NCBI GenBank assembly: GCA_024276495.1
Contig: JAJRXC010000081.1
Span: 41,790 to 105,789, forward strand
From: Actinomycetes bacterium
GTDB lineage: Bacteria; Actinomycetota; Acidimicrobiia; Acidimicrobiales; Aldehydirespiratoraceae
Direction: 5' to 3'
DNA length: 64,000 nt
This document shows, piece after piece, positions 1 through 64,000 of this stretch. The notes under the pieces were generated by a model. The model was not told where the DNA came from, searched no databases, and worked only from the letters and a program-made list of their open reading frames with translations. The position numbers and the translations under genes are program-made. Position 1 is the first letter of the stretch. The number at the start of each line of letters is the position of its first letter.

Positions 1-864
1 CGCCGACTTCCCGGAACCGAGGACATGGACGGGGTCTTCGTGCTGCGGGGGCTCGACGACTCGTCGGCGCTGCGATCCGCGCTCGACGCCGGCCCGGGTC
101 GGGTCGTCGTGGTCGGCGGCGGCTTCATCGGCGCCGAGGTCGCGTCGACGGCCCGTGAACGCGGGCTCGAGGTGTCGGTGATCGAGGCGTTGCCCCAGCC
201 CCTCGCCCGGGTGCTGGGCGAGGAGATAGGCGCCGTGTGTGCCGAGGTGCATCGTGCGCACGGCGTCGATGTCCACACCGGTGTCGGGGTGGAGGCCGTC
301 GATGGCGACGGACGGGTCGAGCGGGTCCGGCTGCGCGACGGGCGGGTGATCGAGGCCGACGTCGTGGTGGTCGGGATCGGCGTCGTCCCCAACACCGAGT
401 GGCTCGAGGGATCGGGTCTGGAGATCGACGATGGTGTCGTCTGCGACGCGACGTGTCTCGCCGGCCCGGGCGTCACCGCGGCCGGCGACGTGGCTCGTTG
501 GCCGAATCGCCGATTCGACGAGGTGATGAGAGTCGAGCACTGGGACAATGCCGTCGAGCAGGGCGCCCACGCCGCGCACCGGCTGCTGGTCGACGACGCC
601 GACGCGGAACCGTTCACACCGGTGCCGTGGTTCTGGTCCGACCAGTACGACCGCAAGATCCAACTTGCCGGACGGATCCGGCCCGATGACGAGATGCGGA
701 TCGTGACCGGCTCGCTGGACGAGCGCAGATTCGCGGCGCTCTACGGCCGGGCCGGGCGTCTGGTGGGTGTGCTCGGGTTCAATCGTCCCCGCCACGTCAT
801 GCGCTACAAGGCGCTCATCGAGCAGGGCGTGTCGTTCGCCGACGCGCTCGCGGCCGACGTGTGA
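1..864 (+). CDS. FAD-dependent NAD(P)H ferredoxin/rubredoxin reductase-like protein, 5' end outside window
   Basis: The reading frame is open from base 1, so the N-terminal FAD-binding part lies upstream. The visible 287 residues contain the NAD(P)H-binding Rossmann motif (VVVVGGGFIGAEVA) about 30 residues in, a second FAD-contact block (GVTAAGDVARWPN) and a C-terminal reductase domain (WFWSDQYDRKIQLAG). This is the order found in ferredoxin--NAD(P)+ reductases that feed electrons to cytochrome P450s or ring dioxygenases. The ATG at base 25 used by the ORF track is internal. The electron-acceptor partner is not visible in the window. The fold is certain; the exact substrate is not. Confidence 0.85.
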   Translation, partial: RRLPGTEDMDGVFVLRGLDDSSALRSALDAGPGRVVVVGGGFIGAEVASTARERGLEVSVIEALPQPLARVLGEEIGAVCAEVHRAHGVDVHTGVGVEAVDGDGRVERVRLRDGRVIEADVVVVGIGVVPNTEWLEGSGLEIDDGVVCDATCLAGPGVTAAGDVARWPNRRFDEVMRVEHWDNAVEQGAHAAHRLLVDDADAEPFTPVPWFWSDQYDRKIQLAGRIRPDDEMRIVTGSLDERRFAALYGRAGRLVGVLGFNRPRHVMRYKALIEQGVSFADALAADV

Positions 865-871
865 CGCGACC

Positions 872-1516
872 GTGACCACCACCGCATATCTGTTCCTCGC
901 CGTGGCCGGTGTCGCCGCGTTGATCGACTGGTGGTCGGTCCACACCGATCGACTCGGCGTGGAGTTCCTCGCGAAACCCGCGGTGATCATCTGTTTGATC
1001 GGTGTCGCGCTGGCGATCGAGATCGATTCCGGCGCAGCGACCAACACCGAACGAGGAATCATCATCGCCGCGCTCGGCGCCTCCCTCGTGGGTGATGTCG
1101 TCTTGATGACGCCCGACGCCCGCTTCGAGGCCGGCCTGGCCGCGTTCCTCGTCGCCCATCTGTTCTACATCGCCGCACTGGCCCCCGACTTCACCCTCGG
1201 CCCGGGCCTCGTCGCCGGCGGCGTCATCGTCGCCCTCGGGTTCGGGATCGTGCCGCAGCTGCTCGGTGCGGTCCGCGCCCACGGCCCCGTGATCACCACC
1301 GCGGTCGTCGCCTACATCGTCGTCGTCGCCACGATGGGAGTCGTGGCGGCCGCGACCGCGGTCGTGATCACCGGGATCGGTGGTGCCCTTTTCGTCCTGT
1401 CCGACGCGCTGCTGGGGTGGGGACGGTTCGTGCGGCCGGCGCCCGGCGGACGCACGCTGGTCCACACCACCTACCACCTCGGCCAGGCGGGAATCGTCTT
1501 GTGGCTGGCCGCCTGA
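872..1516 (+). CDS. YhhN family membrane protein (lysoplasmalogenase-like)
   Basis: This 214-residue protein has about seven hydrophobic segments and the YhhN family pattern, including a conserved acidic helix (GASLVGDVVLM) and the late block FVLSDALLGWGRF. Family members hydrolyse the vinyl-ether bond of lysoplasmalogens in eukaryotes and some bacteria; activity in this organism is inferred only. The GTG at 872 is chosen because everything upstream in the frame is low-complexity shadow of the previous gene. It follows the reductase stop by 7 nt and its 3' end overlaps the lipoprotein by 16 nt, so the three genes are probably one transcript. Confidence 0.75.
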   Translation: MTTTAYLFLAVAGVAALIDWWSVHTDRLGVEFLAKPAVIICLIGVALAIEIDSGAATNTERGIIIAALGASLVGDVVLMTPDARFEAGLAAFLVAHLFYIAALAPDFTLGPGLVAGGVIVALGFGIVPQLLGAVRAHGPVITTAVVAYIVVVATMGVVAAATAVVITGIGGALFVLSDALLGWGRFVRPAPGGRTLVHTTYHLGQAGIVLWLAA

Positions 1517-2010
1517 TCCCTCTCCTCACGGCGATGGCGCTCGTGGCGGTGGGTTGCGCCGAGCCCGCTCCGCCCACCCTCGCGACCGAGACCGTCGCGG
1601 CGGCGCTGCCGTCGGCCGTCTGGCCCGCCGACCCGTCTCTGGTCACCGAGGTCGAATGCCCGGACCTCGACCCGGTGCGCATCGCCCAGACGGGTCGCTG
1701 CCGGGCCCGGATCGCCGGTGATCGGGTGACCATCGACGTCGTCATCGACGATCAGGCCCGAACGACCGCGACCGTTCGCGAGCCGCTCTTCGATGCCGGC
1801 GCGGCGGGGACGCAACTCGCCGAACGTCTTCGATCCGATCTCTCCATCGATGCCGGTGTCCCGCTCACCGTTCGCTGCGAGCCGGCCGTGGTGGTGGCCC
1901 GACCCGGCGCCCTCGTCACGTGCGTCGGTGACCGATCCGGCGACCTGATCGACTTCGAGATCGAGGTTCTCGACGACACCGGCGCATGGTCCCTGCGCGA
2001 CGTGGGGTAG
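1501..2010 (+). CDS. Secreted lipoprotein with two DUF4333-like halves
   Basis: A 169-residue protein that starts with GTG inside the end of the YhhN gene. It has a short charged N-terminus, a hydrophobic stretch and a lipobox (LVAVGC), so it should be lipidated by Lgt, which is encoded at 61.9 kb. The mature part has two similar halves, each with a cysteine pair and beta-strand pattern (VECPDL...RCRARI and VRCEPA...VTCVGD), ending in W-x-L-R, which resembles actinobacterial DUF4333 lipoproteins. The function is unknown. It ends in TAG, which is relevant to the amber codons discussed at 6.9 kb. Confidence 0.7.
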
Positions 2011-2050
2011 AACCCTCGGCGCCGTCGAGCGTTTCCCGAGGCAGCGCTGA

Positions 2051-2056
2051 TACCCT
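2051..2056 (+). promoter_or_regulatory. Probable -10 element (TACCCT) of rpsO
   Basis: TACCCT fits the TANNNT -10 pattern seen across the window. It would start transcription near 2063, leaving a leader of about 105 nt before the rpsO ATG. Confidence 0.5.
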
Positions 2057-2062
2057 TGTCAC

Positions 2063-2168
2063 GTCCACACGGACATGTCCGATCGAGTCGATCGGCGGCT
2101 GCGGCCCACGCACGGCGGGGCCCTCAGCTGGGTACGACACCCGAGAAAGAAAGAAAACCGAACGACAC
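2063..2168 (+). promoter_or_regulatory. Structured rpsO leader, candidate S15 autoregulatory RNA
   Basis: The leader holds two back-to-back hairpins: GTCC-acac-GGAC (2063-2074) and CCGATC-gagtc-GATCGG (2079-2095). A GGCCC/GGGCC pairing follows. It ends in a purine-rich stretch (GAGAAAGAAAG) that probably serves as the ribosome site. S15 represses its own mRNA through leader structures in several phyla; regulation here is inferred from position and folding only. Confidence 0.4.
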
Positions 2169-2450
2169 ATGGCTACCAATCTTGCCCCGAAGGCCGAAAC
2201 GATCGCCGACATGGCGAAAGCGTTCGACCTCGCCGAGAACGACACCGGCTCGCCGGAGATCCAAATCGCGTTGCTCTCGGCTCGCATCTCGCACCTCACC
2301 GAACACATGAAGGCCCACAAAAAGGACCATCACAGCCGGCGGGGCCTGCAGATGCTGGTGGGAAAACGTCGTCGTCTCCTCGACTATGTCAAGGACAACG
2401 ACGTCGAACGGTACCGAGCAGTGATCGCCCACCTCGGGCTGCGTCGCTGA
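2169..2450 (+). CDS. rpsO: 30S ribosomal protein S15
   Basis: A 93-residue protein with the full S15 pattern ([56 protein letters not shown]). S15 is a primary 16S rRNA binder that organises the 30S platform. The ATG at 2169 gives the normal family length; the ORF track extended it upstream through leader sequence. It is followed by a hairpin terminator or attenuator and then pnp, the classic rpsO-pnp order. Confidence 0.98.
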
Positions 2451-2459
2451 CAAGATATG

Positions 2460-2487
2460 GGAGCGGTCCTTCCGGGGCCGCTCCTTT
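2460..2487 (+). terminator. Intrinsic terminator or attenuator between rpsO and pnp
   Basis: GGAGCGG pairs with CCGCTCC around a short loop and is followed by TTT, 9 nt after the rpsO stop. The T-run is short, so partial read-through into pnp is likely. Confidence 0.7.
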
Positions 2488-2580
2488 CGGTTTGCGCAAG
2501 AGCAAACCCGACGAATCCCAGTAGCTGGAACGTCCAGCAACGTTGTCTCAGGACAATGACGAGCGCATGGCAGTTGGTGC

Positions 2581-2655
2581 TAGTCGAATGTGACCCGGAC
2601 CCGGGTCGCATTCGACTGGGAACTGGCAGTCATGCTCTCAGGAGCCCTTCGCTCC
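2581..2655 (+). ncRNA. pnp 5' leader: 17-bp hairpin followed by a small hairpin at the ribosome site
   Basis: Bases 2581-2597 pair with 2602-2618 around a GACC tetraloop, giving 17 consecutive pairs of which two are G-T wobbles. A second hairpin, GGAGC-ccttc-GCTCC (2641-2655), lies directly before the AGGAG of pnp. No T-run follows, so this is not a terminator. Known parallels are the RNase III/PNPase-controlled pnp leader of enterobacteria and the predicted Actino-pnp RNA motif; whether this is the same motif needs a covariance-model search. Confidence 0.65.
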
Positions 2656-2670
2656 AGGAGAAAAGAGAAA

Positions 2671-5133
2671 ATGACTGAAACCCAATCCTTCACCGGCGCG
2701 TTCACGCGCGGTGAGGGCAAAGATGCAACATTCGAGATCGGCAAGTTCGCCCCGCTCGCCGGTGGCTCTGTCACCGCCAGCATCGGCAACACCGTCGTCC
2801 TCGTGACCGCCACCGGTGCCAAGTCGGCCCGCGAAGGAGCCGACTTCTTCCCGCTGACCGTCGACATCGAGGAACGCATGTACGCCGCGGGCAAGATCCC
2901 CGGCTCGTTCTTCCGTCGTGAGGCCCGCGCCGGAGAGCAGGCCATCTTGACCTGTCGTCTCATCGATCGGCCCCTGCGTCCGGCGTTCCCCGACGGCTAC
3001 CGCAACGAGGTCCACGTCGTGGGCACCGTGCTGGGCGCCGACCAGGAGAACCCCTACGACGTGTTGGCCCTCAACGCTGCATCGCTGGCGCTGAGCCTGT
3101 CACCGATCCCGTTCGACGGTCCCCTCGGCGCCGTGCGCATGAGCTGGTCGCCCGAGGGCGAATGGATCCCGTTCCCGACGTATGAGGAGTCCGAGGAGTC
3201 GGCCTTCGAGATGGTCGTGGCCGGCCGCCTCGACGGTGACGACGTCGCCGTGATGATGGTCGAGGCCGGTGGCACCGGAAACTCGTGGAACCTCTACGAG
3301 AGCGGCACCCCCAAGGTCGACGAGGACGTCCTCGCCGGCGGCCTCGAGGCCTGCAAGGTGTGGATCCGCGAGATGATCGAGCTGCAGCAGCAGGCGATCG
3401 ACGCCGCCGGCACCATCGTGAAGATGGACCCGCCGACGGTCACCGACTACACCGATGAGATCTTCGCGGCGGTGGAGGCCGCTGCGGCCGATCGCATCGC
3501 TGAAACCCAGAAGATCGCCGACAAGACGCAACGGCAGGACGCCGAAGGCGAGCTGAAGGACGCCGTCGTCGCCGAGCTCGAAGCTCAGTTCACTGGTCCC
3601 GACGGTGAGGTCAACCCCGATGCGGTCAAGCAGATCAAGAACGCGATCCGTGCGGTCACCAAGGCGATCGTGCGCAAACGAATCGTCGAGGAGGGCATCC
3701 GCATCGACGGCCGCAAGACCGACGAGCTGCGGACCGTCACCGCGGAGGTCGGGGTCATCCCGACCGCGCACGGTTCCGGCCTCTTCCAGCGTGGCGAGAC
3801 CCAGGTCCTGAACTTCACCACGCTCGGCATGGGCCGCAGCGACATGATGATCGACGACCTCTCGCCGACCGACAAGAAGCGCTACTTCCACCACTACAAC
3901 TTCCCGCCCTTCTCGACGGGGGAGACCGGCTTCATGCGCGGTCCGAAGCGTCGTGAGATCGGCCACGGGGCGCTCGCCGAGCGGGCCGTGTTCCCGGTCG
4001 TCCCGTCGTTCGAGGAATGGCCCTACACGGTGCGGACCGTTTCGGAGGTCATGGCCTCCAACGGGTCCAGCTCGATGGCGTCGGTCTGCGGATCCACCCT
4101 GTCGCTGATGGACGCCGGTGTGCCGATCAAGGCGCCGGTCGCCGGCATCGCGATGGGTCTCGTCCACGCCGAAGGCGAGTACGTCACCCTGACCGACATC
4201 CTCGGAGCGGAGGACGCGTTCGGCGACATGGACTTCAAGGTCGCCGGTACCACCGATTTCGTGACCGCGCTGCAGCTCGACACCAAGATCTCCGGCATTC
4301 CCGCCAGCGTGCTCGCCGGTGCCCTGCAGCAGGCCAAGGAAGCCCGCCTCGACATCCTCGACATCATGGCCGAGGCCATCGCCGAACCCCGCGACGAGGT
4401 TCGTGACACGGCGCCGAAGATCCTCGCCTTCGAGATTCCGATCGAGAAGATCGGTGAGGTCATCGGCCCCAAGGGCAAGGTCATCAACTCCATCCAGGCC
4501 GAGACCGGCGCCGACATCTCCGTCGACGACGACGGCATGGTCGGCGTGGTGTCCATCGCGTCGGTCGACAGCGCCAAGGTCGCCGAGGCCGAGCGCCAGA
4601 TCCAGCTGATCCTCGATCCGCCCACCGCCGAGGTGGGTGCCACCTATCAGGGTCGAGTGGTGAACATCACCAAGTTCGGTGCGTTCGTCAACATCCTTCC
4701 CGGACGCGACGGACTGCTGCACATCTCGAAGATCGGTGGCGGCAAGCGCATCGACCGGGTCGAGGACGTGCTCGAGCTCGGCCAGGAGGTCGCGGTGGTC
4801 GTCGAAGACGTCGACCCCAACGGCAAGATCTCGCTGAAGCCCGAGGGTGCCCCCGACTCCGACAACAAGGGAGGTGGGGGCCGTGATCGCGGCGGTGACC
4901 GCAACCGGGATCGTGACGGTGACCGGGGTCGAGGCCGCGATCGTGGTCGTGACCGCGATGGCGACAGTGACGACGACTCGCCGTCGAGCGACGACACCGA
5001 GACGGTGTCGTTCGAAGCTGCGTTCGACGAGGAGCTCTCGGCCGAGTACGGCGATCTCGGTCCCGACGCTCCCCGCCGTGGCGGCGGTGGCGGTGGGCGC
5101 GGCCGTGGCCGTGGCGGCCGCGGTCGACGCTGA
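2671..5133 (+). CDS. pnp: Polyribonucleotide nucleotidyltransferase (PNPase)
   Basis: An 820-residue 3'-5' phosphorolytic exoribonuclease. Domain order is the first RNase PH-like core (from about residue 10), a helical linker, the second RNase PH core (containing GRSDMMIDDLSPTDKKRYFHHYNFPPFS), a KH domain with IGPKGKVI near residue 610, an S1 domain (FGAFVNILPGRDGLLHIS) and a long charged tail rich in Arg, Asp and Gly. Such tails are common in actinobacterial RNA-degradation enzymes and may bind RNA or partners. The ATG at 2671 is preceded by AGGAG and matches the family N-terminus; the ORF track start at 2590 lies inside the leader hairpin. Confidence 0.98.
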   Translation: MTETQSFTGAFTRGEGKDATFEIGKFAPLAGGSVTASIGNTVVLVTATGAKSAREGADFFPLTVDIEERMYAAGKIPGSFFRREARAGEQAILTCRLIDRPLRPAFPDGYRNEVHVVGTVLGADQENPYDVLALNAASLALSLSPIPFDGPLGAVRMSWSPEGEWIPFPTYEESEESAFEMVVAGRLDGDDVAVMMVEAGGTGNSWNLYESGTPKVDEDVLAGGLEACKVWIREMIELQQQAIDAAGTIVKMDPPTVTDYTDEIFAAVEAAAADRIAETQKIADKTQRQDAEGELKDAVVAELEAQFTGPDGEVNPDAVKQIKNAIRAVTKAIVRKRIVEEGIRIDGRKTDELRTVTAEVGVIPTAHGSGLFQRGETQVLNFTTLGMGRSDMMIDDLSPTDKKRYFHHYNFPPFSTGETGFMRGPKRREIGHGALAERAVFPVVPSFEEWPYTVRTVSEVMASNGSSSMASVCGSTLSLMDAGVPIKAPVAGIAMGLVHAEGEYVTLTDILGAEDAFGDMDFKVAGTTDFVTALQLDTKISGIPASVLAGALQQAKEARLDILDIMAEAIAEPRDEVRDTAPKILAFEIPIEKIGEVIGPKGKVINSIQAETGADISVDDDGMVGVVSIASVDSAKVAEAERQIQLILDPPTAEVGATYQGRVVNITKFGAFVNILPGRDGLLHISKIGGGKRIDRVEDVLELGQEVAVVVEDVDPNGKISLKPEGAPDSDNKGGGGRDRGGDRNRDRDGDRGRGRDRGRDRDGDSDDDSPSSDDTETVSFEAAFDEELSAEYGDLGPDAPRRGGGGGGRGRGRGGRGRR

Positions 5134-5156
5134 TTCCCACGCTCGACCACACACCG

Positions 5157-6377
5157 TTGACGACGCAGGTCTCCCGGCTTCCGGGGGGCCTGCGCGTCGC
5201 GACCCAACACGACCCGAGATCGTCGTCGGTGTCCGTCGGCGCCTGGGTGGGCGTCGGCAATCGTGATGAACCCGAACAGATCGCCGGGGCGTCGCACTTT
5301 CTCGAGCATCTCCTCTTCAAGGGGAGTTCCACTCGTTCGGCTCGTGAGATCGCCGAGGGTGTCGATGCCGTCGGCGGTGACCTCAACGCGTTCACGTCGA
5401 AGGAGTACACGGCGTTCCACGCCCGGGTGCCCGCGAAGGATCTCGACTTCGGTCTCGACACCCTGCTCGATGTACTCGCCGATCCCGGCTTTCGCGCCGA
5501 TGAGGTGGATGCCGAGCGTCTGGTGATCCTCGAGGAGCTCGCGTGGGGAGCCGATACGCCCGACGATGTCGTCCACCAGAACCTGGCCTCGAGCCTGTTC
5601 CCCGGACATTCGCTCGGCTGGGAGGTCCTGGGGACCGCCGAGTCGGTACGGGCGATGACCGCGGCCGACGTCCGTTCGTTTCACGAACACTGGTATCGCC
5701 GCTCGAACATCGTCATCGTGGTGGTGGGGCCGGTGGATCACGACGAGATCTGCGCGCGGGTCGATCGTGGCCTGGCCGCGCTCGCCGCGGGTGAACCGCC
5801 GTCGAGGATCAAGCCGGTCGCTGCGGTCCGCGAGGAGATCGTCGTTCGCCGTGACATCGAACAGGCCCATCTCTCCCTCGGGTGGCGGGCCCTCGACCAG
5901 TTCGACGACGACCGCTTCGCGTTGGCCGTCGCCAATCAGCTGATCGGCGGAGGGTGGTCGAGCCGGTTGTTCCAGGAGATTCGCGAGAAGCGGGGGATGT
6001 CCTACACCGTGTTCTCGTCGATGGCGGGCTATGTCGACAGCGGAACCTTCTCGATCTACGCGGGCACGTCGCCGGACCGGGTGACGGAGCTCTGTGAGGT
6101 CGTCGAGGCCGAGCTCGCCGATCTGGTCGAGAACGGGCCGAGCGAGCGGGAGATGGAGATCGCCCGGGGCGGTTTCGAAGGGGCCACGGTGCTGGCCCTC
6201 GAAGACGGCAGCAGCCGCATGGCCCAGATCGCCACGAACCTCCTGGTGCGGGACCGGGTCGTCGAGGTCAACGAGTATCTCGCAAAGGTGCGGGCGGTCA
6301 CCGCCGCCGACGTGCGACGGGTCCTGGCGACGATCCTCACTGGTACCCGGGCCCGTTCGGTGGTCGAGCCTCGCTGA
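5157..6377 (+). CDS. M16 family zinc metallopeptidase (processing-peptidase-like)
   Basis: A 406-residue insulinase-superfamily peptidase. The inverted zinc motif HFLEH is near residue 47, with the downstream glutamate in VILEELAWG. The second, non-catalytic half carries GGGWSSRLFQEIREKRGMSY, which closes the chamber. The start is TTG at 5157, 23 nt after the pnp stop; homology begins immediately after it. M16 genes directly downstream of pnp are a conserved bacterial arrangement, so the two are probably co-transcribed. Natural substrates are unknown, although the family generally degrades short or unfolded peptides. Confidence 0.92.
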   Translation: MTTQVSRLPGGLRVATQHDPRSSSVSVGAWVGVGNRDEPEQIAGASHFLEHLLFKGSSTRSAREIAEGVDAVGGDLNAFTSKEYTAFHARVPAKDLDFGLDTLLDVLADPGFRADEVDAERLVILEELAWGADTPDDVVHQNLASSLFPGHSLGWEVLGTAESVRAMTAADVRSFHEHWYRRSNIVIVVVGPVDHDEICARVDRGLAALAAGEPPSRIKPVAAVREEIVVRRDIEQAHLSLGWRALDQFDDDRFALAVANQLIGGGWSSRLFQEIREKRGMSYTVFSSMAGYVDSGTFSIYAGTSPDRVTELCEVVEAELADLVENGPSEREMEIARGGFEGATVLALEDGSSRMAQIATNLLVRDRVVEVNEYLAKVRAVTAADVRRVLATILTGTRARSVVEPR

Positions 6378-6537
6378 CCGTCAGCTGTCGGAGATCCCCC
6401 CTGGATCGTAGAGCTCGATCGGATACGGATCCCGTGATGGAGTCACCTGCGCGGTTGCGGCATGGTTGACGCAGCTCGCCGTTCCACGCGAGGGTCGACG
6501 CGTTGGGGTGGGGGGCTCTACCGGATCGGGGGCAGTC
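6378..6537 (+). other. Intergenic region, 160 bp, no recognisable element
   Basis: The sequence between the M16 gene and the SLH protein shows no clear gene or strong hairpin. GGGGG about 9 nt before the ATG at 6538 may serve as the ribosome site for the downstream gene. Confidence 0.4.
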
Positions 6538-6801
6538 ATGAACGGAGTCGGCGTTGGGGCGATGGGCCTGCGCAGATGGCTTCGTGCCATGGTCGCGGCT
6601 GCGGCTGCGGCCGCTGGGCTCGGGACTGCGGCCGGGGGCCTCTCGGTGGCGGGCGCGGCGATTCCCGGTTGTGACGGTGTGGTGTGGTCGGGCACGACGA
6701 CGGTGCAGGATCTGTGGACCGCAGCCGACAGTGGCATGGAACGGTCCAACATCACCGACCTGATCGACGGCATCACCGACCCGACGAACAACTTCGATCC
6801 T

Positions 6802-8560
6802 CAGTGGTCGTCTGACGGAACCCGCATCGTGTGGAGCGGCTCCGATGGCACCACCGATCAGATCTGGGTGGCGGATGCCGATGGCACGAACCGGGTCGAG
6901 ATCTCGTCGAGGTCGAGCGGCTCCGATCCGACGGGCAACGCCGGCCCGTAGTGGTCCCCTGATGGAACCCGCATCGTGTGGAGCGGCTCCGATGGCACCA
7001 CCGATCAGATCTGGGTGGCGGATGCCGATGGCACGAACCGGGTCGAGATCTCTTCGACGTCGAGTGGTCCCGATCCCACCATCAACGTGGACCCGCAGTG
7101 GTCGCCCGATGGCACCCGTATCGCCTGGGAAGGCAGGAGCGCCGGTACCTCCAGTCAGATTTGGGTGGCAGATGCTGATGGGGCGAACCGGGTGGAGATC
7201 TCGTCGGTGTCGGGCGGCACCTATCCCACCGGCAACGAGGATGTTCAGTGGTCGCCTGACGGCTCCCGTCTCGTGTGGAGTGGCTCCGATGCCTCCACCC
7301 TTCGAATCTGGGTTGCGGATGCCAACGGCACGAACCGTTAGGAGATCTCGTCGGCTTCCGGGGGCGTCGATCCCAGCAACAACTTCGACCCGGGATGGTC
7401 CCCTGACGGCTCACGCATTGTGTGGGCCGGCAGCATCGGCACCAATCTGATCTTTGTTGCTGATGCCGATGGTGAGAGTCGCACCGAGATCTCGTCGGTA
7501 TCGGCGGGGTTCGACCCCGGCGCGAATGTCAGTCCGCAGTGGTCTTCTGATGGTGCTCTGATCGTGTGGAGTGGTGCCGATGCCCTCACCAGGCAGATCT
7601 GGGTTGCGGAGGTTGATGGGTTGAATCGTCGGGTGGTGTCGGCGGACACGGATCCGGTCGGGAACTCTGATGGCCGGTGGTCGCCGGACGGCTCTCGTGT
7701 CGCCTGGAGCGGGTTCGATGGTTCCACCGATCAGATCTGGGTTGCGGATGGTGATGGTCGCGATCGTGTGGAGGTGTCGTCGGTGTCGGCGGGTGTCGAT
7801 CCGACCGGCAACACGAGCTCGCAGTGGTCGCCGGATGGTTCGCGGCTCGCGTGGACCGGTTCGGATGGCGGGACCGGTCAGATCTGGACGGCGGATGCCG
7901 ATGGCGCGAATCGGATCGAGATCTCGTCGGTGCCCGGTGGTGTGGTGCCGACGACGAACATCGGTCCGCAGTGGTCGCCGGATGGTTCGCGGATCGTGTG
8001 GGCCGGGTTCGACGGTGCGACGTTCCAGGTGTATGTCGCCGATGCCGATGGTGCGAATCGGGTGGAGATCTCCTCGGTGCCCGGCGGCACCGTTCCGACG
8101 TTCAACACCAGTCCGCAGTGGTCGCCGGATGGGACACGTATTGCGTGGGGTGGCTCTGATGGCGGTACCGGTCAGATCTGGGTGGCGAATGTGGATGGCG
8201 GGAATCGGGTGGAGGTGTCGTCGGTGTCGGCCGGCACCGATCCGGTGTTCAACTCGGGCCCGCAGTGGTCACCGGATGGGACCCGGATCGCGTGGAGCGG
8301 ATCCATTGGTGGCGTCTTTCAGATCTGGGTTGCCGATGCCGATGGTGCGAATCGGGTGGAGGTGTCGTCGGTGTCGCCGGGTAGCGATCCGACCGGCAAC
8401 TCGCGTCCTCGATGGTCGCCTGATGGTGCCCGTCTCGCGTGGAACGGATCGAGCGGTGGTACGAACCGAATCTGGGTCGCCGACGCCGATGGCACGAACC
8501 GGGCCGAGATTTCGTCGGTGTCGGCGGGCACGGATCCGACCGCCAACGTCGGAGTGGATT
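6802..8560 (+). repeat. Twelve tandem 147-bp PD40 repeats
   Basis: The CAGTGGTCG block recurs with exact 147-bp spacing (6802, 6949, 7096, 7243, 7390 and so on to 8263 and 8410), encoding 49-residue propeller blades. Because unit length never varies by even one base, unequal crossing-over or recent duplication is plausible. Confidence 0.9.
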
Positions 8561-8895
8561 GGCGGCCGCGCACCGCCGATCTGGCCTTGTCGAAGGTGTC
8601 GACGCCGCTGGTCGAAGGCGAATCTGCCACCATTGCCGTGACGGTCACCGCGCCGTCTTCGCAGCGGACCACGACGATCACCGGGATCGTGTTGCCGTGC
8701 CTGAGTTCCACCGACGTTGTCGTCACCGCAGGATCGGTCTCGGGCGGCGTTTGGACCATCGATTCTCTCACCGGTTCCGCGACTGCCACTGTTGCCGGCG
8801 TCGTCGACTCGACTGGGGCCTGCGCCACCACCGTCGCCGTCACCGGGTCCTATCCGGCGTTGACGTCACCGGTCACCGCGACCATCGGCTATGCG

Positions 8896-9180
8896 TGCCC
8901 GGCGGGTGGTGATCCGTTTGTCGATGTGTCGGTGTCGTCGTTTGCGCGGGCCGATGTGTCGTGCATCTACGGGTTGGGGATCACGACGGGGACGTCGGCG
9001 ACGACGTATGACCCGGGTGGGAATGTGACTCGTGAGCAGATGGCGGCGTTTCTGGCCCGTTTGTGGCGGGCGACGGGCAATGGGTGTCCGGCGGGTGGTG
9101 ATCCGTTTGTCGATGTGTCGGTGTCGTCGTTTGCGCGGGCCGATGTGTCGTGCATCTACCGTCTGGGGATCACGACGGGG
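8896..9180 (+). repeat. Near-identical tandem SLH-coding repeat, 189-bp period
   Basis: The segment beginning TGCCCGGCGGGTGGTGATCC at 8896 recurs at 9085 with only a few differences over about 95 bp, then the copies diverge in synonymous positions. It encodes the two SLH motifs. Confidence 0.85.
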
Positions 9181-9273
9181 ACCACAGCGACCACCTATGA
9201 TCCGGCCGGCAACGTCACCCGCGAACAGATGGCCGCCTTCCTCGCGCGCCTCATCCGCGCCCTACCCTGACGT

Positions 9274-9900
9274 TCAGGACCAATCGCCGACCCGCACGCA
9301 GCGGTTGGTCATCGTGCCGATGCCTTCGATCTCGGTGGAGATGATCTGACCGTCGGTGAGGGTCTTTTCCTTGGGGGAAACCGATGCCCTCTGGGGGGTC
9401 GGTTCAGATCACGTCGCCCGGGGTCAGGGAGGTGATGTGTGAGAGGAACGACACGAGGGCCGGGATCGAGAAGATCAGGTTGGAGATGCGGTCGCGTCGG
9501 CGTTCGTCGCCATCGACGAAAGTGCGCGGGGCGAGATCGTCGGGGTGCCGGTCCGGTCATGAGCTGAGCGGACCGGTCGGAGATGTCCCCGCCGACGGTG
9601 GGACCGGCGACGCGGCCCCATGCTTCGTCGGTCGCGATGTCCTGCCCCTCCGGCCGATGACCACGACCAACCCGCCTTCGTCACCGACGCCGTCACCGCG
9701 CATCTCGACATCAGCGTGGAGGCCGACGATGCACGACGGGAACTTGATGAACACCATGGGCTGGTCGGGCAGGGCCATTTCGGATTCCACGGCGTGGGAG
9801 CGGTAGTGCAGCCCGATGCCGAACGAGCTCCGGGGCCGAGGTGATGGTGCGCCCAGCGCGCCGGTCGGGGCGGTGTTTCACGGACGATGCCATTCAGAGT
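9274..9900 (-). pseudogene. Decayed fumarylacetoacetate hydrolase (FAH) family gene
   Basis: Fragments of an FAH-family protein are readable on the minus strand in more than one frame: PRPRSSFGIGLHYRSHAVES and MVFIKFPSCIVG at the 5' side (about 9870-9700), DEGGLVVVIG, then GGDISDRSAQL (about 9580), then NLIFSIPALVSFLSHITSL (about 9480), PPEGIGF, and STEIEGIGT...NRCVRVGDW ending at the stop 9274-9276. Lesions include a frameshift near 9650, loss of the stretch that normally follows DRSAQL, an in-frame TGA at 9404-9406 where the family has Ala in VIATGTP, and a frameshift near 9375. FAH proteins cleave C-C bonds in aromatic and sugar-acid catabolism. The N-terminus is not recognisable. With this many lesions, sequencing error alone is unlikely. 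Confidence 0.8.
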
Positions 9901-9972
9901 CGTACGGCGACCGGGCGACCGACACGCTCGCGCCGCGAGGGCGATCTCCGCCGAAAGCGCGTGAGCGCCGCG

Positions 9973-9978
9973 TAGCCT
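9973..9978 (+). promoter_or_regulatory. -10 element (TAGCCT) for leaderless dapB
   Basis: TAGCCT ends 6 nt before the dapB ATG, placing the transcription start at or next to the start codon. Confidence 0.6.
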
Positions 9979-9984
9979 GCGGGC

Positions 9985-10713
9985 ATGACACGCGTCGGAG
10001 TCGTCGGTGCCGCAGGCCGAATGGGCCAGGAGGTCTGTCGGGCCGTCGAGGCCGATCCCGAGCTCGAACTGGTCGGCCGCGTCGACGTCGACGACGCCCT
10101 CGACGCGCTGGTCGATGCCCGATGCGAGGTCGTGGTCGATTTCACCGTGGCCGACGCGGCGCGCGACACGATCGCCTTTCTGGCCATCAACGGCATCCAC
10201 GCGGTTGTGGGCACCTCCGGACTCGGTGAGGCCGACCACGAACGGTTCCGGGCGATGTTCACATCGTCGAACTGTCTGATCGCCCCGAACTTCGCGATCG
10301 GCGCCGTCCTGATGACCCGGTTCGCGGAGCTGGCTGCGCCGTTCTTCGACACCGCCGAGATCATCGAGTACCACCACGACGGGAAGGTCGATGCCCCGTC
10401 GGGCACCGCGATCCACACTGCCGCTCGTCTGGCTGCGGCCTCCGACGAGTGGGCACCCGACCCGACCGCCAATGAGGTCCACGGAGGAGCCCGTGGCGGG
10501 CTCGGCCCCGGTGGGGTCAGGATCCACGCGGTGCGAATGAGAGGGGTTGTCGCGAACCAGGAAGTGCTCCTCGGGACCACCGGGCAGACGTTGTCGATCC
10601 GCCACGACACCGTCGACCGCACCTCCTTCATGCCGGGCGTCGTCCTGGCGTGCAAACGGGTCGCCGACTTCCCCGGCGTCACCGTCGGGCTCGACGCCTA
10701 TCTGGGTCTCTGA
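9985..10713 (+). CDS. dapB: 4-hydroxy-tetrahydrodipicolinate reductase
   Basis: This 242-residue enzyme reduces the DapA product with NAD(P)H to tetrahydrodipicolinate in the lysine/meso-diaminopimelate pathway. The Rossmann motif GAAGRMGQEV is near residue 8, VGTSGL marks the nucleotide site, and the catalytic block EYHHDGKVDAPSGTA holds the HH and K residues. The length is normal. Transcription appears leaderless. It opens a cluster with SURF1, dsbB, a thioredoxin-fold gene and dapA, while the other dap genes lie 30 kb downstream. Confidence 0.97.
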   Translation: MTRVGVVGAAGRMGQEVCRAVEADPELELVGRVDVDDALDALVDARCEVVVDFTVADAARDTIAFLAINGIHAVVGTSGLGEADHERFRAMFTSSNCLIAPNFAIGAVLMTRFAELAAPFFDTAEIIEYHHDGKVDAPSGTAIHTAARLAAASDEWAPDPTANEVHGGARGGLGPGGVRIHAVRMRGVVANQEVLLGTTGQTLSIRHDTVDRTSFMPGVVLACKRVADFPGVTVGLDAYLGL

Positions 10714-10722
10714 GCTCCGCCG

Positions 10723-11496
10723 ATGCGAGTGTTCCTCTCCCCGAGATGGCTGCTCTCCCACCTCTTCGTGGGATCCATGGTGGTCCTGATGGTGTACCTC
10801 GGGTTCTGGCAGCTGTCCCGTCTGGCCGATCGCAAGGAGCTCAACGACGAGGTCCGCACCGCCATGGCGGCCGAACCCGTCGACGTCGAGGTCCTGCTCG
10901 ACGCCGACCCGCTCGACAACACCGCGGCGCTGGTGGCGGGGGAGTACCGGCCCGACCTGGCGTTCTTCGTCGCCAATCGCACGCTCGAGGGACAGGCCGG
11001 TTCGTGGCTGGTCACCCCGGTGGAGCTCTCCGACGGCCGCATCGTCGTCGTGAGCCGCGGCTGGGTGCCGAGGCTCTACGCTGCCGGTGAGGTCACCGAG
11101 CCGGTGGAGACGCCGACGGGAAGGATCGAGGTGCTCGGCCGGATCCGACGATCGGTCGACGACGGCCGGATCGGCACCAGCGCCACCGCGATCCTCCCCG
11201 AGATCAGCCGGCTCGACCTCGACCGGGTGGAGGAGCTCCTCGGGATCGAGGTCGAGGACCGGTGGGTCCAACTCGACGTCCAGGCGCCGCCGGTCGGCGC
11301 CCTTCCCGTCCCCGTCCCCCCGCCAGGGCTCGACGAGGGGACCCACCTCTCCTACGCCGTCCAGTGGTTCTTCTTCTCCGTCTCCACCGTCGTCGCCTAT
11401 GGGCTCATCCTCCGTGGCCGGCGTCGGGAGATCGACCGCGACCGTGCGCTCGCACGCGAGGTCGAACCCGACCCGCAGGCCGAGCTCGCCCACTGA
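10723..11496 (+). CDS. SURF1 family cytochrome oxidase biogenesis protein
   Basis: A 257-residue protein with one N-terminal membrane segment (HLFVGSMVVLMVYLGFWQL), the SURF1 signature GFWQLSRLADRKE, a periplasm-side domain (GSWLVTPVEL, VVVSRGWVP) and a C-terminal membrane segment (HLSYAVQWFFFSVSTVVAYG). SURF1 proteins help insert haem a into cytochrome c oxidase subunit I. It follows dapB by 9 nt and precedes the disulfide genes dsbB and dsbA-like, which fits a role outside the membrane. Confidence 0.9.
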   Translation: MRVFLSPRWLLSHLFVGSMVVLMVYLGFWQLSRLADRKELNDEVRTAMAAEPVDVEVLLDADPLDNTAALVAGEYRPDLAFFVANRTLEGQAGSWLVTPVELSDGRIVVVSRGWVPRLYAAGEVTEPVETPTGRIEVLGRIRRSVDDGRIGTSATAILPEISRLDLDRVEELLGIEVEDRWVQLDVQAPPVGALPVPVPPPGLDEGTHLSYAVQWFFFSVSTVVAYGLILRGRRREIDRDRALAREVEPDPQAELAH

Positions 11497-11555
11497 GCCG
11501 ATGGCGGGTCGCCGAACGGGGACCAACGTCCTTCGGAGTCCGTGCCGCTCACCGC

Positions 11556-11561
11556 TACCCT
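11556..11561 (+). promoter_or_regulatory. -10 element (TACCCT) for leaderless dsbB
   Basis: TACCCT ends exactly 6 nt before the GTG at 11568, which also supports that start over the much longer ORF-track frame. Confidence 0.6.
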
Positions 11562-11567
11562 GACCGC

Positions 11568-12119
11568 GTGCTGTTCGCATTGGCCGACGCCCAGCCCGCG
11601 GAGGTGATGTTCACGCTGCTGTTGGCGACGGGGCTCGTGGCGACCATCGGCGTCTCGGTCCTCGGCCGCGACGGCGTGAAGGCCGAGTTTCGCGTGATGG
11701 CGCTTCCTCTCGCCGCGATCGTCGCCGTGGGAGCCATGGCCGGCAGCCTCTACTTCTCCGAGATCCGAGGGTTCGTGCCGTGCGAGCTGTGTTGGTTCCA
11801 GCGCATCGCCATGTACCCCCTCGCCTTCGTGCTCCCGGTCGCGGCCTGGCGCCACGATCGGGCCGTGTTGCCCTATGTCATCGGCGCGACCGTCATCGGT
11901 GCCGGCATCTCGATCTACCACTACCAGCTGCAACTCTTCCCCGATCAGGGGTCGGCATGCTCGGCGGAGGCCCCCTGCAGTGCCCGATGGGTCGAGGTCG
12001 CGGGCTTCGTGAGCATCCCGTTGCTCGCCCTCGGCAGCTTCGTGCTGATCGCCGTGTTGTCGATCATCGGGCTGGGGGCACCAGACTTCACCGACGCGGA
12101 CGAGAAAGGAACGTCATGA
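11568..12119 (+). CDS. dsbB: DsbB family disulfide bond formation protein
   Basis: A 183-residue membrane protein with four predicted helices. The first redox pair is CELCWFQR and the second pair is in [13 protein letters not shown], as in DsbB, which passes electrons from DsbA to the quinone pool. The GTG start at 11568 is fixed by the leaderless promoter and by the hydrophobic N-terminus. Its stop overlaps the next gene as ATGA, so the two products are coupled and probably form the oxidant/oxidase pair. Actinobacteria often use VKOR instead of DsbB, so the family choice is noteworthy. Confidence 0.88.
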
Positions 12120-12745
12120 ATCGCCAATCGAGGTATGTCCTGTGGGGTGGCTTCGGCCTCCTGCTCCTTGTCGCCGTGGTCGTGGGCTTCGCGGTGGCCG
12201 GAATGAGCGACGACGAGGCCGCGGATGGCGTGGCCGCCGTCGAGACGGCACCGGCCGAAGCGCTCGGCACCGCGCTGCCACTGTTCGACGGCACGGCCGC
12301 CGGGGTCGGCGCCGTCGCCCCCGACATCGAGGCCCGGACGACCACCAGCCACGAGCCGGTCCTGTTCGACATGGACGACGGCACGGTTCGTCTGGTCGAG
12401 TTCTTCGCCCATTGGTGCCCGCACTGCCAAAACGAGGTACCCCGCCAGACCGACTGGTTGGCCGAGAACCAACTGCCGGACGGAGTGGAGATCGTGACCA
12501 TCTCGACCGCGGTCGACTCCGGCGCCCCGAACTACCCGCCCTCGTCGTGGTTCCGGCGTGAAGGATGGCCCCTGCCGGTCTATGTCGACTCGCCCGACGG
12601 CGCCATCGCCCGGGGTTACGGCCTCGGAGGATTCCCGTACTACGTCCTCGTCGACGGGTCGGGAACGGTGGTCGAGCGGGGGGCGGGTGAGCTGACCGAG
12701 GAGCAGTTCGCCGCGTTGATCGCCCGCGCCGGGAACGTCAGGTGA
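12116..12745 (+). CDS. Membrane-anchored thioredoxin-fold protein (DsbA/TlpA-like)
   Basis: A 209-residue protein with an N-terminal anchor (YVLWGGFGLLLLVAVVVGFAVAG), a linker and a thioredoxin fold whose active site is CPHC (FFAHWCPHCQNEVPRQ). The cis-Pro block is GFPYYVLVDG. CPHC is the classic oxidising DsbA motif, whereas the surrounding LVEFFAHWC resembles TlpA/ResA. The partnership with DsbB by a 4-bp overlap supports an oxidase role. The ATG at 12116 is chosen for that overlap and the anchor. Confidence 0.85.
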   Translation: MNRQSRYVLWGGFGLLLLVAVVVGFAVAGMSDDEAADGVAAVETAPAEALGTALPLFDGTAAGVGAVAPDIEARTTTSHEPVLFDMDDGTVRLVEFFAHWCPHCQNEVPRQTDWLAENQLPDGVEIVTISTAVDSGAPNYPPSSWFRREGWPLPVYVDSPDGAIARGYGLGGFPYYVLVDGSGTVVERGAGELTEEQFAALIARAGNVR

Positions 12746-12800
12746 CACGAAGTCGGTGAATAGGGTCGGGAATCCCCGGCCGACGTGGCACCATTGCGTG

Positions 12801-13691
12801 ATGGACGCACGATTCGGCCGGGTTCTCACCGCCATGGTCACGCCGTTTCACGACGACGGCTCCCTCGATCTCGACGGGGCCCAGGCGTTGGCGAACCACC
12901 TCACCACCGTCGGCGGCAACGACGGTCTCGTGGTCGCCGGCACGACCGGGGAGAGCCCGACCCTCACCCATGACGAACAGGTCGATCTCGTGACTGCGGT
13001 CGTGGAGGCGACCGAAGGTTCGGTCGTCGCCGGTGCGGGCAGCAACGACACCGCCGCGGCGATCGACCTCACGAAGCGAGTCACCGCGGCCGGCGCCGAC
13101 GGGGTGTTGCACGTCGCCGGCTACTACAACCGGCCCTCGCAGACCGGGCTGAGCGAACACTTCCGGGCGTGTGCCGCGGCGACCGATCTCCCGATCCTCC
13201 TCTACGACATCCCGAGTCGTACCGGTCGCAAGATCGAGACGGAGACGATGGTCGACCTGTTCACCGACGTGGAGAACATCATCGGGGTGAAGGACGCCGC
13301 CGGCAGCCCGGGGGAGACGGCCCGTCTCCTGTCGCTGGCACCCGACGACACCGAGGTGTACAGCGGCGACGATGGCCTCACGCTCGCCCTCCTCGCGGTC
13401 GGTGCCGTCGGTCTGATCGGGGTGGCCACCCACTGGATCGGATGTGAGACCAAGGACATGGTCGACGCGTTCTTCTCGGGCGACGTGCAGGCGGCGGCGG
13501 AGATCAATCGACGCCTGGTGCCGTCCTACGGGTTCGAGACCGGTGATCACGCACCCAACCCGATCCCGACCAAGGCGATGATGCGGGTGCTCGGTCTCCC
13601 CGGCGGTCCGACCCGCATGCCGATGGGCCCCGAGCCCGACTTCGTCGAGGGTGACGCCAAGGCGATCCTCGCCGATCTCGGTCGGGTCTGA
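12801..13691 (+). CDS. dapA: 4-hydroxy-tetrahydrodipicolinate synthase
   Basis: A 296-residue class I aldolase condensing pyruvate with aspartate semialdehyde, the first committed step to lysine and diaminopimelate. Motifs are VTPFHDDGSLD, GTTGESPTL (substrate loop), the Tyr in YYNRPSQTG, the Arg in YDIPSRTG and the Schiff-base Lys in IIGVKDAAG. The ATG at 12801 gives the standard length. TAGGGT at 12761-12766 could be its -10, leaving a leader near 28 nt. The RNase J gene starts 1 nt after its stop, a conserved actinobacterial pair. Confidence 0.97.
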   Translation: MDARFGRVLTAMVTPFHDDGSLDLDGAQALANHLTTVGGNDGLVVAGTTGESPTLTHDEQVDLVTAVVEATEGSVVAGAGSNDTAAAIDLTKRVTAAGADGVLHVAGYYNRPSQTGLSEHFRACAAATDLPILLYDIPSRTGRKIETETMVDLFTDVENIIGVKDAAGSPGETARLLSLAPDDTEVYSGDDGLTLALLAVGAVGLIGVATHWIGCETKDMVDAFFSGDVQAAAEINRRLVPSYGFETGDHAPNPIPTKAMMRVLGLPGGPTRMPMGPEPDFVEGDAKAILADLGRV

Positions 13692-13692
13692 G

Positions 13693-15369
13693 ATGGCCCC
13701 GAGACCCGACGCCGCCCCGGTCCGGATCACCTTTCTCGGTGGGCTCGGTGAGATCGGCCGGAACTGCGCCGCGATCGAGACCGAGGGCCGGATCGTCGTC
13801 CTCGATTGTGGTCAGATGTTCGCGGGTGATGATCTTCCCGGTGTCGACGCGGTGCTTCCCGATCTCGACTGGCTGATCGACAACGCCGACCGCGTCGACG
13901 CGATCATCGCGACGCACGCCCACGAGGATCACATCGGTGCGCTGCCGTATCTGATGGCCCACCTGTCGGTACCGATCTACGGGTCGGCCTTCACGCTCGG
14001 CATGATCGAGCACAAGCTGCGTGAGGTGCGTCTCCTCGACAGGGCGGAGCTCCGCGAGGTCCACGACCGCGACCGGATGCCGGTCGGGCCGTTCGACTGC
14101 GAGTTCCTTCCGGTCACCCATTCGATTCCGTCCGGCAACATCACCGCGTTTCACACCGACCAGGGTGTGATCCTCCACTCGAGCGACTTCAAGCTCGACC
14201 TCACCCCGGTCGACGGTCGCCGTACCGACCTCTCCCGGATCGGTGCCCTCGCCAACGATCCCGGCGTGCGGCTGCTGCTGGCCGACTCCACCAACGCCGA
14301 CCGCCCGGGGGCATCTCGTTCGGAGAAGGAGGTCGGTGCGGTCATCACCTCCCTCATGCGCGGGCAGGAGGGCCGGCGGGTGATCATCGCCTCGTTCGCG
14401 AGCCACATCCACCGACTCCAACAGATCGCCGACGCGGCCGTCGCGACCGGACGCACGGTCGTCACCCTCGGTCTGTCGATGCGCCGCAACGTGAAGTTGG
14501 CTCGGGAGGTGGGCATCTTGCGGATCCCCGATGCGGCGATTCGCGACATCGAGGACATCGACGACCTCGACCCGGCCCGCGTCTGTGTCATCTGCACCGG
14601 TTCACAGGGCGAGCCCCGCGCCGCGCTCACCCAGATGGCGCTCGGTGAGAGTCGCTGGCTCAAGCTCGACGACAACGACACCGTCGTGTTCAGCTCGCAT
14701 CCCATCCCGGGCAACGAGGCCGCGGTCGCGTCGGTCCGCAACGGTCTCGCCCGCATGGGTGCCCGGGTGCTGCACAGTGGGCAGGTCGATGTGCACACCA
14801 GCGGCCACGGCAAGCAACAGGAGTTGCGCACCCTCCACTCGGTGGCGGTGCCGGAGTGGTTCGTGCCGGTCCACGGCGAATACGCCCATCTGGTCGCCCA
14901 CCGTGACCTGGCCCACGAGATGGGGATGTCACCCGACCGTGTCGTGTTGTGCGAGGACGGAGATCAGATCGAGCTGACGTCGCAGGGGGTGACGCACCTG
15001 GGTTCGATCGGCGGTGACCATCTCTACGTCGACGGCACGGTCGGCGATCTCGGCCGGGCCGTGCTCGGTGATCGTCGGGTGCTCGGCGACGACGGGTTCG
15101 TGGCCATCGTCGTTCACGTGGATCTCGAGCGGGGCGAGATCATCGCCGGTCCGGATGTGATCTCTCGCGGTTGGGTCGAGCAGCCGGCGCTGCTCGCGCA
15201 CGAGACCGCGGTGGCCGATGCGGTCGAGAAGGATCTGATGAAGGCGTTGGCCGACCACGAAGAGGACCTCAACGCGTTGAGTCAACTCGCCCGGCGGGCG
15301 GCGGGGCGCACGGTCAACGACCGCACCCGACGCCGTCCGATGATCGTGCCCATGATCCGCGAGGGCTGA
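13693..15369 (+). CDS. rnj: Ribonuclease J
   Basis: A 558-residue metallo-beta-lactamase/beta-CASP ribonuclease with 5'-3' exo- and endonuclease activity in RNA turnover. Features are GGLGEIGRNC at the N-terminus, the zinc motif HAHEDH near residue 75, the histidine in PVTHSIPS, SGSQGEP-like (TGSQGEPRAAL) beta-CASP motif, and the late HTSGHGKQQELR and PVHGEY blocks. It lies 1 nt after dapA. Along with pnp at 2.7 kb it makes two major RNA-decay enzymes in the window. Confidence 0.97.
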   Translation: MAPRPDAAPVRITFLGGLGEIGRNCAAIETEGRIVVLDCGQMFAGDDLPGVDAVLPDLDWLIDNADRVDAIIATHAHEDHIGALPYLMAHLSVPIYGSAFTLGMIEHKLREVRLLDRAELREVHDRDRMPVGPFDCEFLPVTHSIPSGNITAFHTDQGVILHSSDFKLDLTPVDGRRTDLSRIGALANDPGVRLLLADSTNADRPGASRSEKEVGAVITSLMRGQEGRRVIIASFASHIHRLQQIADAAVATGRTVVTLGLSMRRNVKLAREVGILRIPDAAIRDIEDIDDLDPARVCVICTGSQGEPRAALTQMALGESRWLKLDDNDTVVFSSHPIPGNEAAVASVRNGLARMGARVLHSGQVDVHTSGHGKQQELRTLHSVAVPEWFVPVHGEYAHLVAHRDLAHEMGMSPDRVVLCEDGDQIELTSQGVTHLGSIGGDHLYVDGTVGDLGRAVLGDRRVLGDDGFVAIVVHVDLERGEIIAGPDVISRGWVEQPALLAHETAVADAVEKDLMKALADHEEDLNALSQLARRAAGRTVNDRTRRRPMIVPMIREG

Positions 15370-15472
15370 GCGCCCCCCGAGCCGATCATCCACACGTTGC
15401 GCGCGATCTCACTCGCTCAGCGCGCGAGGTGCCCCGGTGGTGACCGACCCCGCTGGTAGCGTCGATGCCATC

Positions 15473-17866
15473 GTGGCCACCAAGACGAAGTCCAAGAGAC
15501 GCGCCCCCGCCAAGAAGACGGGTTCACGGCGGACCGCGGCCAAGAAGGGACCATCGGCGTCGCGCCAGGCGGTCGGCTCGGTGCTCTCGGCCCACCAGGC
15601 CGACATCTGGGGCGTCGGCGCCGTGCTGTTGGGCCTGTTGACCGCGGTCAGCGTCTGGTTCGGTGCCGCCGGCGTCATCGGCGAAGGGCTCGACGACGGC
15701 CTCGCCCTGGGCCTCGGGCTCCTGCGGGTGGTCGTCCCGATCGGGCTCGTGGCGCTGGGGATCGGTCTCATCCGCGGCGGCGACGTCGAAGAGAACGAGG
15801 CCGAGCGGTTGGCCCGGGCCGCGGTCGGCGGCGCGTTGATCGTCATCTCGCTCACCGGCCTCCTCCACGTGGTTCGTGGCCGCCCCGGAATCGACGACCC
15901 GGTGAGCGAGATCGGCGCGGCCGGCGGCGTGCTGGGGATGGCCGTCGGCGGTCCGCTCCACGGCCTGATGGCCCTGGTCGGATCCGTGCTGGTCCTCGTC
16001 GCGATCGCCGTCGTCGGGCTCATGGTCCTGACGGGGGCGAGCGCACAGGAGGTCGGTCGGGGAACCGGACGGATCCTGCGCCCGGTGTGGGCAACCATCG
16101 TTCGCGCCGTCCACGGTCTCTTCAGCGACCCCAACGCCGACGACACCATCGATCTCCGGGTCGAGGAGACACCGGCCGCCCCGCCGGTGCCCGAGGCCGA
16201 GCCCACCGTCGAGACCGAGCCCCCCAGGGCCAAACGGGCCCGAAAGGCGAAGCTTCCCGCCGAGCCGGTCACCGAGCAGGAGCAGCAGGCCCTGCCCCTC
16301 AACCCGGGCAAGTGGACCCTCCCACCGCTTTCGATGCTCGCACGCAGCGACAAGCGGGAAGTCGACGCGGCCGAGGTCGCCGACCGGGGCCGGCTGCTGC
16401 AGGGCACCCTCAGCCAGTTCGGGGTCGAGACCACGCTGCTCGAACCGGTCGTCGGCCCCACCGTCACCCGCTACGTGCTCGAGCTCGGCGAAGGAGTGAA
16501 GGTCTCGAAGCTCGAGAACCTCCGCAAGGACATCGCCTACGCCATGGCCTCGCCCGACGTCCGGATCCTCGCGCCGATCCCCGGTCGACGCGCCATCGGC
16601 GTCGAGGTCCCCAACACCAGCCGCGACATCATCACCGTCGGCGACATCCTGGCCTCCAAGGAAGCACGCCAGGCAACCCATCCGCTCGAGGTCGCGATCG
16701 GGCGCGACATCAACGGCCGCAACCTGATGGTCAACCTGGCGACGATGCCCCACGTGCTCATCGCCGGGGCCACCGGCGCCGGCAAGTCGTCGTGCCTCAA
16801 CTCCCTGCTCACCTCGATCCTGATGCGGTCCACGCCGGATCAGGTGCGGATGATCCTGGTCGACCCGAAACGGGTCGAGATGGGCCAATACGACAAGGCC
16901 CCGCATCTGCTCACCGCGCCGGTGACCGATCCCCGCAAGGCGGCCAACGCGCTCGCCTGGGCCGTGCGGGAGATGGAGCGTCGCTACGACCTGCTCCACA
17001 AGGTCGGCTTCCGCGACATCACCGGCTACAACAACGCGGTCGACAACGGCACCCTCGAAGTCGGGCTCGGAGAGGTCGATGACAACGGAGAGCCCCTGAT
17101 GTATCGCCGTCTCCCGTTCATCCTCATCGTCGTCGACGAGCTGGCCGATCTCATGATGGTCGCGGCCCGCGACGTCGAGGATTCCATCGCCCGCATCGCC
17201 CAGATGGCCCGCGCCGTCGGCATCCACCTGGTCATCGCCACCCAGCGGCCGTCGGTCAACGTCATCACCGGCGTGATCAAGGCGAACGTGCCGGCCCGCC
17301 TCGCGTTCGCGGTGTCGAGCCTCACCGATTCCCGGGTGATTCTCGATCAACCGGGCGCCGAACGCCTCGTCGGCAAGGGCGACCTCCTCATGCTCGGCCC
17401 CTCTTCCTCCTCCCCCCACCGAGTTCAGGGTTGCTGGGTCGAAGAGGTCGAGGTCCGCGCCATCGTCCAGCACTGGAAGGACCAGGCCCCCGAGTTCGCC
17501 CCCGACACCTCGGTCGCGACCGACGGCAGCGACGCCGCGGTCGATCACGGCGAACCCGGAGCCACGGGCCCGGCCACGTCCGGCGGCGTCACCGACACCC
17601 CACCGTCGATGGACGCGATCACCGAGGCCGCGCCGGAAGCCGACGACGGCGACGAGTTGTTCGTCCAGGCGATGGAGCTGGTCGTGCAGACCCAGCTCGG
17701 CTCCACGTCGATGTTGCAACGCAAGCTACGGGTCGGATTCGCCCGGGCCGGCCGCATCATGGACCTGCTCGAAGAACGCGGGGTGGTGGGGCCATCGACC
17801 GGTTCGAAGGCCCGCGACGTCCTCATCACACCCGAGGAGTTGGCGGCTCGCCGCGGCGAGGGCTGA
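15473..17866 (+). CDS. ftsK: DNA translocase FtsK/SpoIIIE
   Basis: A 797-residue septal DNA pump. A basic Lys/Ala/Arg-rich N-terminus is followed by four hydrophobic segments (residues about 40-200), a Pro/Glu-rich linker, the alpha/beta motor with Walker A GATGAGKSS and Walker B ILIVVDELADLMM, and a C-terminal winged-helix gamma domain (LVVQTQLGSTSMLQRKLRVGFARAGRIMD) that reads polar DNA motifs. GTG 15473 is preferred over GTG 15437 because TAGCGT lies at 15457-15462 and the family N-terminus begins with basic residues, but the upstream GTG remains possible. Confidence 0.95.
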   Translation: MATKTKSKRRAPAKKTGSRRTAAKKGPSASRQAVGSVLSAHQADIWGVGAVLLGLLTAVSVWFGAAGVIGEGLDDGLALGLGLLRVVVPIGLVALGIGLIRGGDVEENEAERLARAAVGGALIVISLTGLLHVVRGRPGIDDPVSEIGAAGGVLGMAVGGPLHGLMALVGSVLVLVAIAVVGLMVLTGASAQEVGRGTGRILRPVWATIVRAVHGLFSDPNADDTIDLRVEETPAAPPVPEAEPTVETEPPRAKRARKAKLPAEPVTEQEQQALPLNPGKWTLPPLSMLARSDKREVDAAEVADRGRLLQGTLSQFGVETTLLEPVVGPTVTRYVLELGEGVKVSKLENLRKDIAYAMASPDVRILAPIPGRRAIGVEVPNTSRDIITVGDILASKEARQATHPLEVAIGRDINGRNLMVNLATMPHVLIAGATGAGKSSCLNSLLTSILMRSTPDQVRMILVDPKRVEMGQYDKAPHLLTAPVTDPRKAANALAWAVREMERRYDLLHKVGFRDITGYNNAVDNGTLEVGLGEVDDNGEPLMYRRLPFILIVVDELADLMMVAARDVEDSIARIAQMARAVGIHLVIATQRPSVNVITGVIKANVPARLAFAVSSLTDSRVILDQPGAERLVGKGDLLMLGPSSSSPHRVQGCWVEEVEVRAIVQHWKDQAPEFAPDTSVATDGSDAAVDHGEPGATGPATSGGVTDTPPSMDAITEAAPEADDGDELFVQAMELVVQTQLGSTSMLQRKLRVGFARAGRIMDLLEERGVVGPSTGSKARDVLITPEELAARRGEG

Positions 17867-17875
17867 TCCGCCCGT

Positions 17876-17881
17876 TACCTT
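17876..17881 (+). promoter_or_regulatory. Possible -10 element (TACCTT) for the CaCA exchanger
   Basis: TACCTT ends 9 nt before the ATG at 17891, in the 24-bp gap after ftsK. Confidence 0.4.
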
Positions 17882-17890
17882 CACTTCGTC

Positions 17891-18868
17891 ATGATTCTCG
17901 GTCTCGTCTTCTCGCTGGGTGGACTCGCCGTCCTGACGCTGGCATCCGACCAGTTCGTCAAGGGCGCGTCGAGGTTGGCGGTGATCTTTCGAGTCGCGCC
18001 GGTCATCGTGGGCGCGGTCGTGATCGGATTCGGGACGAGCGCCCCCGAGATGATCGTCTCCGGTCTGGCCGCGGCCAACGACGATCTCGACATCGGCGTG
18101 GGCAACGTCATCGGATCGAATGTGGCGAACATCTCCCTCGTTCTCGCCGCCGCCTCGTTCGTGGCCGTGCTGCCGGTCCGATCCGCCACGATCCGACGCG
18201 AAGCACCCCTTTCGATCGCCGCCGTCGTCGTTTTCGCCGTGCTCATCCAGGGCGGTCTGCAACGATGGGAGGGAGTGGTGCTCGCCGTGCTGCTGGTCAT
18301 CGTCCTCTCCATGGTGCTCCGACTCGCCCGCCGCGACGACCCGCTCACCGAAGAGGTCGAGGAGATGCTCGGCCACGAGGTCCACTCGACGCTCGTCGAG
18401 GCGACACGAACCCTGCTCGGCCTCGTCATCGTGGCCGTGTCCGCGTGGTTCATCGTCGACGGTGCCTCCCGGATCGCCGAGGAGCTCGACCTCTCCGGCG
18501 GGTTCGTCGGCTTCACCCTCATCGCGGTCGGGACATCCGCGCCCGAGCTCGTCACCGCCCTCGCCGCCGCCCGCCAACGCGAGACCGATCTCCTCATCGG
18601 AAACCTGCTCGGCTCGAACGTGTTCAACAGCCTCGCGGTCGGTGCGGTGATGGGTCTTGTCGGTCCGGGGCCGGTGTTCGACACCCGTCTGGCCCAGTGG
18701 GGCTCGGTGATGATGATCGTGATCGTGGTGATCAGCTGGCTGATGATGATGTCCGGGAAGGGCGTCACCCGACGCGAAGGTGCGGTCCTGTTGACGCTCT
18801 GGATCGTCAGCGTGGTCATCCTCTCCGGCGGGGAGCCCTCCGAGCCGGCGGCCGCGTTGGCGCGCTGA
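17891..18868 (+). CDS. CaCA family sodium/calcium (cation) exchanger, YrbG-like
   Basis: A 325-residue membrane protein with two inverted halves, each bearing the alpha-repeat signature: GFGTSAPEM...GNVIGSNVANI in the first half and AVGTSAPELVT...GNLLGSNVFN in the second. These repeats form the ion pathway of cation/Ca2+ antiporters that export Ca2+ using Na+ or H+. An acidic cytoplasmic loop (DDPLTEEVEEML) separates the halves. It is convergent with the permease gene; only 2 nt separate the stops. Confidence 0.92.
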   Translation: MILGLVFSLGGLAVLTLASDQFVKGASRLAVIFRVAPVIVGAVVIGFGTSAPEMIVSGLAAANDDLDIGVGNVIGSNVANISLVLAAASFVAVLPVRSATIRREAPLSIAAVVVFAVLIQGGLQRWEGVVLAVLLVIVLSMVLRLARRDDPLTEEVEEMLGHEVHSTLVEATRTLLGLVIVAVSAWFIVDGASRIAEELDLSGGFVGFTLIAVGTSAPELVTALAAARQRETDLLIGNLLGSNVFNSLAVGAVMGLVGPGPVFDTRLAQWGSVMMIVIVVISWLMMMSGKGVTRREGAVLLTLWIVSVVILSGGEPSEPAAALAR

Positions 18869-18870
18869 GA

Positions 18871-20961
18871 TCAGTCCCGAAGCAGGACCCGGGCCAGGCC
18901 GTCGACATCGGGCAACTCGCCGAGCGGTCCGATCAGTGAGACCTGGTCGTCGGCACACAGCACCAGACTGTCACCGGCCCGCACCACCTGCCCGTCGCGG
19001 CGGATCGCTTCGAGTCGGTAGCCCGCCTCGACGGAGAGCTCGTCGATCCGATGGCCGATGAGCGCGCCGGTCGACAGCTCGGGGAGCAGGGTGTACTGGC
19101 CGATCGAGAGATCAGGGAGCAATGCCTCCTTCACCTCGGCCTCGTAGCCCGCCTCGGCCACCGCGGTGGCGCCGTCGGCATGGAGGTAGGCGGCCAGCTC
19201 CCCCGCGAGGCGAAGGGCCCGGCCCGGGGCCTCTGCACAGCCGGCGAGAAAGAACAAGGCGTTGACCCGCTCGCCCCGTCCACCCCACTCGGCCGGGATG
19301 CGAATGCCACCCTCGGCCCGCACGATCACCAGATGATCGTCGTCGGTGTCGAAGAAGGCGAGCGGCGTCGCCGTGGGATGATCCTCGCTCGGCTGGATCC
19401 ACAACGAACCCGACTCGAGGAACCGGTCGCTCACCTCGTCGGCGCCGAGGCCGACGCGCGCGCCGAGCACCTCGGCCGCCCGCCGGGCCGCCTCGGCGAT
19501 GTCGTCGGCCGCGGGAACGCTTATCACCGCGGCCCGGGCGATCAACCCGGGGTACTCGTCGTCGGCCCGGAGCCCGTGGCTCTGCATCGCCTCGCTGATC
19601 TCGCGGTCGAGACCCCGATCGACGAGACGACCCCAACGCTCGAACACGTGGTAGATGGCCCCCGCGTGCTGGGCCCGCGTCCGGGCGTAGAACAGATACC
19701 AGGCGATGCCGACCACGACGGTGGCGCCGGTGAGCGACAGGGCCAACGCGCCGAGCTCGACGATCAAGAAGATGTCGACGACCAGCCCGAAGATCTGGAG
19801 ATACGGGAACAGCGGTGCCCGGAACCCCGGCGCGTACGAGGAGATTCGGGCGGCGCGGAGCACGATCACCGCGGCGTTCACCATGCCGAGCGTCAACAGC
19901 ACGAACGCGCTGGCCAGCTTGGCGATCGCGGCCACGTCGAACGCGACGACGATCACCGCCATTCCCGTACCGGTCGTCAGCACACCCCACAACGGCGTGT
20001 TCCAGCGAGTCAGCTTCTGGAACCGGGGCGCGAGGAGTCGGTCGCGGCTCATCGCCAGCGGGTAGCGCGCCGCGGCGAGGATGCCCGCGTTCGTCGCCGA
20101 CGAGAACGCCGCGAGCGCGGCGAGCGCCACCAGCACCGCACCGGCGGTCGGCAAGAAGAGCTCACCGGCGGTGTAGATCGGGGCGAGGTTGGTGAGCAGG
20201 TCGTCGGTGGGCACCGCGGCCACGGTCACCAGCATGCCGAGGGTGTAGATCGCGGTGCTGACCAACAGCGACAACGACATCCCGAGTGGGATGTTGCGGG
20301 AGGGATCCTCGATCTCCTCCGCCGCGGAGGCGACCTTGGTCAGTCCTCCATAGGACACGAAGACGAGACCGACGACCGCGGCGAGACCGGCGACTCCCTC
20401 GGTGTAGAACGGACTGAGGCTGCCGGCGCCGTCGCCGAGCGCCACCACCCCCGCCGTCAGGAACCACGCCAGCACGGCCAGCACGAAGCCGACGAGCCCC
20501 ATCTGCAGTGCCGCGCTCACCCGGGATCCGAGGATGTTGATGACGACGAAACCGGTGATCAGCACGAGGGCGAGCGGCTTGGCCGGAATGTCGAAGGCGA
20601 GGTTCAGGTAGGCGCTCATGCCGATGAGCGCGAAGGCGTCCTTGAGGACGAGTGAGAGCCAGGTGACGATCCCGGCAACCGTTCCCACCGCCGGGCCGAA
20701 CGCCCGCTCGAGGAAGTAGTAGGCCCCACCGGCGCGCGGCATCGCCGTGCTCAGCTCCGCCACCGAGAACATCGCCGGAAACGCAAGCAGACCGGCGATC
20801 CCGTAGGCGAGGACCGCGCTCGGTCCTGCCTCGGCCGCGGCGAGCCCGGGAAGGAGGAACAGACCGGAACTGAGCATCGCCCCGGTGCTGAGAACGAACA
20901 CGTGCCGGAGTCCGAGTGAGCGGGTCAGCCGTCGGTTGTCCTCGGCGGCAGGGCGAGCCAT
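18871..20961 (-). CDS. APC-superfamily amino acid permease with C-terminal regulatory domains
   Basis: A 696-residue protein, about 230 residues longer than a plain APC permease. Roughly twelve membrane segments occupy residues 15-430, starting with the GAMLSSGLFLLPG substrate loop and PRAGGAYYFLERAFG. The soluble tail contains a UspA-like region (about 470-590) and ends in an RCK_C/TrkA_C-like domain (IGHRIDELSVEAGYRLEAIRRDGQVVRAGDSL). Such tails sense nucleotides or ions and gate transport. The substrate is not determinable. The gene is transcribed divergently from rimO across 35 bp with overlapping promoters. Confidence 0.88.
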   Translation of the reverse strand: MARPAAEDNRRLTRSLGLRHVFVLSTGAMLSSGLFLLPGLAAAEAGPSAVLAYGIAGLLAFPAMFSVAELSTAMPRAGGAYYFLERAFGPAVGTVAGIVTWLSLVLKDAFALIGMSAYLNLAFDIPAKPLALVLITGFVVINILGSRVSAALQMGLVGFVLAVLAWFLTAGVVALGDGAGSLSPFYTEGVAGLAAVVGLVFVSYGGLTKVASAAEEIEDPSRNIPLGMSLSLLVSTAIYTLGMLVTVAAVPTDDLLTNLAPIYTAGELFLPTAGAVLVALAALAAFSSATNAGILAAARYPLAMSRDRLLAPRFQKLTRWNTPLWGVLTTGTGMAVIVVAFDVAAIAKLASAFVLLTLGMVNAAVIVLRAARISSYAPGFRAPLFPYLQIFGLVVDIFLIVELGALALSLTGATVVVGIAWYLFYARTRAQHAGAIYHVFERWGRLVDRGLDREISEAMQSHGLRADDEYPGLIARAAVISVPAADDIAEAARRAAEVLGARVGLGADEVSDRFLESGSLWIQPSEDHPTATPLAFFDTDDDHLVIVRAEGGIRIPAEWGGRGERVNALFFLAGCAEAPGRALRLAGELAAYLHADGATAVAEAGYEAEVKEALLPDLSIGQYTLLPELSTGALIGHRIDELSVEAGYRLEAIRRDGQVVRAGDSLVLCADDQVSLIGPLGELPDVDGLARVLLRD

Positions 20962-20966
20962 CCGCC

Positions 20967-20972
20967 ACCCTA
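20967..20972 (-). promoter_or_regulatory. -10 element (TAGGGT) for the APC permease
   Basis: On the minus strand TAGGGT ends 5 nt before the ATG at 20961. It lies back to back with the rimO -10, with 12 bp between them. Confidence 0.55.
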
Positions 20973-20984
20973 ACCAACCGGCAC

Positions 20985-20990
20985 TAGGCT
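20985..20990 (+). promoter_or_regulatory. -10 element (TAGGCT) for leaderless rimO
   Basis: TAGGCT ends 6 nt before the ATG at 20997, predicting a leaderless message. Confidence 0.6.
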
Positions 20991-20996
20991 GATCGG

Positions 20997-22262
20997 ATGT
21001 CCGAGCCGGCCCGCACCTACGCGATCGTCACCCTCGGATGTCCGAAGAACGAGGTCGACTCCGACAAGCTCGAAGAGACCCTTCTCGCCGACGGGCTCGC
21101 GGCGGTCGACGAGGTCGGCGAGGCCGACCTCGTCGTCGTCAACACGTGCGCGTTCATCGAAGAGGCCCGGGCCGAATCCGTCGACACGATCCTGGCGGTG
21201 GCGGCGGCCCGTCGGCCCGGCGCCGAGCTGGTCGTCACCGGATGCATGGCCGAACGCCATGGGGCCGAGCTGGCCGACGAGCTCGGTGAGATCGACCGGA
21301 TCGCACCGTTCGGGGCCGCCCTGGCGCCGTCGTCCGCCGTGCCGGTCACCCTCGGGGCCACCCGTCGCGCCCCCGACTTCGACCTGCTCAACCTGCCCCG
21401 GCCGGCCTCGGCTCGCCCGTGGGCCTACGTGAAGATCGCCGAGGGCTGTGACCGGGCCTGCGGGTTCTGCGCGATCCCGACGTTTCGCGGACCGCAGCGA
21501 AGTCGCACGATCGCCCAGATCCTGACCGAGGTCGAGCAACTCGACGCCCGCGAGATCGTGCTCGTCGCCCAGGACCTCGCCGCGTACGGGCGGGATCAGG
21601 GCGTGGGGGAGCGGGCCATCGTCCCACTGATCGAGAAGGTCGCGGCCGAGGTGGATCGGGTTCGGCTGCTCTACCTCTACCCGTCGGATCTCGACGAGCG
21701 TCTGATCGACACGATCTGTGCCACCGGTGTTCCCTACTTCGATCTGAGCCTCCAACACGTGTCACCGCCGTTGATGCGACGGATGAGACGCTGGGGCGAC
21801 GGGCCGCGATTCCTCGAACGGATCGACGCGATCCGCGGGCGAGAGCCCGACGCGGCGTTCCGGTCGAACTTCATCGTCGGGTATCCCGGCGAGACGGAAG
21901 CCGACCACGACCAACTGCTCGGGTTCGTGGAAGCGGCCCGCCTCGACTGGTGCGGCTTCTTCGCGTACTCGAAGGAGGACGGCACCCACGCCGCGACCCT
22001 CGACGGGGCCGTCGATCCGGACCTGCGCGACGAGCGTCTCGCCGAGTTGCGTGAGCTCCAGGACGCGATCACGGCCGAGAAACGTGACGAACTGATCGGC
22101 CGTGAGGTCGAAGTGCTCGTGGACGAGCCCGGCGTCGGTCGCACCCATCGAGAAGCCCCCGAGATCGACGGCGTGGTCGCGGTGCCCCAGACTCTTCCCG
22201 TGGGATCGTTCGCCGTCGTGCGCATCACCGGAAGCCTGGGCCCGGATCTGGAGGGGTCGTGA
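20997..22262 (+). CDS. rimO: Ribosomal protein S12 methylthiotransferase
   Basis: A 421-residue radical-SAM methylthiotransferase that modifies the conserved Asp of ribosomal protein S12. The N-terminal UPF0004 domain starts TLGCPKNEVDSDKLEE (RimO-specific spacing) and has VVNTCAF and TGCMAER cysteines for the auxiliary 4Fe-4S cluster. The radical-SAM motif is CDRACGFCAIP and a TRAM domain closes the protein. It differs from the paralogue MiaB at 36.2 kb. It overlaps pgsA by 4 nt (GTGA). Confidence 0.96.
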   Translation: MSEPARTYAIVTLGCPKNEVDSDKLEETLLADGLAAVDEVGEADLVVVNTCAFIEEARAESVDTILAVAAARRPGAELVVTGCMAERHGAELADELGEIDRIAPFGAALAPSSAVPVTLGATRRAPDFDLLNLPRPASARPWAYVKIAEGCDRACGFCAIPTFRGPQRSRTIAQILTEVEQLDAREIVLVAQDLAAYGRDQGVGERAIVPLIEKVAAEVDRVRLLYLYPSDLDERLIDTICATGVPYFDLSLQHVSPPLMRRMRRWGDGPRFLERIDAIRGREPDAAFRSNFIVGYPGETEADHDQLLGFVEAARLDWCGFFAYSKEDGTHAATLDGAVDPDLRDERLAELRELQDAITAEKRDELIGREVEVLVDEPGVGRTHREAPEIDGVVAVPQTLPVGSFAVVRITGSLGPDLEGS

Positions 22263-22837
22263 CCGAGCTGGCCGAGCCGCGGCAGGCCGGACTGACCCAT
22301 CCGGCCAACCTGTTGACCATCACCCGCCTCGTCTTCGCGCCCCTGCTGTTCTGGCTGGTGCTCGACGCCGAGGACACTCGTGGCGTCTCGTGGGCCGCGT
22401 TCGGGCTCGGCGTGGCGCTGGCCAGCACCGATTTCCTCGACGGGAAGGTCGCCCGACGGGCCAACGTCGTCAGCCGCAGCGGCGCGTTCCTCGATCCGTT
22501 GGCCGACAAGGTCGTGATCCTGGGCGGCGCCTTCGCCCTGGTCGCGGTCGAACGCTATTGGTGGGTCCCGGTCACCATCATGGCCGTACGGGAACTGGGC
22601 ATCACGGCCTGGCGGGCCCGTTGGGCGGCTCAGGGGCTGGCGCTCCCGGCCCGCCGCTCGGCCAAGTACAAGACCCTGGTGCAGGGGCTGGCGTTGGCGA
22701 TGGCGGTGATGCCGACGTTGGAGGACCAGGACACCTTGATCGACGTGGCGCTCTGGGTCGCCGTCGTCTGGACGGTGGCCACCGGTGTCCAGTATCTGAT
22801 CGATGGGCAGAACGCCCTCAGCACCACCGGCGACTGA
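22259..22837 (+). CDS. pgsA: CDP-diacylglycerol--glycerol-3-phosphate 3-phosphatidyltransferase
   Basis: A 192-residue membrane enzyme making phosphatidylglycerophosphate. The CDP-alcohol phosphotransferase motif D-x2-D-G-x2-A-R...G-x3-D-x3-D is intact (DFLDGKVAR then GAFLDPLAD). Helices flank the motif. The N-terminal block HPANLLTITRL is typical for PgsA. The start GTG overlaps the rimO stop. The order rimO-pgsA-cinA is a well-known bacterial arrangement and here leads on to cinA 21 nt later. Confidence 0.93.
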   Translation: MTELAEPRQAGLTHPANLLTITRLVFAPLLFWLVLDAEDTRGVSWAAFGLGVALASTDFLDGKVARRANVVSRSGAFLDPLADKVVILGGAFALVAVERYWWVPVTIMAVRELGITAWRARWAAQGLALPARRSAKYKTLVQGLALAMAVMPTLEDQDTLIDVALWVAVVWTVATGVQYLIDGQNALSTTGD

Positions 22838-22858
22838 AGGCCGCCCGAAAGGTTCGCG

Positions 22859-24106
22859 ATGAAGTGTGAAGTCGTCGCGGTCGGAACCGAGCTGTTGCTC
22901 GGCCAGATCGTCGACACGAACTCCTCCTGGATCGGTGAGCAGCTGGCCCTCGTGGGGATCGACAGCCACTATCAGACCAAGGTCGGCGACAACCTCGATC
23001 GGATGGTCGAGGTGTTGCGCCACGCGGTGAAACGAAGCGATGCCGTCATCGTGTGCGGTGGACTCGGCCCGACCCAGGACGACATCACCCGCGAGGCGAT
23101 CGCCGAGGTGATGGGGGTCGAACTGGTCCGCGACCAGTCGATCGTCGAACGGATCGAGGCGATGTTCGGCGGTCGGGGGCGGGTCATGCCGGAGAACAAC
23201 CTGCTCCAGGCCGACGTGCCGGTCGGGGCCGTGATCAATCCGGCGATGCCGGGCACCGCGCCCGGGCTGATCTGTCCGCTCTCCGGCGAGGACGAGGGCA
23301 AGATCATCTATGCCGTCCCCGGAGTGCCGTGGGAGATGGAACAGATGGTCACGGCCGGCATCCTGCCGGACCTCCAGACCCGCGCCGGGATCACCTCGGT
23401 CATCCGGAGTCGCACCCTGCGGACCTGGGGGAAGTCGGAATCGGGGATCGCCGAGGAGCTCGACGACGAGATCCGCCGGCTCGACGCGGCCGGAACCGCG
23501 ACCATCGCGTTTCTCGCGAGCGGCTGGGAGGGTCTCAAGGTCCGCATCACCGCCAAGGCGCCGAGTGAGGCCGAGGTGGTGGCCATCCTCGACGAGGAGG
23601 AGCAGCGGGTGCGCGAGATCATCGGCGACGTCGTGTTCGGTCTCGACGACGACACGATGGAATCCGTCGTGCTGGAGCTGCTCCGCGAACGTGGCCTCAC
23701 CCTGGCGCTGGCCGAGTCGTTGACCGGCGGGCTGATCTCGAGCCGGTTGACGGCGCACCCCGGGTGCAGCGACGTCTTCCGGGGCGCGGTCGTGCCCTAC
23801 CACCGGGACCTGAAGCAGTCGGTTCTCGGTGCCCCCGATGTGCCGGCCGTCTCCGAGGAGATGGTCGAGGCGATGGCCGAAGGGGTGTGCCGGCTTCTCG
23901 ACGCCGATGTGGGGATCGCGGTCAGCGGCGTCGCCGGCCCCGACCCCCACGAGGGTCTCGATCCGGGTGCCCTGTGGATCGGCATCCATCTCCACGGTCG
24001 ATCCGAGGCGGTCAACCTGACCCTGCCGTTCGACCGGGAGCGGATCCGCCAGTTCACGTGCATCATGTCGCTCAACCTGTTGCGAACCCGAATTCTGGAG
24101 ACCTGA
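22859..24106 (+). CDS. cinA: CinA family nicotinamide-nucleotide amidase / competence-damage protein
   Basis: A 415-residue two-domain protein. The N-terminal COG1058 domain (VVAVGTELLLGQIVDTNS, VCGGLGPTQDDITREA) hydrolyses ADP-ribose-type pyrophosphates, and the C-terminal PncC domain (LALAESLTGGLISSRL, GVAGPDPHEG) deamidates NMN. In several bacteria it is linked to recA; here recA is 11 kb away. The start ATG follows AAAGG. It ends 2 nt before the methyltransferase ATG. Confidence 0.94.
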   Translation: MKCEVVAVGTELLLGQIVDTNSSWIGEQLALVGIDSHYQTKVGDNLDRMVEVLRHAVKRSDAVIVCGGLGPTQDDITREAIAEVMGVELVRDQSIVERIEAMFGGRGRVMPENNLLQADVPVGAVINPAMPGTAPGLICPLSGEDEGKIIYAVPGVPWEMEQMVTAGILPDLQTRAGITSVIRSRTLRTWGKSESGIAEELDDEIRRLDAAGTATIAFLASGWEGLKVRITAKAPSEAEVVAILDEEEQRVREIIGDVVFGLDDDTMESVVLELLRERGLTLALAESLTGGLISSRLTAHPGCSDVFRGAVVPYHRDLKQSVLGAPDVPAVSEEMVEAMAEGVCRLLDADVGIAVSGVAGPDPHEGLDPGALWIGIHLHGRSEAVNLTLPFDRERIRQFTCIMSLNLLRTRILET

Positions 24107-24108
24107 AC

Positions 24109-25176
24109 ATGCGGACCGAAGTCGATCTCGAGCTCCTGGGCCAGACCGTCCAGGATCTCTACAAGATGAAGCAGGGAGAGGTGATGAGCGCGGTCGTGCA
24201 CCTCGGTGTGCGCCTCGGTCTCTTCGATGCGCTGTCGGAGGCCGACGGTTCCACGAGCGAGTCGCTGGCCGCGGCGACCGGCCTGCACGAACGATGGGTA
24301 CGGGAGTGGCTCCACGCGATCTCCGCGGCGGAGTTGGCCGAGCACGTCGACGGCGGTTTCACGATGACCCCCGAAGCGAAGGCGGTCCTGTGCGAGCCCG
24401 ATCATCCTGCGGCGGTCGGTGGGGTGTTCGGGCCGCCGATCACCCATGAGGAGATCGACCGCACCGCCGACGCGTTTCGCACCGGCATCGGCCTGACCTG
24501 GGACCAGCACGGGGCCCACACCTGCCACTTCCAGGCCGCGATGGGCGCCGGTGGCCAAAAGACGTGGCTGGTCCCGGTGATCCTCGACTCGATCGACTCG
24601 ATGACCGAACGGTTGACCCGCGGCATCACGGTGGTCGACATCGGCTGCGGGGCCGGGGTCGCGGCGACCGTCGTCGCCCGGGCCTTCCCCGACTCGAAAG
24701 TGCTCGGCCTCGACCCGTCCGTCCACGCCATCGGGATGGCCAACGAGCGCGCGGCCGAGGCGCGGCTCGACAATCTCTCGTTTCGGACGGGAACGTTCGA
24801 CGATCTCACCGAGATGGACGGTGTCGACCTGCTCTTGACCCTCGATGTGCTCCACGATCTGCCGCGACCCGGCGACGCGGTCCGGGCGGCGCGGTCGTGC
24901 CTGGCCGACGACGGCGTGTGGATGGTGGCCGACATCAAGACCCGCGGTGGGCTCGAGGACAACCGGCGGATGCCGATCCTTCCCTTGATGTACGGCATGT
25001 CGATCCTCTACTGCATGTCGTCGGCGATGTCGGAGCCCGGCGGGGCCGGACTGGGAACGCTCGGCCTGACCGAGGAGGTCTTCGGTGAGTTGGCCGCCGC
25101 GGCCGGCTTCGGGTCGGTCGAAAGTCGCGAGTTCGAGATCGATCCGCTCAACCGCTACTTCGAGGTGCGGATCTGA
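24109..25176 (+). CDS. SAM-dependent methyltransferase with winged-helix N-terminus
   Basis: A 355-residue protein. The first 90 residues form a winged-helix-like dimerisation domain (LGVRLGLFDALSEADGSTSESLA...LHERWVREWLHAI). A class I methyltransferase domain follows with motif I VVDIGCGAGVAA near residue 181, the acidic loop VLGLDPS and LLTLDVLHDLPRP. This resembles actinobacterial methyltransferases whose substrates are unassigned. The ATG at 24109 has GGAG about 10 nt upstream and continues the rimO-pgsA-cinA transcript. Confidence 0.85.
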   Translation: MRTEVDLELLGQTVQDLYKMKQGEVMSAVVHLGVRLGLFDALSEADGSTSESLAAATGLHERWVREWLHAISAAELAEHVDGGFTMTPEAKAVLCEPDHPAAVGGVFGPPITHEEIDRTADAFRTGIGLTWDQHGAHTCHFQAAMGAGGQKTWLVPVILDSIDSMTERLTRGITVVDIGCGAGVAATVVARAFPDSKVLGLDPSVHAIGMANERAAEARLDNLSFRTGTFDDLTEMDGVDLLLTLDVLHDLPRPGDAVRAARSCLADDGVWMVADIKTRGGLEDNRRMPILPLMYGMSILYCMSSAMSEPGGAGLGTLGLTEEVFGELAAAAGFGSVESREFEIDPLNRYFEVRI

Positions 25177-25188
25177 GCGTGGGCCGGC

Positions 25189-26196
25189 TCAGCCGAGCCG
25201 GGCGCGGTAGGTCGAGATCGGGGCCTGCCAGGCCCCGAACACGGCCGCCTCGCGGAACCCCATCGCCACGTTGATGGCCAACATCGCCTCGTTGCTCTCG
25301 GCGTTGCCGGTTCGCAGCCGGGTGACCGCCGGCTCGGCTTCGCGCAGCCAGGTCCACATCTCGGCCTTGAGCCACCGTCCGATTCCCCGGCGCCGGTGCT
25401 GATCGAGCACGACGGTGTCCCACTGCCACGAGGCGGCGGGGCGGTGGGTGTTGACGTGGATGGTCGTGTGGCCGACCGGTCCGCCGTCGGCGTCGACGGC
25501 GAAGAGGTTCATCACGTCGGTGCCGAGCGCCCGGCGTGCGTCTTCGTCCTCCCGAATGTCGTCGGCATCGAGGAACACGTCGTTGACGTCGAGGTCTTCC
25601 ATCGGTGCGTCGTTCATCGCGGTGCGGCTGAGGACCCACGAGTCGAGGTGGTCGTCGGGGCAGGCGCCGATCCAGCGGACCAGTTCGACATCGGCGGCCC
25701 GCTCCTTGCGCCGGTCGACCCAGGTTCTCATCAGGGTCTCGTCGACCGCGGCGACGGCGAGGGCCGATCTCCGTTCGGTGTACCGGCGTGGCGCGCCCAG
25801 TGAGGTCCAGAACTCGTCCTCCGTGGAGATGTTGGGACCCCACCCCATCAGAGATGTTCGATGGTCGGCCTCGGCGAGATCGAGGAGGGCGGCGAGGGCG
25901 ACACGGCCGGCTTCGTGATCGAGCGAGGCCCCGAAGACCTCCGCCGTCGCGAAATGGGCGTTCTCCTCGCTGGTCTCCAGCTCGAGATGGGCGACGGTCC
26001 GAACACCGCCCCCGTCGAGCACGGCGAGCCGTTCGTGGCGGTTGCTGTCGCTTCGGTCGTCGGCCGCGAGCAGGCGGAGCTCGGCCTCCGTCATCGACGG
26101 CGCGTCCGGTTCGGCGGCGACCTCGTCTCGTTGCACGACGGCGAGAGCCGAGGCGAAGAGCCGATCGTGAAGATCGGAGAGAGGGACGACCCGCAT
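25189..26196 (-). CDS. GNAT-superfamily N-acetyltransferase with two GNAT folds
   Basis: A 335-residue protein with duplicated GNAT architecture. The C-terminal copy keeps the acetyl-CoA loop (VVLDQHRRRGIGRWLKAEMW, a Q-x2-R-x-G-x-G/A pattern) and the late NAESNEAMLAINVAMGF block. The N-terminal copy lacks this loop and looks degenerate. The layout resembles MshD-type and related actinobacterial double-GNAT proteins, but the sequence does not allow a substrate call. It is convergent with the methyltransferase (12 nt) and divergent from thpR. Confidence 0.82.
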   Translation of the reverse strand: MRVVPLSDLHDRLFASALAVVQRDEVAAEPDAPSMTEAELRLLAADDRSDSNRHERLAVLDGGGVRTVAHLELETSEENAHFATAEVFGASLDHEAGRVALAALLDLAEADHRTSLMGWGPNISTEDEFWTSLGAPRRYTERRSALAVAAVDETLMRTWVDRRKERAADVELVRWIGACPDDHLDSWVLSRTAMNDAPMEDLDVNDVFLDADDIREDEDARRALGTDVMNLFAVDADGGPVGHTTIHVNTHRPAASWQWDTVVLDQHRRRGIGRWLKAEMWTWLREAEPAVTRLRTGNAESNEAMLAINVAMGFREAAVFGAWQAPISTYRARLG

Positions 26197-26280
26197 GGCG
26201 ACCAGTGTCGCGCCCGGGCGTGCTCCGGCGGGGGGAATTTCCCGACGAGGACCGGGGCCGCGCCGTCACCATCGCACCGC

Positions 26281-26286
26281 TAGCGT
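26281..26286 (+). promoter_or_regulatory. -10 element (TAGCGT) for leaderless thpR
   Basis: TAGCGT ends 6 nt before the GTG at 26293, again predicting a leaderless start. Confidence 0.6.
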
Positions 26287-26292
26287 TGTGCG

Positions 26293-26784
26293 GTGCCCCG
26301 TTTCTTCATCGCCGTGTGGCCGTCCGCGGAGGTGATCGACGCGCTCGAGCGGCTCGTTCGCCCCGACGAACCCGGGGTTCGGTGGACGACCCGCGACCAG
26401 TGGCACATCACCCTCCGATTCCTCGGCGCGGTCGACCCCGGCCCGGCCGGCGACGCGCTCCGCGCCGTCTCGGCCGCCCCGGCCGACGTGACCCTCGGGC
26501 CCCGGATCGAGCGACTCGCGGATTCGAGCGTGGTGGTCCCGGTGACCGGGCTCGACCCGGTCGCCGCGGCGGTCCGTGCGGCGACCGCCGAGATCGTCGA
26601 CCGGCCCGACGACCGTCCGTTCGTCGGGCACCTCACCCTCGGCCGACGACGTGACGGCGGACCGACCGCGCTCGACGGTCACGCGTTCTCCTCCGGCTTC
26701 ACCGTCACCGAGCTCGCCCTCATCCGCAGCGACCTCCACGCCGACGGCGCCCGCTACACCACGCTGGCGACCCGATCCCTCTGA
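26293..26784 (+). CDS. thpR: RNA 2',3'-cyclic phosphodiesterase (2H family)
   Basis: A 163-residue protein beginning PRFFIAVWPSAEV. The two catalytic H-x-T-x motifs of the 2H phosphoesterases are visible as HITL (in WHITLRFLG, near residue 41) and HLTL (in FVGHLTLGRRR, near residue 116). Family members open 2',3'-cyclic phosphates at RNA ends and were first described as 2'-5' RNA ligases. The length is slightly below the usual 175-190. The start is fixed by the leaderless promoter. Confidence 0.9.
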   Translation: MPRFFIAVWPSAEVIDALERLVRPDEPGVRWTTRDQWHITLRFLGAVDPGPAGDALRAVSAAPADVTLGPRIERLADSSVVVPVTGLDPVAAAVRAATAEIVDRPDDRPFVGHLTLGRRRDGGPTALDGHAFSSGFTVTELALIRSDLHADGARYTTLATRSL

Positions 26785-26895
26785 AGCCGGGCGAGAGGCT
26801 GCCCGGGACCGCGCCGGGACCGCGTCGGCTACCGTGCCAACCGGCGAGTCCGGCAGTCGAGTGGGATCGAGGATCGAGATGACAACGGAGCCGAC

Positions 26896-27012
26896 GTGAG
26901 TGGAGGCGCCGACGCCGAGTCGTTTCTCTCCGGACTGCGGCTCGTCGTCGCTGCCGACATCGAAGCCCACTTCGAGGTCATCGCCCCGATCGACCCGACC
27001 CGACCGGCATGA
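26896..27012 (+). CDS. Small 38-residue ORF coupled to the NTF2-like gene
   Basis: GTG 26896 is preceded by GGAG with a 5-nt spacer and the frame ends in TGA overlapping the next ATG (ATGA). The product (SGGADAESFLSGLRLVVA...) has no recognisable family. TACCGT at 26830-26835 could drive it. It may be a true small protein, or a translational-coupling leader for the downstream gene. It is absent from the ORF track because of its size. Confidence 0.4.
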   Translation: MSGGADAESFLSGLRLVVAADIEAHFEVIAPIDPTRPA

Positions 27013-27359
27013 CCAACTCTTCGCCCCGCGACCTTGCCCGCAACAAGGCGAACGCCCAGGCGTTCTACGACCTGATGTTCAACCAGTCGAATCCCCGGGA
27101 GGCGATCGACCGGTACGTCGGCGACGAGTATCGCCAACACAGTCCAGAGGTGGCGGACGGCAAGGCGGCCTTCATCGAGTACTTCGAACGAATGGCCCGC
27201 GACCACCCGGGAAAGCACGTGGAGTTCATCCGGGCCGTGGCCGAGGGTGACCTCGTCGTTCTCCATTGTCGACAGTCGTGGCCCGGCGACGCCGTCTACG
27301 CCGGGATCGACATCTTCGGTTTCGACGACCGGGGCAGGATCGTCGATCGCTCAGCGTGA
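27009..27359 (+). CDS. NTF2/SnoaL-like protein, apparently shortened at the C-terminus
   Basis: A 116-residue alpha/beta-cone protein (RNKANAQAFYDLMFNQ, YIQHSPE-like YRQHSPEVADG, VHLHCRQ-like LVVLHCRQSW, DIFGFDDRGRIV). Close family members continue after the last motif with E-H-W-D-V-x-Q, which here is replaced by DRSA-stop. The missing tail coincides with the convergent helicase gene, whose stop lies 8 nt inside this gene. Function in the family is varied (isomerases, hydratases, binding proteins). Confidence 0.75.
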   Translation: MTNSSPRDLARNKANAQAFYDLMFNQSNPREAIDRYVGDEYRQHSPEVADGKAAFIEYFERMARDHPGKHVEFIRAVAEGDLVVLHCRQSWPGDAVYAGIDIFGFDDRGRIVDRSA

Positions 27360-28799
27360 ACGCCCCGAACCGCCCTGGCGGCTGCGGTTCTTGCCGCCGC
27401 CCTTCCCCTTGCCGCCGCCCTTTCCCCTGGAACCGCCCTTCCCCTTGGGTCCGCTGGGGCCGCCCGACTTCGCACCGGTCTTGTTGCGGCTGCGTTGTCC
27501 GGGCTTCGAACCGCCCTTGGTGCTGCGAGCCGTGCCGGCCTGACGACCCTTGCCACCGGTGCGACGGGTCCGGGGCTTGCCCGACCGCCCGCGGCCCCGG
27601 TTTCCCGGGCGGGGACGATCCTCGCGTTCGGGACGGGCGTCGCCGTCGTCGTCATCTCGGGTGAGCGCCGGCAGGGGCCCACCTTCGACCTCGGGTGGGG
27701 GAGCGATCCTCTGATCGAGCTTCAGCCGCTGGATCATCTTGCGGACGTCTTTGACCTGACCCGGGTCGACGAACGAGATCACCTTGCCCCGCGCGCCGGC
27801 CCGGGCGGTGCGGCCGCTGCGATGGACATAGGCGGAGTCCTCGTCGACCGGGTCGTAGTGGACGACACACTCCACACCGTCGACATGGATGCCGCGGGCC
27901 GCGACGTCGGTGGCGACGAGGGCATGGGCCTTTCCGCGAGAGAAGTCGTCGAGCGCCCGGGTGCGCTGCGACTGTGAGCGATTGCCGTGGATCGCGGCCG
28001 ACTTCACCCCGTGGCGGCCGAGCTGCTTCGCCAAGCGGTCGGCGCCGTGGCGGGTGCGGGTGAAGACGATGGTCGGGCCGAACGTGGCGATGACCGACGC
28101 GCACAGCGGCACCCGATCGGTTCTCGGCAACTCCCAGAAGTAGTGCTCCATGGCCTTGAGGTCCGGCGAGGCCGGACCGACCTCGTGGCGCACCGGGTCA
28201 CGCTGGTAGCGGGAGATCAACGTGCCGACGTCGCCTTCGAGAGTGGCGGAGTACAGGGCGGTCTGGCGTTTCTTAGCGGTCTGATCGAGCAGCCGCTTCA
28301 CGACCGGCATGAAACCCATGTCGGCCATCCGGTCGGCTTCGTCGATCACCACGATCGACGCGTGATCGAGGGTGAGCGCTCGGCGGGCGAGAAGATCCTC
28401 GAGCCGTCCGGGTGTGGCGACGAGGATGTCGACGCCCCGGCGCAGCTTCTTCACCTGCGGTTCGATGCCGACTCCGCCGTAGACGGCGAGCACGGTGCGG
28501 TCGACTGCCTGGGCCAGCGGGGCGAGATCGGAGGCGATCTGCTCGGCGAGCTCGCGGGTGGGGGCGAGCACGAGCGAGGCGGGCTTCGTCGAGTCGGCCT
28601 TTCGGACCCCGGCGACCAGCGGGAGGCCGAAGGCGAGGGTCTTGCCGGAACCCGTCGGTGCCCGGCTCACGACGTCGCGGCCGGCCAGGAGATCGGGGAT
28701 CGTGGCCGCCTGCACCTCGAAGGGCGCCAGGATGCGTTGTTGTTTCAGAACCGCGACGAGTTGTTCGGGGACGCCGAGATCGGCGAACGTGGTGGCCAT
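27351..28799 (-). CDS. DEAD-box ATP-dependent RNA helicase (RhlE-like)
   Basis: A 482-residue helicase. The Q-motif region is FADLGVPEQLVAVLKQQ, motif I APTGSGKT, motif II IDEADRMAD (a DEAD variant), motif III YSATL, and the C-terminal RecA fold ends with VHRSGRTARAG. The tail from residue 380 is very basic and rich in Arg, Gly, Lys and Ser, typical of RNA-annealing helicases. The ATG at 28799 is chosen because homology starts there; a TTG at 28862 just downstream of TAGCCT would add 21 residues. Confidence 0.95.
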   Translation of the reverse strand: MATTFADLGVPEQLVAVLKQQRILAPFEVQAATIPDLLAGRDVVSRAPTGSGKTLAFGLPLVAGVRKADSTKPASLVLAPTRELAEQIASDLAPLAQAVDRTVLAVYGGVGIEPQVKKLRRGVDILVATPGRLEDLLARRALTLDHASIVVIDEADRMADMGFMPVVKRLLDQTAKKRQTALYSATLEGDVGTLISRYQRDPVRHEVGPASPDLKAMEHYFWELPRTDRVPLCASVIATFGPTIVFTRTRHGADRLAKQLGRHGVKSAAIHGNRSQSQRTRALDDFSRGKAHALVATDVAARGIHVDGVECVVHYDPVDEDSAYVHRSGRTARAGARGKVISFVDPGQVKDVRKMIQRLKLDQRIAPPPEVEGGPLPALTRDDDDGDARPEREDRPRPGNRGRGRSGKPRTRRTGGKGRQAGTARSTKGGSKPGQRSRNKTGAKSGGPSGPKGKGGSRGKGGGKGKGGGKNRSRQGGSGRSR

Positions 28800-28932
28800 C
28801 GGAGACGCCTTCGCAGCGGGATTCGTCGACGGGCGAACGCCCACGACCTGAGCCGGTGCCAACCCAGGCTATCGGGCCGTTCCCCAGGGTGAGCACCACG
28901 TCGCTCGTCGGGTCGCGTTCGCGACCGGCGCG

Positions 28933-29340
28933 CTACGACTCGTCGGGCGGGTCCAGATCGAGGCGCAGCGACGCCGAGTTCATGCAGTAGCGCTGCCCGG
29001 TCGGGGGCGGGCCGTCAGGGAAGCGGTGACCGAGATGGGCCCCGCAGTGGGCGCACACGGCTTCTTCGCGCACCATGCCATGGCTCGTGTCGGTGTGGAT
29101 CTCGACCACTTCGTCGCCGACCGTGTCGAAGAAGCTCGGCCATCCCGAACCGGATTCGAACTTCGTGTCGCTGGTGAACAACGCGGTGTCGCAGACGATG
29201 CAGTGGTAGGTGCCGTCGTCGTGGCAGTCCCAGTACTCACCGGTGAACGGGGCCTCGGTCCCGGCCTGTTGCGTGACGGCGAACTGCTCGGGGGTGAGGC
29301 GCTCGCGCAGTTGATCCTCGGGGAACTCGACCTGGGTCAT
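28933..29340 (-). CDS. msrB: Peptide-methionine (R)-S-oxide reductase
   Basis: A 135-residue repair enzyme reducing methionine-R-sulfoxide. Two zinc-binding CxxC pairs are present (CIVC, CAHC), and the catalytic cysteine sits in [13 protein letters not shown] near the C-terminus with the GHRFPDGP substrate loop before it. The ATG at 29340 is preceded by GAAAGGA and gives the family length; the longer ORF-track start is leader. It is divergent from the membrane protein at 29.5 kb. Confidence 0.97.
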
Positions 29341-29460
29341 GGGGGTCCTTTCGCGGTGTTCGTGGTGAGGAAACGCCGTGGGGGAGATCATGGTTCCAAT
29401 TCCGCCGAGAATCCATCGGACCGCCGCGGTGGGCGTCGTGTTGTGCTGCAATCAGGCCCG

Positions 29461-31023
29461 ATGATCCTCTCGGCTGTCGATGTGCTCGTGTGTGTCGGCG
29501 TAGTCGCGGTCGTGCTGGGTGCACAGCTCGTGGCGACGATCGACGATCCGCCGGGGGGCGCCGACGAGGGCTACCTCTGGTACGGCGTGCTCGCGGTTGC
29601 CCGCGCAGAGGTGCCCCTGCGCGACTTCCGCAGCTACGAACCGGGCCGGTACTGGGTCTCCCTGCCGTTCCTGGTGCTCGGCCGGGGACTGCCGTCGATT
29701 CGGGTCGCGGCGACGGCGATGCTCGCAGCGGGGACGCTTGCCGTCGCCTTGGCGCTGCGGGGGACCGGTCGGGGGTGGCCGGTCGTGGTCGTGGCCGTTC
29801 TGATCGTCGCCGCCTGGTCCCCGATCTTCCAGAAACGCCACGATCAAGCCGTGCTGCTGCTCGCGGCCGCGGCGCTGGTGTGGGTCATGGCCGATCCGGC
29901 CCCCGCATCGTTCGTCGCCGCGGGGGCCGCAGTCGGACTGGCCCTCGTCTTCGGCCTGAACCTGGGGCTCTACGCGGGAGCCGCCACGGGACTGGCGCAA
30001 CTCATCGTGGCGCGGCGGGTCGGGGTCGACCTCCTCCCCGCATCGGGCCGGGTCCTGTTCGGCGCGTTCGTCGCGGGATCACCGCTGCTGGTGATGACCC
30101 TCGCCGTTCGGGGCTTCGGACGGGCGCTGGTGCAGCGGCGCGTCGTCGACACGACCCGCCGGGGCGCGACGAATCTCGCCCTGCCCGTCCCCGTGCCGTG
30201 GCGGCCCCCGCCCCGCCAGGTCCGCATGGTCGTCGGTCGGTTCGGGGCCCGGCTCGCCCCACTCCTGTTCGTCGTGGTCCCGACCGCCGCGGCGGTCGTC
30301 GTCGCCGTGGCCCTGTTCGGACCGGACGACTGGGCCGGTGCGCATCCGGTCCTGGTCGGGAGCGCGGCCCTCACGCTTCCGGCGTGGCATCACGTCACGA
30401 GCCGGGCCGACATCGAACACCTGTCGAACGTGATCGCGGTGCCGCTCATCGGGTTCGTCGCCTTCGCGGACGCCGGCGTGGTCCCGCTCGTCGTGGCGAT
30501 CGTGGCCGTCGCCGTGGCCACCGGTGCGGTGTCGATGCCCCGTCATCCGTGGGTGAAGCGCCGGCGGGAGCCCGCTGCCTACGTGCGGCGTTCGATTCGG
30601 GGCCGTCGGGCGCTGTGGTTCCGCACGGTCGACGCCGTCCTGGTCGACGCCGCGGTCGGTCTCCGCGACGAGATCGCGGACGACCGCCCCTGGCTGGCCG
30701 TTCCCATGACCCTGTGGCTGTTGCCCTTTCTCGGGTTGCGCTCGGCGGTCTACGACAGCTTCTGCGTGTATCCCGCGTCGCCCGACGCGCAGGAGCGGAT
30801 GATCGGGGAGATCGACGCGACCGCCGCGCCGGTCGCCGTCGTCGGACTCTCCGCGCTCGATGGCCGCGAGGATCTGCGGTTTCCGGCCACGCACCCCCGG
30901 GTGTGGGCCCACCTCTGCGACCTCTACGACCCCGTGGTGCCCGATCGGTCGCTTCCGGGCTCGGTTCGGATCCTTCGCCGGCGCGGCACCGTCGGTCAGG
31001 CCGCGGATCCCGCGATCACCTGA
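29461..31023 (+). CDS. Polytopic membrane protein, possible GT-C-type glycosyltransferase relative
   Basis: A 520-residue protein with about ten hydrophobic segments. Near the N-terminus an acidic loop follows the first helix (DDPPGGADEGYLWYG), then FRSYEPGRYW. Acidic residues at that position are typical of GT-C (ArnT/PMT-like) polyprenyl-sugar transferases, but I cannot confirm the family. The last 110 residues look soluble (RFPATHPRVWAHLCDLYDPVV). It is convergent with the five-gene surface-sugar operon and overlaps its last gene by 28 nt, which supports a shared envelope role. Confidence 0.65.
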   Translation: MILSAVDVLVCVGVVAVVLGAQLVATIDDPPGGADEGYLWYGVLAVARAEVPLRDFRSYEPGRYWVSLPFLVLGRGLPSIRVAATAMLAAGTLAVALALRGTGRGWPVVVVAVLIVAAWSPIFQKRHDQAVLLLAAAALVWVMADPAPASFVAAGAAVGLALVFGLNLGLYAGAATGLAQLIVARRVGVDLLPASGRVLFGAFVAGSPLLVMTLAVRGFGRALVQRRVVDTTRRGATNLALPVPVPWRPPPRQVRMVVGRFGARLAPLLFVVVPTAAAVVVAVALFGPDDWAGAHPVLVGSAALTLPAWHHVTSRADIEHLSNVIAVPLIGFVAFADAGVVPLVVAIVAVAVATGAVSMPRHPWVKRRREPAAYVRRSIRGRRALWFRTVDAVLVDAAVGLRDEIADDRPWLAVPMTLWLLPFLGLRSAVYDSFCVYPASPDAQERMIGEIDATAAPVAVVGLSALDGREDLRFPATHPRVWAHLCDLYDPVVPDRSLPGSVRILRRRGTVGQAADPAIT

Positions 31024-31739
31024 AACGACGACAACGGCCCGGGCAGGCGGAGCCGATCGAGGCCGTCCTCGATCCGAGCGCCGCCCCGGTTGGCGATCAC
31101 CGGCGGGAACAGGCCCGTCCAGCGGTGGCGGATCGAGTCGAATCCGGCGGCCGCCATCGCGTCGATCAGCGCGCCCCGCCGCATGGCGAACACCCCCTTG
31201 TCGGAGCGCCAGCTCATCTTGGGAGTCATCGTGATCTGGATCGGGAAGAGCGGGCTGTAGGCGTTGGGTTCGAGAAAGCAGGCGACACCGCCCGGGCGCA
31301 GGCACCGTCGCACGCCACGGAACCCGGCCGCGAGATCCGGCAGGTGATGCAGCACGAAGAACCCGACGACGGCGTCGAAGCCTCCGTGGAGCTCCTCGGG
31401 TGGATCGAGGACGTCGCCGTGGTGGAGGTCCATCGGTGCACCGTCGAGATGGGTCCGGAGCGCGTCGAGGAGATCCGGCGAGAGGTCCAGCCCGCCCACG
31501 TCGTACCCGCGGTCGAGCAGTCGCAGGGAGAACTTCCCCAGTCCGCAGCCGACATCGAGGATCCGTTGGCCGGGCACCAGCCCCGCGGCCGCGACGACGC
31601 GGTCGAGGTGGCGTTCGACATAGGCGCCGCGGGAGGGAACCATTCGTGGGTTGCGGAGCGTCGCGACGTCGAAATGGGCTCGCTGCCGATCATTGTGTCG
31701 GCGGTGGGGAACGGACTCGTCACCGGATCCGATGCTCAT
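30996..31739 (-). CDS. Class I SAM-dependent methyltransferase (last gene of surface-sugar operon)
   Basis: A 247-residue methyltransferase. Motif I is ILDVGCGLGKFSLRLL, followed by VGGLDLS and FFVLHHLPDL, then the C-terminal LRPGGVACFLEPN. This is the pattern of UbiE/SmtA-like enzymes that methylate sugars, lipids or quinones. The ATG at 31739 overlaps the upstream glycosyltransferase stop by 4 nt. The 3' end overlaps the convergent membrane protein by 28 nt. Confidence 0.88.
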   Translation of the reverse strand: MSIGSGDESVPHRRHNDRQRAHFDVATLRNPRMVPSRGAYVERHLDRVVAAAGLVPGQRILDVGCGLGKFSLRLLDRGYDVGGLDLSPDLLDALRTHLDGAPMDLHHGDVLDPPEELHGGFDAVVGFFVLHHLPDLAAGFRGVRRCLRPGGVACFLEPNAYSPLFPIQITMTPKMSWRSDKGVFAMRRGALIDAMAAAGFDSIRHRWTGLFPPVIANRGGARIEDGLDRLRLPGPLSSFQVIAGSAA

Positions 31740-32413
31740 CGTCGCCGAGACTCCCGAATCGCACCGAACGCACCGACGGCGAGACGGACGCGGGTGCGGC
31801 TGGTGGTCGCGCTGCGTCCGATCGGCCGGGCCCGCCGCACGACCGGCAGCGACATCGTCGGACGTCGGGTCGCGGCGATGTCGGCCAGCAGATAGGGACG
31901 TCGAGAGTCGCGGGCGAGGATCGCGTCGACGAGGGCGCGGGTCATCACGACATAGGCGCCGGCATCTCGAGGGGTGCCGGTCAACCGGTGGAGCATCCAC
32001 TTGAACGTGCGGCCCGTGGCGAGCCGACCCCGGCCTTCGTAGGCCCCCCGGCGTCCGGCGAAGACGGCATCGCAGCTCGATCTCCGCAACGCGGCCAGCA
32101 GCGAGGGGATCGCCTCGGGCGGGTCCTGGAGATCGCCGTCGAGCACGACCACCTCGGCGCCGGATGTGGCCCGCAATCCGGTGCGGATCGCCTGGTGCTG
32201 GCCGCGGTTGGTGCGGTGGCGCAGGGCGGTCACCCGGTCATCGGCGGCGGCCAGCGCGACGACGGCATCGCCCGACCCCTGATCGCAGGCGTCGTCGACA
32301 TAGACGAACCGGACGGCCGTCTCCGCGTCCAGGGCGGCCGAGAGACGTTGGTGCAGCTCCCGCGCGGTCGTCGCCGTGCGATACATCGGCACGACGACGC
32401 AGACGCCGGTCAT
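31736..32413 (-). CDS. Family 2 glycosyltransferase
   Basis: A 225-residue inverting GT-A enzyme (VCVVVPMYRTATTARELHQRL, FVYVDDACDQGSGD, RTNRGQHQAIRTGL and the DxD-type block VVLDGDLQDPPE). The DLQDPPE motif is characteristic of dolichol-phosphate-mannose-like and GtrB-like transferases that charge polyprenyl phosphate. It is shorter than most DPM-like proteins and lacks C-terminal membrane helices. It overlaps both neighbours by 4 nt. Confidence 0.88.
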   Translation of the reverse strand: MTGVCVVVPMYRTATTARELHQRLSAALDAETAVRFVYVDDACDQGSGDAVVALAAADDRVTALRHRTNRGQHQAIRTGLRATSGAEVVVLDGDLQDPPEAIPSLLAALRRSSCDAVFAGRRGAYEGRGRLATGRTFKWMLHRLTGTPRDAGAYVVMTRALVDAILARDSRRPYLLADIAATRRPTMSLPVVRRARPIGRSATTSRTRVRLAVGAFGAIRESRRR

Positions 32414-33321
32414 GGTCGGGTCACGGGTTGTTCGAGCCCGGCGACGATCCGGGCCAGGCCGTCGCGAAGCGACCGCGGGGCGCGCCCGAGCAGCTCGGAC
32501 GCTGCGCGGGAATCGCCGAGCCATGTCGCCCGATCGTGGGAGCGGGCCGGGAACGCACCGATCCGGCGATCGACCGGCCGGCCGGTGACCGCTTCGACGA
32601 GATCGACGACGGCCTCGTTCGTGGTGCACACCCCGGTCGCGATGTCGATCGGTTCGGCGGCGACGAGGCGCCGCGAGATCGCTGCGGTGATCGCCTCGGT
32701 CACGTCGTCGACATGGACGAGATCGTGCCCGAGTCCCGCCTTCGTCAGCGGGAGCGGCGATCCGGTCGTCGCGGCCCGGATGGCCCGGGGAACGAGCCGC
32801 CCGGCCGGTTCGTTGCCGCCGTAGACGTGGAAGAGGCGCAGCGTGCAGCCGTCGAGCCTCCCGGTGCGGACCATGTCGGCGAGTCGGCGCGACGCTTCGA
32901 GCTTGGTGATGCCGAGGGGCGTCGCCGGGCGGCACTCGACATGGGCGCCCAGGGCCTCGTCGTGGGGCCCGTACTCGAACGAGGAGCCGGCGTGGACGAC
33001 ATGGGCGCCGATCTCCGCCGCCGCCTCGATCAGGCTGGTGAAGCCGGCGACGTTGACCCGGCGGGCCGCGTCGAGGTCGTCACCTCGAACCACCGCGAGA
33101 TCGATGATCGTGTGCGGCGTGTGGCCGATGACGAGCTCGCGTACCTCGGCGGGCGTCCCGAGGTCGCGTTCGGTGACGGTGACGCGATCGTCGAACAGGT
33201 GTGGCGGCACGGGGCTCCCCGGCCGGACGGTGGCGATCACGTCGTGATCCGCGGCGGTGAGCAGAGGGAGAAGCGACGAGGCGATGAAGCCGCCGCTCCC
33301 GGTCACCAGAACTCGACTCAT
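32410..33321 (-). CDS. NAD-dependent sugar epimerase/dehydratase
   Basis: A 303-residue extended short-chain dehydrogenase. The nucleotide motif is VTGSGGFIASSLL and the substrate half has FHVYGGNE. The usual catalytic Y-x3-K is not obvious: the equivalent region reads PATPLGITKLEA, where the Tyr is replaced by Gly-Ile. SSFEYGP provides the Ser/Thr region. The function is probably a nucleotide-sugar modification, and the missing Tyr should be checked by alignment. It overlaps both neighbours by 4 nt. Confidence 0.85.
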   Translation of the reverse strand: MSRVLVTGSGGFIASSLLPLLTAADHDVIATVRPGSPVPPHLFDDRVTVTERDLGTPAEVRELVIGHTPHTIIDLAVVRGDDLDAARRVNVAGFTSLIEAAAEIGAHVVHAGSSFEYGPHDEALGAHVECRPATPLGITKLEASRRLADMVRTGRLDGCTLRLFHVYGGNEPAGRLVPRAIRAATTGSPLPLTKAGLGHDLVHVDDVTEAITAAISRRLVAAEPIDIATGVCTTNEAVVDLVEAVTGRPVDRRIGAFPARSHDRATWLGDSRAASELLGRAPRSLRDGLARIVAGLEQPVTRP

Positions 33322-34115
33322 GCCGGCACCCCGATCAGTTCGGGCGCGAGGGCCGCGATCGCCCGGTGGGCGGCGCGGCGATCCCGTTCGATCTCGTCCG
33401 CCGTGCGACCGGCGGCGCCGGCGAGCCCGTGTCTGATGGCGTCGCAGATCTCGGCGGCCGTTCGGTGCTCGAGCGCGTGGAAGAACGACCGGCGCAGGAA
33501 GGTGTAGTCGCACCCGATCCGCGCGAGCTCGTTGATCAGGTGGCGACAGGGGAGCGGGTCACCGAGGTCGGGATGGGTGAGCCCGGCCACGCCGAACGGT
33601 GTCGAGGCGAACCGGCCGGCCAGCGTGTCGATGGTGCCGTCCACGAACGGGTCGAAGCGGTGGCGGCCCCGCCGGTCGATCCACAAGTCGTTGAGCCCGA
33701 CATAGACCCGCGAGAGCGGCAGCGTGGCGAGCTCGGCGGCCTGGTCGACCGCGTCCGTGGTCTCCACCATGATCCCGACGCCCGCGCTCGTGCCCACCTG
33801 GGCCATCACCTCGGTCACCTCCTCGGGCCGGCGGACCATCGGGATCAGGATCTCGTCGACCCCGGCCTCGAGCACGGCGTCGACCTGGGCGCGGCGGTGC
33901 GGGCCGTGGCCGTCGATGCGACACACCAGGGGAAGGTCGGTGGTGGCGCGGACCCGGCGGACGTCGTCGATGCCGTTCACGGAGATGTCGGTGTCGACGC
34001 CTCGTTGGCGGGCCGGCTTCCCGCGGCGTTCGAGGTCGACGACGACGGCGTCGAGGCCGAGGGTCGCCGCGGGCGCGACGAGATCGTCGCGGGCGAAGAC
34101 GAAGAGCCGGGTCAT
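33318..34115 (-). CDS. HpcH/HpaI-like aldolase/citrate-lyase-beta superfamily protein
   Basis: A 265-residue TIM-barrel protein of the phosphoenolpyruvate-binding superfamily. Visible blocks are DAVVVDLERRGK near residue 24, LVCRIDGHG, GVDEILIPMVRRPEEV, the metal-ligand glutamate in IMVETTDAV and VGLNDLWIDRRG. Enzymes of this fold make or break C-C bonds on pyruvate or acyl-CoA. Its position between epimerase and methyltransferase suggests a role in building an unusual sugar or acyl substituent, which is inference. ATG 34115 overlaps the upstream gene. Confidence 0.85.
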   Translation of the reverse strand: MTRLFVFARDDLVAPAATLGLDAVVVDLERRGKPARQRGVDTDISVNGIDDVRRVRATTDLPLVCRIDGHGPHRRAQVDAVLEAGVDEILIPMVRRPEEVTEVMAQVGTSAGVGIMVETTDAVDQAAELATLPLSRVYVGLNDLWIDRRGRHRFDPFVDGTIDTLAGRFASTPFGVAGLTHPDLGDPLPCRHLINELARIGCDYTFLRRSFFHALEHRTAAEICDAIRHGLAGAAGRTADEIERDRRAAHRAIAALAPELIGVPA

Positions 34116-34843
34116 CGGGATGGCACGGCCACGGCGATGAGCGAGGATCCGACGGGGAGTCGCAGACCCCGTTCGGCCAGGGAGGCCTCGGCGCCCGTGA
34201 CCGCCGACAGGACCCGGTTGACGACTCGACCGGGATGGTCCTCCATGTCACGGGTCGCGGTGGAGCGACGCCCGGCGATGCGACTGGCGGCGAGGAGAGG
34301 GAGCAGGACTCCATGGAACGCGGTGCAGCGCTCGACCGTGAAACCGGTCGCCTCGAGCACGGTCCGGACGCCGGCGCGGGTGTAGCGCCGGAGATGCCCG
34401 GCCTCGTCGTCTCGGGCGCTCCACAGGCGGGGGCCGGCGGGAACGGTCATGACCAGATGCCCCTCGGGCCGCAGGACCCGGCGGACCTCGACGAGGCCGG
34501 CCGTGTCGTCGACGTGTTCGAGCACGTCGAGGGCCAGCACGACATCGGCCGAGGCGTCGCGGATCGGAAGATCGAGGATCGTTCCCTGCGCGAAGGCCGG
34601 GGCGTCCTTCCTGTCGTTCATGTGGGCGCCGAGCGGGTCGATCCCGATGCGGGTGTCGGTACGGGGGAGTCCGCTCAGCACGGCTCCCGTCCCGCACCCG
34701 ACATCGACGACGACGGCGGGGTCGGGGCGCGGGAGTCGACGAAGGGCGTCGTGGACGATGCGGCGGCGGGCGGTGAACCAGAAGTGTGTCGGCTCGATCT
34801 CGGCGATCCGGTCGAGACGCTCGATGGTCATCCCCCCGCTCAT
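34112..34843 (-). CDS. Class I SAM-dependent methyltransferase (first gene of surface-sugar operon)
   Basis: A 243-residue methyltransferase starting with [21 protein letters not shown], a signature of methyltransferases in polysaccharide clusters. Motif I is [13 protein letters not shown], followed by [17 protein letters not shown] and [17 protein letters not shown] 34843 is chosen because TAGGGT ends 8 nt upstream; ATG 34831 is an alternative. It heads five genes that each overlap by exactly 4 nt, so all are translated from one transcript. Confidence 0.88.
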
Positions 34844-34851
34844 CGGGCGAC

Positions 34852-34857
34852 ACCCTA
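34852..34857 (-). promoter_or_regulatory. -10 element (TAGGGT) of the five-gene operon
   Basis: On the minus strand TAGGGT ends 8 nt before the ATG at 34843. The recA LexA box lies 51 bp further out. Confidence 0.55.
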
Positions 34858-34907
34858 CTTCCACCATCCGGATCTTCTTCGGTGATCTTCTTTCCGAGGA
34901 TGCTTGA

Positions 34908-34923
34908 TCGAACAGCTGTTCGC
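34908..34923 (+). promoter_or_regulatory. LexA (SOS) box upstream of recA
   Basis: TCGAACAGCTGTTCGC matches the actinobacterial/Gram-positive LexA consensus TCGAAC-N4-GTTCGA in 15 of 16 counted positions, with both GAAC and GTTC half-sites perfect. Confidence 0.85.
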
Positions 34924-34959
34924 AATTACGTTCGTGTCATTCGTTCCGGCCTCGGATGG

Positions 34960-34982
34960 GTGTCACACCCCCTTCGTAGGTT
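34960..34982 (+). promoter_or_regulatory. RecA-NDp (PafBC-type) promoter of recA
   Basis: GTGTCACAC, then 8 nt, then TAGGTT fits the LexA-independent damage promoter tTGTCRgtg-N8-TANNNT in its conserved TGTCR and TANNNT positions and in the exact spacing. Transcription would start near 34989, giving a leader of about 65 nt. Confidence 0.65.
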
Positions 34983-35055
34983 CGAGCCCACGACACACCA
35001 TCCAAACACACCCCCTCAATCAGTAGCGCCACGGGCGCAGACGTCAGGAGACAAA

Positions 35056-36111
35056 GTGGAGCGAGACAAGGCACTCGACATGGCCCTCGGGCAGATCGAG
35101 AAGCAGTTCGGGAAGGGCTCGGTCATGAAGATGGGCGAGAAGAGCACGATGGGCATCGAATCGATTCCCACCGGTGCCCTGGCGTTGGACCTCGCCCTCG
35201 GGATCGGCGGTCTGCCTCGTGGCCGGGTCACCGAGATCTACGGCCCGGAATCGTCGGGCAAGAGCACTCTCGCCACCCATGTCGTGGCCGAGGCCCAGCG
35301 CAACGGCGGCATCTGCGCCTACATCGATGCCGAGCACGCGATGGATCCGGTCTACGCCCGGGCGATCGGTGTCGATGTCGACGAGCTGTTGATCTCCCAG
35401 CCCGACACCGGCGAGCAGGCGCTCGAGATCACCGACATGTTGATTCGCTCCGGCGCGCTCGACGTGATCGTGATCGACTCCGTGGCCGCGCTCACCCCTC
35501 GGGCCGAGATCGAAGGCGACATGGGCGATCACCATGTCGGTCTCCAGGCCCGGTTGATGTCGCAGGCCCTGCGCAAGCTCACCAGCAACCTCAACAAGTC
35601 CAACACCGTCTGCATCTTCATCAACCAGCTGCGGGAGAAGATCGGGGTGATGTTCGGTTCGCCCGAGACCACCCCGGGTGGCCGGGCGCTCAAGTTCTAC
35701 TCGTCGTGCCGGCTCGACATCCGCCGTATCGAATCGATCAAGGACGGTGTGGAGGTCGTGGGCAACCGCACCCGGGTCAAGGTCGTGAAGAACAAGTGCG
35801 CGCCGCCGTTCAAACAGGCCGAGTTCGACATCATGTACGGCGTCGGGATCTCCCGCGAGGGGTCGGTCCTCGACCTCTCCGTCGAGGAGGGCATCGTCAA
35901 GAAGTCGGGGGCCTGGTACACCTACGACGGCGAACAGCTCGGGCAGGGCCGCGAGAACGCCAAGAAGTTCCTCCAGGAGAACCCCGAGGTCATGGTCGAG
36001 ATCTCCGACCGGGTCTGGAAGGCCGTGATGCCCGACGAGGAAGAGATCGACCTCACCGACGCCGAGGAGTTCTCCGACGCCGACGATCTTCCGATCGCCC
36101 TCGACGACTGA
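35056..36111 (+). CDS. recA: Recombinase RecA
   Basis: A 351-residue recombinase with Walker [10 protein letters not shown], the Walker B region [22 protein letters not shown], loop L2 ([22 protein letters not shown]) and [21 protein letters not shown]. It directs strand exchange and LexA self-cleavage. No intein is present. GTG 35056 follows AGGAG by 5 nt and gives the family N-terminus; the ORF track extended it through the promoter. A strong terminator follows. recX is not downstream, unlike in many actinobacteria. Confidence 0.99.
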
Positions 36112-36127
36112 CATCCCCCCGTCAGGT

Positions 36128-36168
36128 CGACGAGTGGGTCGCCCCTCGGGCGACCCACTCGTCGTTTT
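36128..36168 (+). terminator. Intrinsic terminator after recA
   Basis: A perfect 17-bp stem (CGACGAGTGGGTCGCCC with its complement) closes a 3-nt loop and is followed by TTTT, 16 nt after the recA stop. Confidence 0.93.
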
Positions 36169-36191
36169 CGAGCGCGGGCAGGGCCGCACGG

Positions 36192-36197
36192 TACCCT
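36192..36197 (+). promoter_or_regulatory. -10 element (TACCCT) for leaderless miaB
   Basis: TACCCT ends 7 nt before the GTG at 36205, just beyond the recA terminator. Confidence 0.55.
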
Positions 36198-36204
36198 TCG
36201 TGTC

Positions 36205-37662
36205 GTGGGAAAGTCGTACGTGATCCGCACCTACGGGTGCCAGATGAACGAACACGATTCCGAACGGATCTCCGGACTTCTCGAGGCCGACGGGATGTCT
36301 CGGGTCGACGACGTCGCCGACGCCGACGTCGTCGTGCTCAACACCTGCTGCATCCGTGAGAACGCCGACAACAAGCTCTACGGCGCGCTCGGCCACCTCA
36401 AGACCCTCAAGGACGCCAACCCCGGCCTCCAGATCGCGGTCGCGGGCTGCCTCGCCCAAAAGGACAGGGACCTGATCACCGAGCGGGCCCGACACGTCGA
36501 TGTCGTCTTCGGCACGCACAACGTGCATCGCGCGGTGGAGCTGCTCGACCACGCCGCCCAGAACGGTCCGATCGTCGAGATTCTCGAAGCCGCCGTTCGT
36601 GACGACGCCGACACGTTCCCATCGGCCCTGCCGACCCGTCGGGAGGTCGATCACTCGGCCTGGGTCACGATCCAGATCGGATGCGACAACACGTGCGCGT
36701 TTTGCATCGTTCCCTCGGTCCGGGGGCCGGAGATCAGCCGCCCGTTCGGCGATCTCGTCGCCGAGATCGAGGCACTCGCCGCCGACGGAGTGAGTGAGAT
36801 CACCCTTCTCGGACAGAACGTCAACAGCTACGGCCGAGACCTCACGCTCACCCGCCGGGCGGCTCCGCCGGAAGCCGACGACCGGCACTGGTGCGGGCCG
36901 GGATGGGTCGCCGACCGGAGGGCCCGGCCCTTGTTCGCCGATCTCCTCCGGGCCGCCGGCGCGGTCGAAGGAATCCACCAGGTCCGGTTCACCAGCCCCC
37001 ACCCGAAGGACATGCGCAGCGACGTGTTCGAGGCCATGGCGGCCACGCCGGAAGCATGCGAGCACCTTCACTTTCCGCTCCAGTCGGGCAGCGACACGGT
37101 TCTCGCCGCGATGCACCGCGGCTACACCGGCGACCGGTATCTGGAGAAGCTCCGGGAGGCCCGGGCCACGATCCCCGGCCTGTCGGTGACCACCGACATC
37201 ATCGTCGGTTTCCCCGGCGAGACCGACGACGACTTCGAACGGACCCTCGAGGTGGCGGCCGAGGCCCGCTTCGACGCGGCGTTCACCTTCATCTTCTCAC
37301 CGCGCCCCGGCACCGAGGCGGCGGCGATGACCGACCGGTTCGTCGACCACGATGTCGCGGTCGACCGCTACGAACGGTTGCGGGTCGTGATCGAACGGTC
37401 GAGTCGAGCCGCCAACGAGCGTCGAGTCGGTGAGATCGAAGAGGTCACCGTGGAAGGGCCGTCGAAGAAGAACCCCCGCGTGCTCACCGGCCGGACCCGA
37501 CGCAACACGCTCGTGCACTTCCCGGCTCCGTCGCCGATCCGGGCCGGCACCTACGTTCGAGTCGAGATCACCGACGCCCGGGTGAACCATCTCCTCGGCT
37601 CGTTCATCGAGGTGACCCGTGCGGCCCGCCACCGGACCCGCATTCCCGTCACCGCGGGCTGA
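36205..37662 (+). CDS. miaB: tRNA-2-methylthio-N6-dimethylallyladenosine synthase
   Basis: A 485-residue radical-SAM enzyme that adds the methylthio group to A37 of tRNAs reading UNN codons. N-terminal cysteines are in TYGCQMNEHDSER, VLNTCCIRENAD and VAGCLAQ; the radical-SAM motif is CDNTCAFCIVP; a TRAM domain ends the protein. An insert (RAAPPEADDRHWCGPGWVADRRARP) before the second half is longer than in Escherichia coli MiaB. miaA, which makes its substrate, is two genes downstream. Confidence 0.97.
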   Translation: MGKSYVIRTYGCQMNEHDSERISGLLEADGMSRVDDVADADVVVLNTCCIRENADNKLYGALGHLKTLKDANPGLQIAVAGCLAQKDRDLITERARHVDVVFGTHNVHRAVELLDHAAQNGPIVEILEAAVRDDADTFPSALPTRREVDHSAWVTIQIGCDNTCAFCIVPSVRGPEISRPFGDLVAEIEALAADGVSEITLLGQNVNSYGRDLTLTRRAAPPEADDRHWCGPGWVADRRARPLFADLLRAAGAVEGIHQVRFTSPHPKDMRSDVFEAMAATPEACEHLHFPLQSGSDTVLAAMHRGYTGDRYLEKLREARATIPGLSVTTDIIVGFPGETDDDFERTLEVAAEARFDAAFTFIFSPRPGTEAAAMTDRFVDHDVAVDRYERLRVVIERSSRAANERRVGEIEEVTVEGPSKKNPRVLTGRTRRNTLVHFPAPSPIRAGTYVRVEITDARVNHLLGSFIEVTRAARHRTRIPVTAG

Positions 37663-37663
37663 G

Positions 37664-38461
37664 ATGGCGCCCGAACACCCGCCGGCGTTCGGGCCGGGGA
37701 TTCGGGAGGTCCTCGGTGAGGACGAGCTCGTGGAGGTCGGCGACGACGACGGTGTGACGTTGCTTCGCCCGACGATGGCCGGTCGGGCCCTGCTGGTGTT
37801 GCACCAGACCGGCCCGCAGACCGCGCCCGTGCTCGACGAGGCCGACCGGGTCGGTTGGTTGGCGGGTCGGATTCCGGGCCCCGCGCTGGTCGCGACGGGC
37901 CGCGCCGATGGAGGCGCCGAGACGCTGGTGATTCGCCTGGACCGCGACGCCACCCCGGCGACGCTCGGGCATCCGATGGGAGCCGAGGCGCTCGTCGAGG
38001 CACTCGCCGGCGCACTCCGGGCGTTGCACTCGATGGAGATCGACGTGTGTCCGTTCGTCGCCGACGAGGAACAGCTGCGAAGGCGGGTTGCCGATCGACT
38101 CGCACACGGAGAGCTCGTTCCCGCCACCGATGGTCCGTACGAGGGCCGGACGCCGACCGACCTGATCACGATCTTCGACGAGTTGATCGCCGAGCTCGGC
38201 CCGACCGACGACCCTGTGTTCATCCACGGCGGACTTCGGGCCGAGCGGGTGTGGTTCGAGCCGACCGGCTCGGTGATCTTCACCGGGTGGCGCCACGGCG
38301 GGGTGGGCGACCGGCATCTCGATCTGGCCGCGGCGGCGGCGCTGGTGACCGATGTCCACGGGCCGGCGCTCGTTGCGCCGCTCATCGATTCCTACGGGTT
38401 CGACGACGTCGATCTCCGTCGTCTCGACGCCCACCAGCTGCTGGCCCACCTGCTGAGATGA
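37664..38461 (+). CDS. Phosphotransferase-fold protein with degenerate active site, between miaB and miaA
   Basis: A 265-residue protein with APH-like features (alpha helical C-lobe, FIHGGLRAERVWF where APH kinases have H-G-D-x4-N, and TGWRHGGVGDRHLDLAAAAAL where they have the Mg-binding D-W/F). The catalytic Asp is Gly, the Asn is Arg and the second Asp is missing, so kinase activity is unlikely. It starts 1 nt after miaB and overlaps miaA by 4 nt. A binding or regulatory role linked to tRNA modification is possible but unproven. Confidence 0.65.
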   Translation: MAPEHPPAFGPGIREVLGEDELVEVGDDDGVTLLRPTMAGRALLVLHQTGPQTAPVLDEADRVGWLAGRIPGPALVATGRADGGAETLVIRLDRDATPATLGHPMGAEALVEALAGALRALHSMEIDVCPFVADEEQLRRRVADRLAHGELVPATDGPYEGRTPTDLITIFDELIAELGPTDDPVFIHGGLRAERVWFEPTGSVIFTGWRHGGVGDRHLDLAAAAALVTDVHGPALVAPLIDSYGFDDVDLRRLDAHQLLAHLLR

Positions 38462-39381
38462 GCGCCGTCCGTCGCGCCCGGCCGCTCGTGATCCTCGGAC
38501 CCACCGCGTCGGGCAAGTCCGAACTGGCCCTCGCCGTGGCGGAGTTGATCGATGGCGTCGAGCTCGTGTCGATCGATTCGATGCAGGTGTATCGCGGCAT
38601 GGACATCGGCACGGCAACACCCTCGGCCCGTGAGCGACAGCGGGTACCGCATCACCTGATCGATCTCGTCGAACCGACCGAGCCGTTCGCGGTCGGAGAG
38701 TTCCAACGACTCGCCCGTCTCGCGATCGACGACATCCGGTCCCGCGACGGGATACCGGTCCTGGTGGGGGGAACCGGCCTCTACCTACGGGCGGTGATCG
38801 ACGATCTCGACATTCCCGACCGTTTCCCCGCGGTCCGGGCAGAACTCGAGAAGGAGGCCGACTCGACGGTGCTGTACGAACGACTCGTCGAGCTCGACGG
38901 GGTCGCGGCGTCGCGGATCGAGCCGACCAACCGGCGCCGTGTCATTCGGGCGCTCGAGGTGACCATCGGGAGCGGTCGCCGGTTCTCGTCGTTCGGGCCG
39001 GGGTTGGAGACGTATCCTCCGACCCCGTTCGTGCAGATCGCCCTGCGGTGGCCGCGCGCGACGCTCGACGAACGGATCCGTCGCCGCTACCGGGCGCAGC
39101 TGGAGGCGGGCTTCCTCGATGAGGTGCGGGCGCTCGCCGAAGGCGGCCTGAGCACGACGGCCGCCCACGCGCTCGGCTATCGGGAGCTGCTGGCTCATCT
39201 CGACGGGGAGTGCACCCTTGACGACGCGATCGAACGGGCCGTCGTCCGGACCCGTCGTTTCGCCCGTCGGCAGGTTCGCTGGTTTCGCCGCGATCCCCGT
39301 ATCCGGTGGATCGACATGCCGGCGTCGGCCGAGAAGCTCGTCGAGACCTGGGACGCGGTTCTGACAAAGGCCGGGGAATGA
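38458..39381 (+). CDS. miaA: tRNA dimethylallyltransferase
   Basis: A 307-residue enzyme adding dimethylallyl to N6 of A37 in tRNA. Motifs are the P-loop GPTASGKSE, SIDSMQVYRGMDIGTATPS, PHHLID, VGGTGLYLRA and the late RRFARRQVRWFRRD. The ATG overlaps the previous stop. It provides the substrate for MiaB encoded at 36.2 kb. Confidence 0.97.
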   Translation: MSAVRRARPLVILGPTASGKSELALAVAELIDGVELVSIDSMQVYRGMDIGTATPSARERQRVPHHLIDLVEPTEPFAVGEFQRLARLAIDDIRSRDGIPVLVGGTGLYLRAVIDDLDIPDRFPAVRAELEKEADSTVLYERLVELDGVAASRIEPTNRRRVIRALEVTIGSGRRFSSFGPGLETYPPTPFVQIALRWPRATLDERIRRRYRAQLEAGFLDEVRALAEGGLSTTAAHALGYRELLAHLDGECTLDDAIERAVVRTRRFARRQVRWFRRDPRIRWIDMPASAEKLVETWDAVLTKAGE

Positions 39382-39395
39382 CCGCCCCGACCTGC

Positions 39396-39401
39396 GACAA
39401 T
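39396..39401 (+). promoter_or_regulatory. Possible -10 element (GACAAT) for dapF
   Basis: GACAAT ends 8 nt before the ATG at 39410 and favours that codon over the ATG at 39404. The first base deviates from TANNNT. Confidence 0.4.
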
Positions 39402-39409
39402 GGATGTCC

Positions 39410-40222
39410 ATGAGTGCGCGCTACTCGAAACACCACGGACTGGGGAACGACTTCCTGATCGCCTTGACCGACAGTCTTCCGCTCGATGCGGCCGAGCGGG
39501 CCGCGGCATTGTGTGATCGTCACACCGGAATCGGTGCCGACGGGTTGATCTTCGGCATTGAGAAGTTCGACGGATCGGTCACCATTCACCTCCTCAACTC
39601 CGATGGCAGCCCCGCCGAGCTGTCCGGCAACGGTCTGCGCTGTTTCGCCCAGGCGGTGGCCCGGGCCCGGCGCAAGCCGCACCTGGAGCTCGATGTCAGT
39701 ACCCCCGCGGGGGTGCGACACTGCTCGGTCCACGCCACCGACGACCCGTCGACGGTCATCGCCACCGTCGACATGGGAGTGGTCTGCCCCGGCCCCGATC
39801 CCGATGTCGACGACCTCATGGCCGCGGTCGGTGCCCCGGTCCGGATGGTCAAGCGTTGGGAATCCGGCGACATCGGCAACCCACACGTGGTGTGCGAGGT
39901 CGATGACCCCGACGAGGTCGACCTGGCCGTCGCCGGTCCTGCGATCGAACGGCACTTCGAGGGGGGCATCAACGCCCACTTCGTGCGGGTCTCGGGTCTC
40001 AACGAGTTGACCGCTCGGGTCTGGGAACGGGGCGCGGGCATCACGAACGCCTGCGGCACCGGCGCCACCGTCGCCGCCGAGGTCTTTCACCAATGGGGTC
40101 TCGTCGGCCCCAAGGTCGTGGTCCGCATGCCCGGCGGCGATGCCCTCGTCGATCTCTCGGGCCCGGTCACGCTGACCGGCCCGGCCACCCACATCGCCGA
40201 CATCGAGGTTCCCGATGCCTGA
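39410..40222 (+). CDS. dapF: Diaminopimelate epimerase with Ser in place of the first catalytic Cys
   Basis: A 270-residue enzyme of the DapF fold (HHGLGNDFL, TGIGADGL, NSDGSPAELSGNGLRC, GNPHVV, ERGAGITNACGTGA). DapF uses two cysteines to convert LL- to meso-diaminopimelate. The second, Cys215 in NACGTGA, is present. At the first position, normally C-G-N-G, the sequence reads S-G-N-G (Ser72, codon TCC at 39623). All other motifs and the length are normal. It overlaps hflX by 8 nt and heads the dap cluster. Confidence 0.92.
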   Translation: MSARYSKHHGLGNDFLIALTDSLPLDAAERAAALCDRHTGIGADGLIFGIEKFDGSVTIHLLNSDGSPAELSGNGLRCFAQAVARARRKPHLELDVSTPAGVRHCSVHATDDPSTVIATVDMGVVCPGPDPDVDDLMAAVGAPVRMVKRWESGDIGNPHVVCEVDDPDEVDLAVAGPAIERHFEGGINAHFVRVSGLNELTARVWERGAGITNACGTGATVAAEVFHQWGLVGPKVVVRMPGGDALVDLSGPVTLTGPATHIADIEVPDA

Positions 40223-41591
40223 ACCGGACACGGGCTTGGGTGACGAACCCGAATCCGATGTCGATGACGGCGACCGGAGTCACCGTGGCGCCTTCGGCGA
40301 GTACGGCGGTGCCAGCGGCGGCCTGATCGAACGAACGTTTCGTGAGCGGATCGTGCTCGTCGGTGTCACCCGGGACGGCTGTGACACCGGCACCACCGAT
40401 GCCTCGCTCGACGAGCTGGCCCGATTGGTCGACACGGCCGGAGCCGACGCGGTCGAGCGGGTCCACCAGAACCGCGCCTCACTCGATCCAGCGACCTTCG
40501 TTGGGTCGGGCAAGGCGCAGGAGATCCGAGACATCGCCGAGCGGGTCGATTGTGACACCGTCGTGTTCGACGACGAGCTGACTCCCGCGCAGCAGTTCAA
40601 CCTCGAGAAGATCCTCGGGCGGTCGGCGCTCGACCGAACCGCGGTGATCCTCGACATCTTCGCCCAAAACGCCAGCACCCTGGAGGGCAAGGCGCAGGTC
40701 GAGCTCGCGCAACTCCGCTATCGGCTGCCGCGGCTCCGTGGGTCGGGGCGCACGCTCTCCCAGCAAGGTGGCGGCATCGGCACCCGGGGTCCCGGTGAGA
40801 CCCAACTCGAAGTCGACCGGCGGCGCCTCGTGCGTCGGGTCCACAAGCTCGAGGCCGATCTCCGCAAGGTCCAAGCCCACCGGGCCACCCAGTCGAAGGC
40901 CCGTCGCCGCACCCGCAACCGCGCAGTGGCGCTGGTCGGCTACACCAACGCCGGAAAGTCCTCCTTGCTCAACCGGCTGACGGATGCCGACGTGCTGGTC
41001 GAGGATCGGCTGTTCGCCACCCTCGACGCCACCACTCGGCGCCTCGCCCTGCCCGGCGGTGAGATGGTCTACGCGACGGACACGGTCGGCTTCGTTCGCA
41101 AGCTCCCCCATCAACTCGTCACCGCCTTCAAGACGACGCTCGACGTCGTTCGCGATGCCGACTTGTTGATCCATGTCGTCGACGGGTCCGCGGCGGATCC
41201 CGAAGGGTCGATCGATGCGGTCCGCGATGTGTTGGAGGAGATCGGCGCCGGTGAGGTTCCGGAGCTGATGGTCTTCAACAAGTCGGATCGAGGCGACGGG
41301 GCGGCCCGTCTCGCCGCCCGCGTCGAAGGATCGGTCGCCGTGTCGGCGCACAGCGGTGAGAACCTCGAGACCCTGATGGCCACCATCGGCGACCGGGTGC
41401 GGTCGATGACCGAGCTGACCGAACTGGTCGTCCCCTGGGACCGTGGTGACGTGATGGCATCGGTTCATCGCGAGGGACAGGTGCTGAGCGAGGCTGCCGA
41501 GGAAGGCGGCATGCGGCTCAAGGTCCGGCTCGAGCCGTCGTCGCTCGGTGCGCTGCGTGACTATGTCGTCGACGAGGAGACCGCACCGTGA
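40215..41591 (+). CDS. hflX: GTPase HflX
   Basis: A 458-residue ribosome-splitting GTPase. The N-terminal HflX domain contains FVGSGKAQEI, VFDDELTPAQQFNLEKIL, and the Gly-rich loop GGGIGTRGPGETQLE. The G domain has GYTNAGKSS, DTVGFVRKLPH and NKSD. The first 45 residues are acidic and not conserved. Its place between dapF and dapC is a co-transcription rather than a pathway link. Confidence 0.97.
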   Translation: MPEPDTGLGDEPESDVDDGDRSHRGAFGEYGGASGGLIERTFRERIVLVGVTRDGCDTGTTDASLDELARLVDTAGADAVERVHQNRASLDPATFVGSGKAQEIRDIAERVDCDTVVFDDELTPAQQFNLEKILGRSALDRTAVILDIFAQNASTLEGKAQVELAQLRYRLPRLRGSGRTLSQQGGGIGTRGPGETQLEVDRRRLVRRVHKLEADLRKVQAHRATQSKARRRTRNRAVALVGYTNAGKSSLLNRLTDADVLVEDRLFATLDATTRRLALPGGEMVYATDTVGFVRKLPHQLVTAFKTTLDVVRDADLLIHVVDGSAADPEGSIDAVRDVLEEIGAGEVPELMVFNKSDRGDGAARLAARVEGSVAVSAHSGENLETLMATIGDRVRSMTELTELVVPWDRGDVMASVHREGQVLSEAAEEGGMRLKVRLEPSSLGALRDYVVDEETAP

Positions 41592-42694
41592 GCGGGTTCG
41601 TTCCTCCCGCCTACCCCTACGATCGGCTCGACGACCTACGATCGCTCGCCGAGAAGTTCGAAGGTGGGCCGATCGACTGCTCGATCGGTACGCCGTTCGA
41701 TCCGCCGCCGCCGGCGGTCATCGAGGCCCTGGCGACATCGGGGGCCGAACGCGGGTATCCGGCGTCGATCGGGACTCCGGCGTTTCGCGAGGCGGCCGCC
41801 GACTGGCTCGAACGGCGCCTCGGCGTCGTGGTCGACCCGGTCACGGCGATCGGCGCCTGCATCGGCACCAAGGAGTTCGTCGCCGGTACCCCGCAGTATC
41901 TCCGGCTCCGCGCTCCCGACCGCGACACGGTGCTCTATCCGGCGGTGTCGTATCCGTCGTACGCGATGGGGGCGACGTTGGCCGGCTGCCGGGCCGTCCC
42001 CGTCCCGGTCGATGCGCAGTGGCGCATCGACGTGTCCGCGATCGACCCGGCCGACATCGACCGCGCCCTGTGCCTGTGGGTCAACACTCCCGGCAACCCG
42101 GCGGGCGGGCTCGACGATCTCGCGGCAGTGGCGGCATGGGGCCGCTCCCACGACGTTCCCGTGCTCAGCGACGAGTGCTACGTGGAGTTCACGTGGACCG
42201 GCCCGGCCCGGACGATCCTGACCGAGGGACTCGATGGCGTCCTCGCCGTCCACTCGTTGTCGAAGCGCTCGAACCTCGCCGGAACCCGCGCCGGGTTCTA
42301 CGCCGGCGATCCCGGGCTCGTCCACTATCTGCGTGAAGTTCGCAAACATGCCGGTTTCATGGTTCCGGGGCCGGTGCAGGCGGCCGCGGTCGCCGCGTGG
42401 GGCGACCAGGACCATGTCGATGAGCAGCGGGCGCGCTACCGCGCCCGGATCGAGGCCGGCATCGAGCTCTTCGCCGCCCTCGGCATCGAGGCGGTGATGC
42501 CGGCGGGCGGCTTCTATCTGTGGGTCGCGGCGCCGGGAGGCGACGCGTGGGGCCTGGCTCGTCGGCTCGCCGACGAGACCGGGGTCATCGTGAGTCCCGG
42601 CGAGTTCTATGGCGACGAGTCCGCTGGCCACGTGCGCCTCGCGGTGGTCCAGCCTCTGGAGCGCATGCGCCTGGCGTGCGGTCGGGCCCGGTGA
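41588..42694 (+). CDS. dapC: Succinyldiaminopimelate aminotransferase
   Basis: A 368-residue class I PLP aminotransferase (IGTPFDPPPPAV, WVNTPGNPAG, SDECYVEF and the PLP-lysine motif SLSKRSNLAGTRAGF). The GPxPxK-type N-terminus and the SLSKRSN lysine context match actinobacterial DapC, and neighbours dapF, dapD and dapE support this reaction: transfer of an amino group to N-succinyl-2-amino-6-ketopimelate. It overlaps hflX and the next gene by 4 nt each. Confidence 0.9.
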   Translation: MSGFVPPAYPYDRLDDLRSLAEKFEGGPIDCSIGTPFDPPPPAVIEALATSGAERGYPASIGTPAFREAAADWLERRLGVVVDPVTAIGACIGTKEFVAGTPQYLRLRAPDRDTVLYPAVSYPSYAMGATLAGCRAVPVPVDAQWRIDVSAIDPADIDRALCLWVNTPGNPAGGLDDLAAVAAWGRSHDVPVLSDECYVEFTWTGPARTILTEGLDGVLAVHSLSKRSNLAGTRAGFYAGDPGLVHYLREVRKHAGFMVPGPVQAAAVAAWGDQDHVDEQRARYRARIEAGIELFAALGIEAVMPAGGFYLWVAAPGGDAWGLARRLADETGVIVSPGEFYGDESAGHVRLAVVQPLERMRLACGRAR

Positions 42695-43350
42695 GCTCCG
42701 CGTTGCCGCCCCCGCCCGCCCGGCCGCTTCCCTCGCCTCCGCGAGCCTTCCCGGCGCACCGGCCGGGCCCTCATCGGCTCCATCGGGGTGTCTTCGTGGG
42801 GTCCGCGATGGCGTTGCTGGGGCTGGTCGCCGCCACCGTCTGGTTCGTCGCCCGGGTTCCCGCGATCGCGGAGGATCTGCGTGCGCTCCAGGAGAGCACC
42901 ACGGCGCAGCCGCTCGAGTTCGATCTCACCGAACCGGTCGACTGGACACTGTTCATCCAGCCGTCGTCGGAGTCGTTGTCGGGAGTTCGGTTCGCGATCG
43001 TCGACGTCGACAGCGGCGAAGAGGTTCTGCTGACGGGCTCGCCGGGAAGCTTCACCTACAACTGGTTCGGCCAGTCGGGCCGAGCGGTCGCCCGAGCCGA
43101 CATACCCCCGGGGCGGTACCGCCTCGTCGTCGAGGGCGACGTGACGATCGCGATCGGGCCGAACCCGAGCGGCGGGATCCTGTGGGCCATCGGCGGGGCC
43201 GCCCTGATCGGGATACCGCTGGTCCTCGGCGGCATCGCCGTGGCCGTGGTCAGCTTCGTGCGGGACACACGGCGGCGCACGGCCGAGGCCGAACCGCCAC
43301 CGCCGTCGCCGTGGTCGGCCGGCGAGTGGCCCGCCGATCAAGGCCGGTAG
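42691..43350 (+). CDS. Membrane protein of unknown function inside the dap cluster
   Basis: A 219-residue protein with a Pro-rich N-terminus, one membrane helix (GVFVGSAMALLGLVAATVWFVA), an extracytoplasmic beta-rich domain (LFIQPSSESLSGVRFAIVD) and a second helix pair near the C-terminus (ILWAIGGAALIGIPLVLGGIAVAVVSFV) before a Pro-rich tail. No family recognised. The start overlaps dapC as GTGA. Its TAG stop is also the first half of the dapD -10 element. Confidence 0.7.
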   Translation: MSSALPPPPARPLPSPPRAFPAHRPGPHRLHRGVFVGSAMALLGLVAATVWFVARVPAIAEDLRALQESTTAQPLEFDLTEPVDWTLFIQPSSESLSGVRFAIVDVDSGEEVLLTGSPGSFTYNWFGQSGRAVARADIPPGRYRLVVEGDVTIAIGPNPSGGILWAIGGAALIGIPLVLGGIAVAVVSFVRDTRRRTAEAEPPPPSPWSAGEWPADQGR

Positions 43351-43353
43351 GGT
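43348..43353 (+). promoter_or_regulatory. -10 element (TAGGGT) for leaderless dapD
   Basis: TAGGGT ends 7 nt before the ATG at 43361 and its first three bases are the stop codon of the preceding gene, allowing dapD an extra internal promoter. Confidence 0.55.
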
Positions 43354-43360
43354 GCCGCCC

Positions 43361-44185
43361 ATGTCCGATCTGCAATCCCGAATCGAGGGCCTGTGGGCCG
43401 AGCGAGACACCATCGACATCGACGATGCGGATGTGATCGCCACGGTCCATGAGGCGATCGACCGACTCGACACGGGAACGGCCCGTGTCGCCGAGGTCGG
43501 GGCCGACGGAGGCGTCGTCGTTCATCAGTGGTGCAAGTACGCCGTGTTGTTGCTGTTCAAGATCTCGAAGATGGCCACCGTGGAGAACGGCCCCTTCGAG
43601 TACGCCGACAAGATCCCGCTCAAACACGACTACATGGCTCGCGGGGTGCGGGTCGTTCCCGGGGCCCAGGCCCGTTGGGGGAGCTACCAGGCGCCCGGTG
43701 TCGTGATGATGCCGAGCTACATCAACATCGGCGCCCATGTCGACGAGAACACGATGGTCGACACCTGGGCGACGGTCGGGTCCTGCGCCCAGATCGGCAG
43801 GAACGTCCATCTCTCGGGTGGTGTCGGGATCGGTGGTGTGCTGGAACCGGCCCAGGCCGCGCCGGTCATCATCGAGGACGAGTGCTACATCGGGAGTCGC
43901 TGCATCGTCGCCGAGGGGGCCCGGGTGGGCGAAGGCACGGTCCTCGGGGCCGGTGCGATCCTCACGAGGTCGATCCCGGTGATTGACGTCGAGACCGGCG
44001 ACGAGATCAGCCGGGGCGAGATCCCGTCGTGGTGCGTCGCCGTTGCCGGCACCCGTCCCCGCACGTTCACCGGCGGAGAGTTCGGGTTGCCGGCGGTCCT
44101 GGTGATCAAGCGGTTGACCGAGGGTGAGCGTCACGACAAGTCCGCGCTCAACGACATCTTGCGCGACCACGGAGCGGCAACCTGA
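43361..44185 (+). CDS. dapD: 2,3,4,5-tetrahydropyridine-2,6-dicarboxylate N-succinyltransferase (274-residue type)
   Basis: A 274-residue left-handed beta-helix acyltransferase with hexapeptide repeats (INIGAHVDENTMVDTWATVGSCAQIGRNVHLSGGVGIGG). Length and motifs (KDYMARG-like HDYMARGVRVVPGA) match the Escherichia coli type, whereas mycobacterial DapD is about 317 residues with a different N-terminus. It succinylates tetrahydrodipicolinate. ATG 43361 is set by the leaderless promoter, 9 nt inside the ORF-track start. Confidence 0.95.
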   Translation: MSDLQSRIEGLWAERDTIDIDDADVIATVHEAIDRLDTGTARVAEVGADGGVVVHQWCKYAVLLLFKISKMATVENGPFEYADKIPLKHDYMARGVRVVPGAQARWGSYQAPGVVMMPSYINIGAHVDENTMVDTWATVGSCAQIGRNVHLSGGVGIGGVLEPAQAAPVIIEDECYIGSRCIVAEGARVGEGTVLGAGAILTRSIPVIDVETGDEISRGEIPSWCVAVAGTRPRTFTGGEFGLPAVLVIKRLTEGERHDKSALNDILRDHGAAT

Positions 44186-44204
44186 CACCGATGGGGTTTC
44201 GTCG

Positions 44205-45284
44205 ATGACCGCGCTGCCGTCCGGTGATCTGTTCGCCCTCACCGCCGCGCTGGTCGACATCTCGTCGGTGAGCCACGACGAACAGCGCATCACCGATGCG
44301 CTCGAAGCGGAGTTGCGCAGGCTCACCCACCTTCGCGTCGATCGTGTCGGCGACAATCTCGTCGCCCGCACCGGGCTCGACCGCCGCCGCCGGTTGGTGC
44401 TCGGCGGTCACACCGACACGGTGCCGGCGGACGGCAACGACCGGGCCCGCATCGTCGGGGATCGCCTCTACGGCGTCGGCGCCACCGACATGAAGGGCGG
44501 GATCGCGTCGATGCTCGAGCTGGCCCGCACGGTCACTGCGCCGGCCGTCGACGTCACCTACGTGTTCTACGCCCGCGAGGAGGTGGCCGTGGTCCACAGC
44601 GGGCTGCGCGAGATCGATGCGGTGCGGCCCGACCTGCTCGAAGGGGACGTGGCGCTGCTCGGTGAACCGACCCTCGGCGCGATCGAGGCGGGTTGTCAGG
44701 GGACCATGCGCCTCGAAGTCACCTTGCGTGGAGCCCGAGCCCACACGGCCCGGCCCTGGATGGGTCGCAACGCCATCCATCGTCTCGGTTCCCTGCTTCG
44801 CCTCGTCGAGAGCTCGTCACCTCGAGAGCCGGTGGTGGAGGGATGCGCCTACCGGGAGGCGCTTCAGGCGGTCCATGTCGAAGGTGGGGTCGCCGGAAAT
44901 GTCGTACCGGACCGTGCGATGGTCCGCCTCCATCACCGTTTCGCACCGGATCGGACCCTCGATGTGGCCGAGGCGGAACTGCGCGCCCTGCTCCGGCCGG
45001 GGCTCGACGACGGGGACACGATCGAGGTCGTCGATCGGTCGCCGGCGGCCCGGCCCGGACTCGACGATCCGCTCCTCTCGGCGCTGGTGCGACGGGCCGG
45101 GCTGGAGGTCCGGGCCAAGCTGGGATGGACCGATGTGGCCTTTTTCGCCGAGCGGGGGATTCCCGCGAGCAACTTCGGTCCCGGCGATGCGGCCCTCGCC
45201 CACACCGCGGACGAGTATCTGGAGCGGGGCCATCTTCTCGCCACCCACGGCGCGTTGAAGGATCTCCTGACCCGCGGCGCCTGA
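44205..45284 (+). CDS. dapE: Succinyl-diaminopimelate desuccinylase
   Basis: A 359-residue M20 metallopeptidase-type hydrolase. Metal ligands are visible in LVLGGHTDTVPAD, GVGATDMKGG, ARE(E)VAVVHSG and the late HTADEY block. It releases succinate to give LL-diaminopimelate, the substrate of DapF. ATG 44205 gives a normal N-terminus (LTAALVDISSVSHDE). It lies 19 nt after dapD and converges with lexA 10 nt downstream. Confidence 0.95.
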   Translation: MTALPSGDLFALTAALVDISSVSHDEQRITDALEAELRRLTHLRVDRVGDNLVARTGLDRRRRLVLGGHTDTVPADGNDRARIVGDRLYGVGATDMKGGIASMLELARTVTAPAVDVTYVFYAREEVAVVHSGLREIDAVRPDLLEGDVALLGEPTLGAIEAGCQGTMRLEVTLRGARAHTARPWMGRNAIHRLGSLLRLVESSSPREPVVEGCAYREALQAVHVEGGVAGNVVPDRAMVRLHHRFAPDRTLDVAEAELRALLRPGLDDGDTIEVVDRSPAARPGLDDPLLSALVRRAGLEVRAKLGWTDVAFFAERGIPASNFGPGDAALAHTADEYLERGHLLATHGALKDLLTRGA

Positions 45285-45294
45285 CCCGCCGAGC

Positions 45295-45921
45295 TCAGAG
45301 CTTGCGCATCACGGTGACGACCCGGCCGAAGATCCGGACGTCGTCGGCGTCGAACACCATCTCGGAGAGCGAGGAGTTGGCGGGGACGAGCACGACCCGG
45401 CCCTCGCGCCGCCGGAGCGTCTTCACGGTGGCCTCCTCGCCGGGAATTCCCGCGACGACGATGTCGCCGTCGGCCGCGTCGTCCTGGCTGCGGCAGACCA
45501 CGAAGTCACCGTCGAAGATGCCGAGCTCGATCATCGAGTCGCCCCGGACCCGGAGCATGAACAGCTCACCGTCGCCGGTGAGATCGGCCGGCATCGGGAC
45601 GAACTCCTCGACGTTTTGCTCGGCGAGCACATCGGTACCGGCCGCGACATCGCCGACGAGGGGCACGTGCTTGACCGGTCGCCGCTCGGCACCGAGGGCA
45701 TCGCCGTTGTAGTGGACCTGGATCGCGCGGGGTTTGGACGGATCACGAACGAGATAGCCCGCGTCGCGGAGGTTGTCGAGATGGGATTTCACGGTCGCGG
45801 GGGAGCGGAGCCCCACTGCCTCGCCGATCTCGCGCACCGAGGGTGGATATCCCTTGTTCTGCTGGTGTTCGACGATGACGTCGAGGATCTGGCGCTGTCG
45901 GGGGGTGAGGGTCTGGGACAT
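45295..45921 (-). CDS. lexA: SOS transcriptional repressor LexA
   Basis: A 208-residue repressor. The winged helix is PPSVREIGEAVGLRSPATVKSHLDNL near residue 25, the self-cleavage site lies in VGDVAAGTDV (Ala-Gly), the catalytic Ser is in RGDSMIELGIFDGD and the Lys is in EEATVKTLRR. ATG 45921 is preceded by GGAGG. Two LexA boxes in the 220-bp divergent gap show autoregulation. Confidence 0.98.
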   Translation of the reverse strand: MSQTLTPRQRQILDVIVEHQQNKGYPPSVREIGEAVGLRSPATVKSHLDNLRDAGYLVRDPSKPRAIQVHYNGDALGAERRPVKHVPLVGDVAAGTDVLAEQNVEEFVPMPADLTGDGELFMLRVRGDSMIELGIFDGDFVVCRSQDDAADGDIVVAGIPGEEATVKTLRRREGRVVLVPANSSLSEMVFDADDVRIFGRVVTVMRKL

Positions 45922-45978
45922 GTGCGCCTCCGGGGGTGGCTCGGTCGGTTGGGGAAAACTCTGTGGACGGTGTTGACA

Positions 45979-45994
45979 ACGAACAGGTGTTCGG
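45979..45994. promoter_or_regulatory. LexA box 1 in the lexA/LysM intergenic region
   Basis: ACGAACAGGTGTTCGG keeps both perfect half-sites GAAC and GTTC with a 4-nt spacer, 58 bp from the lexA start. Confidence 0.8.
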
Positions 45995-46005
45995 GTTCAC
46001 TGGTG

Positions 46006-46021
46006 ACGAACGACTGTTCGC
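46006..46021. promoter_or_regulatory. LexA box 2 in the lexA/LysM intergenic region
   Basis: ACGAACGACTGTTCGC also has perfect half-sites. The two boxes are 27 bp apart centre to centre. Additional GTTC half-sites follow at 46031 and 46046. Confidence 0.8.
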
Positions 46022-46111
46022 CGCACACATGTTCGCCAAACATTCGTTCGGAGTCAAGTACCTCTTGCGAATCGCACGAGATCTCGCCTCACCGCTCCCC
46101 CCTCGGGGGCG

Positions 46112-46134
46112 GTGTCACACCCCCGGAGCACACT
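46112..46134 (+). promoter_or_regulatory. RecA-NDp-like promoter of the LysM gene
   Basis: GTGTCACAC, 8 nt, then CACACT, ending 7 nt before the ATG at 46142. The element is identical to the recA one over 14 bp (GGTGTCACACCCCC). The -10 has C for T at its first base. The message would be leaderless. Confidence 0.55.
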
Positions 46135-46141
46135 CCAGACC

Positions 46142-46546
46142 ATGACTGCAGCCCTCGTCTTCACCCCGTCGATTCCTCCTCCGTCGACCCCGGTCTCGTC
46201 GGCGCCCGCCGTGTGTCCCGAGCCGTCCGTCGTCGGGCGTCGTGTGCCGGCGCCGCCGGAGATCTACCGGCGCCGCCGTCTCGTCGTCGGCGCGGTGGCG
46301 GTCGGGTTGGTGCTCGGCCTCGCCTCCTTCGGCCGCCAGGCCGACGCCACCCCGACTCCCGAGGTGCGCACGGCCGAGGCCGTGTCCGTGGTGGTGGAGC
46401 CCGGCGACACCTTGTGGGGCATCGCCCGGGATCTCGCCCCCGGCGCCGATCCTCGCCCACTGGTCGCCGCGTTGTCCGACCTCGCCGGCGACGGTCCCCT
46501 GCAGCCCGGCCAGTTGTTGCGGGTTCCCCGTGAGATGGTGGGCTGA
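46142..46546 (+). CDS. LysM membrane protein divergent from lexA, probable SOS division inhibitor (YneA/DivS/ChiZ-like)
   Basis: A 134-residue protein with a Pro-rich N-terminus, a single membrane helix (LVVGAVAVGLVLGLASF) and a C-terminal LysM domain (SVVVEPGDTLWGIARDL...LQPGQLLRVP). The same size and order are found in SOS-induced division inhibitors encoded beside lexA in other Gram-positive bacteria (YneA in Bacillus, DivS in Corynebacterium, ChiZ in Mycobacterium). Two LexA boxes and a RecA-NDp-like element sit upstream. The function is inferred from context; sequence identity between these proteins is typically low. Confidence 0.75.
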   Translation: MTAALVFTPSIPPPSTPVSSAPAVCPEPSVVGRRVPAPPEIYRRRRLVVGAVAVGLVLGLASFGRQADATPTPEVRTAEAVSVVVEPGDTLWGIARDLAPGADPRPLVAALSDLAGDGPLQPGQLLRVPREMVG

Positions 46547-46547
46547 C

Positions 46548-47291
46548 TCAGACCCTCACGTAGCGGGCGAAGAGCAGCTCGTCCTGCTCGAGGAGCCGAT
46601 CGAGTCGGAATCGAGTTGCCAGTCCCTCCCCAGCGTGGGCCACGACGCGAGGGGAGGATCCGCCCGCCATCGTCGGCGACAGGGTCAGGCAGAACTCGTC
46701 GATCACCGCTGCGCCGTGCAGGATGCCGTTGAACCGGGGTCCACCCTCGGCGAGCACCACCCGTGCCCCGCGCTCGCCGAGCTCGGCGAGAATCGCGGCG
46801 GGCTCGGGTCGCTCGGCGTCGAGGCGCACGACGTCGGCGTCGAGGTCGCGCAGATGGTCGTCGTCGGCCGAGGATCCGGTGACGACGACCGGCACCGGAT
46901 CGGTGTCGGCCCGCGCGGCCAAGGCCGGAATCGACGGGTCGACCCGGCCACTGGCGGTCACGATCGCGAGCCGTGGGGAGGGCGTCCGTCCCGCGGCGAC
47001 GCGCCGCTCGGCGATCTCCGCCGTCACCGTCGGTGCGCGGTACTGCTCCGCCGCGGCGGTCGCCGACGCCACCAGGATCCAGTCGCTGCTCGCCCGGATC
47101 GCCCGGAAGACGGCCTGATCGGCGGGGCCACCGAGTCCGCCGCTGACACCGTCGAGCGACGTCGCCCCGTCGATCCCGGCGATCATGTTCACCAGCAACC
47201 AGGGCCGCGTCCCCCTCGCGGGTCGGGCATCAGCGAGGTAGAGGTCGAGCGGGTCGACATCGTCGATCGGATGCGGGAGAAGTTGGCGCAC
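46548..47291 (-). CDS. RibD C-terminal-like pyrimidine/5-amino-6-uracil reductase family protein
   Basis: A 247-residue DHFR-fold protein of the RibD_C family (PWLLVNMIAGIDGATSLDG, AVFRAIRASSDWILV, LAIVTASGRVDP, VLAEGGPRFNGIL, DEFCLTLSPTMAGG). Stand-alone copies reduce ribosylamino-pyrimidines or related substrates with NADPH; several actinobacterial copies are unassigned. GTG 47291 is chosen because TATGGT ends 8 nt upstream. Its stop lies 1 nt from the convergent LysM stop. Confidence 0.85.
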   Translation of the reverse strand: MRQLLPHPIDDVDPLDLYLADARPARGTRPWLLVNMIAGIDGATSLDGVSGGLGGPADQAVFRAIRASSDWILVASATAAAEQYRAPTVTAEIAERRVAAGRTPSPRLAIVTASGRVDPSIPALAARADTDPVPVVVTGSSADDDHLRDLDADVVRLDAERPEPAAILAELGERGARVVLAEGGPRFNGILHGAAVIDEFCLTLSPTMAGGSSPRVVAHAGEGLATRFRLDRLLEQDELLFARYVRV

Positions 47292-47299
47292 GACGGCCG

Positions 47300-47305
47300 A
47301 CCATA
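47300..47305 (-). promoter_or_regulatory. -10 element (TATGGT) of the RibD-C gene
   Basis: On the minus strand TATGGT ends 8 nt before the GTG at 47291. Confidence 0.5.
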
Positions 47306-47316
47306 CCCTCGACGGG

Positions 47317-47349
47317 TTGTCCACCGCCCGACACGGGGATTGTGGACAG
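47317..47349. promoter_or_regulatory. Two inverted DnaA-box-like 9-mers upstream of nrdJ
   Basis: TTGTCCACC (47317-47325, plus strand) and CTGTCCACA (minus strand, 47341-47349) each differ by one base from TTGTCCACA, the high-GC actinobacterial DnaA box. More GTCCAC/ATCCAC words follow to about 47400. Binding is not shown. Confidence 0.35.
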
Positions 47350-47411
47350 GACCGTCGAAATCCACCGCGAATCCACATGTGGTCCCCTGTCGGTCCACAT
47401 GCACCTGGCCG

Positions 47412-47417
47412 TATCGT
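47412..47417 (+). promoter_or_regulatory. Possible -10 element (TATCGT) of nrdJ
   Basis: TATCGT would start transcription at about 47423, the first base of the long leader stem, which is what a structured 5' leader would need. Confidence 0.45.
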
Positions 47418-47421
47418 GCAC

Positions 47422-47572
47422 GCTGCCGTGCGGAACGGATCGCCAGGATGGTGGTGGCAGACGTCTCGCTCAGAGCCGAATCGCTCCTTGGGGGCCCTGC
47501 GCCGGGGGGTGTGGGGAGAACGACACCGACGGTGTCGCCCTCTTACCCGGGATGGTCCGTCCGCACGGCAGC
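47422..47572 (+). ncRNA. Structured nrdJ leader RNA closed by a 17-bp stem
   Basis: GCTGCCGTGCGG (47422-47433) pairs perfectly with CCGCACGGCAGC (47561-47572) and, after one bulged A, ACGGA (47435-47439) pairs with TCCGT (47556-47560). Inside are GAGC-N6-GCTC (47473-47486), CCGGG/CCCGG (47502-47506 with 47546-47550) and the perfect hairpin CGACACC-gac-GGTGTCG (47521-47537). Ninety nt of pyrimidine-rich RNA separate it from the nrdJ ATG. This architecture is that of a riboswitch or cis-regulatory RNA. I could not match the conserved core of the cobalamin riboswitch by eye. Confidence 0.65.
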
Positions 47573-47664
47573 CTTGTTCTCTACTCTCGACCTACACCTC
47601 CTCCATCCTCTCTCTCGACATTCACGCATCTCACCTCATCGGGCGTGACGAAGGGTCCCTGCAC

Positions 47665-50514
<2,850 letters not shown>

Positions 50515-50518
50515 CCCG

Positions 50519-51052
50519 TCAACCGCGGAGCTCGCGGGCGATCTTCTGACAGGTCGGGAGGTTTCGGGCGGTGGCCACCGTCGACAGTCGCTGGTCGACG
50601 AGGTTCACCGTCAACGTGCTCCGGGCCGAGCCGTGCGGATAGCGAACATGGATCTCGGCCCCGTCGACGACATAGTCGGCTCCCGGCGTGTGGTCGCCCA
50701 GCCGATCCCGGGCGTCGGTCGGGGCCGCCGTGGCCAGGAAGATGATGTGGTGGAGCTTCGGTTCGATCCCGGCGGGCGTCCAGGGCATCGTCTGCAACGC
50801 GGCCTCGACCGCGTCGGCCGCTCGCAGGATGACCGGGACGTCGACATCGAAGCGGTCCGCGACCGCCCCTCGGATCGTGGATCGGATCACGTCGGGCTGG
50901 TCGTCGCTGTCGAAGCACACGTTGCCGCTCTGGCCGATGGAGGTGACGTCGACGTAGCCGAGCGCCGCGAAGGTCGCGCGAAGCGGTGCCATCGGCACCT
51001 TGTTGCGCCCCCCGACGTTGATGCCGCGGAACAGGGCGACCAGCCGGCTCAC
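50519..51052 (-). CDS. DUF1697 family protein
   Basis: A 177-residue protein with the DUF1697 N-terminus (LVALFRGINVGGRNKVPMAPLRATFAALGY) and SGNVCF block, plus LHHIIFLA later. The family is widespread, compact and has no firm function. It converges with nrdJ 4 nt away and is the last gene of a minus-strand run with the K+ channel. Confidence 0.88.
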   Translation of the reverse strand: MSRLVALFRGINVGGRNKVPMAPLRATFAALGYVDVTSIGQSGNVCFDSDDQPDVIRSTIRGAVADRFDVDVPVILRAADAVEAALQTMPWTPAGIEPKLHHIIFLATAAPTDARDRLGDHTPGADYVVDGAEIHVRYPHGSARSTLTVNLVDQRLSTVATARNLPTCQKIARELRG

Positions 51053-51080
51053 GGCCGGGTCCGTCCCGTGCGGCCCGTCG

Positions 51081-52112
51081 TCACCGGCCGACGGCCGCGC
51101 TCATCGCGTGGAGATGCTCGTCGGTGCCGAGCACGATCAAGATGTCGCCCACTTCGATCACGAGCTCGCCGGAAGGGTTGGTGAGGAAGTCGCCGCCCCG
51201 CCGTACCGCGACGAGCGTGGTGCCGGCGTGCTCCGGGCCGAGGAGCTCGCGGGCGGTTCTGCCGACCCACGCCGATCTCGCGGTGGCCTCGATCTCCGCC
51301 ATTCGGACCTCGAGCGCGCGGTCGTGCATGACGACGTCGAGAAAATCGGTGACGTCGGGCTGGAGCACCATGGCCGCCATTCGACTCCCGCCGATCTCAT
51401 GGGGGTTCACGACCCGGTCGACGCCGACCCGTTCGAGTTTGTCGACCACGTGGGCGCTGTTCGCCCGGGAGACGATGAACAGACCCTCGTTCTCGGTTCG
51501 GGCGGTGAGGGCGACGAAGAGGTTGTCGGCGTCGCTGTCGAGGGCGACCACGAGCGTCTGAGCCCGAGACAGACCGGCCCTCGACAACACGTCGTCCTCG
51601 GTCGCCTCGCCGACGACGACGTAGACCCCGTCGGGGAGGTCGTCGAGGTCGAGATCGGTGCGGTCGACGACAACGACATCGCGACCGGACCGGTGCATCT
51701 CCGCGACGATCGCCCGGCCGACCTGGCCGTAGCCGCACACGATGACGTGCCCCTCGAGTCGATCGATGCGGTGTTGCATTCGTTGCCTCCGAAATTGGTC
51801 GTCGAGTTGGCCTTCGAAGAGGGTCTCGAGGAGTACGCCGAGTGTGTAGAGGGCAGTGCCGGTGCCGAACAGGATCAAGAAGATCGTGAAGACCTCGTAG
51901 CGGGGGTCGACATCGCCGATCTCGCGGTAGCCGACGGTGGAGACGGTGATCACGGTCTGGTAGATCGCGTCGAGCCAGCCCAGGCCGAGCAGTGTGTAGC
52001 CGACCGAACCGATCACGAGAACCAGGCCCAGGAACAGCAGACCGATCCGAAACCGGGTCCACGGGTCGCGCCCGGCGATACGCCGACGCTGCCGCTTTCC
52101 GAAGATGGCCAT
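51081..52112 (-). CDS. Two-helix potassium channel with TrkA-N (RCK) and TrkA-C domains
   Basis: A 343-residue Kch-like channel. The pore helix and filter are VITVSTVGYREIG between two membrane helices (residues about 25-105). RCK domain 1 starts VIVCGYGQVGRAIVAEM and has VVVDRTDLD; the C-terminal TrkA-C domain is GELVIEVGDILIVLGTDEHL. The filter reads T-V-G-Y-R-E rather than T-V-G-Y-G-D. K+ flux gated by nucleotide binding is the family role. Confidence 0.9.
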   Translation of the reverse strand: MAIFGKRQRRRIAGRDPWTRFRIGLLFLGLVLVIGSVGYTLLGLGWLDAIYQTVITVSTVGYREIGDVDPRYEVFTIFLILFGTGTALYTLGVLLETLFEGQLDDQFRRQRMQHRIDRLEGHVIVCGYGQVGRAIVAEMHRSGRDVVVVDRTDLDLDDLPDGVYVVVGEATEDDVLSRAGLSRAQTLVVALDSDADNLFVALTARTENEGLFIVSRANSAHVVDKLERVGVDRVVNPHEIGGSRMAAMVLQPDVTDFLDVVMHDRALEVRMAEIEATARSAWVGRTARELLGPEHAGTTLVAVRRGGDFLTNPSGELVIEVGDILIVLGTDEHLHAMSAAVGR

Positions 52113-52214
52113 GCCGCAGCTTACGGAAAACGGCGACGCCGCCCGACGACACCGGCATCGCCACCCACGAGGGGGCGGGCCGGGCGTCGGACGGCGCCGT
52201 CGCCTGGAGGAGGC

Positions 52215-52889
52215 TCAGTCGTGTTGGTGGCCGTGCTGGTCGGCGACCTCCCGGATCCGGATCGACTGGAACCGAAGGACCTCGATGATCGTGCCCAGGC
52301 CGAAGGTGATGCCGGTCAGGAAGAAGGCGACACCGAGCCGGCGCAGCGCCGATGCGGTGACCGCCCAGGTCCGACTGTCGATGATGTCCGCGGCGGTCAC
52401 ACCGTCGAAGGATGCGGCGGCGACGATGTTGACCACGATGCCCGCGATCATCACCATCATCCCCATCATCATCAGAGCGAGCATGATCTTGGCGGTCGGC
52501 GGCATCGCCAGGGTGTGGACCTCGGCCCCGCTCAGCTCCTGGACGTCGCCGCCTCCCTTGCGGAACGATCCCAGGATCCGCGCGATCGTGAACGTGATCG
52601 CCGAGAAGACGCCGGCGAAGCCGATGAACATGAACGCCGGCACGAGATGGCCGAGGTCCTGAAGGGTCGCCAGATCGCCCCGGTCCGTCCCGGCCTCGAC
52701 CAGGGCCAGGGCGAACCCGACGCCCCAGCCCATCAGGGCCATGGCGAACATGGGAAGCCAGAGGCGGCGACCCACTTTCTGGGGGGCGTTGTAGCCGGGC
52801 GACGTGGTCGTGGCGATGGTGGCGAACCCGTCGGGTCGCTTGACGGGGCGGACCTTGCTCGCCCGTGGCTCTTTTGTGGTGGTGGTCAT
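52215..52889 (-). CDS. Membrane protein B of a Crp-linked paralogous pair
   Basis: A 224-residue protein with four to five helices and His-rich C-terminus (ADQHGHQHD). It shares a layout and blocks with the upstream gene: R-K-G-G-G-D-V-Q (here) versus R-E-G-G-G-E-V-Q, Met-rich helices (ALMMMGMMVMIAG versus VLMMMGLMAGL) and a terminal helix before FQ-x-x-R. I do not recognise a family. The ATG is 10 nt from its partner's stop, so the two are co-transcribed and may assemble together. Confidence 0.7.
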   Translation of the reverse strand: MTTTTKEPRASKVRPVKRPDGFATIATTTSPGYNAPQKVGRRLWLPMFAMALMGWGVGFALALVEAGTDRGDLATLQDLGHLVPAFMFIGFAGVFSAITFTIARILGSFRKGGGDVQELSGAEVHTLAMPPTAKIMLALMMMGMMVMIAGIVVNIVAAASFDGVTAADIIDSRTWAVTASALRRLGVAFFLTGITFGLGTIIEVLRFQSIRIREVADQHGHQHD

Positions 52890-52899
52890 CAGATGCTCC

Positions 52900-53850
52900 T
52901 CAGTAGCCGTTGTGGATGATCGACTTCACCCGATCGAATTGGAAGGCAAGGACGTCGCCGATGGCGACCAGGGCCAGCACGATGCCGGCCAGGATCAGCC
53001 CGAGCGAGAGCTCGCGGAAGGGGCCGAGCCAATTCGACCAGCTCGAGAACGACGCCGGGTCGTCGGCCACCCCGATGGCGATCAGGTAGCCCACGAACTG
53101 GGCCAGGCCGGCCATGAGACCCATCATCATCAAGACGACGAATCCCTTCGCCAGGATCGGCATCTTGAGCGTGGTCACCGGAAGGCTGAGCGCCGATTGC
53201 ACCTCACCGCCGCCCTCGCGCAGTCCCGCCATGATCGTGCCGAGAAGGAAGGCGATTCCGGAGAGCAGGAACGCCTCGCCGAGGAACTCGATGCCCTGGG
53301 TGAACGCACCGGCTTGGCGGAACGACTCGGTGCCGGGAGTCTCCCCGGCCCAGACGAGCGACGAGATGAGACCTGCCGTCACGAACATGACCCCCATGGC
53401 GAGCATCGGCCGCCACATGACCCGGGCCATCTTGTTGATGGGTAGCAGCTTCGGTGGACCGTCGGTGACTTCCGCCGGCCCGAACGGCGTCGAGATCGCG
53501 CCCCGCGCCGTCGGTGCGGGTTCTCCGTGGCCGTGCAGCGATCCGAGCGACACCTTCAAGGCATCGACCCGGAACCAGAGCCGCACGAGGATGCCCACCA
53601 AGATGATCGCGATGGCGAACTTCATCGTGCCGAACGAGAAGATCGTGAGCCCGAAGGTCCACGCCAACGTCTCCCCGTAGGAGTTCTCGGCGTCGATTCC
53701 GCCGGCGGCGACGAAGTTGCCGATCGCGGCGGCCATCGTGCCCATCAAGCCGACGACGGCGAGCGCGAGACCCACCGTTCGATATCGGGCCTTTCGAGAC
53801 CCGTCCTCGGCCGGTCCCGGCCGAGTGGCGAGCGAGAGAATTGCTCCCAT
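52900..53850 (-). CDS. Membrane protein A of a Crp-linked paralogous pair
   Basis: A 316-residue protein with about seven helices, paralogous over its second half to the following gene (AFLLSGIAFLLGTIMAGLREGGGEVQ and MMMGLM blocks). ATG 53850 follows GGAGGAA by 4 nt; the ORF track started too early. No named domain recognised. Upstream lies a cluster of GCGTCATT operator half-sites and then the Crp/Fnr-type regulator gene in the same orientation, so regulation by that protein is likely. Confidence 0.7.
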   Translation of the reverse strand: MGAILSLATRPGPAEDGSRKARYRTVGLALAVVGLMGTMAAAIGNFVAAGGIDAENSYGETLAWTFGLTIFSFGTMKFAIAIILVGILVRLWFRVDALKVSLGSLHGHGEPAPTARGAISTPFGPAEVTDGPPKLLPINKMARVMWRPMLAMGVMFVTAGLISSLVWAGETPGTESFRQAGAFTQGIEFLGEAFLLSGIAFLLGTIMAGLREGGGEVQSALSLPVTTLKMPILAKGFVVLMMMGLMAGLAQFVGYLIAIGVADDPASFSSWSNWLGPFRELSLGLILAGIVLALVAIGDVLAFQFDRVKSIIHNGY

Positions 53851-53946
53851 TTGTTCCTCCTTGTTCTCCCTCCCCTGTGCGGGAGTGGGCTCCCCTGATT
53901 GGGAGCGACATCGGTGGGAACCGGGGGCGGGCCGGTGAACGTTCGC

Positions 53947-53986
53947 AATGACGCCATTTGCGTCATTCAACATTCGCGTCATTCAA
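53947..53986. promoter_or_regulatory. Operator-like array of GCGTCATT half-sites
   Basis: A perfect inverted repeat AATGACGC-N5-GCGTCATT (53947-53967) is followed by a direct copy GCGTCATTCAA (53976-53986) spaced 16 bp from the preceding one. It lies 100 bp upstream of membrane protein A. Dyad and spacing suit a dimeric regulator. Confidence 0.6.
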
Positions 53987-54072
53987 AACGCGTCGCTCGA
54001 GTTCGGCGGCGATCGAGATTCGCGTCGATCAAGGACGATCGACGTCTCGGCGCGTCGCCGGACATGGTCCGG

Positions 54073-54768
54073 TCACTCGTCGAGATCCTCGATCAGGGAG
54101 AGCAGGCCGGCGGGGTCGGTGAGGGTGATCCGGCGGTAGCCGAGCTCGAGCAGTCCGGCCGCTTCGAGCGACTTCAGCACCCGCTGCACGCTGGTTCGGG
54201 GCGCACCGAGCATCTCCGCGAGCCGACCGTGGGTGAGGACCACCGTTTCGTCGTCGTCGGCTTCGCGCAACAGGAGCGAGGCGAGTTGGGATTCGAGTCC
54301 GCCGGCGAGCAGGTCGACCAGGCGGTTCTGGAGGCCGGCCATCCGTTCGGCCAGCGAGATGAACCAGCGTCGGGCGACCGCGGGCCGGGTCTGGAGCAGC
54401 TCGAAAAGTGAGGACGCCTCGATGGACAGAACCGTCGCGTCCTCCGTGGCCCTCGCGTCGAAGGGTTCCTCCTCGCCCAGGAACGCGGGCACGTCGCCGA
54501 AGACGTCGCCGGGCCGAAGGAGCTGCAGGGTCACGGCTCGGCCGCTGACCGTGCGGGAGAGCTCGATGACTCCGGATCGCACGACATGGATCCGGGCGGC
54601 GGGGTCACCCCGGCGAAACACGAAGGTGCCGCCGGCGTAGCGTTCCTCGCCCATCTCGCCGGCGAGCTCGGCGATGTCCTTCTCGCTCAGGGGAGCATGG
54701 TGGCCGCGGCTGAGACAGCAGGCCAGCCAGTTCCCGTATCTCGAAAGTCGTGCACCGATGAAGGCCAT
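54073..54768 (-). CDS. Crp/Fnr family transcriptional regulator
   Basis: A 231-residue regulator. The cyclic-nucleotide-binding-like domain is residues about 25-150 (FVFRRGDPAARIHVVRSGVIELSR, LLRPGDVFGDVPAFLGEEEPFDARA) and the winged helix is VVLTHGRLAEMLGAPRTSVQRVLKSLEAAGLLEL. Cysteines in the N-terminus (WLACCLSRGHH) and the HH could bind a metal or cluster, but the full FNR cysteine set is not obvious. Signal ligand unknown. It probably regulates the two downstream membrane genes through the GCGTCATT array. Confidence 0.88.
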   Translation of the reverse strand: MAFIGARLSRYGNWLACCLSRGHHAPLSEKDIAELAGEMGEERYAGGTFVFRRGDPAARIHVVRSGVIELSRTVSGRAVTLQLLRPGDVFGDVPAFLGEEEPFDARATEDATVLSIEASSLFELLQTRPAVARRWFISLAERMAGLQNRLVDLLAGGLESQLASLLLREADDDETVVLTHGRLAEMLGAPRTSVQRVLKSLEAAGLLELGYRRITLTDPAGLLSLIEDLDE

Positions 54769-54836
54769 CGAAGGGAGAACCCCGTCCGGGGCGTCTCATT
54801 CCCGCCGGTCGCGATCTCAATCGGGCGGGCCCTGAC

Positions 54837-56585
54837 TCACCAGGACCCGCCGCCGCCTCCGCCGCCACCACCGCCGGAGCCGCCACCCCCGCCGCCCGAG
54901 GACGAGGGGGCAGTGGACGCGGTGGAGAACGACCGGGAGAACGCGGGCGCCGCGGCGACCCAGGCGGCGTGGCGGGGGAGCGACGCGGTCGTGGAGGTGG
55001 GCTCGGCGAGGGCGGCTTCGACGGCTCGTTCCCAACGGTCGACCTCGCCCAGCGCAACCGCCCAGGCGGTGTACTGGCGAAGCAAGCCCATGTCGGCGGC
55101 CCGTTCGACATGGGCCGCCTCCGACTCGTGGAGGAAGCGGCGGAACGACTCGACGCGGATCCACGCACCCGTCCCCTGCGGGGTTCGCACCCGAAGTTCC
55201 CACGCCCGCAGGAGCGAGGCGAACCCGGCGCCGGCGGCGATCGCGGCGACGACGAGGAGGGTGAGCCAGCCCGATCCGGAACGGTTGGCGAAGGCGGCGG
55301 CGGCCACGGTTCCGATGAGCCCGGCCAGCAGTCCGAGCGCGCCGAATCCCAGCGCCTTCATCCGGCGCCGCCGGCCCTGTTCGTCCCAGAGGCCGGCGCC
55401 TCGACGCCACTCCTCCAGGGCGGTGCCGAGCTGCCCCCAACCCGACGCGAACGCCGGGTCGTACTTCGCGAGGGAGATCACGTCGTTCGGACCGAACATC
55501 GAATCGAGGACTTCGGCGACGGCCGGGTTGGGCGTGGCCGATCCTCGACGGATCGTGGGCGTCTTCGCATCGATGTCGAGCTCGACCTCTTCGCGAATCG
55601 CGCATTCGAGGAGCCACGCGGTCTTGTGGTCATCGAGCACCCGCTCGGAGTGGACGACCCCGCCGAGTGCGGCGCTCAGATCGCGGGGGGCTTCGAACTC
55701 GATGGTGGTCATCTCCCTGAGCTCGTCGTGGTCGGCCAGTCGGCGGGTCGCTCCGGCTTCGTCGTCGGGCCCGAAGGCGGCGACAACGGAACCTCCGTCC
55801 CATACCCACTCGCGTCCGAGTCGGCGGAACACCGGGGAGATCATCGAGCCGCCGCCGAGCGCGGCGAGAAAGGCCAGCCAGGTCGGGGTTCTCCAGCCGG
55901 CCCCCGGATCCGGGGCCGGTCCGGTCGGCGGGGCCGGGAGGTCCGGCGTGACGGGAGAACCGAGGGTGGCCCGGATGGTCAGGAACTCGCCGGGATCGAC
56001 GCGGTCGTGGGTGACGACGATGTGGCCGGGTCCGGTCACCTGAACGGTGCAGCCGCCGCTGGTTCCGAGCACGCCGGTGTCGCAGCTCGGGTTTCGCAGC
56101 TCCCGTGCCGACGTGAGATGGATCTCGATGTCGTTGACCGGTACGTCCCAGCCGTCACCTACCGCGTTCCAGACCACGTCGGGGCCGAAGATCAGCCCGG
56201 TGTGCGGATAGTTGATCGTGTAGCGGTGACGGTTGCTGATGGTGACATCGGGGTCGCCGACCCTGAGCTCGGTTCCCAGCCACCACGAGTTGACCGCCAC
56301 CTGGTCGGGCGCGGTCGGTGATTCGACGGAGAACGGGGCACTGGGGGCGACGTCGGGGATCTGGCGAAACAGCCCGTGTCTGCGGGCGGATCCGAAGTCG
56401 TAGTCGATCACCTCGGTTATCTCGGCCGCGCCGGTCGCGTCGATGTCGGCGTGGGCCCAGAAGGCCCCGATGCGTTCGGTGTCGCCGGCGAACGCGCCGA
56501 TCAGGGCGGCGACGCCGATGACGGCCGCGCCGGCGGGCAGCAGGAATCGGTCGAGTCGGCGTCGTTGTTCCGGTCGCAGGGCCAC
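54837..56585 (-). CDS. DUF2207 family membrane protein
   Basis: A 582-residue protein with a hydrophobic segment near the N-terminus (FLLPAGAAVIGVAALIGAFAG), a DUF2207 extracytoplasmic domain (GLFRQIPDVAPSAPFS...TISNRHRYTINY), membrane helices in the middle and near residue 440, and a Gly/Ser-rich tail ending SGGGGGGGGGGSW. The tail is a hallmark of these proteins. The function is unknown. GTG 56585 is preferred over the longer ORF because TACGCT ends 7 nt upstream. Confidence 0.85.
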   Translation of the reverse strand: MALRPEQRRRLDRFLLPAGAAVIGVAALIGAFAGDTERIGAFWAHADIDATGAAEITEVIDYDFGSARRHGLFRQIPDVAPSAPFSVESPTAPDQVAVNSWWLGTELRVGDPDVTISNRHRYTINYPHTGLIFGPDVVWNAVGDGWDVPVNDIEIHLTSARELRNPSCDTGVLGTSGGCTVQVTGPGHIVVTHDRVDPGEFLTIRATLGSPVTPDLPAPPTGPAPDPGAGWRTPTWLAFLAALGGGSMISPVFRRLGREWVWDGGSVVAAFGPDDEAGATRRLADHDELREMTTIEFEAPRDLSAALGGVVHSERVLDDHKTAWLLECAIREEVELDIDAKTPTIRRGSATPNPAVAEVLDSMFGPNDVISLAKYDPAFASGWGQLGTALEEWRRGAGLWDEQGRRRRMKALGFGALGLLAGLIGTVAAAAFANRSGSGWLTLLVVAAIAAGAGFASLLRAWELRVRTPQGTGAWIRVESFRRFLHESEAAHVERAADMGLLRQYTAWAVALGEVDRWERAVEAALAEPTSTTASLPRHAAWVAAAPAFSRSFSTASTAPSSSGGGGGGSGGGGGGGGGGSW

Positions 56586-56592
56586 GGGGGGC

Positions 56593-56598
56593 AGCGTA
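56593..56598 (-). promoter_or_regulatory. -10 element (TACGCT) of the DUF2207 gene
   Basis: On the minus strand TACGCT ends 7 nt before the GTG at 56585, in a 28-bp gap. Confidence 0.5.
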
Positions 56599-56613
56599 TT
56601 CGGCGAGAGGCAC

Positions 56614-57078
56614 TCAGGCTTCGGCGGCTTCGGCCAGCTTCTTCTTGTGGGCCAGGTAGCCCTTGACCATCTCGGCGAAGTGGGCCGGGTTGTAGATGTC
56701 CTCCTCGGAGCTCCACAGCCCGTTGCCCGCGTACTTGAGGATGGTGATGTTGGCTTCCTGCCACACCGATCCGTCACCGGGGTCGGCGAACCGGTTGAAG
56801 ACCCGGCAGATGACCCAACCCTTGTCCTCGTCGATCGTGTACCAGTCGATCGGGAAGTAGATCATCTCGTTGTTGGGCCACTGATCCATCGTCGACTGGA
56901 TCCAGTTGTAGATCGCTTCCCGTCCACCGATGGTGCCGTAGTGGTGTTCGACATAGGTGGCGTCTTCGGTGAACTGGTCGGCCCACTCCCGCCAGTCGTG
57001 AGACGTCGCGGCGCGCCGCGCTCGGGCCTGGTACTTGTCGAACTCCTCTTCGAGCTCTTCTCGACTCCATCGTCCCAT
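56614..57078 (-). CDS. NTF2-like (SnoaL/limonene-epoxide-hydrolase type) protein
   Basis: A 154-residue cone-fold protein (YQARARRAATSHDWREWADQFTEDATYVEHHYGTIGGREAIYNWI) with a Trp/Tyr-rich cavity (FPIDWYTIDEDKGWVICRVFNRF). Members often process small hydrophobic or steroid-like substrates. ATG 57078 follows GGGGGA and gives the family size; the ORF track ran 243 codons further. Neighbouring E1 subunits do not fix a pathway. Confidence 0.85.
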   Translation of the reverse strand: MGRWSREELEEEFDKYQARARRAATSHDWREWADQFTEDATYVEHHYGTIGGREAIYNWIQSTMDQWPNNEMIYFPIDWYTIDEDKGWVICRVFNRFADPGDGSVWQEANITILKYAGNGLWSSEEDIYNPAHFAEMVKGYLAHKKKLAEAAEA

Positions 57079-57143
57079 CGGGTCCCCCTTGTCGGTGCGG
57101 GTCGATTCTGGCCCACCTCGACGTGGGGCACCAGACCGGGCCG

Positions 57144-58121
57144 TCACCAGGCGCAGAGCTCGCGGCAGGAGTCGGCGATCGTGGCAGCCGACGGACGGTA
57201 GGCATCCTCGAGTGGCGGGCTGAACGGGACCGGCACGTCGAGGCCACCGAGGCGTTTCACCGGCGCGTCGAGGTCGGTGAAACAGACGTCGGCGACCGTG
57301 GCCGCGATCTCGGCGCCGATCCCGGCGAGGCGGTTGGCGGCGTGGACGACCAGGACCCGGCTCGTCTTGCGGACCGATGCGGTCACCGTCTCCAGGTCGA
57401 GCGGCTTGAGCGTGCGGAGATCGACGACCTCCACGTCGATTCCTTCGGTCGCCAAGTGCGCGGCGGCGGTCGTCGCCTCGTGGCGCATGGCGCCATAGGT
57501 GACGACGGTGCAGTGCGAGCCGGGCCGGGCGATCTCGGCGACCCCGATCGGAACCGGCGCGTCGCCGCCCGGGACCGATCCCTTGAGCGCACGGTAGAGC
57601 GGCTTCGACTCGAAGTAGACGACCGGGTTGTCGTCGCGGATCGCCGACAGCAACAGGCCGTACGCGTCGGCGAGCGTCGACGGGGCGACGACTTTGAGAC
57701 CGGGGGTGTGGACGAACCACGCCTCGGGGTTCTGCGAGTGGAAGGGGCCGGATCTCAGGTTGCCGTCGGCGGGCGCCCGCAGCACCCACGGCACCGCGCC
57801 GCCCCACCGGTAGTGGGCGGTCGCCGCGAACTGGACGATCGAGTCGAAGCCGGTGCTGATGAAGTCGGCGAACTGCACTTCGATGACGGGTCGGAGCCCC
57901 ATGAGGGCCATGCCGTTGGCGGCCCCGATGAAGCCGAGCTCGGTCATCGGCATGTTGCGAACCCGGGACTCGCCGAAACGTTCGGCGACCGGTTTCGTCA
58001 CCTTGAAGGCGCCACCGAACGGCCCGGCGACATCTTCGCCCATGACCAGCACTCGGTCGTCGCGGTCCATCTCGTGGAGCAGCGCGGCGCTGATCGCATC
58101 GAGGTAGGTCCCGTCACTCAT
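57144..58121 (-). CDS. 2-oxoacid (pyruvate/branched-chain/acetoin) dehydrogenase E1 beta subunit
   Basis: A 325-residue transketolase-type subunit (YLDAISAALLHEMDRDDRVLVMGEDV, GFIGAANGMALMGLRPVIEVQF, HSQNPEAWFVHTPGLKVVAPST, VTYGAMRHEA). Together with the alpha subunit it forms an alpha2beta2 thiamine-diphosphate dehydrogenase. ATG 58121 overlaps the alpha-subunit stop by 8 nt. The matching E2 and E3 are not in the window; an acetoin or branched-chain role is as possible as pyruvate. Confidence 0.93.
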   Translation of the reverse strand: MSDGTYLDAISAALLHEMDRDDRVLVMGEDVAGPFGGAFKVTKPVAERFGESRVRNMPMTELGFIGAANGMALMGLRPVIEVQFADFISTGFDSIVQFAATAHYRWGGAVPWVLRAPADGNLRSGPFHSQNPEAWFVHTPGLKVVAPSTLADAYGLLLSAIRDDNPVVYFESKPLYRALKGSVPGGDAPVPIGVAEIARPGSHCTVVTYGAMRHEATTAAAHLATEGIDVEVVDLRTLKPLDLETVTASVRKTSRVLVVHAANRLAGIGAEIAATVADVCFTDLDAPVKRLGGLDVPVPFSPPLEDAYRPSAATIADSCRELCAW

Positions 58122-59082
58122 GTCCGGGCCCGGTCGCCCACACTCGTGCCGTGACCTCGCCGGGATCGGGCCAGGGGCTGTCGCGGGCGAACGCCACCGC
58201 GTCGTCGACGACGACACCCACCTCGTCGTCGATCGCTCGAATCCGGTCCGTTTCCGTCTCGGCTGCGGCGAGCCGGTTCTCGAGAAGGGTCAGCGGGTCG
58301 CGTTCGTGCCATCGTTCGAGGAGAGCGTCGGGCACATACTCGAATCCGTCGTGAATCGCGTGGCCGAGCATGCGCATCGTCTCGGCGACGACCACTGTCG
58401 GGCCACCACCGTCGCGGGCCCGATTCACCGCGGCTTGAACCGCCCGGTGGACGGCGATGACGTCGTTGCCGTCGATGTCGACCGCGTCGACACCCATCGC
58501 CCGCGACCGGGCCGCGATGTCGGGATTGGCGGAATGTTCCGCGATCGGGGTCGAGTAGGCGTACTGGTTGTTCTCGACCACGATCACGACCGGGGCGCGA
58601 TCGAGAGCGGCCAGATTGAGCGATTCGGTGAACAGCCCGGTGATCGATCCGCCGTCGCCGGTGAAGGTCAGGGCGACCCGCGGCTCTCCGCGGTGACGAA
58701 ACGCCATCGCCGCGCCGACCGCCACCGGGAGGGACTGTGGGAGATGTGAGACGAACCCGATGATGCCCAACGAGAGGTCGCCGCAGCCGTGGATGTTGGC
58801 GTCTCGGCCGCGGCTCACCCCGGTTGCCCGCCCGAGTTGGTGGGCGAGAAGTCGACGAGGCGACATTCCCCGCACGAGATACGCACCGAGGTCGCGATGC
58901 ATCGGGGCGACCACGTCGTCGCCGGCCAGACACAGGGCGGCCCCGACGGAGATCGCTTCGTGTCCGCGTTGGTTGAACGTCCCGCCCACCCCTTGACCGG
59001 TCAGCCAGAGGTTGCGGATGGCGTCGTCGACCGCGCGGGTCAGGCGCATCCACCGGTAGGCGACGAGGAGGTCGAGTTCCAT
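58114..59082 (-). CDS. 2-oxoacid dehydrogenase E1 alpha subunit
   Basis: A 322-residue subunit with the ThDP motif G-D-G...N (FTGDGGSITGLFTESLNLAALDRAPVVIVVENNQYAYST) and the N-terminal RGHEAISVGAALCL, HRDLGAYLVRGM, DANIHGCG blocks. The phosphorylation loops of mitochondrial E1 are absent. ATG 59082 gives the normal start (ELDLLVAYRWMRLTRAVDDAIR). It is followed directly by E1 beta. Confidence 0.93.
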   Translation of the reverse strand: MELDLLVAYRWMRLTRAVDDAIRNLWLTGQGVGGTFNQRGHEAISVGAALCLAGDDVVAPMHRDLGAYLVRGMSPRRLLAHQLGRATGVSRGRDANIHGCGDLSLGIIGFVSHLPQSLPVAVGAAMAFRHRGEPRVALTFTGDGGSITGLFTESLNLAALDRAPVVIVVENNQYAYSTPIAEHSANPDIAARSRAMGVDAVDIDGNDVIAVHRAVQAAVNRARDGGGPTVVVAETMRMLGHAIHDGFEYVPDALLERWHERDPLTLLENRLAAAETETDRIRAIDDEVGVVVDDAVAFARDSPWPDPGEVTARVWATGPGHE

Positions 59083-59099
59083 CGGAGCCGAGTCTGACC

Positions 59100-59990
59100 T
59101 CAGCCGCCGTACTGCGCCACCGTGGTCAACGGCGGTCGTTCCCCGACCTGGGCGTCGACCGGCTCGAGGTCGGGACGTTGCAGCACATGGCTCCACTCGG
59201 GCTGCCACTCGACGTTCGCCCGTCGAAGGGCGACGTGGAGGATCTCCATGGCCTGAGCCGAGAGCTCGTGGAGCGGACGGTTGCGATGCACGCGCACGCC
59301 GAGATCGACCTGCGCCAGTCGCTCCAGGCCCACCAGGTCGGCGATGTCGATCAGCAGGCCCGTCTCGACCCCGTAGCCCATCGCGAACGGCACCTGCTCG
59401 AGGATCTCGCGACGGCCGGCGTACTCGCCGCCGAGAGGTTGGCGGACGGAGGTGAGGTGGGGGAACAGGGTCGCCAGCAGGGGCCGCGCCATCAGTTAGG
59501 TGGTGCGGCCGCCGCCGGTGCCGCCGATCTCCGGCCGTTCGTAGTAGCCCTTCACCATCGCGACCGACGGGTCGGTGAGCAGTGGGCCGACGAGGCCCGT
59601 GACACAGGCCGGCGTGAAGGATGTGAGGTCGGCATCGATCCAGACGATGAGATCGCCGGAGCAGGCGGCGAGGCTCTTCCACAACACGTTGCCCTTGCCG
59701 CTTCCCGGGCCGCATTCGGGAAGGACCTCGGCCACCTGGACGACCTTTGCGCCCTCGGCCCGGGCGACGGCCGCGGTGTCGTCTTCGCTTCGGTCGTCGA
59801 TCACCAGGATCTCGTCGACGAACGAGTGTCCGTTCGACGTCAGATGCTCGTGGATCGCGCCGACGATCGTGCCGACGGTCGCCTCCTCGTTGCGGGCGGG
59901 GATGCACACCGAGATGGTGTGCGTCCCCTTCGCGTCGCGCAGCATTGGCAGCGGGAAGTCGAAGGCGGAATGGCTGCGAACGTCGGACAT
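59100..59990 (-). pseudogene. gpgS: Glucosyl-3-phosphoglycerate synthase interrupted by one in-frame TAA
   Basis: One frame from ATG 59990 to the stop at 59100 (296 codons) is broken only by TAA at 59496-59498. The first 164 residues hold the GT-A nucleotide-sugar site (ISVCIPARNEEATVGTIV, VIDDRSEDDT, GPGSGKGNVLWKSL, and the metal-binding IVWIDADLTSF) up to GYYERPEIGGTGGGRTT. After the stop, LMARPLLATLFPHL, VRQPLGGEYAGRREILEQVPFAMGYGVETGLLID and VDLGVRVHRNRPL continue in the same frame. Homologues have Glu where the stop is, a one-base GAA to TAA change. The enzyme starts glucosylglycerate and methylglucose-polysaccharide synthesis. Error, read-through or recent inactivation are all possible. 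Confidence 0.85.
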
Positions 59991-59999
59991 GGCGCCATC

Positions 60000-60005
60000 A
60001 GCGTA
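60000..60005 (-). promoter_or_regulatory. -10 element (TACGCT) of gpgS
   Basis: On the minus strand TACGCT ends 9 nt before the ATG at 59990, divergent from the L,D-transpeptidase promoter. Confidence 0.45.
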
Positions 60006-60059
60006 GGACGGCGCGGAACGCACGGTGCCGGTCTGGTGACATCGCCGCCTCGCCGCGCC

Positions 60060-60065
60060 TACGGT
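60060..60065 (+). promoter_or_regulatory. -10 element (TACGGT) of the L,D-transpeptidase gene
   Basis: TACGGT ends 6 nt before the ATG at 60072, predicting a leaderless message. Confidence 0.6.
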
Positions 60066-60071
60066 GGGTCG

Positions 60072-60926
60072 ATGTCGCTGCGTCGCCGCTTTGCCATGTT
60101 CTCGATGCTCGCCCTCGGCGTGACGCTCTGGTTCGATGTCGCCGCCGAACCGCCGCTCGGCGCGTCCTCGTCGTCGGTTCTCACGGCCGGGTCGAGCCCG
60201 GCGGCACCGCCCGTTGCCGGGCTCACCGTCGCGAGCTCGACGACGAGCACGACCAGCACCACGACCAGCACCACCTCCACGACCACGACGACGACCACAC
60301 CGCTGGATCCCTACGAGACGTTCGTGGCCAACATCCGCCCCGAGATCACGGTGCTCGACGCGTTCGAGACCCCCGACGGCGAACGCGCCGTGTTCGAGTA
60401 CGCGATCACCAATCCGACCTACTTCGGGAATCCCCTTGCGTTGATGATCACCGATCGGACAGACGACGGGACCTGGCTCAAGGTGCAGATTCCCGTGCGA
60501 CCCAACGGGACCGAGGCATGGATCCGCGCCGACGACGCGGTGATCACCTCCCACCGCTTCCGCGCCGAGGTGAACCTCACCCAGCGGTCCGTGACGGTCT
60601 GGAACGGGGAGGACGTCGTCGTCGAGACGGCCGCCGTGATCGGAGCGGCCGACAGCCCGACCCCGCTGGGCAGCTTCTTCGTCAACGATCTCGTCGAGAA
60701 ATGGGATTCGAGCGCCTACGGGCCCTACATCCTCAGCTTGTCGGGCTTCTCGGAGGCGCTCGAGACGTTCGGTGGTGCGATACCGGTGATCGCGATCCAC
60801 GGCACCAACCGTCCCGAGCTGATGGGCGGCGCGTTCTCGAACGGGTGCATTCGGATTCCCAATGAGGTGATCAAGGTCCTGGCGAAGACGGTTCCGATCG
60901 GGACACCCGTCGACATCGTCGCATGA
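60072..60926 (+). CDS. Secreted L,D-transpeptidase (YkuD domain)
   Basis: A 284-residue protein with a signal segment (FAMFSMLALGVTLWFDVA), a Ser/Thr-only linker of about 30 residues, a small beta domain (about residues 90-165) and a YkuD catalytic domain with IAIHGTNRPELMGGAFSNGCIRI, which holds the His and the nucleophile Cys. It forms 3-3 cross-links in peptidoglycan or attaches proteins, using meso-diaminopimelate made by the dap genes in the window. Alternative: a cell-wall-binding paralogue, since the upstream domain is unassigned. Confidence 0.93.
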   Translation: MSLRRRFAMFSMLALGVTLWFDVAAEPPLGASSSSVLTAGSSPAAPPVAGLTVASSTTSTTSTTTSTTSTTTTTTTPLDPYETFVANIRPEITVLDAFETPDGERAVFEYAITNPTYFGNPLALMITDRTDDGTWLKVQIPVRPNGTEAWIRADDAVITSHRFRAEVNLTQRSVTVWNGEDVVVETAAVIGAADSPTPLGSFFVNDLVEKWDSSAYGPYILSLSGFSEALETFGGAIPVIAIHGTNRPELMGGAFSNGCIRIPNEVIKVLAKTVPIGTPVDIVA

Positions 60927-60937
60927 CGCGCCGGTCG

Positions 60938-60943
60938 TAGCCT
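60938..60943 (+). promoter_or_regulatory. -10 element (TAGCCT) of the YihY gene
   Basis: TAGCCT ends 8 nt before the ATG at 60952. Confidence 0.5.
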
Positions 60944-60951
60944 GCGAATCG

Positions 60952-61893
60952 ATGGATCGAACCCGGGCCGCGCTGCAGTGGACGCTCGACGTGATCAAGG
61001 AGGTCGCGAGCGAGTGGTCGAAGGACCGTGTCGGCGGGCTGGCCGCCGAGATCGCCTTCTTCGCGCTCCTCGGGTTCTTCCCGACCGTCGTCGCCCTCGC
61101 GGCAGCGCTCGGCTCGGCCGACGCGATCGTCGGGCAGAACACCGCCGCCGACGTCGAGACATGGGTCGTGGACCGGATGGTCGAGGTCTTCGGGGGTGAC
61201 AACAGTCTCGAAGAGACGGTTCGTCAACTGTTCTCGGGGAGCAACGGCAGCGCGTTGACGCTCGGCGCCGTCATCGCCATCTACGCCGCGTCCCGCGGGT
61301 TCATCGCGGTGGTCCGGGCGTTGGACGTCGCATACGACCACAAGAACCACCGGGGCTGGCTGTCGACCCGCCTCGTCGGGTTCGGCTTGACCGTTCTCAC
61401 CGTGTTCGCGGCCGCGGTCGTGTTGGTCCTCATCGTCGTCGGCCCGCTGTTCGGTGGCGGGTCCGATCTCGCCGAGAGCCTCGGAGTGGCCTCGATCTTC
61501 GGCACGTTGTGGACCTGGTTGCGATGGCCGGTGGTGTTCATCGTGCTGGTCGTGTGGGCGGCGTCGGTGTACCACATCGCTCCGAACCATCAATCGCCGT
61601 GGCGCTACGAGTTCCCGGGGGCGCTCGTCGCCGCGGTGTGGTGGGCCGCGGTCTCGGCCGGTTTCAGCACCTACCTGTCGCTGGCGTCGTCGGGGGCCAA
61701 CGCGATCTTCGGGTTCCTCGGTGGTGCCATCAGCTTGTTGTTCTGGCTCTACCTGATGGCGATGGGGCTTCTTTTCGGCGCCGAGATCAATTCGATCAAC
61801 GCGGTCCGTCGAGGGGTCGACCTCGAGCGCCCGATCGACGCCCAACCTCGCCGCCGCTCACTCCGACGTCACAAGTCGAAACCGGTCGAATAG
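60952..61893 (+). CDS. YihY/virulence factor BrkB family membrane protein
   Basis: A 313-residue protein with six helices. Family blocks are DRVGGLAAEIAFFALLGFFPTVVALAAALG, SRGFIAVVRALDVAYD, PRWSPWRYEFPGAL-like HQSPWRYEFPGALVAAVWWA and NAIFGFLGGAISLLFWLYLMAMGLLFGAEIN. Once mislabelled as ribonuclease BN, members may transport or flip envelope components, which is not established. It lies between the L,D-transpeptidase and lgt. Confidence 0.92.
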   Translation: MDRTRAALQWTLDVIKEVASEWSKDRVGGLAAEIAFFALLGFFPTVVALAAALGSADAIVGQNTAADVETWVVDRMVEVFGGDNSLEETVRQLFSGSNGSALTLGAVIAIYAASRGFIAVVRALDVAYDHKNHRGWLSTRLVGFGLTVLTVFAAAVVLVLIVVGPLFGGGSDLAESLGVASIFGTLWTWLRWPVVFIVLVVWAASVYHIAPNHQSPWRYEFPGALVAAVWWAAVSAGFSTYLSLASSGANAIFGFLGGAISLLFWLYLMAMGLLFGAEINSINAVRRGVDLERPIDAQPRRRSLRRHKSKPVE

Positions 61894-61896
61894 GGT
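61891..61896 (+). promoter_or_regulatory. -10 element (TAGGGT) of lgt
   Basis: TAGGGT overlaps the YihY stop codon (TAG 61891-61893) and ends 8 nt before the ATG at 61905; GGCGGGG in between could also act as a ribosome site. Confidence 0.5.
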
Positions 61897-61904
61897 GGCG
61901 GGGT

Positions 61905-62846
61905 ATGATTTTCGCAGCGATCTCCAGCCCCTCGAGTGACGCCATCGAGCTCGGCCCGCTCACCTTTCGGTTCTACGGTCTGGCGATCGCGTTCGGTGTG
62001 CTGGCCGGGGTCTGGCTCGCCCAGAAGCGGTGGACCGCGGTGGGCGGAGGGCCCGACGACATGTCCCGGGTCGCCATGTGGGCCGTACCGGCCGGCCTGG
62101 TCGGGGCGCGCCTCTACCACCTGACCACCGACTGGCGTTTCGACGAGGGGCTCGTCGAGGCGCTCAAGATCTGGGAGGGCGGGCTCGGGATCCCGGGAGG
62201 GATGGCCGCCGGCATCTTCGCCGCCCTCTGGGTCATTCGCCGGGAGGGTTGGGACCGTGCGAAGTTCCTCGACGCGGCAGTGCCCGGACTTCCGTTGGCC
62301 CAGGCGATCGGCCGGTTCGGCAACTGGTTCAACCAGGAGCTCTACGGAAAGCCGAGTGATCTGCCGTGGGCGGTGGAGATCGCACCGGAGAACCGCGAGA
62401 GCGGGTTCGAGCAGTTCGACACCTTCCAGCCGACGTTCTTCTACGAATCGTTGTGGAACTTCGCCCTGGTCGCGTTCTTGATCTGGGTTCACAAGAAGAA
62501 GAAGGTCCGCGCCGGGTCACTGTTGGCGGTCTACGTCGCCGGATACCTGATCGCCCGGCTCTGGCTCGAGACCGTACGAATCGACAACGCGACCGAGATC
62601 GCCGGCGTTCGCGTCAACATCTGGATGAGCGTCATCGGCATCGTGCTCGCCGGTGGCTGGCTGTTGCTCCGAGGCCGCCCCGAGGAGCAGTCGGACACCG
62701 ATCACCCCGACGACGACCGCTCAGACGACAGCGACGGCGCCGCAGACGACGAGGGTGGGTCGGACGACGGCGAGGGTGGGTCAGACGACGCCGGCACCGG
62801 TGTCGAGGAGATCGAGATGGCTGCTCCCGACGACGGCGCGCCGTAG
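61905..62846 (+). CDS. lgt: Phosphatidylglycerol--prolipoprotein diacylglyceryl transferase
   Basis: A 313-residue seven-helix enzyme attaching diacylglycerol to the lipobox cysteine of prolipoproteins. The Lgt signature GRFGNWFNQELYGKPSDLPWAV, the FRFYGLAI segment and the YESLWNFALV region are intact. The last 60 residues are an acidic, partly repeated tail (DDEGGSDDGEGGSDD) that overlaps the convergent phosphotransferase gene by 66 bp. Its clients in the window include the lipoprotein at 1.5 kb. Confidence 0.97.
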   Translation: MIFAAISSPSSDAIELGPLTFRFYGLAIAFGVLAGVWLAQKRWTAVGGGPDDMSRVAMWAVPAGLVGARLYHLTTDWRFDEGLVEALKIWEGGLGIPGGMAAGIFAALWVIRREGWDRAKFLDAAVPGLPLAQAIGRFGNWFNQELYGKPSDLPWAVEIAPENRESGFEQFDTFQPTFFYESLWNFALVAFLIWVHKKKKVRAGSLLAVYVAGYLIARLWLETVRIDNATEIAGVRVNIWMSVIGIVLAGGWLLLRGRPEEQSDTDHPDDDRSDDSDGAADDEGGSDDGEGGSDDAGTGVEEIEMAAPDDGAP

Positions 62847-63830
62847 CCGATTCAGGGCGTGGTTCTCGTTGAGCTGGTTCGCGGCGGCCGGCGGTGGGAA
62901 CATCGTGAGATCCCGGATGTCGTAGGCGATCGCGTAGAGCCGGAGCCGATCGAACTGGCGGGGAACGTCGAAGAGCTCCGGATAGTCCTGACGGAGCCAC
63001 CAGGGCACCGGGGCGTAGTCCTCGGCTCTGGTCTGCGCGACGAAGTCGTCGCCGACGTGAAGATGCGGCAGACAACACATGCGCAAGAAGACGTCGAGGT
63101 CGACGTCGGCGGGCGACGTGCGTGACCACTCGAAGTCGAGAACCGCGGTGATCGTCGTGCCGTCCCAGAGAATGTTCTCGAACGTGAGGTCGCCGTGGAT
63201 CAGGAAGTCGCTGTCGAACGGTTCGATCGCGGGGGTGAGGTCGTAGACCATCCGTTCGACGTCGTCGATCAGGCCCCGGTCGACGTGGGGGAGCGAACGG
63301 GCCTGGTCGAGCGCGACGAGCAGCGACATCACCGGGGAGAGGGTTTCTCCCCGAAGCATCTGGGGAGCGTCGATGACCGGCAGGTTCGCCGGACCCGGTG
63401 TGTGGTGCAGGCGCCGCAACTTGACGGCGAGCTGGGAGACCGCGGATCGTCGCTGATCGGTGCTCATCGTCGGCCAGCAATGGGCGAGTGGGCGGCCGGG
63501 CACCCGTTTCAACACGAGATAGTCGGCGCCCATTCGTCCCCCGTAGGCGACGACCATCGGATACCCGATCTCCGCGGGCAGACTCGGCCCGAGGATCGCT
63601 TCGCGTCGAAGGCGTTGGTTCGGGCGCCGGTTCACCCGCACCACGTGGGTCGCGGTGAGCCAGACCTCGTTCGTGACGCTGCTGGCCGGTTCCAACGGCA
63701 CGGTCGAGTCGAGTCCGGCCTGCAGGAGGGCGTGGCGGGCGCGGGCCATCGCCATCGGATTGCGACGCTCGCTCACAGTGCTGCTCGGTCGCGCGACGGC
63801 ACGGCTGGACTCATGCGGGTCCATCGGCAT
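62781..63830 (-). CDS. Aminoglycoside-phosphotransferase-family kinase (APH fold)
   Basis: A 349-residue kinase-like protein with intact catalytic motifs FLIHGDLTFENIL and LDFEWSRTS. The N-lobe shows VTNEVWLTATHVVRVNRRPN and YLVLKRVPGRPL. Members phosphorylate aminoglycosides, choline, homoserine or sugars; the substrate is unclear. ATG 63830 is chosen as the first of two close ATGs with a normal N-lobe; the ORF track started 37 codons earlier with a GTG. Convergent overlap with lgt is 66 bp. Confidence 0.85.
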   Translation of the reverse strand: MPMDPHESSRAVARPSSTVSERRNPMAMARARHALLQAGLDSTVPLEPASSVTNEVWLTATHVVRVNRRPNQRLRREAILGPSLPAEIGYPMVVAYGGRMGADYLVLKRVPGRPLAHCWPTMSTDQRRSAVSQLAVKLRRLHHTPGPANLPVIDAPQMLRGETLSPVMSLLVALDQARSLPHVDRGLIDDVERMVYDLTPAIEPFDSDFLIHGDLTFENILWDGTTITAVLDFEWSRTSPADVDLDVFLRMCCLPHLHVGDDFVAQTRAEDYAPVPWWLRQDYPELFDVPRQFDRLRLYAIAYDIRDLTMFPPPAAANQLNENHALNRLRRAVVGSSHLDLLDTGAGVV

Positions 63831-63856
63831 CGGGCGAGGTGAACTTAGCGGGGCCC

Positions 63857-63890
63857 GGCCGTTCGGCCCATCGGGATGGGCCGAACGGCC
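63857..63890. terminator. 15-bp perfect hairpin after the serine hydrolase, terminator-like
   Basis: GGCCGTTCGGCCCAT pairs with ATGGGCCGAACGGCC around CGGG and begins exactly at the stop codon of the partial minus-strand gene. No T-run follows on either strand. Confidence 0.6.
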
Positions 63891-64000
63891 TACCCGGCGA
63901 GCACGGTGGCGGCCAGCCGCGGCCACGCGTCGACGGCCCACGGTCCGAACGGGCGATCGGTCAGCGCGACCAGGACGATGTCGGCGACCGGGTCGATCCA
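63890..64000 (-). CDS. C-terminus of a probable serine hydrolase (beta-lactamase family), truncated by window end
   Basis: Thirty-six residues are visible (DPVADIVLVALTDRPFGPWAV...) and end with TAG at 63890-63892. W-x-D-P-x-x-D-x-V-x-V-x-L-T-x-R resembles the last strand of class C-type serine hydrolases. The catalytic part lies outside the window, so the family call is tentative. Confidence 0.55.
   Translation of the reverse strand, partial: WIDPVADIVLVALTDRPFGPWAVDAWPRLAATVLAG

Follow-up and report, generated by a model that had tools for sequence, protein, structure and literature searches.

The question raised by this locus is what an operon joining an aldolase-like lyase (ALD), an epimerase-like dehydrogenase/reductase (SDR), a glycosyltransferase (GT2) and two methyltransferases (MT1 and MT2) could be making, and whether its genes form a single pathway. 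In the window, the 64,000-nucleotide stretch of actinobacterial DNA analysed here, all five minus-strand genes have intact reading frames and were assigned to their families by Pfam and NCBIfam (Table 1), and the five-gene operon with 4-nucleotide overlaps seen in the initial annotation is real. Each of its four junctions is an exact overlap of 4 nucleotides, as annotated, but all four are ATGA; the GTGA type given as the other form is absent from the window and present in a relative (locus L012 of genome G045). MT1 has an alternative start at an in-frame ATG at 34867. The −10 element said to precede the first gene could not be recovered, with no sigma-70-like promoter found in 29300-35100 by a type of scan that is weak for an actinobacterium of 70% G+C. 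A LexA-like box, TCGAACAGCTGTTCG, lies at 34908-34922 upstream of recA, about 65 bp from the MT1 start and on the opposite strand; the operon may conceivably be under damage-responsive control.

Table 1. Features of the cassette between msrB and recA (positions in the window)
Feature	Position	Strand	Basis
MT1, class I SAM methyltransferase	34112-34843	-	Pfam Methyltransf_11/23; homologue in L012, 48%
ALD, HpcH/HpaI-type lyase	33318-34115	-	PF03328 36 bits, cut-off 25
SDR, extended SDR without catalytic Tyr	32410-33321	-	PF01370 (Epimerase) 109 bits
GT2, ArnC/DPM1/GtrB-like	31736-32413	-	PF00535; motif GDLQDPPE
MT2, class I SAM methyltransferase	30996-31739	-	Pfam Methyltransf_25/23; homologue in L012, 48%
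Polytopic membrane protein, possible GT-C transferase	29461-31023	+	hydropathy; 520 aa, ~10 hydrophobic segments
Island msrB-recA (approximate limits), membrane protein and five-gene operon	29341..34902		DNA homology to relatives

The cassette is a discrete island of six genes between two housekeeping genes. Seven genomes from the same genus or family have msrB directly next to recA, their matched ends lying 211-281 bp apart, and in the window about 5.6 kb separate the two genes; DNA homology to the relatives ends around 29325 on the msrB side and restarts around 34903, a few bases before the LexA-like box. The operon and the convergent membrane-protein gene are the content of the island, in which no further genes were identified. 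Its G+C content is 71.7%, compared with 68.3% in the remaining window, and neither a tRNA gene nor a convincing flanking repeat was found there as a mark of integration. ALD is without a homologue in 36 further genomes from the genus and family, and carriers elsewhere are patchy within their families (2/10 and 2/6), as expected of a mobile trait. The best reading is that the cassette was acquired laterally.

Close homologues of ALD were found in 6 of the 298 genomes of the order, the window's own included, the other five (G045, G076, G149, G194 and G269) at 43-47% identity and all remaining matches in the order being far weaker (E 4e-6 or worse); a more distant relative (34%) is carried by G680. 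In every one of these six other carriers ALD is accompanied by homologues of SDR and GT2, which adjoin it or, in G045, share its operon. Such recurrence in every other genome with a close ALD homologue is more than chance, and ALD-SDR-GT2 is a core that recurs as a unit, distant actinobacteria included. Seven modules could thus be compared (the window, L012, L025, L026, L027, L028 and L043), four of them closely related, and the 4-nucleotide overlaps recur in most of those outside the window. Both methyltransferases, on the other hand, are present only in the window and in G045, where the order is SDR-MT1-ALD-GT2-MT2-membrane protein. The homologues are therefore not scattered with no conserved neighbourhood, the outcome that the initial annotation had named as fatal to its proposal, and the search for the same gene order that it called for does recover the core; the five genes, however, are not one indivisible pathway, because the core is ALD-SDR-GT2 and the methyltransferases go with it in two modules out of seven. 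With its three genes, the conserved unit is smaller than the five-gene operon and has a wider distribution. A common ancestral location for the modules L025, L026, L027 and L028 is suggested by nearby ABC transporter genes that resemble an iron uptake type (binding protein, permease or ATPase).

The membrane-protein gene does converge on the operon, overlapping its 3′ end by 28 nucleotides. A polytopic membrane protein adjoins the module in four cases (the window, L012, L025 and L043) and lies about 1 kb away or less in two more (L026 and L028), none being seen in L027; because of this, and because the membrane protein and the operon are jointly missing from the msrB-recA gap of the seven relatives, the two belong together, and shared acquisition makes the membrane protein a member of the cassette, whatever its function. 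The association suspected in the initial annotation is thereby upheld. The protein of the window is a possible GT-C transferase, but it has no match in Pfam. Nor has it a convincing homologue in the 298 genomes of the order or detectable similarity to its counterpart in L012. It carries the motif ADEGYL after the first hydrophobic segment. PMT_2 matches were obtained for the membrane proteins of L025, L026 and L028, above the cut-off only in L028.

The most distinctive protein of the core is the SDR. The tyrosine of the YxxxK motif is the textbook hallmark of catalysis in this family, and the lack of an obvious Y-x3-K, noted from the beginning, is borne out by alignment: the window SDR reads TPLGITK at this site, with L136 in place of the tyrosine and K140 kept, and the tyrosine is lost in all seven modules (L, R, F, F, F, F and R in the window, L012, L025-L028 and L043, respectively). 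The lysine is invariant across the modules, and so are the serine pair and the Gly-rich cofactor motif (TGxxGF in the window, where S113, S114 and E116 are retained). Outside the modules the tyrosine is kept in 26 of the 27 other SDRs of carrier genomes G000, G045 and G194 (the exception having Met) and in 24 of the 24 next-closest SDRs examined from the order, that is, in 50 of 51 as opposed to none of the seven; the viral SDRs aligned in A3 keep it too. Fisher's test gives 2.7e-8 for this loss, a value that assumes independent sequences, whereas the four with F are closely related; the safe statement is that three different residues take the place of the tyrosine within one linked SDR subgroup. 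That subgroup also stands apart in score: only six SDRs in the 298 genomes reach at least 418 bits, and these belong without exception to the six ALD carriers, one SDR to each, whereas the next scores 255 bits. The latter, the closest Tyr-bearing SDR (L208 5838-9548, in G299), sits amid methyltransferase-like genes and a GT2 with no ALD, in what may be the ancestral type of cluster.

As to what kind of SDR this is, its structure model (pLDDT 92.8) has TM values of 0.83-0.89 to 4-epimerases, among them UDP-GlcNAc 4-epimerase and MoeE5 of moenomycin biosynthesis, the latter being also the solved SDR nearest in sequence. Having the Rossmann-type fold and the Gly-rich cofactor motif of extended SDRs and lacking YxxxK, it is a homologue of the nucleotide-sugar extended SDRs and not a member of the classical YxxxK-dyad type. 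The Tyr-less nucleotide-sugar SDRs found in the literature are the Mx3K dehydratases: in PglF and WbpM the tyrosine is Met, with the Thr-Asp of an upstream motif proposed as proton acceptor (PMC8987622), and CapE resembles them (PMC3699295). One could argue that the presence of at least three residues (L, R and F) at the tyrosine site is what would be expected if catalytic selection were gone, and that the SDR has lost its redox chemistry and become a non-catalytic scaffold or regulatory subunit binding the nucleotide sugar for ALD or GT2. We consider this decidedly unlikely, given that the lysine, the serine pair and the cofactor motif are all invariant and that PglF, WbpM and CapE are active despite their absent tyrosine (PMC8987622, PMC3699295).

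ALD passes the cut-off of its family (Table 1), and its residues R65, E117 and D142 are invariant in nine relatives. A profile of nine members matches the YfaU and HpaI aldolases in the PDB, E117 and D142 aligning with the corresponding stretch at the metal-ligand positions and the catalytic arginine, R65, being assigned by position only; searched as a single sequence ALD has no match in the PDB, and its single-sequence fold has a pLDDT of 52. It is probably a metal-dependent lyase. Distant relatives are found in L045, a Rhodobacterales polysaccharide locus, next to genes for NeuB, a cytidylyltransferase and an amidotransferase; in L044, clustered with genes for a LegB-like dehydratase, an aminotransferase and a PLP-dependent decarboxylase; and in L047, adjoining a sugar transferase. 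These contexts, which have no Tyr-less SDR, tie the wider ALD subfamily to the synthesis of surface glycans. The polysaccharide locus, with the ALD relative beside the NeuB-family gene (L045 12004-13908, and L046), is plasmid-borne in two different genera of Rhodobacterales, Pseudohalocynthiibacter and Roseovarius, with mostly identical protein accessions. No ALD relatives were found among viral contigs. The one match labelled as phage, L047 (MT835705.1, ‘Bacteriophage sp.’), was rejected as such: with recA, a cysteinyl-tRNA synthetase-like gene and further chromosomal genes, it has the look of DNA from a bacterial chromosome. Also rejected, as spurious, was L011, the only locus given by the single-sequence ALD scan of genome contigs, whose frame resembles coproporphyrinogen oxidase.

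How the lyase and the SDR work together is where interpretations diverge. They might jointly form a C-C bond on a nucleotide sugar in an undescribed step, the SDR exposing a carbonyl to which the lyase would add a pyruvate-type unit. The methylated sugar that resulted, branched or extended, would be loaded onto lipid by GT2. This appears to us unlikely. Given that enzymes of the HpcH/HpaI kind normally use free keto acids and aldehydes, and that the ALD relatives of the nonulosonate-type loci (L045, L044) do without a Tyr-less SDR, ALD may not extend a nucleotide sugar at all, but supply a small aldehyde or keto acid or trim a precursor, the SDR being a reductase or epimerase relative with altered acid-base residues and a lipid-linked sugar still being the product. 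This we regard as a possible alternative, to be taken seriously if short of probable, and against it stands the strict linkage of ALD and the Tyr-less SDR in the modules found, which suggests consecutive steps.

The remaining enzymes point to the destination of the sugar. ArnC is the best NCBIfam model of GT2, and its only solved relatives are ArnC, DPM1 and sll0501; with a domain nearest ArnC/DPM1/GtrB and a DxDLQDPPE-type motif, which is mostly DADLQDPPE in the other modules, it has the features of a polyprenyl-phosphate transferase. The protein, of 225 aa with a C-terminus that is polar by inspection, has no C-terminal membrane anchor such as those of ArnC and GtrB; some DPM1 proteins likewise lack one. 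MT1 and MT2 are ordinary class I SAM enzymes, several of the solved relatives of MT2 being natural-product enzymes (CouO, the novobiocin methyltransferase and MitM). Together with the proximity of the SDR to MoeE5, this could be taken to mean that the cassette serves not a surface glycan but some small glycosylated molecule that the cell secretes, a proposal that we find very unlikely in view of an island with no scaffold-building gene and a GT2 of the polyprenyl-phosphate kind.

The interpretation we favour, with moderate confidence, is that the cassette makes an unusual or modified sugar and attaches it to a lipid carrier in the membrane, the identity of the sugar and the lyase chemistry being conjectural. 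With NAD(P) bound, the Tyr-less SDR would turn a nucleotide sugar into a keto, epimerised or reduced one, and proton transfer would fall to K140 and a residue of the S-S-x-E motif in the manner of the Thr-Asp proposed in PglF. E116 was dropped as a unique replacement base, since the Tyr-bearing L184 and L185 share SSxEY; this sharing, which leaves the glutamate a putative base, also counts against the favoured reading. ALD might then, though our confidence here is low, make or break a C-C bond beside the carbonyl made by the SDR, building the sugar or a precursor. By analogy with their relatives, GT2 would charge polyprenyl phosphate with the sugar, which the membrane protein would transfer across the membrane to an acceptor, and, in the lineage of the window and in G045, the two methyltransferases would methylate the product. 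We lean towards a lipid-loaded sugar because of the island itself, the linkage of the core in all six of the other carriers, a GT2 nearest ArnC/DPM1, the invariant residues of ALD, the tyrosine loss in every module, the surface-glycan loci of distant ALD relatives and the membrane protein near six modules of the seven. Weighing against it are a window membrane protein with neither Pfam match nor detectable similarity to that of L012, a GT2 with no C-terminal anchor, and a comparison of seven modules only, four of which are closely related.

The protein families are known. We found no description of the gene combination or of the Tyr-less (L/R/F) subgroup, the papers searched covering SDRs that lack the tyrosine as well as glycan clusters with HpcH/HpaI or citrate-lyase-family proteins. 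A Tyr-less SDR whose neighbours are in every case the same lyase and lipid-carrier transferase offers a testable case of alternative SDR chemistry, the cassette may lead to a sugar beyond current nucleotide-sugar pathway predictions, and ALD-SDR-GT2 is a three-gene signature usable for annotation. If C-C bond formation on a nucleotide sugar were true, higher or branched sugars would have a new route of synthesis, and the nucleotide-sugar SDRs that do without the tyrosine would gain a second, independent class.

Compared with known systems, the cassette repeats familiar parts in a different arrangement. Like the HpaI/YfaU class II pyruvate aldolases, which its profile matches, ALD has Glu and Asp at the metal-ligand positions, but the similarity is weak and ALD stands in glycan loci rather than catabolic ones. 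Among solved proteins, the SDR comes closest, by sequence and by fold, to MoeE5 and other 4-epimerases (of UDP-GlcA and UDP-GlcNAc), which, unlike the module SDRs, keep the tyrosine; PglF, WbpM and CapE, on the contrary, share with the module SDRs both the lost tyrosine and the retained lysine (PMC8987622, PMC3699295), but have Met and an upstream TDK motif where the modules have L/R/F and SSxE, beside ALD. The ArnC/ArnT and GtrB-type two-step systems pair a polyprenyl-phosphate sugar synthase with a polytopic transferase. The cassette differs from them in having ALD and the Tyr-less SDR in place of a sugar pathway of the ArnA/ArnB type, a GT2 with no obvious membrane anchor and, in the window, a membrane protein of no detectable family, and it resembles them in that its GT2 is closest to ArnC, DPM1 and sll0501 and is adjoined by a co-acquired polytopic protein.

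Follow-up and report, generated by a model that had tools for sequence, protein, structure and literature searches.

In E. coli, nrdAB is under DnaA control through three DnaA boxes (PMC8203912), and the locus described here likewise has three sites resembling DnaA boxes before a transcription unit for ribonucleotide reductase. It differs from E. coli nrdAB in that the first product is predicted to be a structured RNA, the reductase is of class II, and loss of the reductase gene, nrdJ, leaves the boxes and the RNA in place. A conserved RNA near actinobacterial nrdJ has been described as the nrdJ RNA (RF03034, Rfam type sRNA), which the RNA reported here resembles in kind and position. RF03034 is 80 nt long, consists of two simple hairpins and has another sequence, whereas the Acidimicrobiales RNA is about 152 nt long, with a closing stem of 13 or more base pairs and internal multiloops. 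Cobalamin or adenosylcobalamin (AdoCbl) riboswitches would be the natural regulator for a B12-dependent enzyme, but no model of these riboswitches matches here. With other orphan structured bacterial noncoding RNAs (ncRNAs) that came to light through comparative genomics, the Acidimicrobiales RNA shares a covarying structure and a conserved unpaired core; unlike them, it outlives the loss of its neighbouring gene.

The locus in the window

The window is the whole 64,000-nt stretch of contig JAJRXC010000081.1 analysed here. Its structured RNA was recovered by both covariance models (R2 model, G000:C71:89210-89361, 130.4 bits; R1 model, L001:1522-1673). The initial annotation had placed a structured RNA before the gene of a B12-dependent reductase, and this arrangement was confirmed, with the RNA on the + strand and nrdJ identified by NF005122. 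The features of the locus are as follows.

46548..47378, − strand: divergent gene of the RibD-C/pyrimidine reductase family
47341..47346, − strand: DnaA-box-like core TGTGGA (TCCACA on the − strand), site at −80
47372..47377, + strand: DnaA-box-like core TCCACA (GAATCCACA), site at −49; the same type of 9-mer occurs at oriC
47394..47399, + strand: DnaA-box-like core TCCACA, site at −27
47412..47417, + strand: −10-like hexamer TATCGT, conserved as TAnnnT in the family alignment
47421..47572, + strand: structured RNA, complete covariance-model match (1-155 of 155)
47422..47434, + strand: P1, 5' strand of the closing stem (fold; P1 covariation)
47436..47447, + strand: inner P1, 5' strand, CGGAUC and CC.GG (covariation, helices 1-2)
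47446..47456, + strand: invariant core GGAUGGUGGUG (alignment)
47462..47478, + strand: putative P2 hairpin, CGUCUC...GAGCCG (helix 4, 93% paired, little variation)
47486..47493, + strand: nearly invariant CCUUGRGG (alignment)
47490..47494, + strand: P3, 5' strand, pairs with 47538-47542 (helix 5)
47495..47516, + strand: P4 hairpin, 47495-47503 with 47508-47516 (helix 6)
47521..47537, + strand: P5 hairpin, perfect 7-bp stem (helix 7, both sides changed in 4 of 5 pairs)
47538..47548, + strand: P3, 3' strand, and conserved ACCC (alignment, covariation)
47547..47559, + strand: inner P1, 3' strand (covariation, helices 1-2)
47560..47572, + strand: P1, 3' strand of the closing stem (fold; covariation)
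47573..47664, + strand: spacer to the start codon, 92 nt, unconserved, with AAGGG
47665..50514, + strand: nrdJ, class II (B12-dependent) ribonucleotide reductase, 949 aa (NF005122, 1369.9 bits)

Upstream of the RNA, on the − strand, the gene of a LysM protein is flanked by those of LexA and the RibD-C type pyrimidine reductase. The true start of the pyrimidine reductase gene probably lies downstream of the listed ATG. The gene order LexA, LysM protein, pyrimidine reductase, RNA and nrdJ is conserved between the window (45295-50514) and its relatives.

Structure and covariation of the RNA

A 17-bp closing stem with one bulge, spanning 151 nt, had been proposed for the window. It is present and slightly longer, with 13 bp, the bulged A47435 and then 6 pairs (47436-47441 with 47554-47559) closing the 151 nt from 47422 to 47572. 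The predicted fold of the 155-nt sequence has an energy of −87.7 kcal/mol, compared with −70.8 ± 4.2 for shuffled sequences (z = −4.04; 0 of 200 shuffles as good). The z score was only −0.34 once the downstream pyrimidine-rich arm was included, which places the arm outside the structured unit. This arm, initially given as 90 nt leading to AAGGG and an ATG, was found as described, at 92 nt with the ATG at 47665; within the family it ranges from 20 to 158 nt, and neither its length nor its sequence is conserved.

The alignment of relatives showed long invariant stretches with variable stems between them. The comparative model comprises P1, P2/P2a, P3, P4 and P5, in which P2a is a modelled pairing of the CC of CCUUGRGG with the GG of the core. 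Its inner stems deviate in detail from the single-sequence fold. The perfect 7-bp hairpin of the initial annotation (47521-47527 with 47531-47537) is P5. The first structure was written from ten sequences aligned by sequence alone, an alignment not biased to structure, and in it 94.5% of cells were paired and both sides had changed in 15 of 50 pairs. The corresponding values were 97.0% and 20 of 50 pairs in an alignment of 28 sequences that was fitted to the model and therefore leans towards structure. In these 28 sequences, 105 cells were changed on both sides, compared with 30.4 in shuffles (0 of 500 as high), and pairing fell to 42-51% when partners were slid by 1-3 columns as a control. 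Compensatory changes back P1, inner P1, P3 (found as GGAGG/CCUCC in L041), P4 and P5. P2 is nearly invariant, and its predicted pairing is compatible with the data, though not proven by them.

Covariation among the leaders of relatives had been set beforehand as the test of the proposed structure, and it proved strong. The frequent G-U pairs on the + strand indicate that this is the sense strand. Judged by comparison among relatives, the folded RNA of about 152 nt on the + strand is a real, covarying structure, and it has the conserved, covarying, aptamer-like fold that a riboswitch would be expected to show.

Comparison with known RNAs

No Rfam family matched the window region or its relatives at gathering or permissive thresholds, up to E = 1-5. 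Weak matches to Yfr1, sX2, pRNA and MIR1858 were rejected, being far below threshold, inconsistent among relatives and mostly on the opposite strand. Possible membership in the described nrdJ RNA motif had been raised and was not borne out: RF03034 (threshold 40.3 bits) gave no match in the window or in the loci of 20 relatives, and its architecture is a different one; as a positive control, the same model scored 80.8 bits in L140, from a more distant actinobacterium. The initial annotation had also seen no cobalamin riboswitch, in agreement with the covariance models of the Rfam cobalamin riboswitch families, which had no match in the window or its relatives. Domains binding B12 were present in 19 of 19 genomes, whether or not these carried the RNA or nrdJ, and thus neither support nor exclude AdoCbl as a ligand. 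Identity with Y RNA or Yrl RNA was considered and discarded, the Ro60 (TROVE) protein being found in 0 of 21 genomes, with a positive result in the control genome. The motif is absent from Rfam and from the open-access literature searched.

Distribution

A DNA search of 61 related genomes located the element in 26 genomes of the same family; a 27th match, L027, was attributed to chance. By covariance-model searches, RNA homologs were found in 31 of 41 family genomes. A model that included divergent copies extended the RNA to at least seven further families of the order (f6, f12, f13, f25, f35, f52 and f58), where every copy lies upstream of nrdJ, and the GGAUGGUGG part of the core is seen again in most of these other families. 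Three model matches in which the core is missing (L167, L168 and L170) were left out of the counts. The covariance models detected no RNA in g5, g6 or G033, nor in nrdJ upstream regions from other classes of the phylum. Because the many-genome searches used strict filters and scored few candidates per genome, failure to find the RNA in an individual genome of another family carries little weight.

A pattern scan of one genome per species (85,462 species, with taxon names as in the records) found true copies confined to Acidimicrobiales, Acidimicrobiaceae, Acidimicrobiia and less precisely named actinobacterial assemblies. The scan loci L102, L115 and L081 were confirmed by the model, which detected no copy in the odd-named records tested; most pattern matches outside the Acidimicrobiales were due to chance.

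Putative promoter and DnaA-box-like sites

The initial annotation had suggested TATCGT, which lies at 47412-47417, as a possible −10 element, and the 5' end of the RNA does fit a conserved −10-like element, with TAnnnT aligned directly 5' of the RNA in the family. A standard sigma-70 scan was negative in the window, where TATCGT was not called, and in G008; no RNA 3' end or terminator was found in either.

Hexamers of the form TNCACA occur upstream of the RNA at 2.61 per 100 nt in 18 representatives, compared with 0.086 in the window, a roughly 30-fold enrichment. They lie mostly at −80 (reversed), −49 and −27, and these distances are fixed in the window (47341-47399) and in 17 other loci. Clusters of sites that share the TCCACA core but vary in their first bases are present at dnaA/oriC in six genomes from the order, and CAATCCACA, the 9-mer at −49 in the clade lacking nrdJ, is also found among these clusters. 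On the strength of this likeness to the oriC boxes of the lineage, the three upstream sites are read as candidate DnaA boxes.

Conservation in species lacking nrdJ

Five genomes, G008, G017, G036, G477 (= NAT108) and G483 (= NP57), carry the RNA and lack nrdJ. Searches with a 300-aa query and a full-length nrdJ HMM recovered only class I NrdA from them, at about 163 bits, compared with more than 1300 for nrdJ. The species are marine, and their genomes are drafts from uncultured organisms. They form one clade, for which a single loss of nrdJ would be enough, so the evidence that they give, deep as it is, comes from a single point of the tree. The RNA remains in its unchanged place, divergent from the pyrimidine reductase gene, and has no sense gene downstream. 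The position of nrdJ is taken by a convergent sigma-factor gene (L028 6198-6890; L076, L099, L102, L115), which in G008 lies 36 nt past the 3' end of the RNA.

Among these species, the RNA diverges at 0-2 of 151-153 positions (0-1.3%) and the promoter at 0-2 of 93 positions. Four-fold sites of two neighbouring genes show 11-18% divergence in nine of the ten species pairs, and the comparison of RNA with four-fold sites gave Fisher P values of 6e-6 to 4e-11 in eight pairs and 6e-5 in one; for the close pair G017-G036, four-fold divergence is 3% and P is 0.024. The 3' flank diverges by up to 42%. The changes seen in the RNA are at loop positions or exchange G-C for G-U pairs. As judged from these divergences, the RNA and its putative promoter are under strong purifying selection in the species lacking nrdJ. 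A coding region was rejected, as every + strand frame of this clade contains a stop and the open frame of the window leader is not shared. Conservation is thus independent of a neighbouring protein gene, as would be expected for a stand-alone ncRNA; the pyrimidine reductase gene still adjoins the RNA in these species, but in the opposite transcription sense.

Arrangement of the RNA and nrdJ

Every copy of the RNA found outside the clade lacking nrdJ lies to the nrdJ side of its locus, and this argues for some link to the gene. The spacer between them measures 28-29 nt in genus g9 and 20-56 nt across g9 and several g1 species, in which the RNA is almost certainly the 5' UTR of nrdJ and may act in cis. 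In g9, given its short spacer, and in the window, whose 92-nt spacer shows no visible promoter, transcription of nrdJ most likely comes by read-through from the promoter of the RNA; in the window nrdJ is probably co-transcribed with the RNA.

The initial annotation had called the element a riboswitch-like leader of nrdJ. This held only in part: the RNA with its covariation stood, but a role as an nrdJ riboswitch was not supported, as five species without nrdJ keep the RNA and nrdJ is found elsewhere with a decayed RNA or none. In G025, an intact nrdJ lies behind an RNA that has lost the invariant motifs (L038 2552-2702), and g5 and g6 have nrdJ with no detectable RNA. An intact RNA in G060 is 1.9 kb away from nrdJ. 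A riboswitch should stand in cis before the controlled gene in essentially all genomes, and the five genomes lacking nrdJ, together with G060, depart from this. Also speaking against an nrdJ riboswitch, a likely nrdJ promoter, a terminator or the 1.9-kb distance separates RNA and gene in several families. By eye, the spacers of G041, g8, g10, L004, L176, L178 and L179 contain palindromes like NrdR boxes or a second promoter, and several families probably have a separate, predicted nrdJ promoter downstream of the RNA. In G048, a strong terminator-like hairpin with TTTTTT after it separates the RNA from the nrdJ start codon (L174 1128-1196); such a hairpin was found only there, the window shows none, and the spacers are not conserved.

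Several further observations were made at these loci. The 5' side of the G048 hairpin could pair with the 5' end of the RNA, in competition with an extension of P1. Palindromes resembling NrdR boxes, such as ACAACATGTTGTG and TTACGNTANNGTGG, occur in the RNA-nrdJ spacers of L172, L176, L178, L179, L011, L012, L014 and L004. An extra nrdJ copy without the RNA is present in G023:C62 (L048), and the other nrdJ of that genome has the RNA. The RNA of G012 at first seemed unlinked from nrdJ, but its contig ends in the very sequence with which the nrdJ contig starts, and the two are hence adjacent. In G426, G441, G444, G458, G461, G462 and G473, nrdJ matches are broken at about residues 140-148 and 216-228; these split matches within long open frames are probably inteins.

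Alternative explanations

The main rival to a trans-acting RNA is a cis-acting riboswitch or attenuator of nrdJ that has gained a second role. Such an element would respond to AdoCbl, a deoxynucleotide or another metabolite, and would have been retained after the loss of nrdJ through that second role in trans or through another target. It stays under consideration mainly because in several genera almost nothing separates the RNA from nrdJ: the RNA directly precedes nrdJ in most genomes, in several with a spacer of 20-56 nt. The compact, highly conserved core is also aptamer-like, and the G048 hairpin with its T6, whose 5' side could pair with the RNA 5' end, is found immediately ahead of the nrdJ start codon. 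An expression platform shared among the genomes was not seen: the spacers vary in length and sequence, and the terminator occurs in one genome. The cobalamin-class models have no match, separate nrdJ promoters are probable 3' of the RNA in several families, and five species lacking nrdJ conserve the RNA with no sense gene downstream. Taken together, these points make a cis riboswitch unlikely, though it retains some weight.

The other explanations are considerably less probable. A passive, stable 5' leader whose closing stem merely protects the 5' end of nrdJ mRNA would account for a predicted transcription start at the first bases of the stem. It is nonetheless improbable, given that simple 5' protection has no need of the unpaired segments, which are the most conserved part, and that the RNA is conserved without nrdJ. 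Slightly less credible still is a conserved DNA element, either a DnaA-binding array or the promoter of the divergent gene. Across the 152 nt, compensatory changes and the high frequency of G-U pairs argue for RNA, as do the loop changes and G-C/G-U swaps that make up the few differences in the clade lacking nrdJ; the DnaA-box-like sites upstream and the nearness of the divergent gene fit a DNA element, but the boxes lie outside the RNA. It is very hard to credit that the RNA is a divergent copy of a known one, be it the Rfam nrdJ RNA, a cobalamin riboswitch, 6S, SRP, RNase P, tmRNA or Y RNA. Only its position is in favour of this, while no Rfam match was obtained up to E = 1-5, the architecture of RF03034 differs, and 21 genomes contain no Ro60/TROVE protein. 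The failure to detect the RNA in g5, g6 and G033 further indicates that it is not a universal housekeeping RNA.

Proposed role

The explanation we favour, and consider reasonably probable, is a new family of structured ncRNA that acts in trans and has a DnaA-controlled promoter, with nrdJ as a frequent passenger. The fold, the sense strand, the −10-like element, the three box sites and the selection in the absence of nrdJ were established by comparison of genomes, and they suggest that the RNA probably has a job of its own and is not just a riboswitch for nrdJ. This trans-acting RNA would be encoded order-wide in the Acidimicrobiales, between the pyrimidine reductase gene and nrdJ, from a promoter presumably controlled by the replication initiator DnaA. 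Its transcript would fold into a multi-branched structure that P1 holds closed, and would be released, or persist, as a discrete RNA; action in trans would most likely come about through a protein or RNA partner bound via the invariant GGAUGGUGG and CCUUGRGG. Where nrdJ lies behind the RNA, read-through from the same replication-linked promoter would help to supply reductase; lineages with short spacers, the window included, would depend on this read-through for nrdJ, and others would use an nrdJ promoter of its own. A more specific form of the proposal, which we put forward only tentatively and regard as rather doubtful, is a replication-coupled, trans-acting RNA under DnaA control that tunes nucleotide supply or replication in the Acidimicrobiales, with nrdJ often co-transcribed as a passenger.

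Little is known of RNA biology in this bacterial order, to which these results add an RNA family with good support. They also illustrate that a position before a gene is no proof of a riboswitch, as the gene was lost in evolution and the RNA was kept. If the reading of the upstream sites as DnaA boxes is true, a single promoter would tie deoxynucleotide synthesis and a structured RNA to the control of replication.
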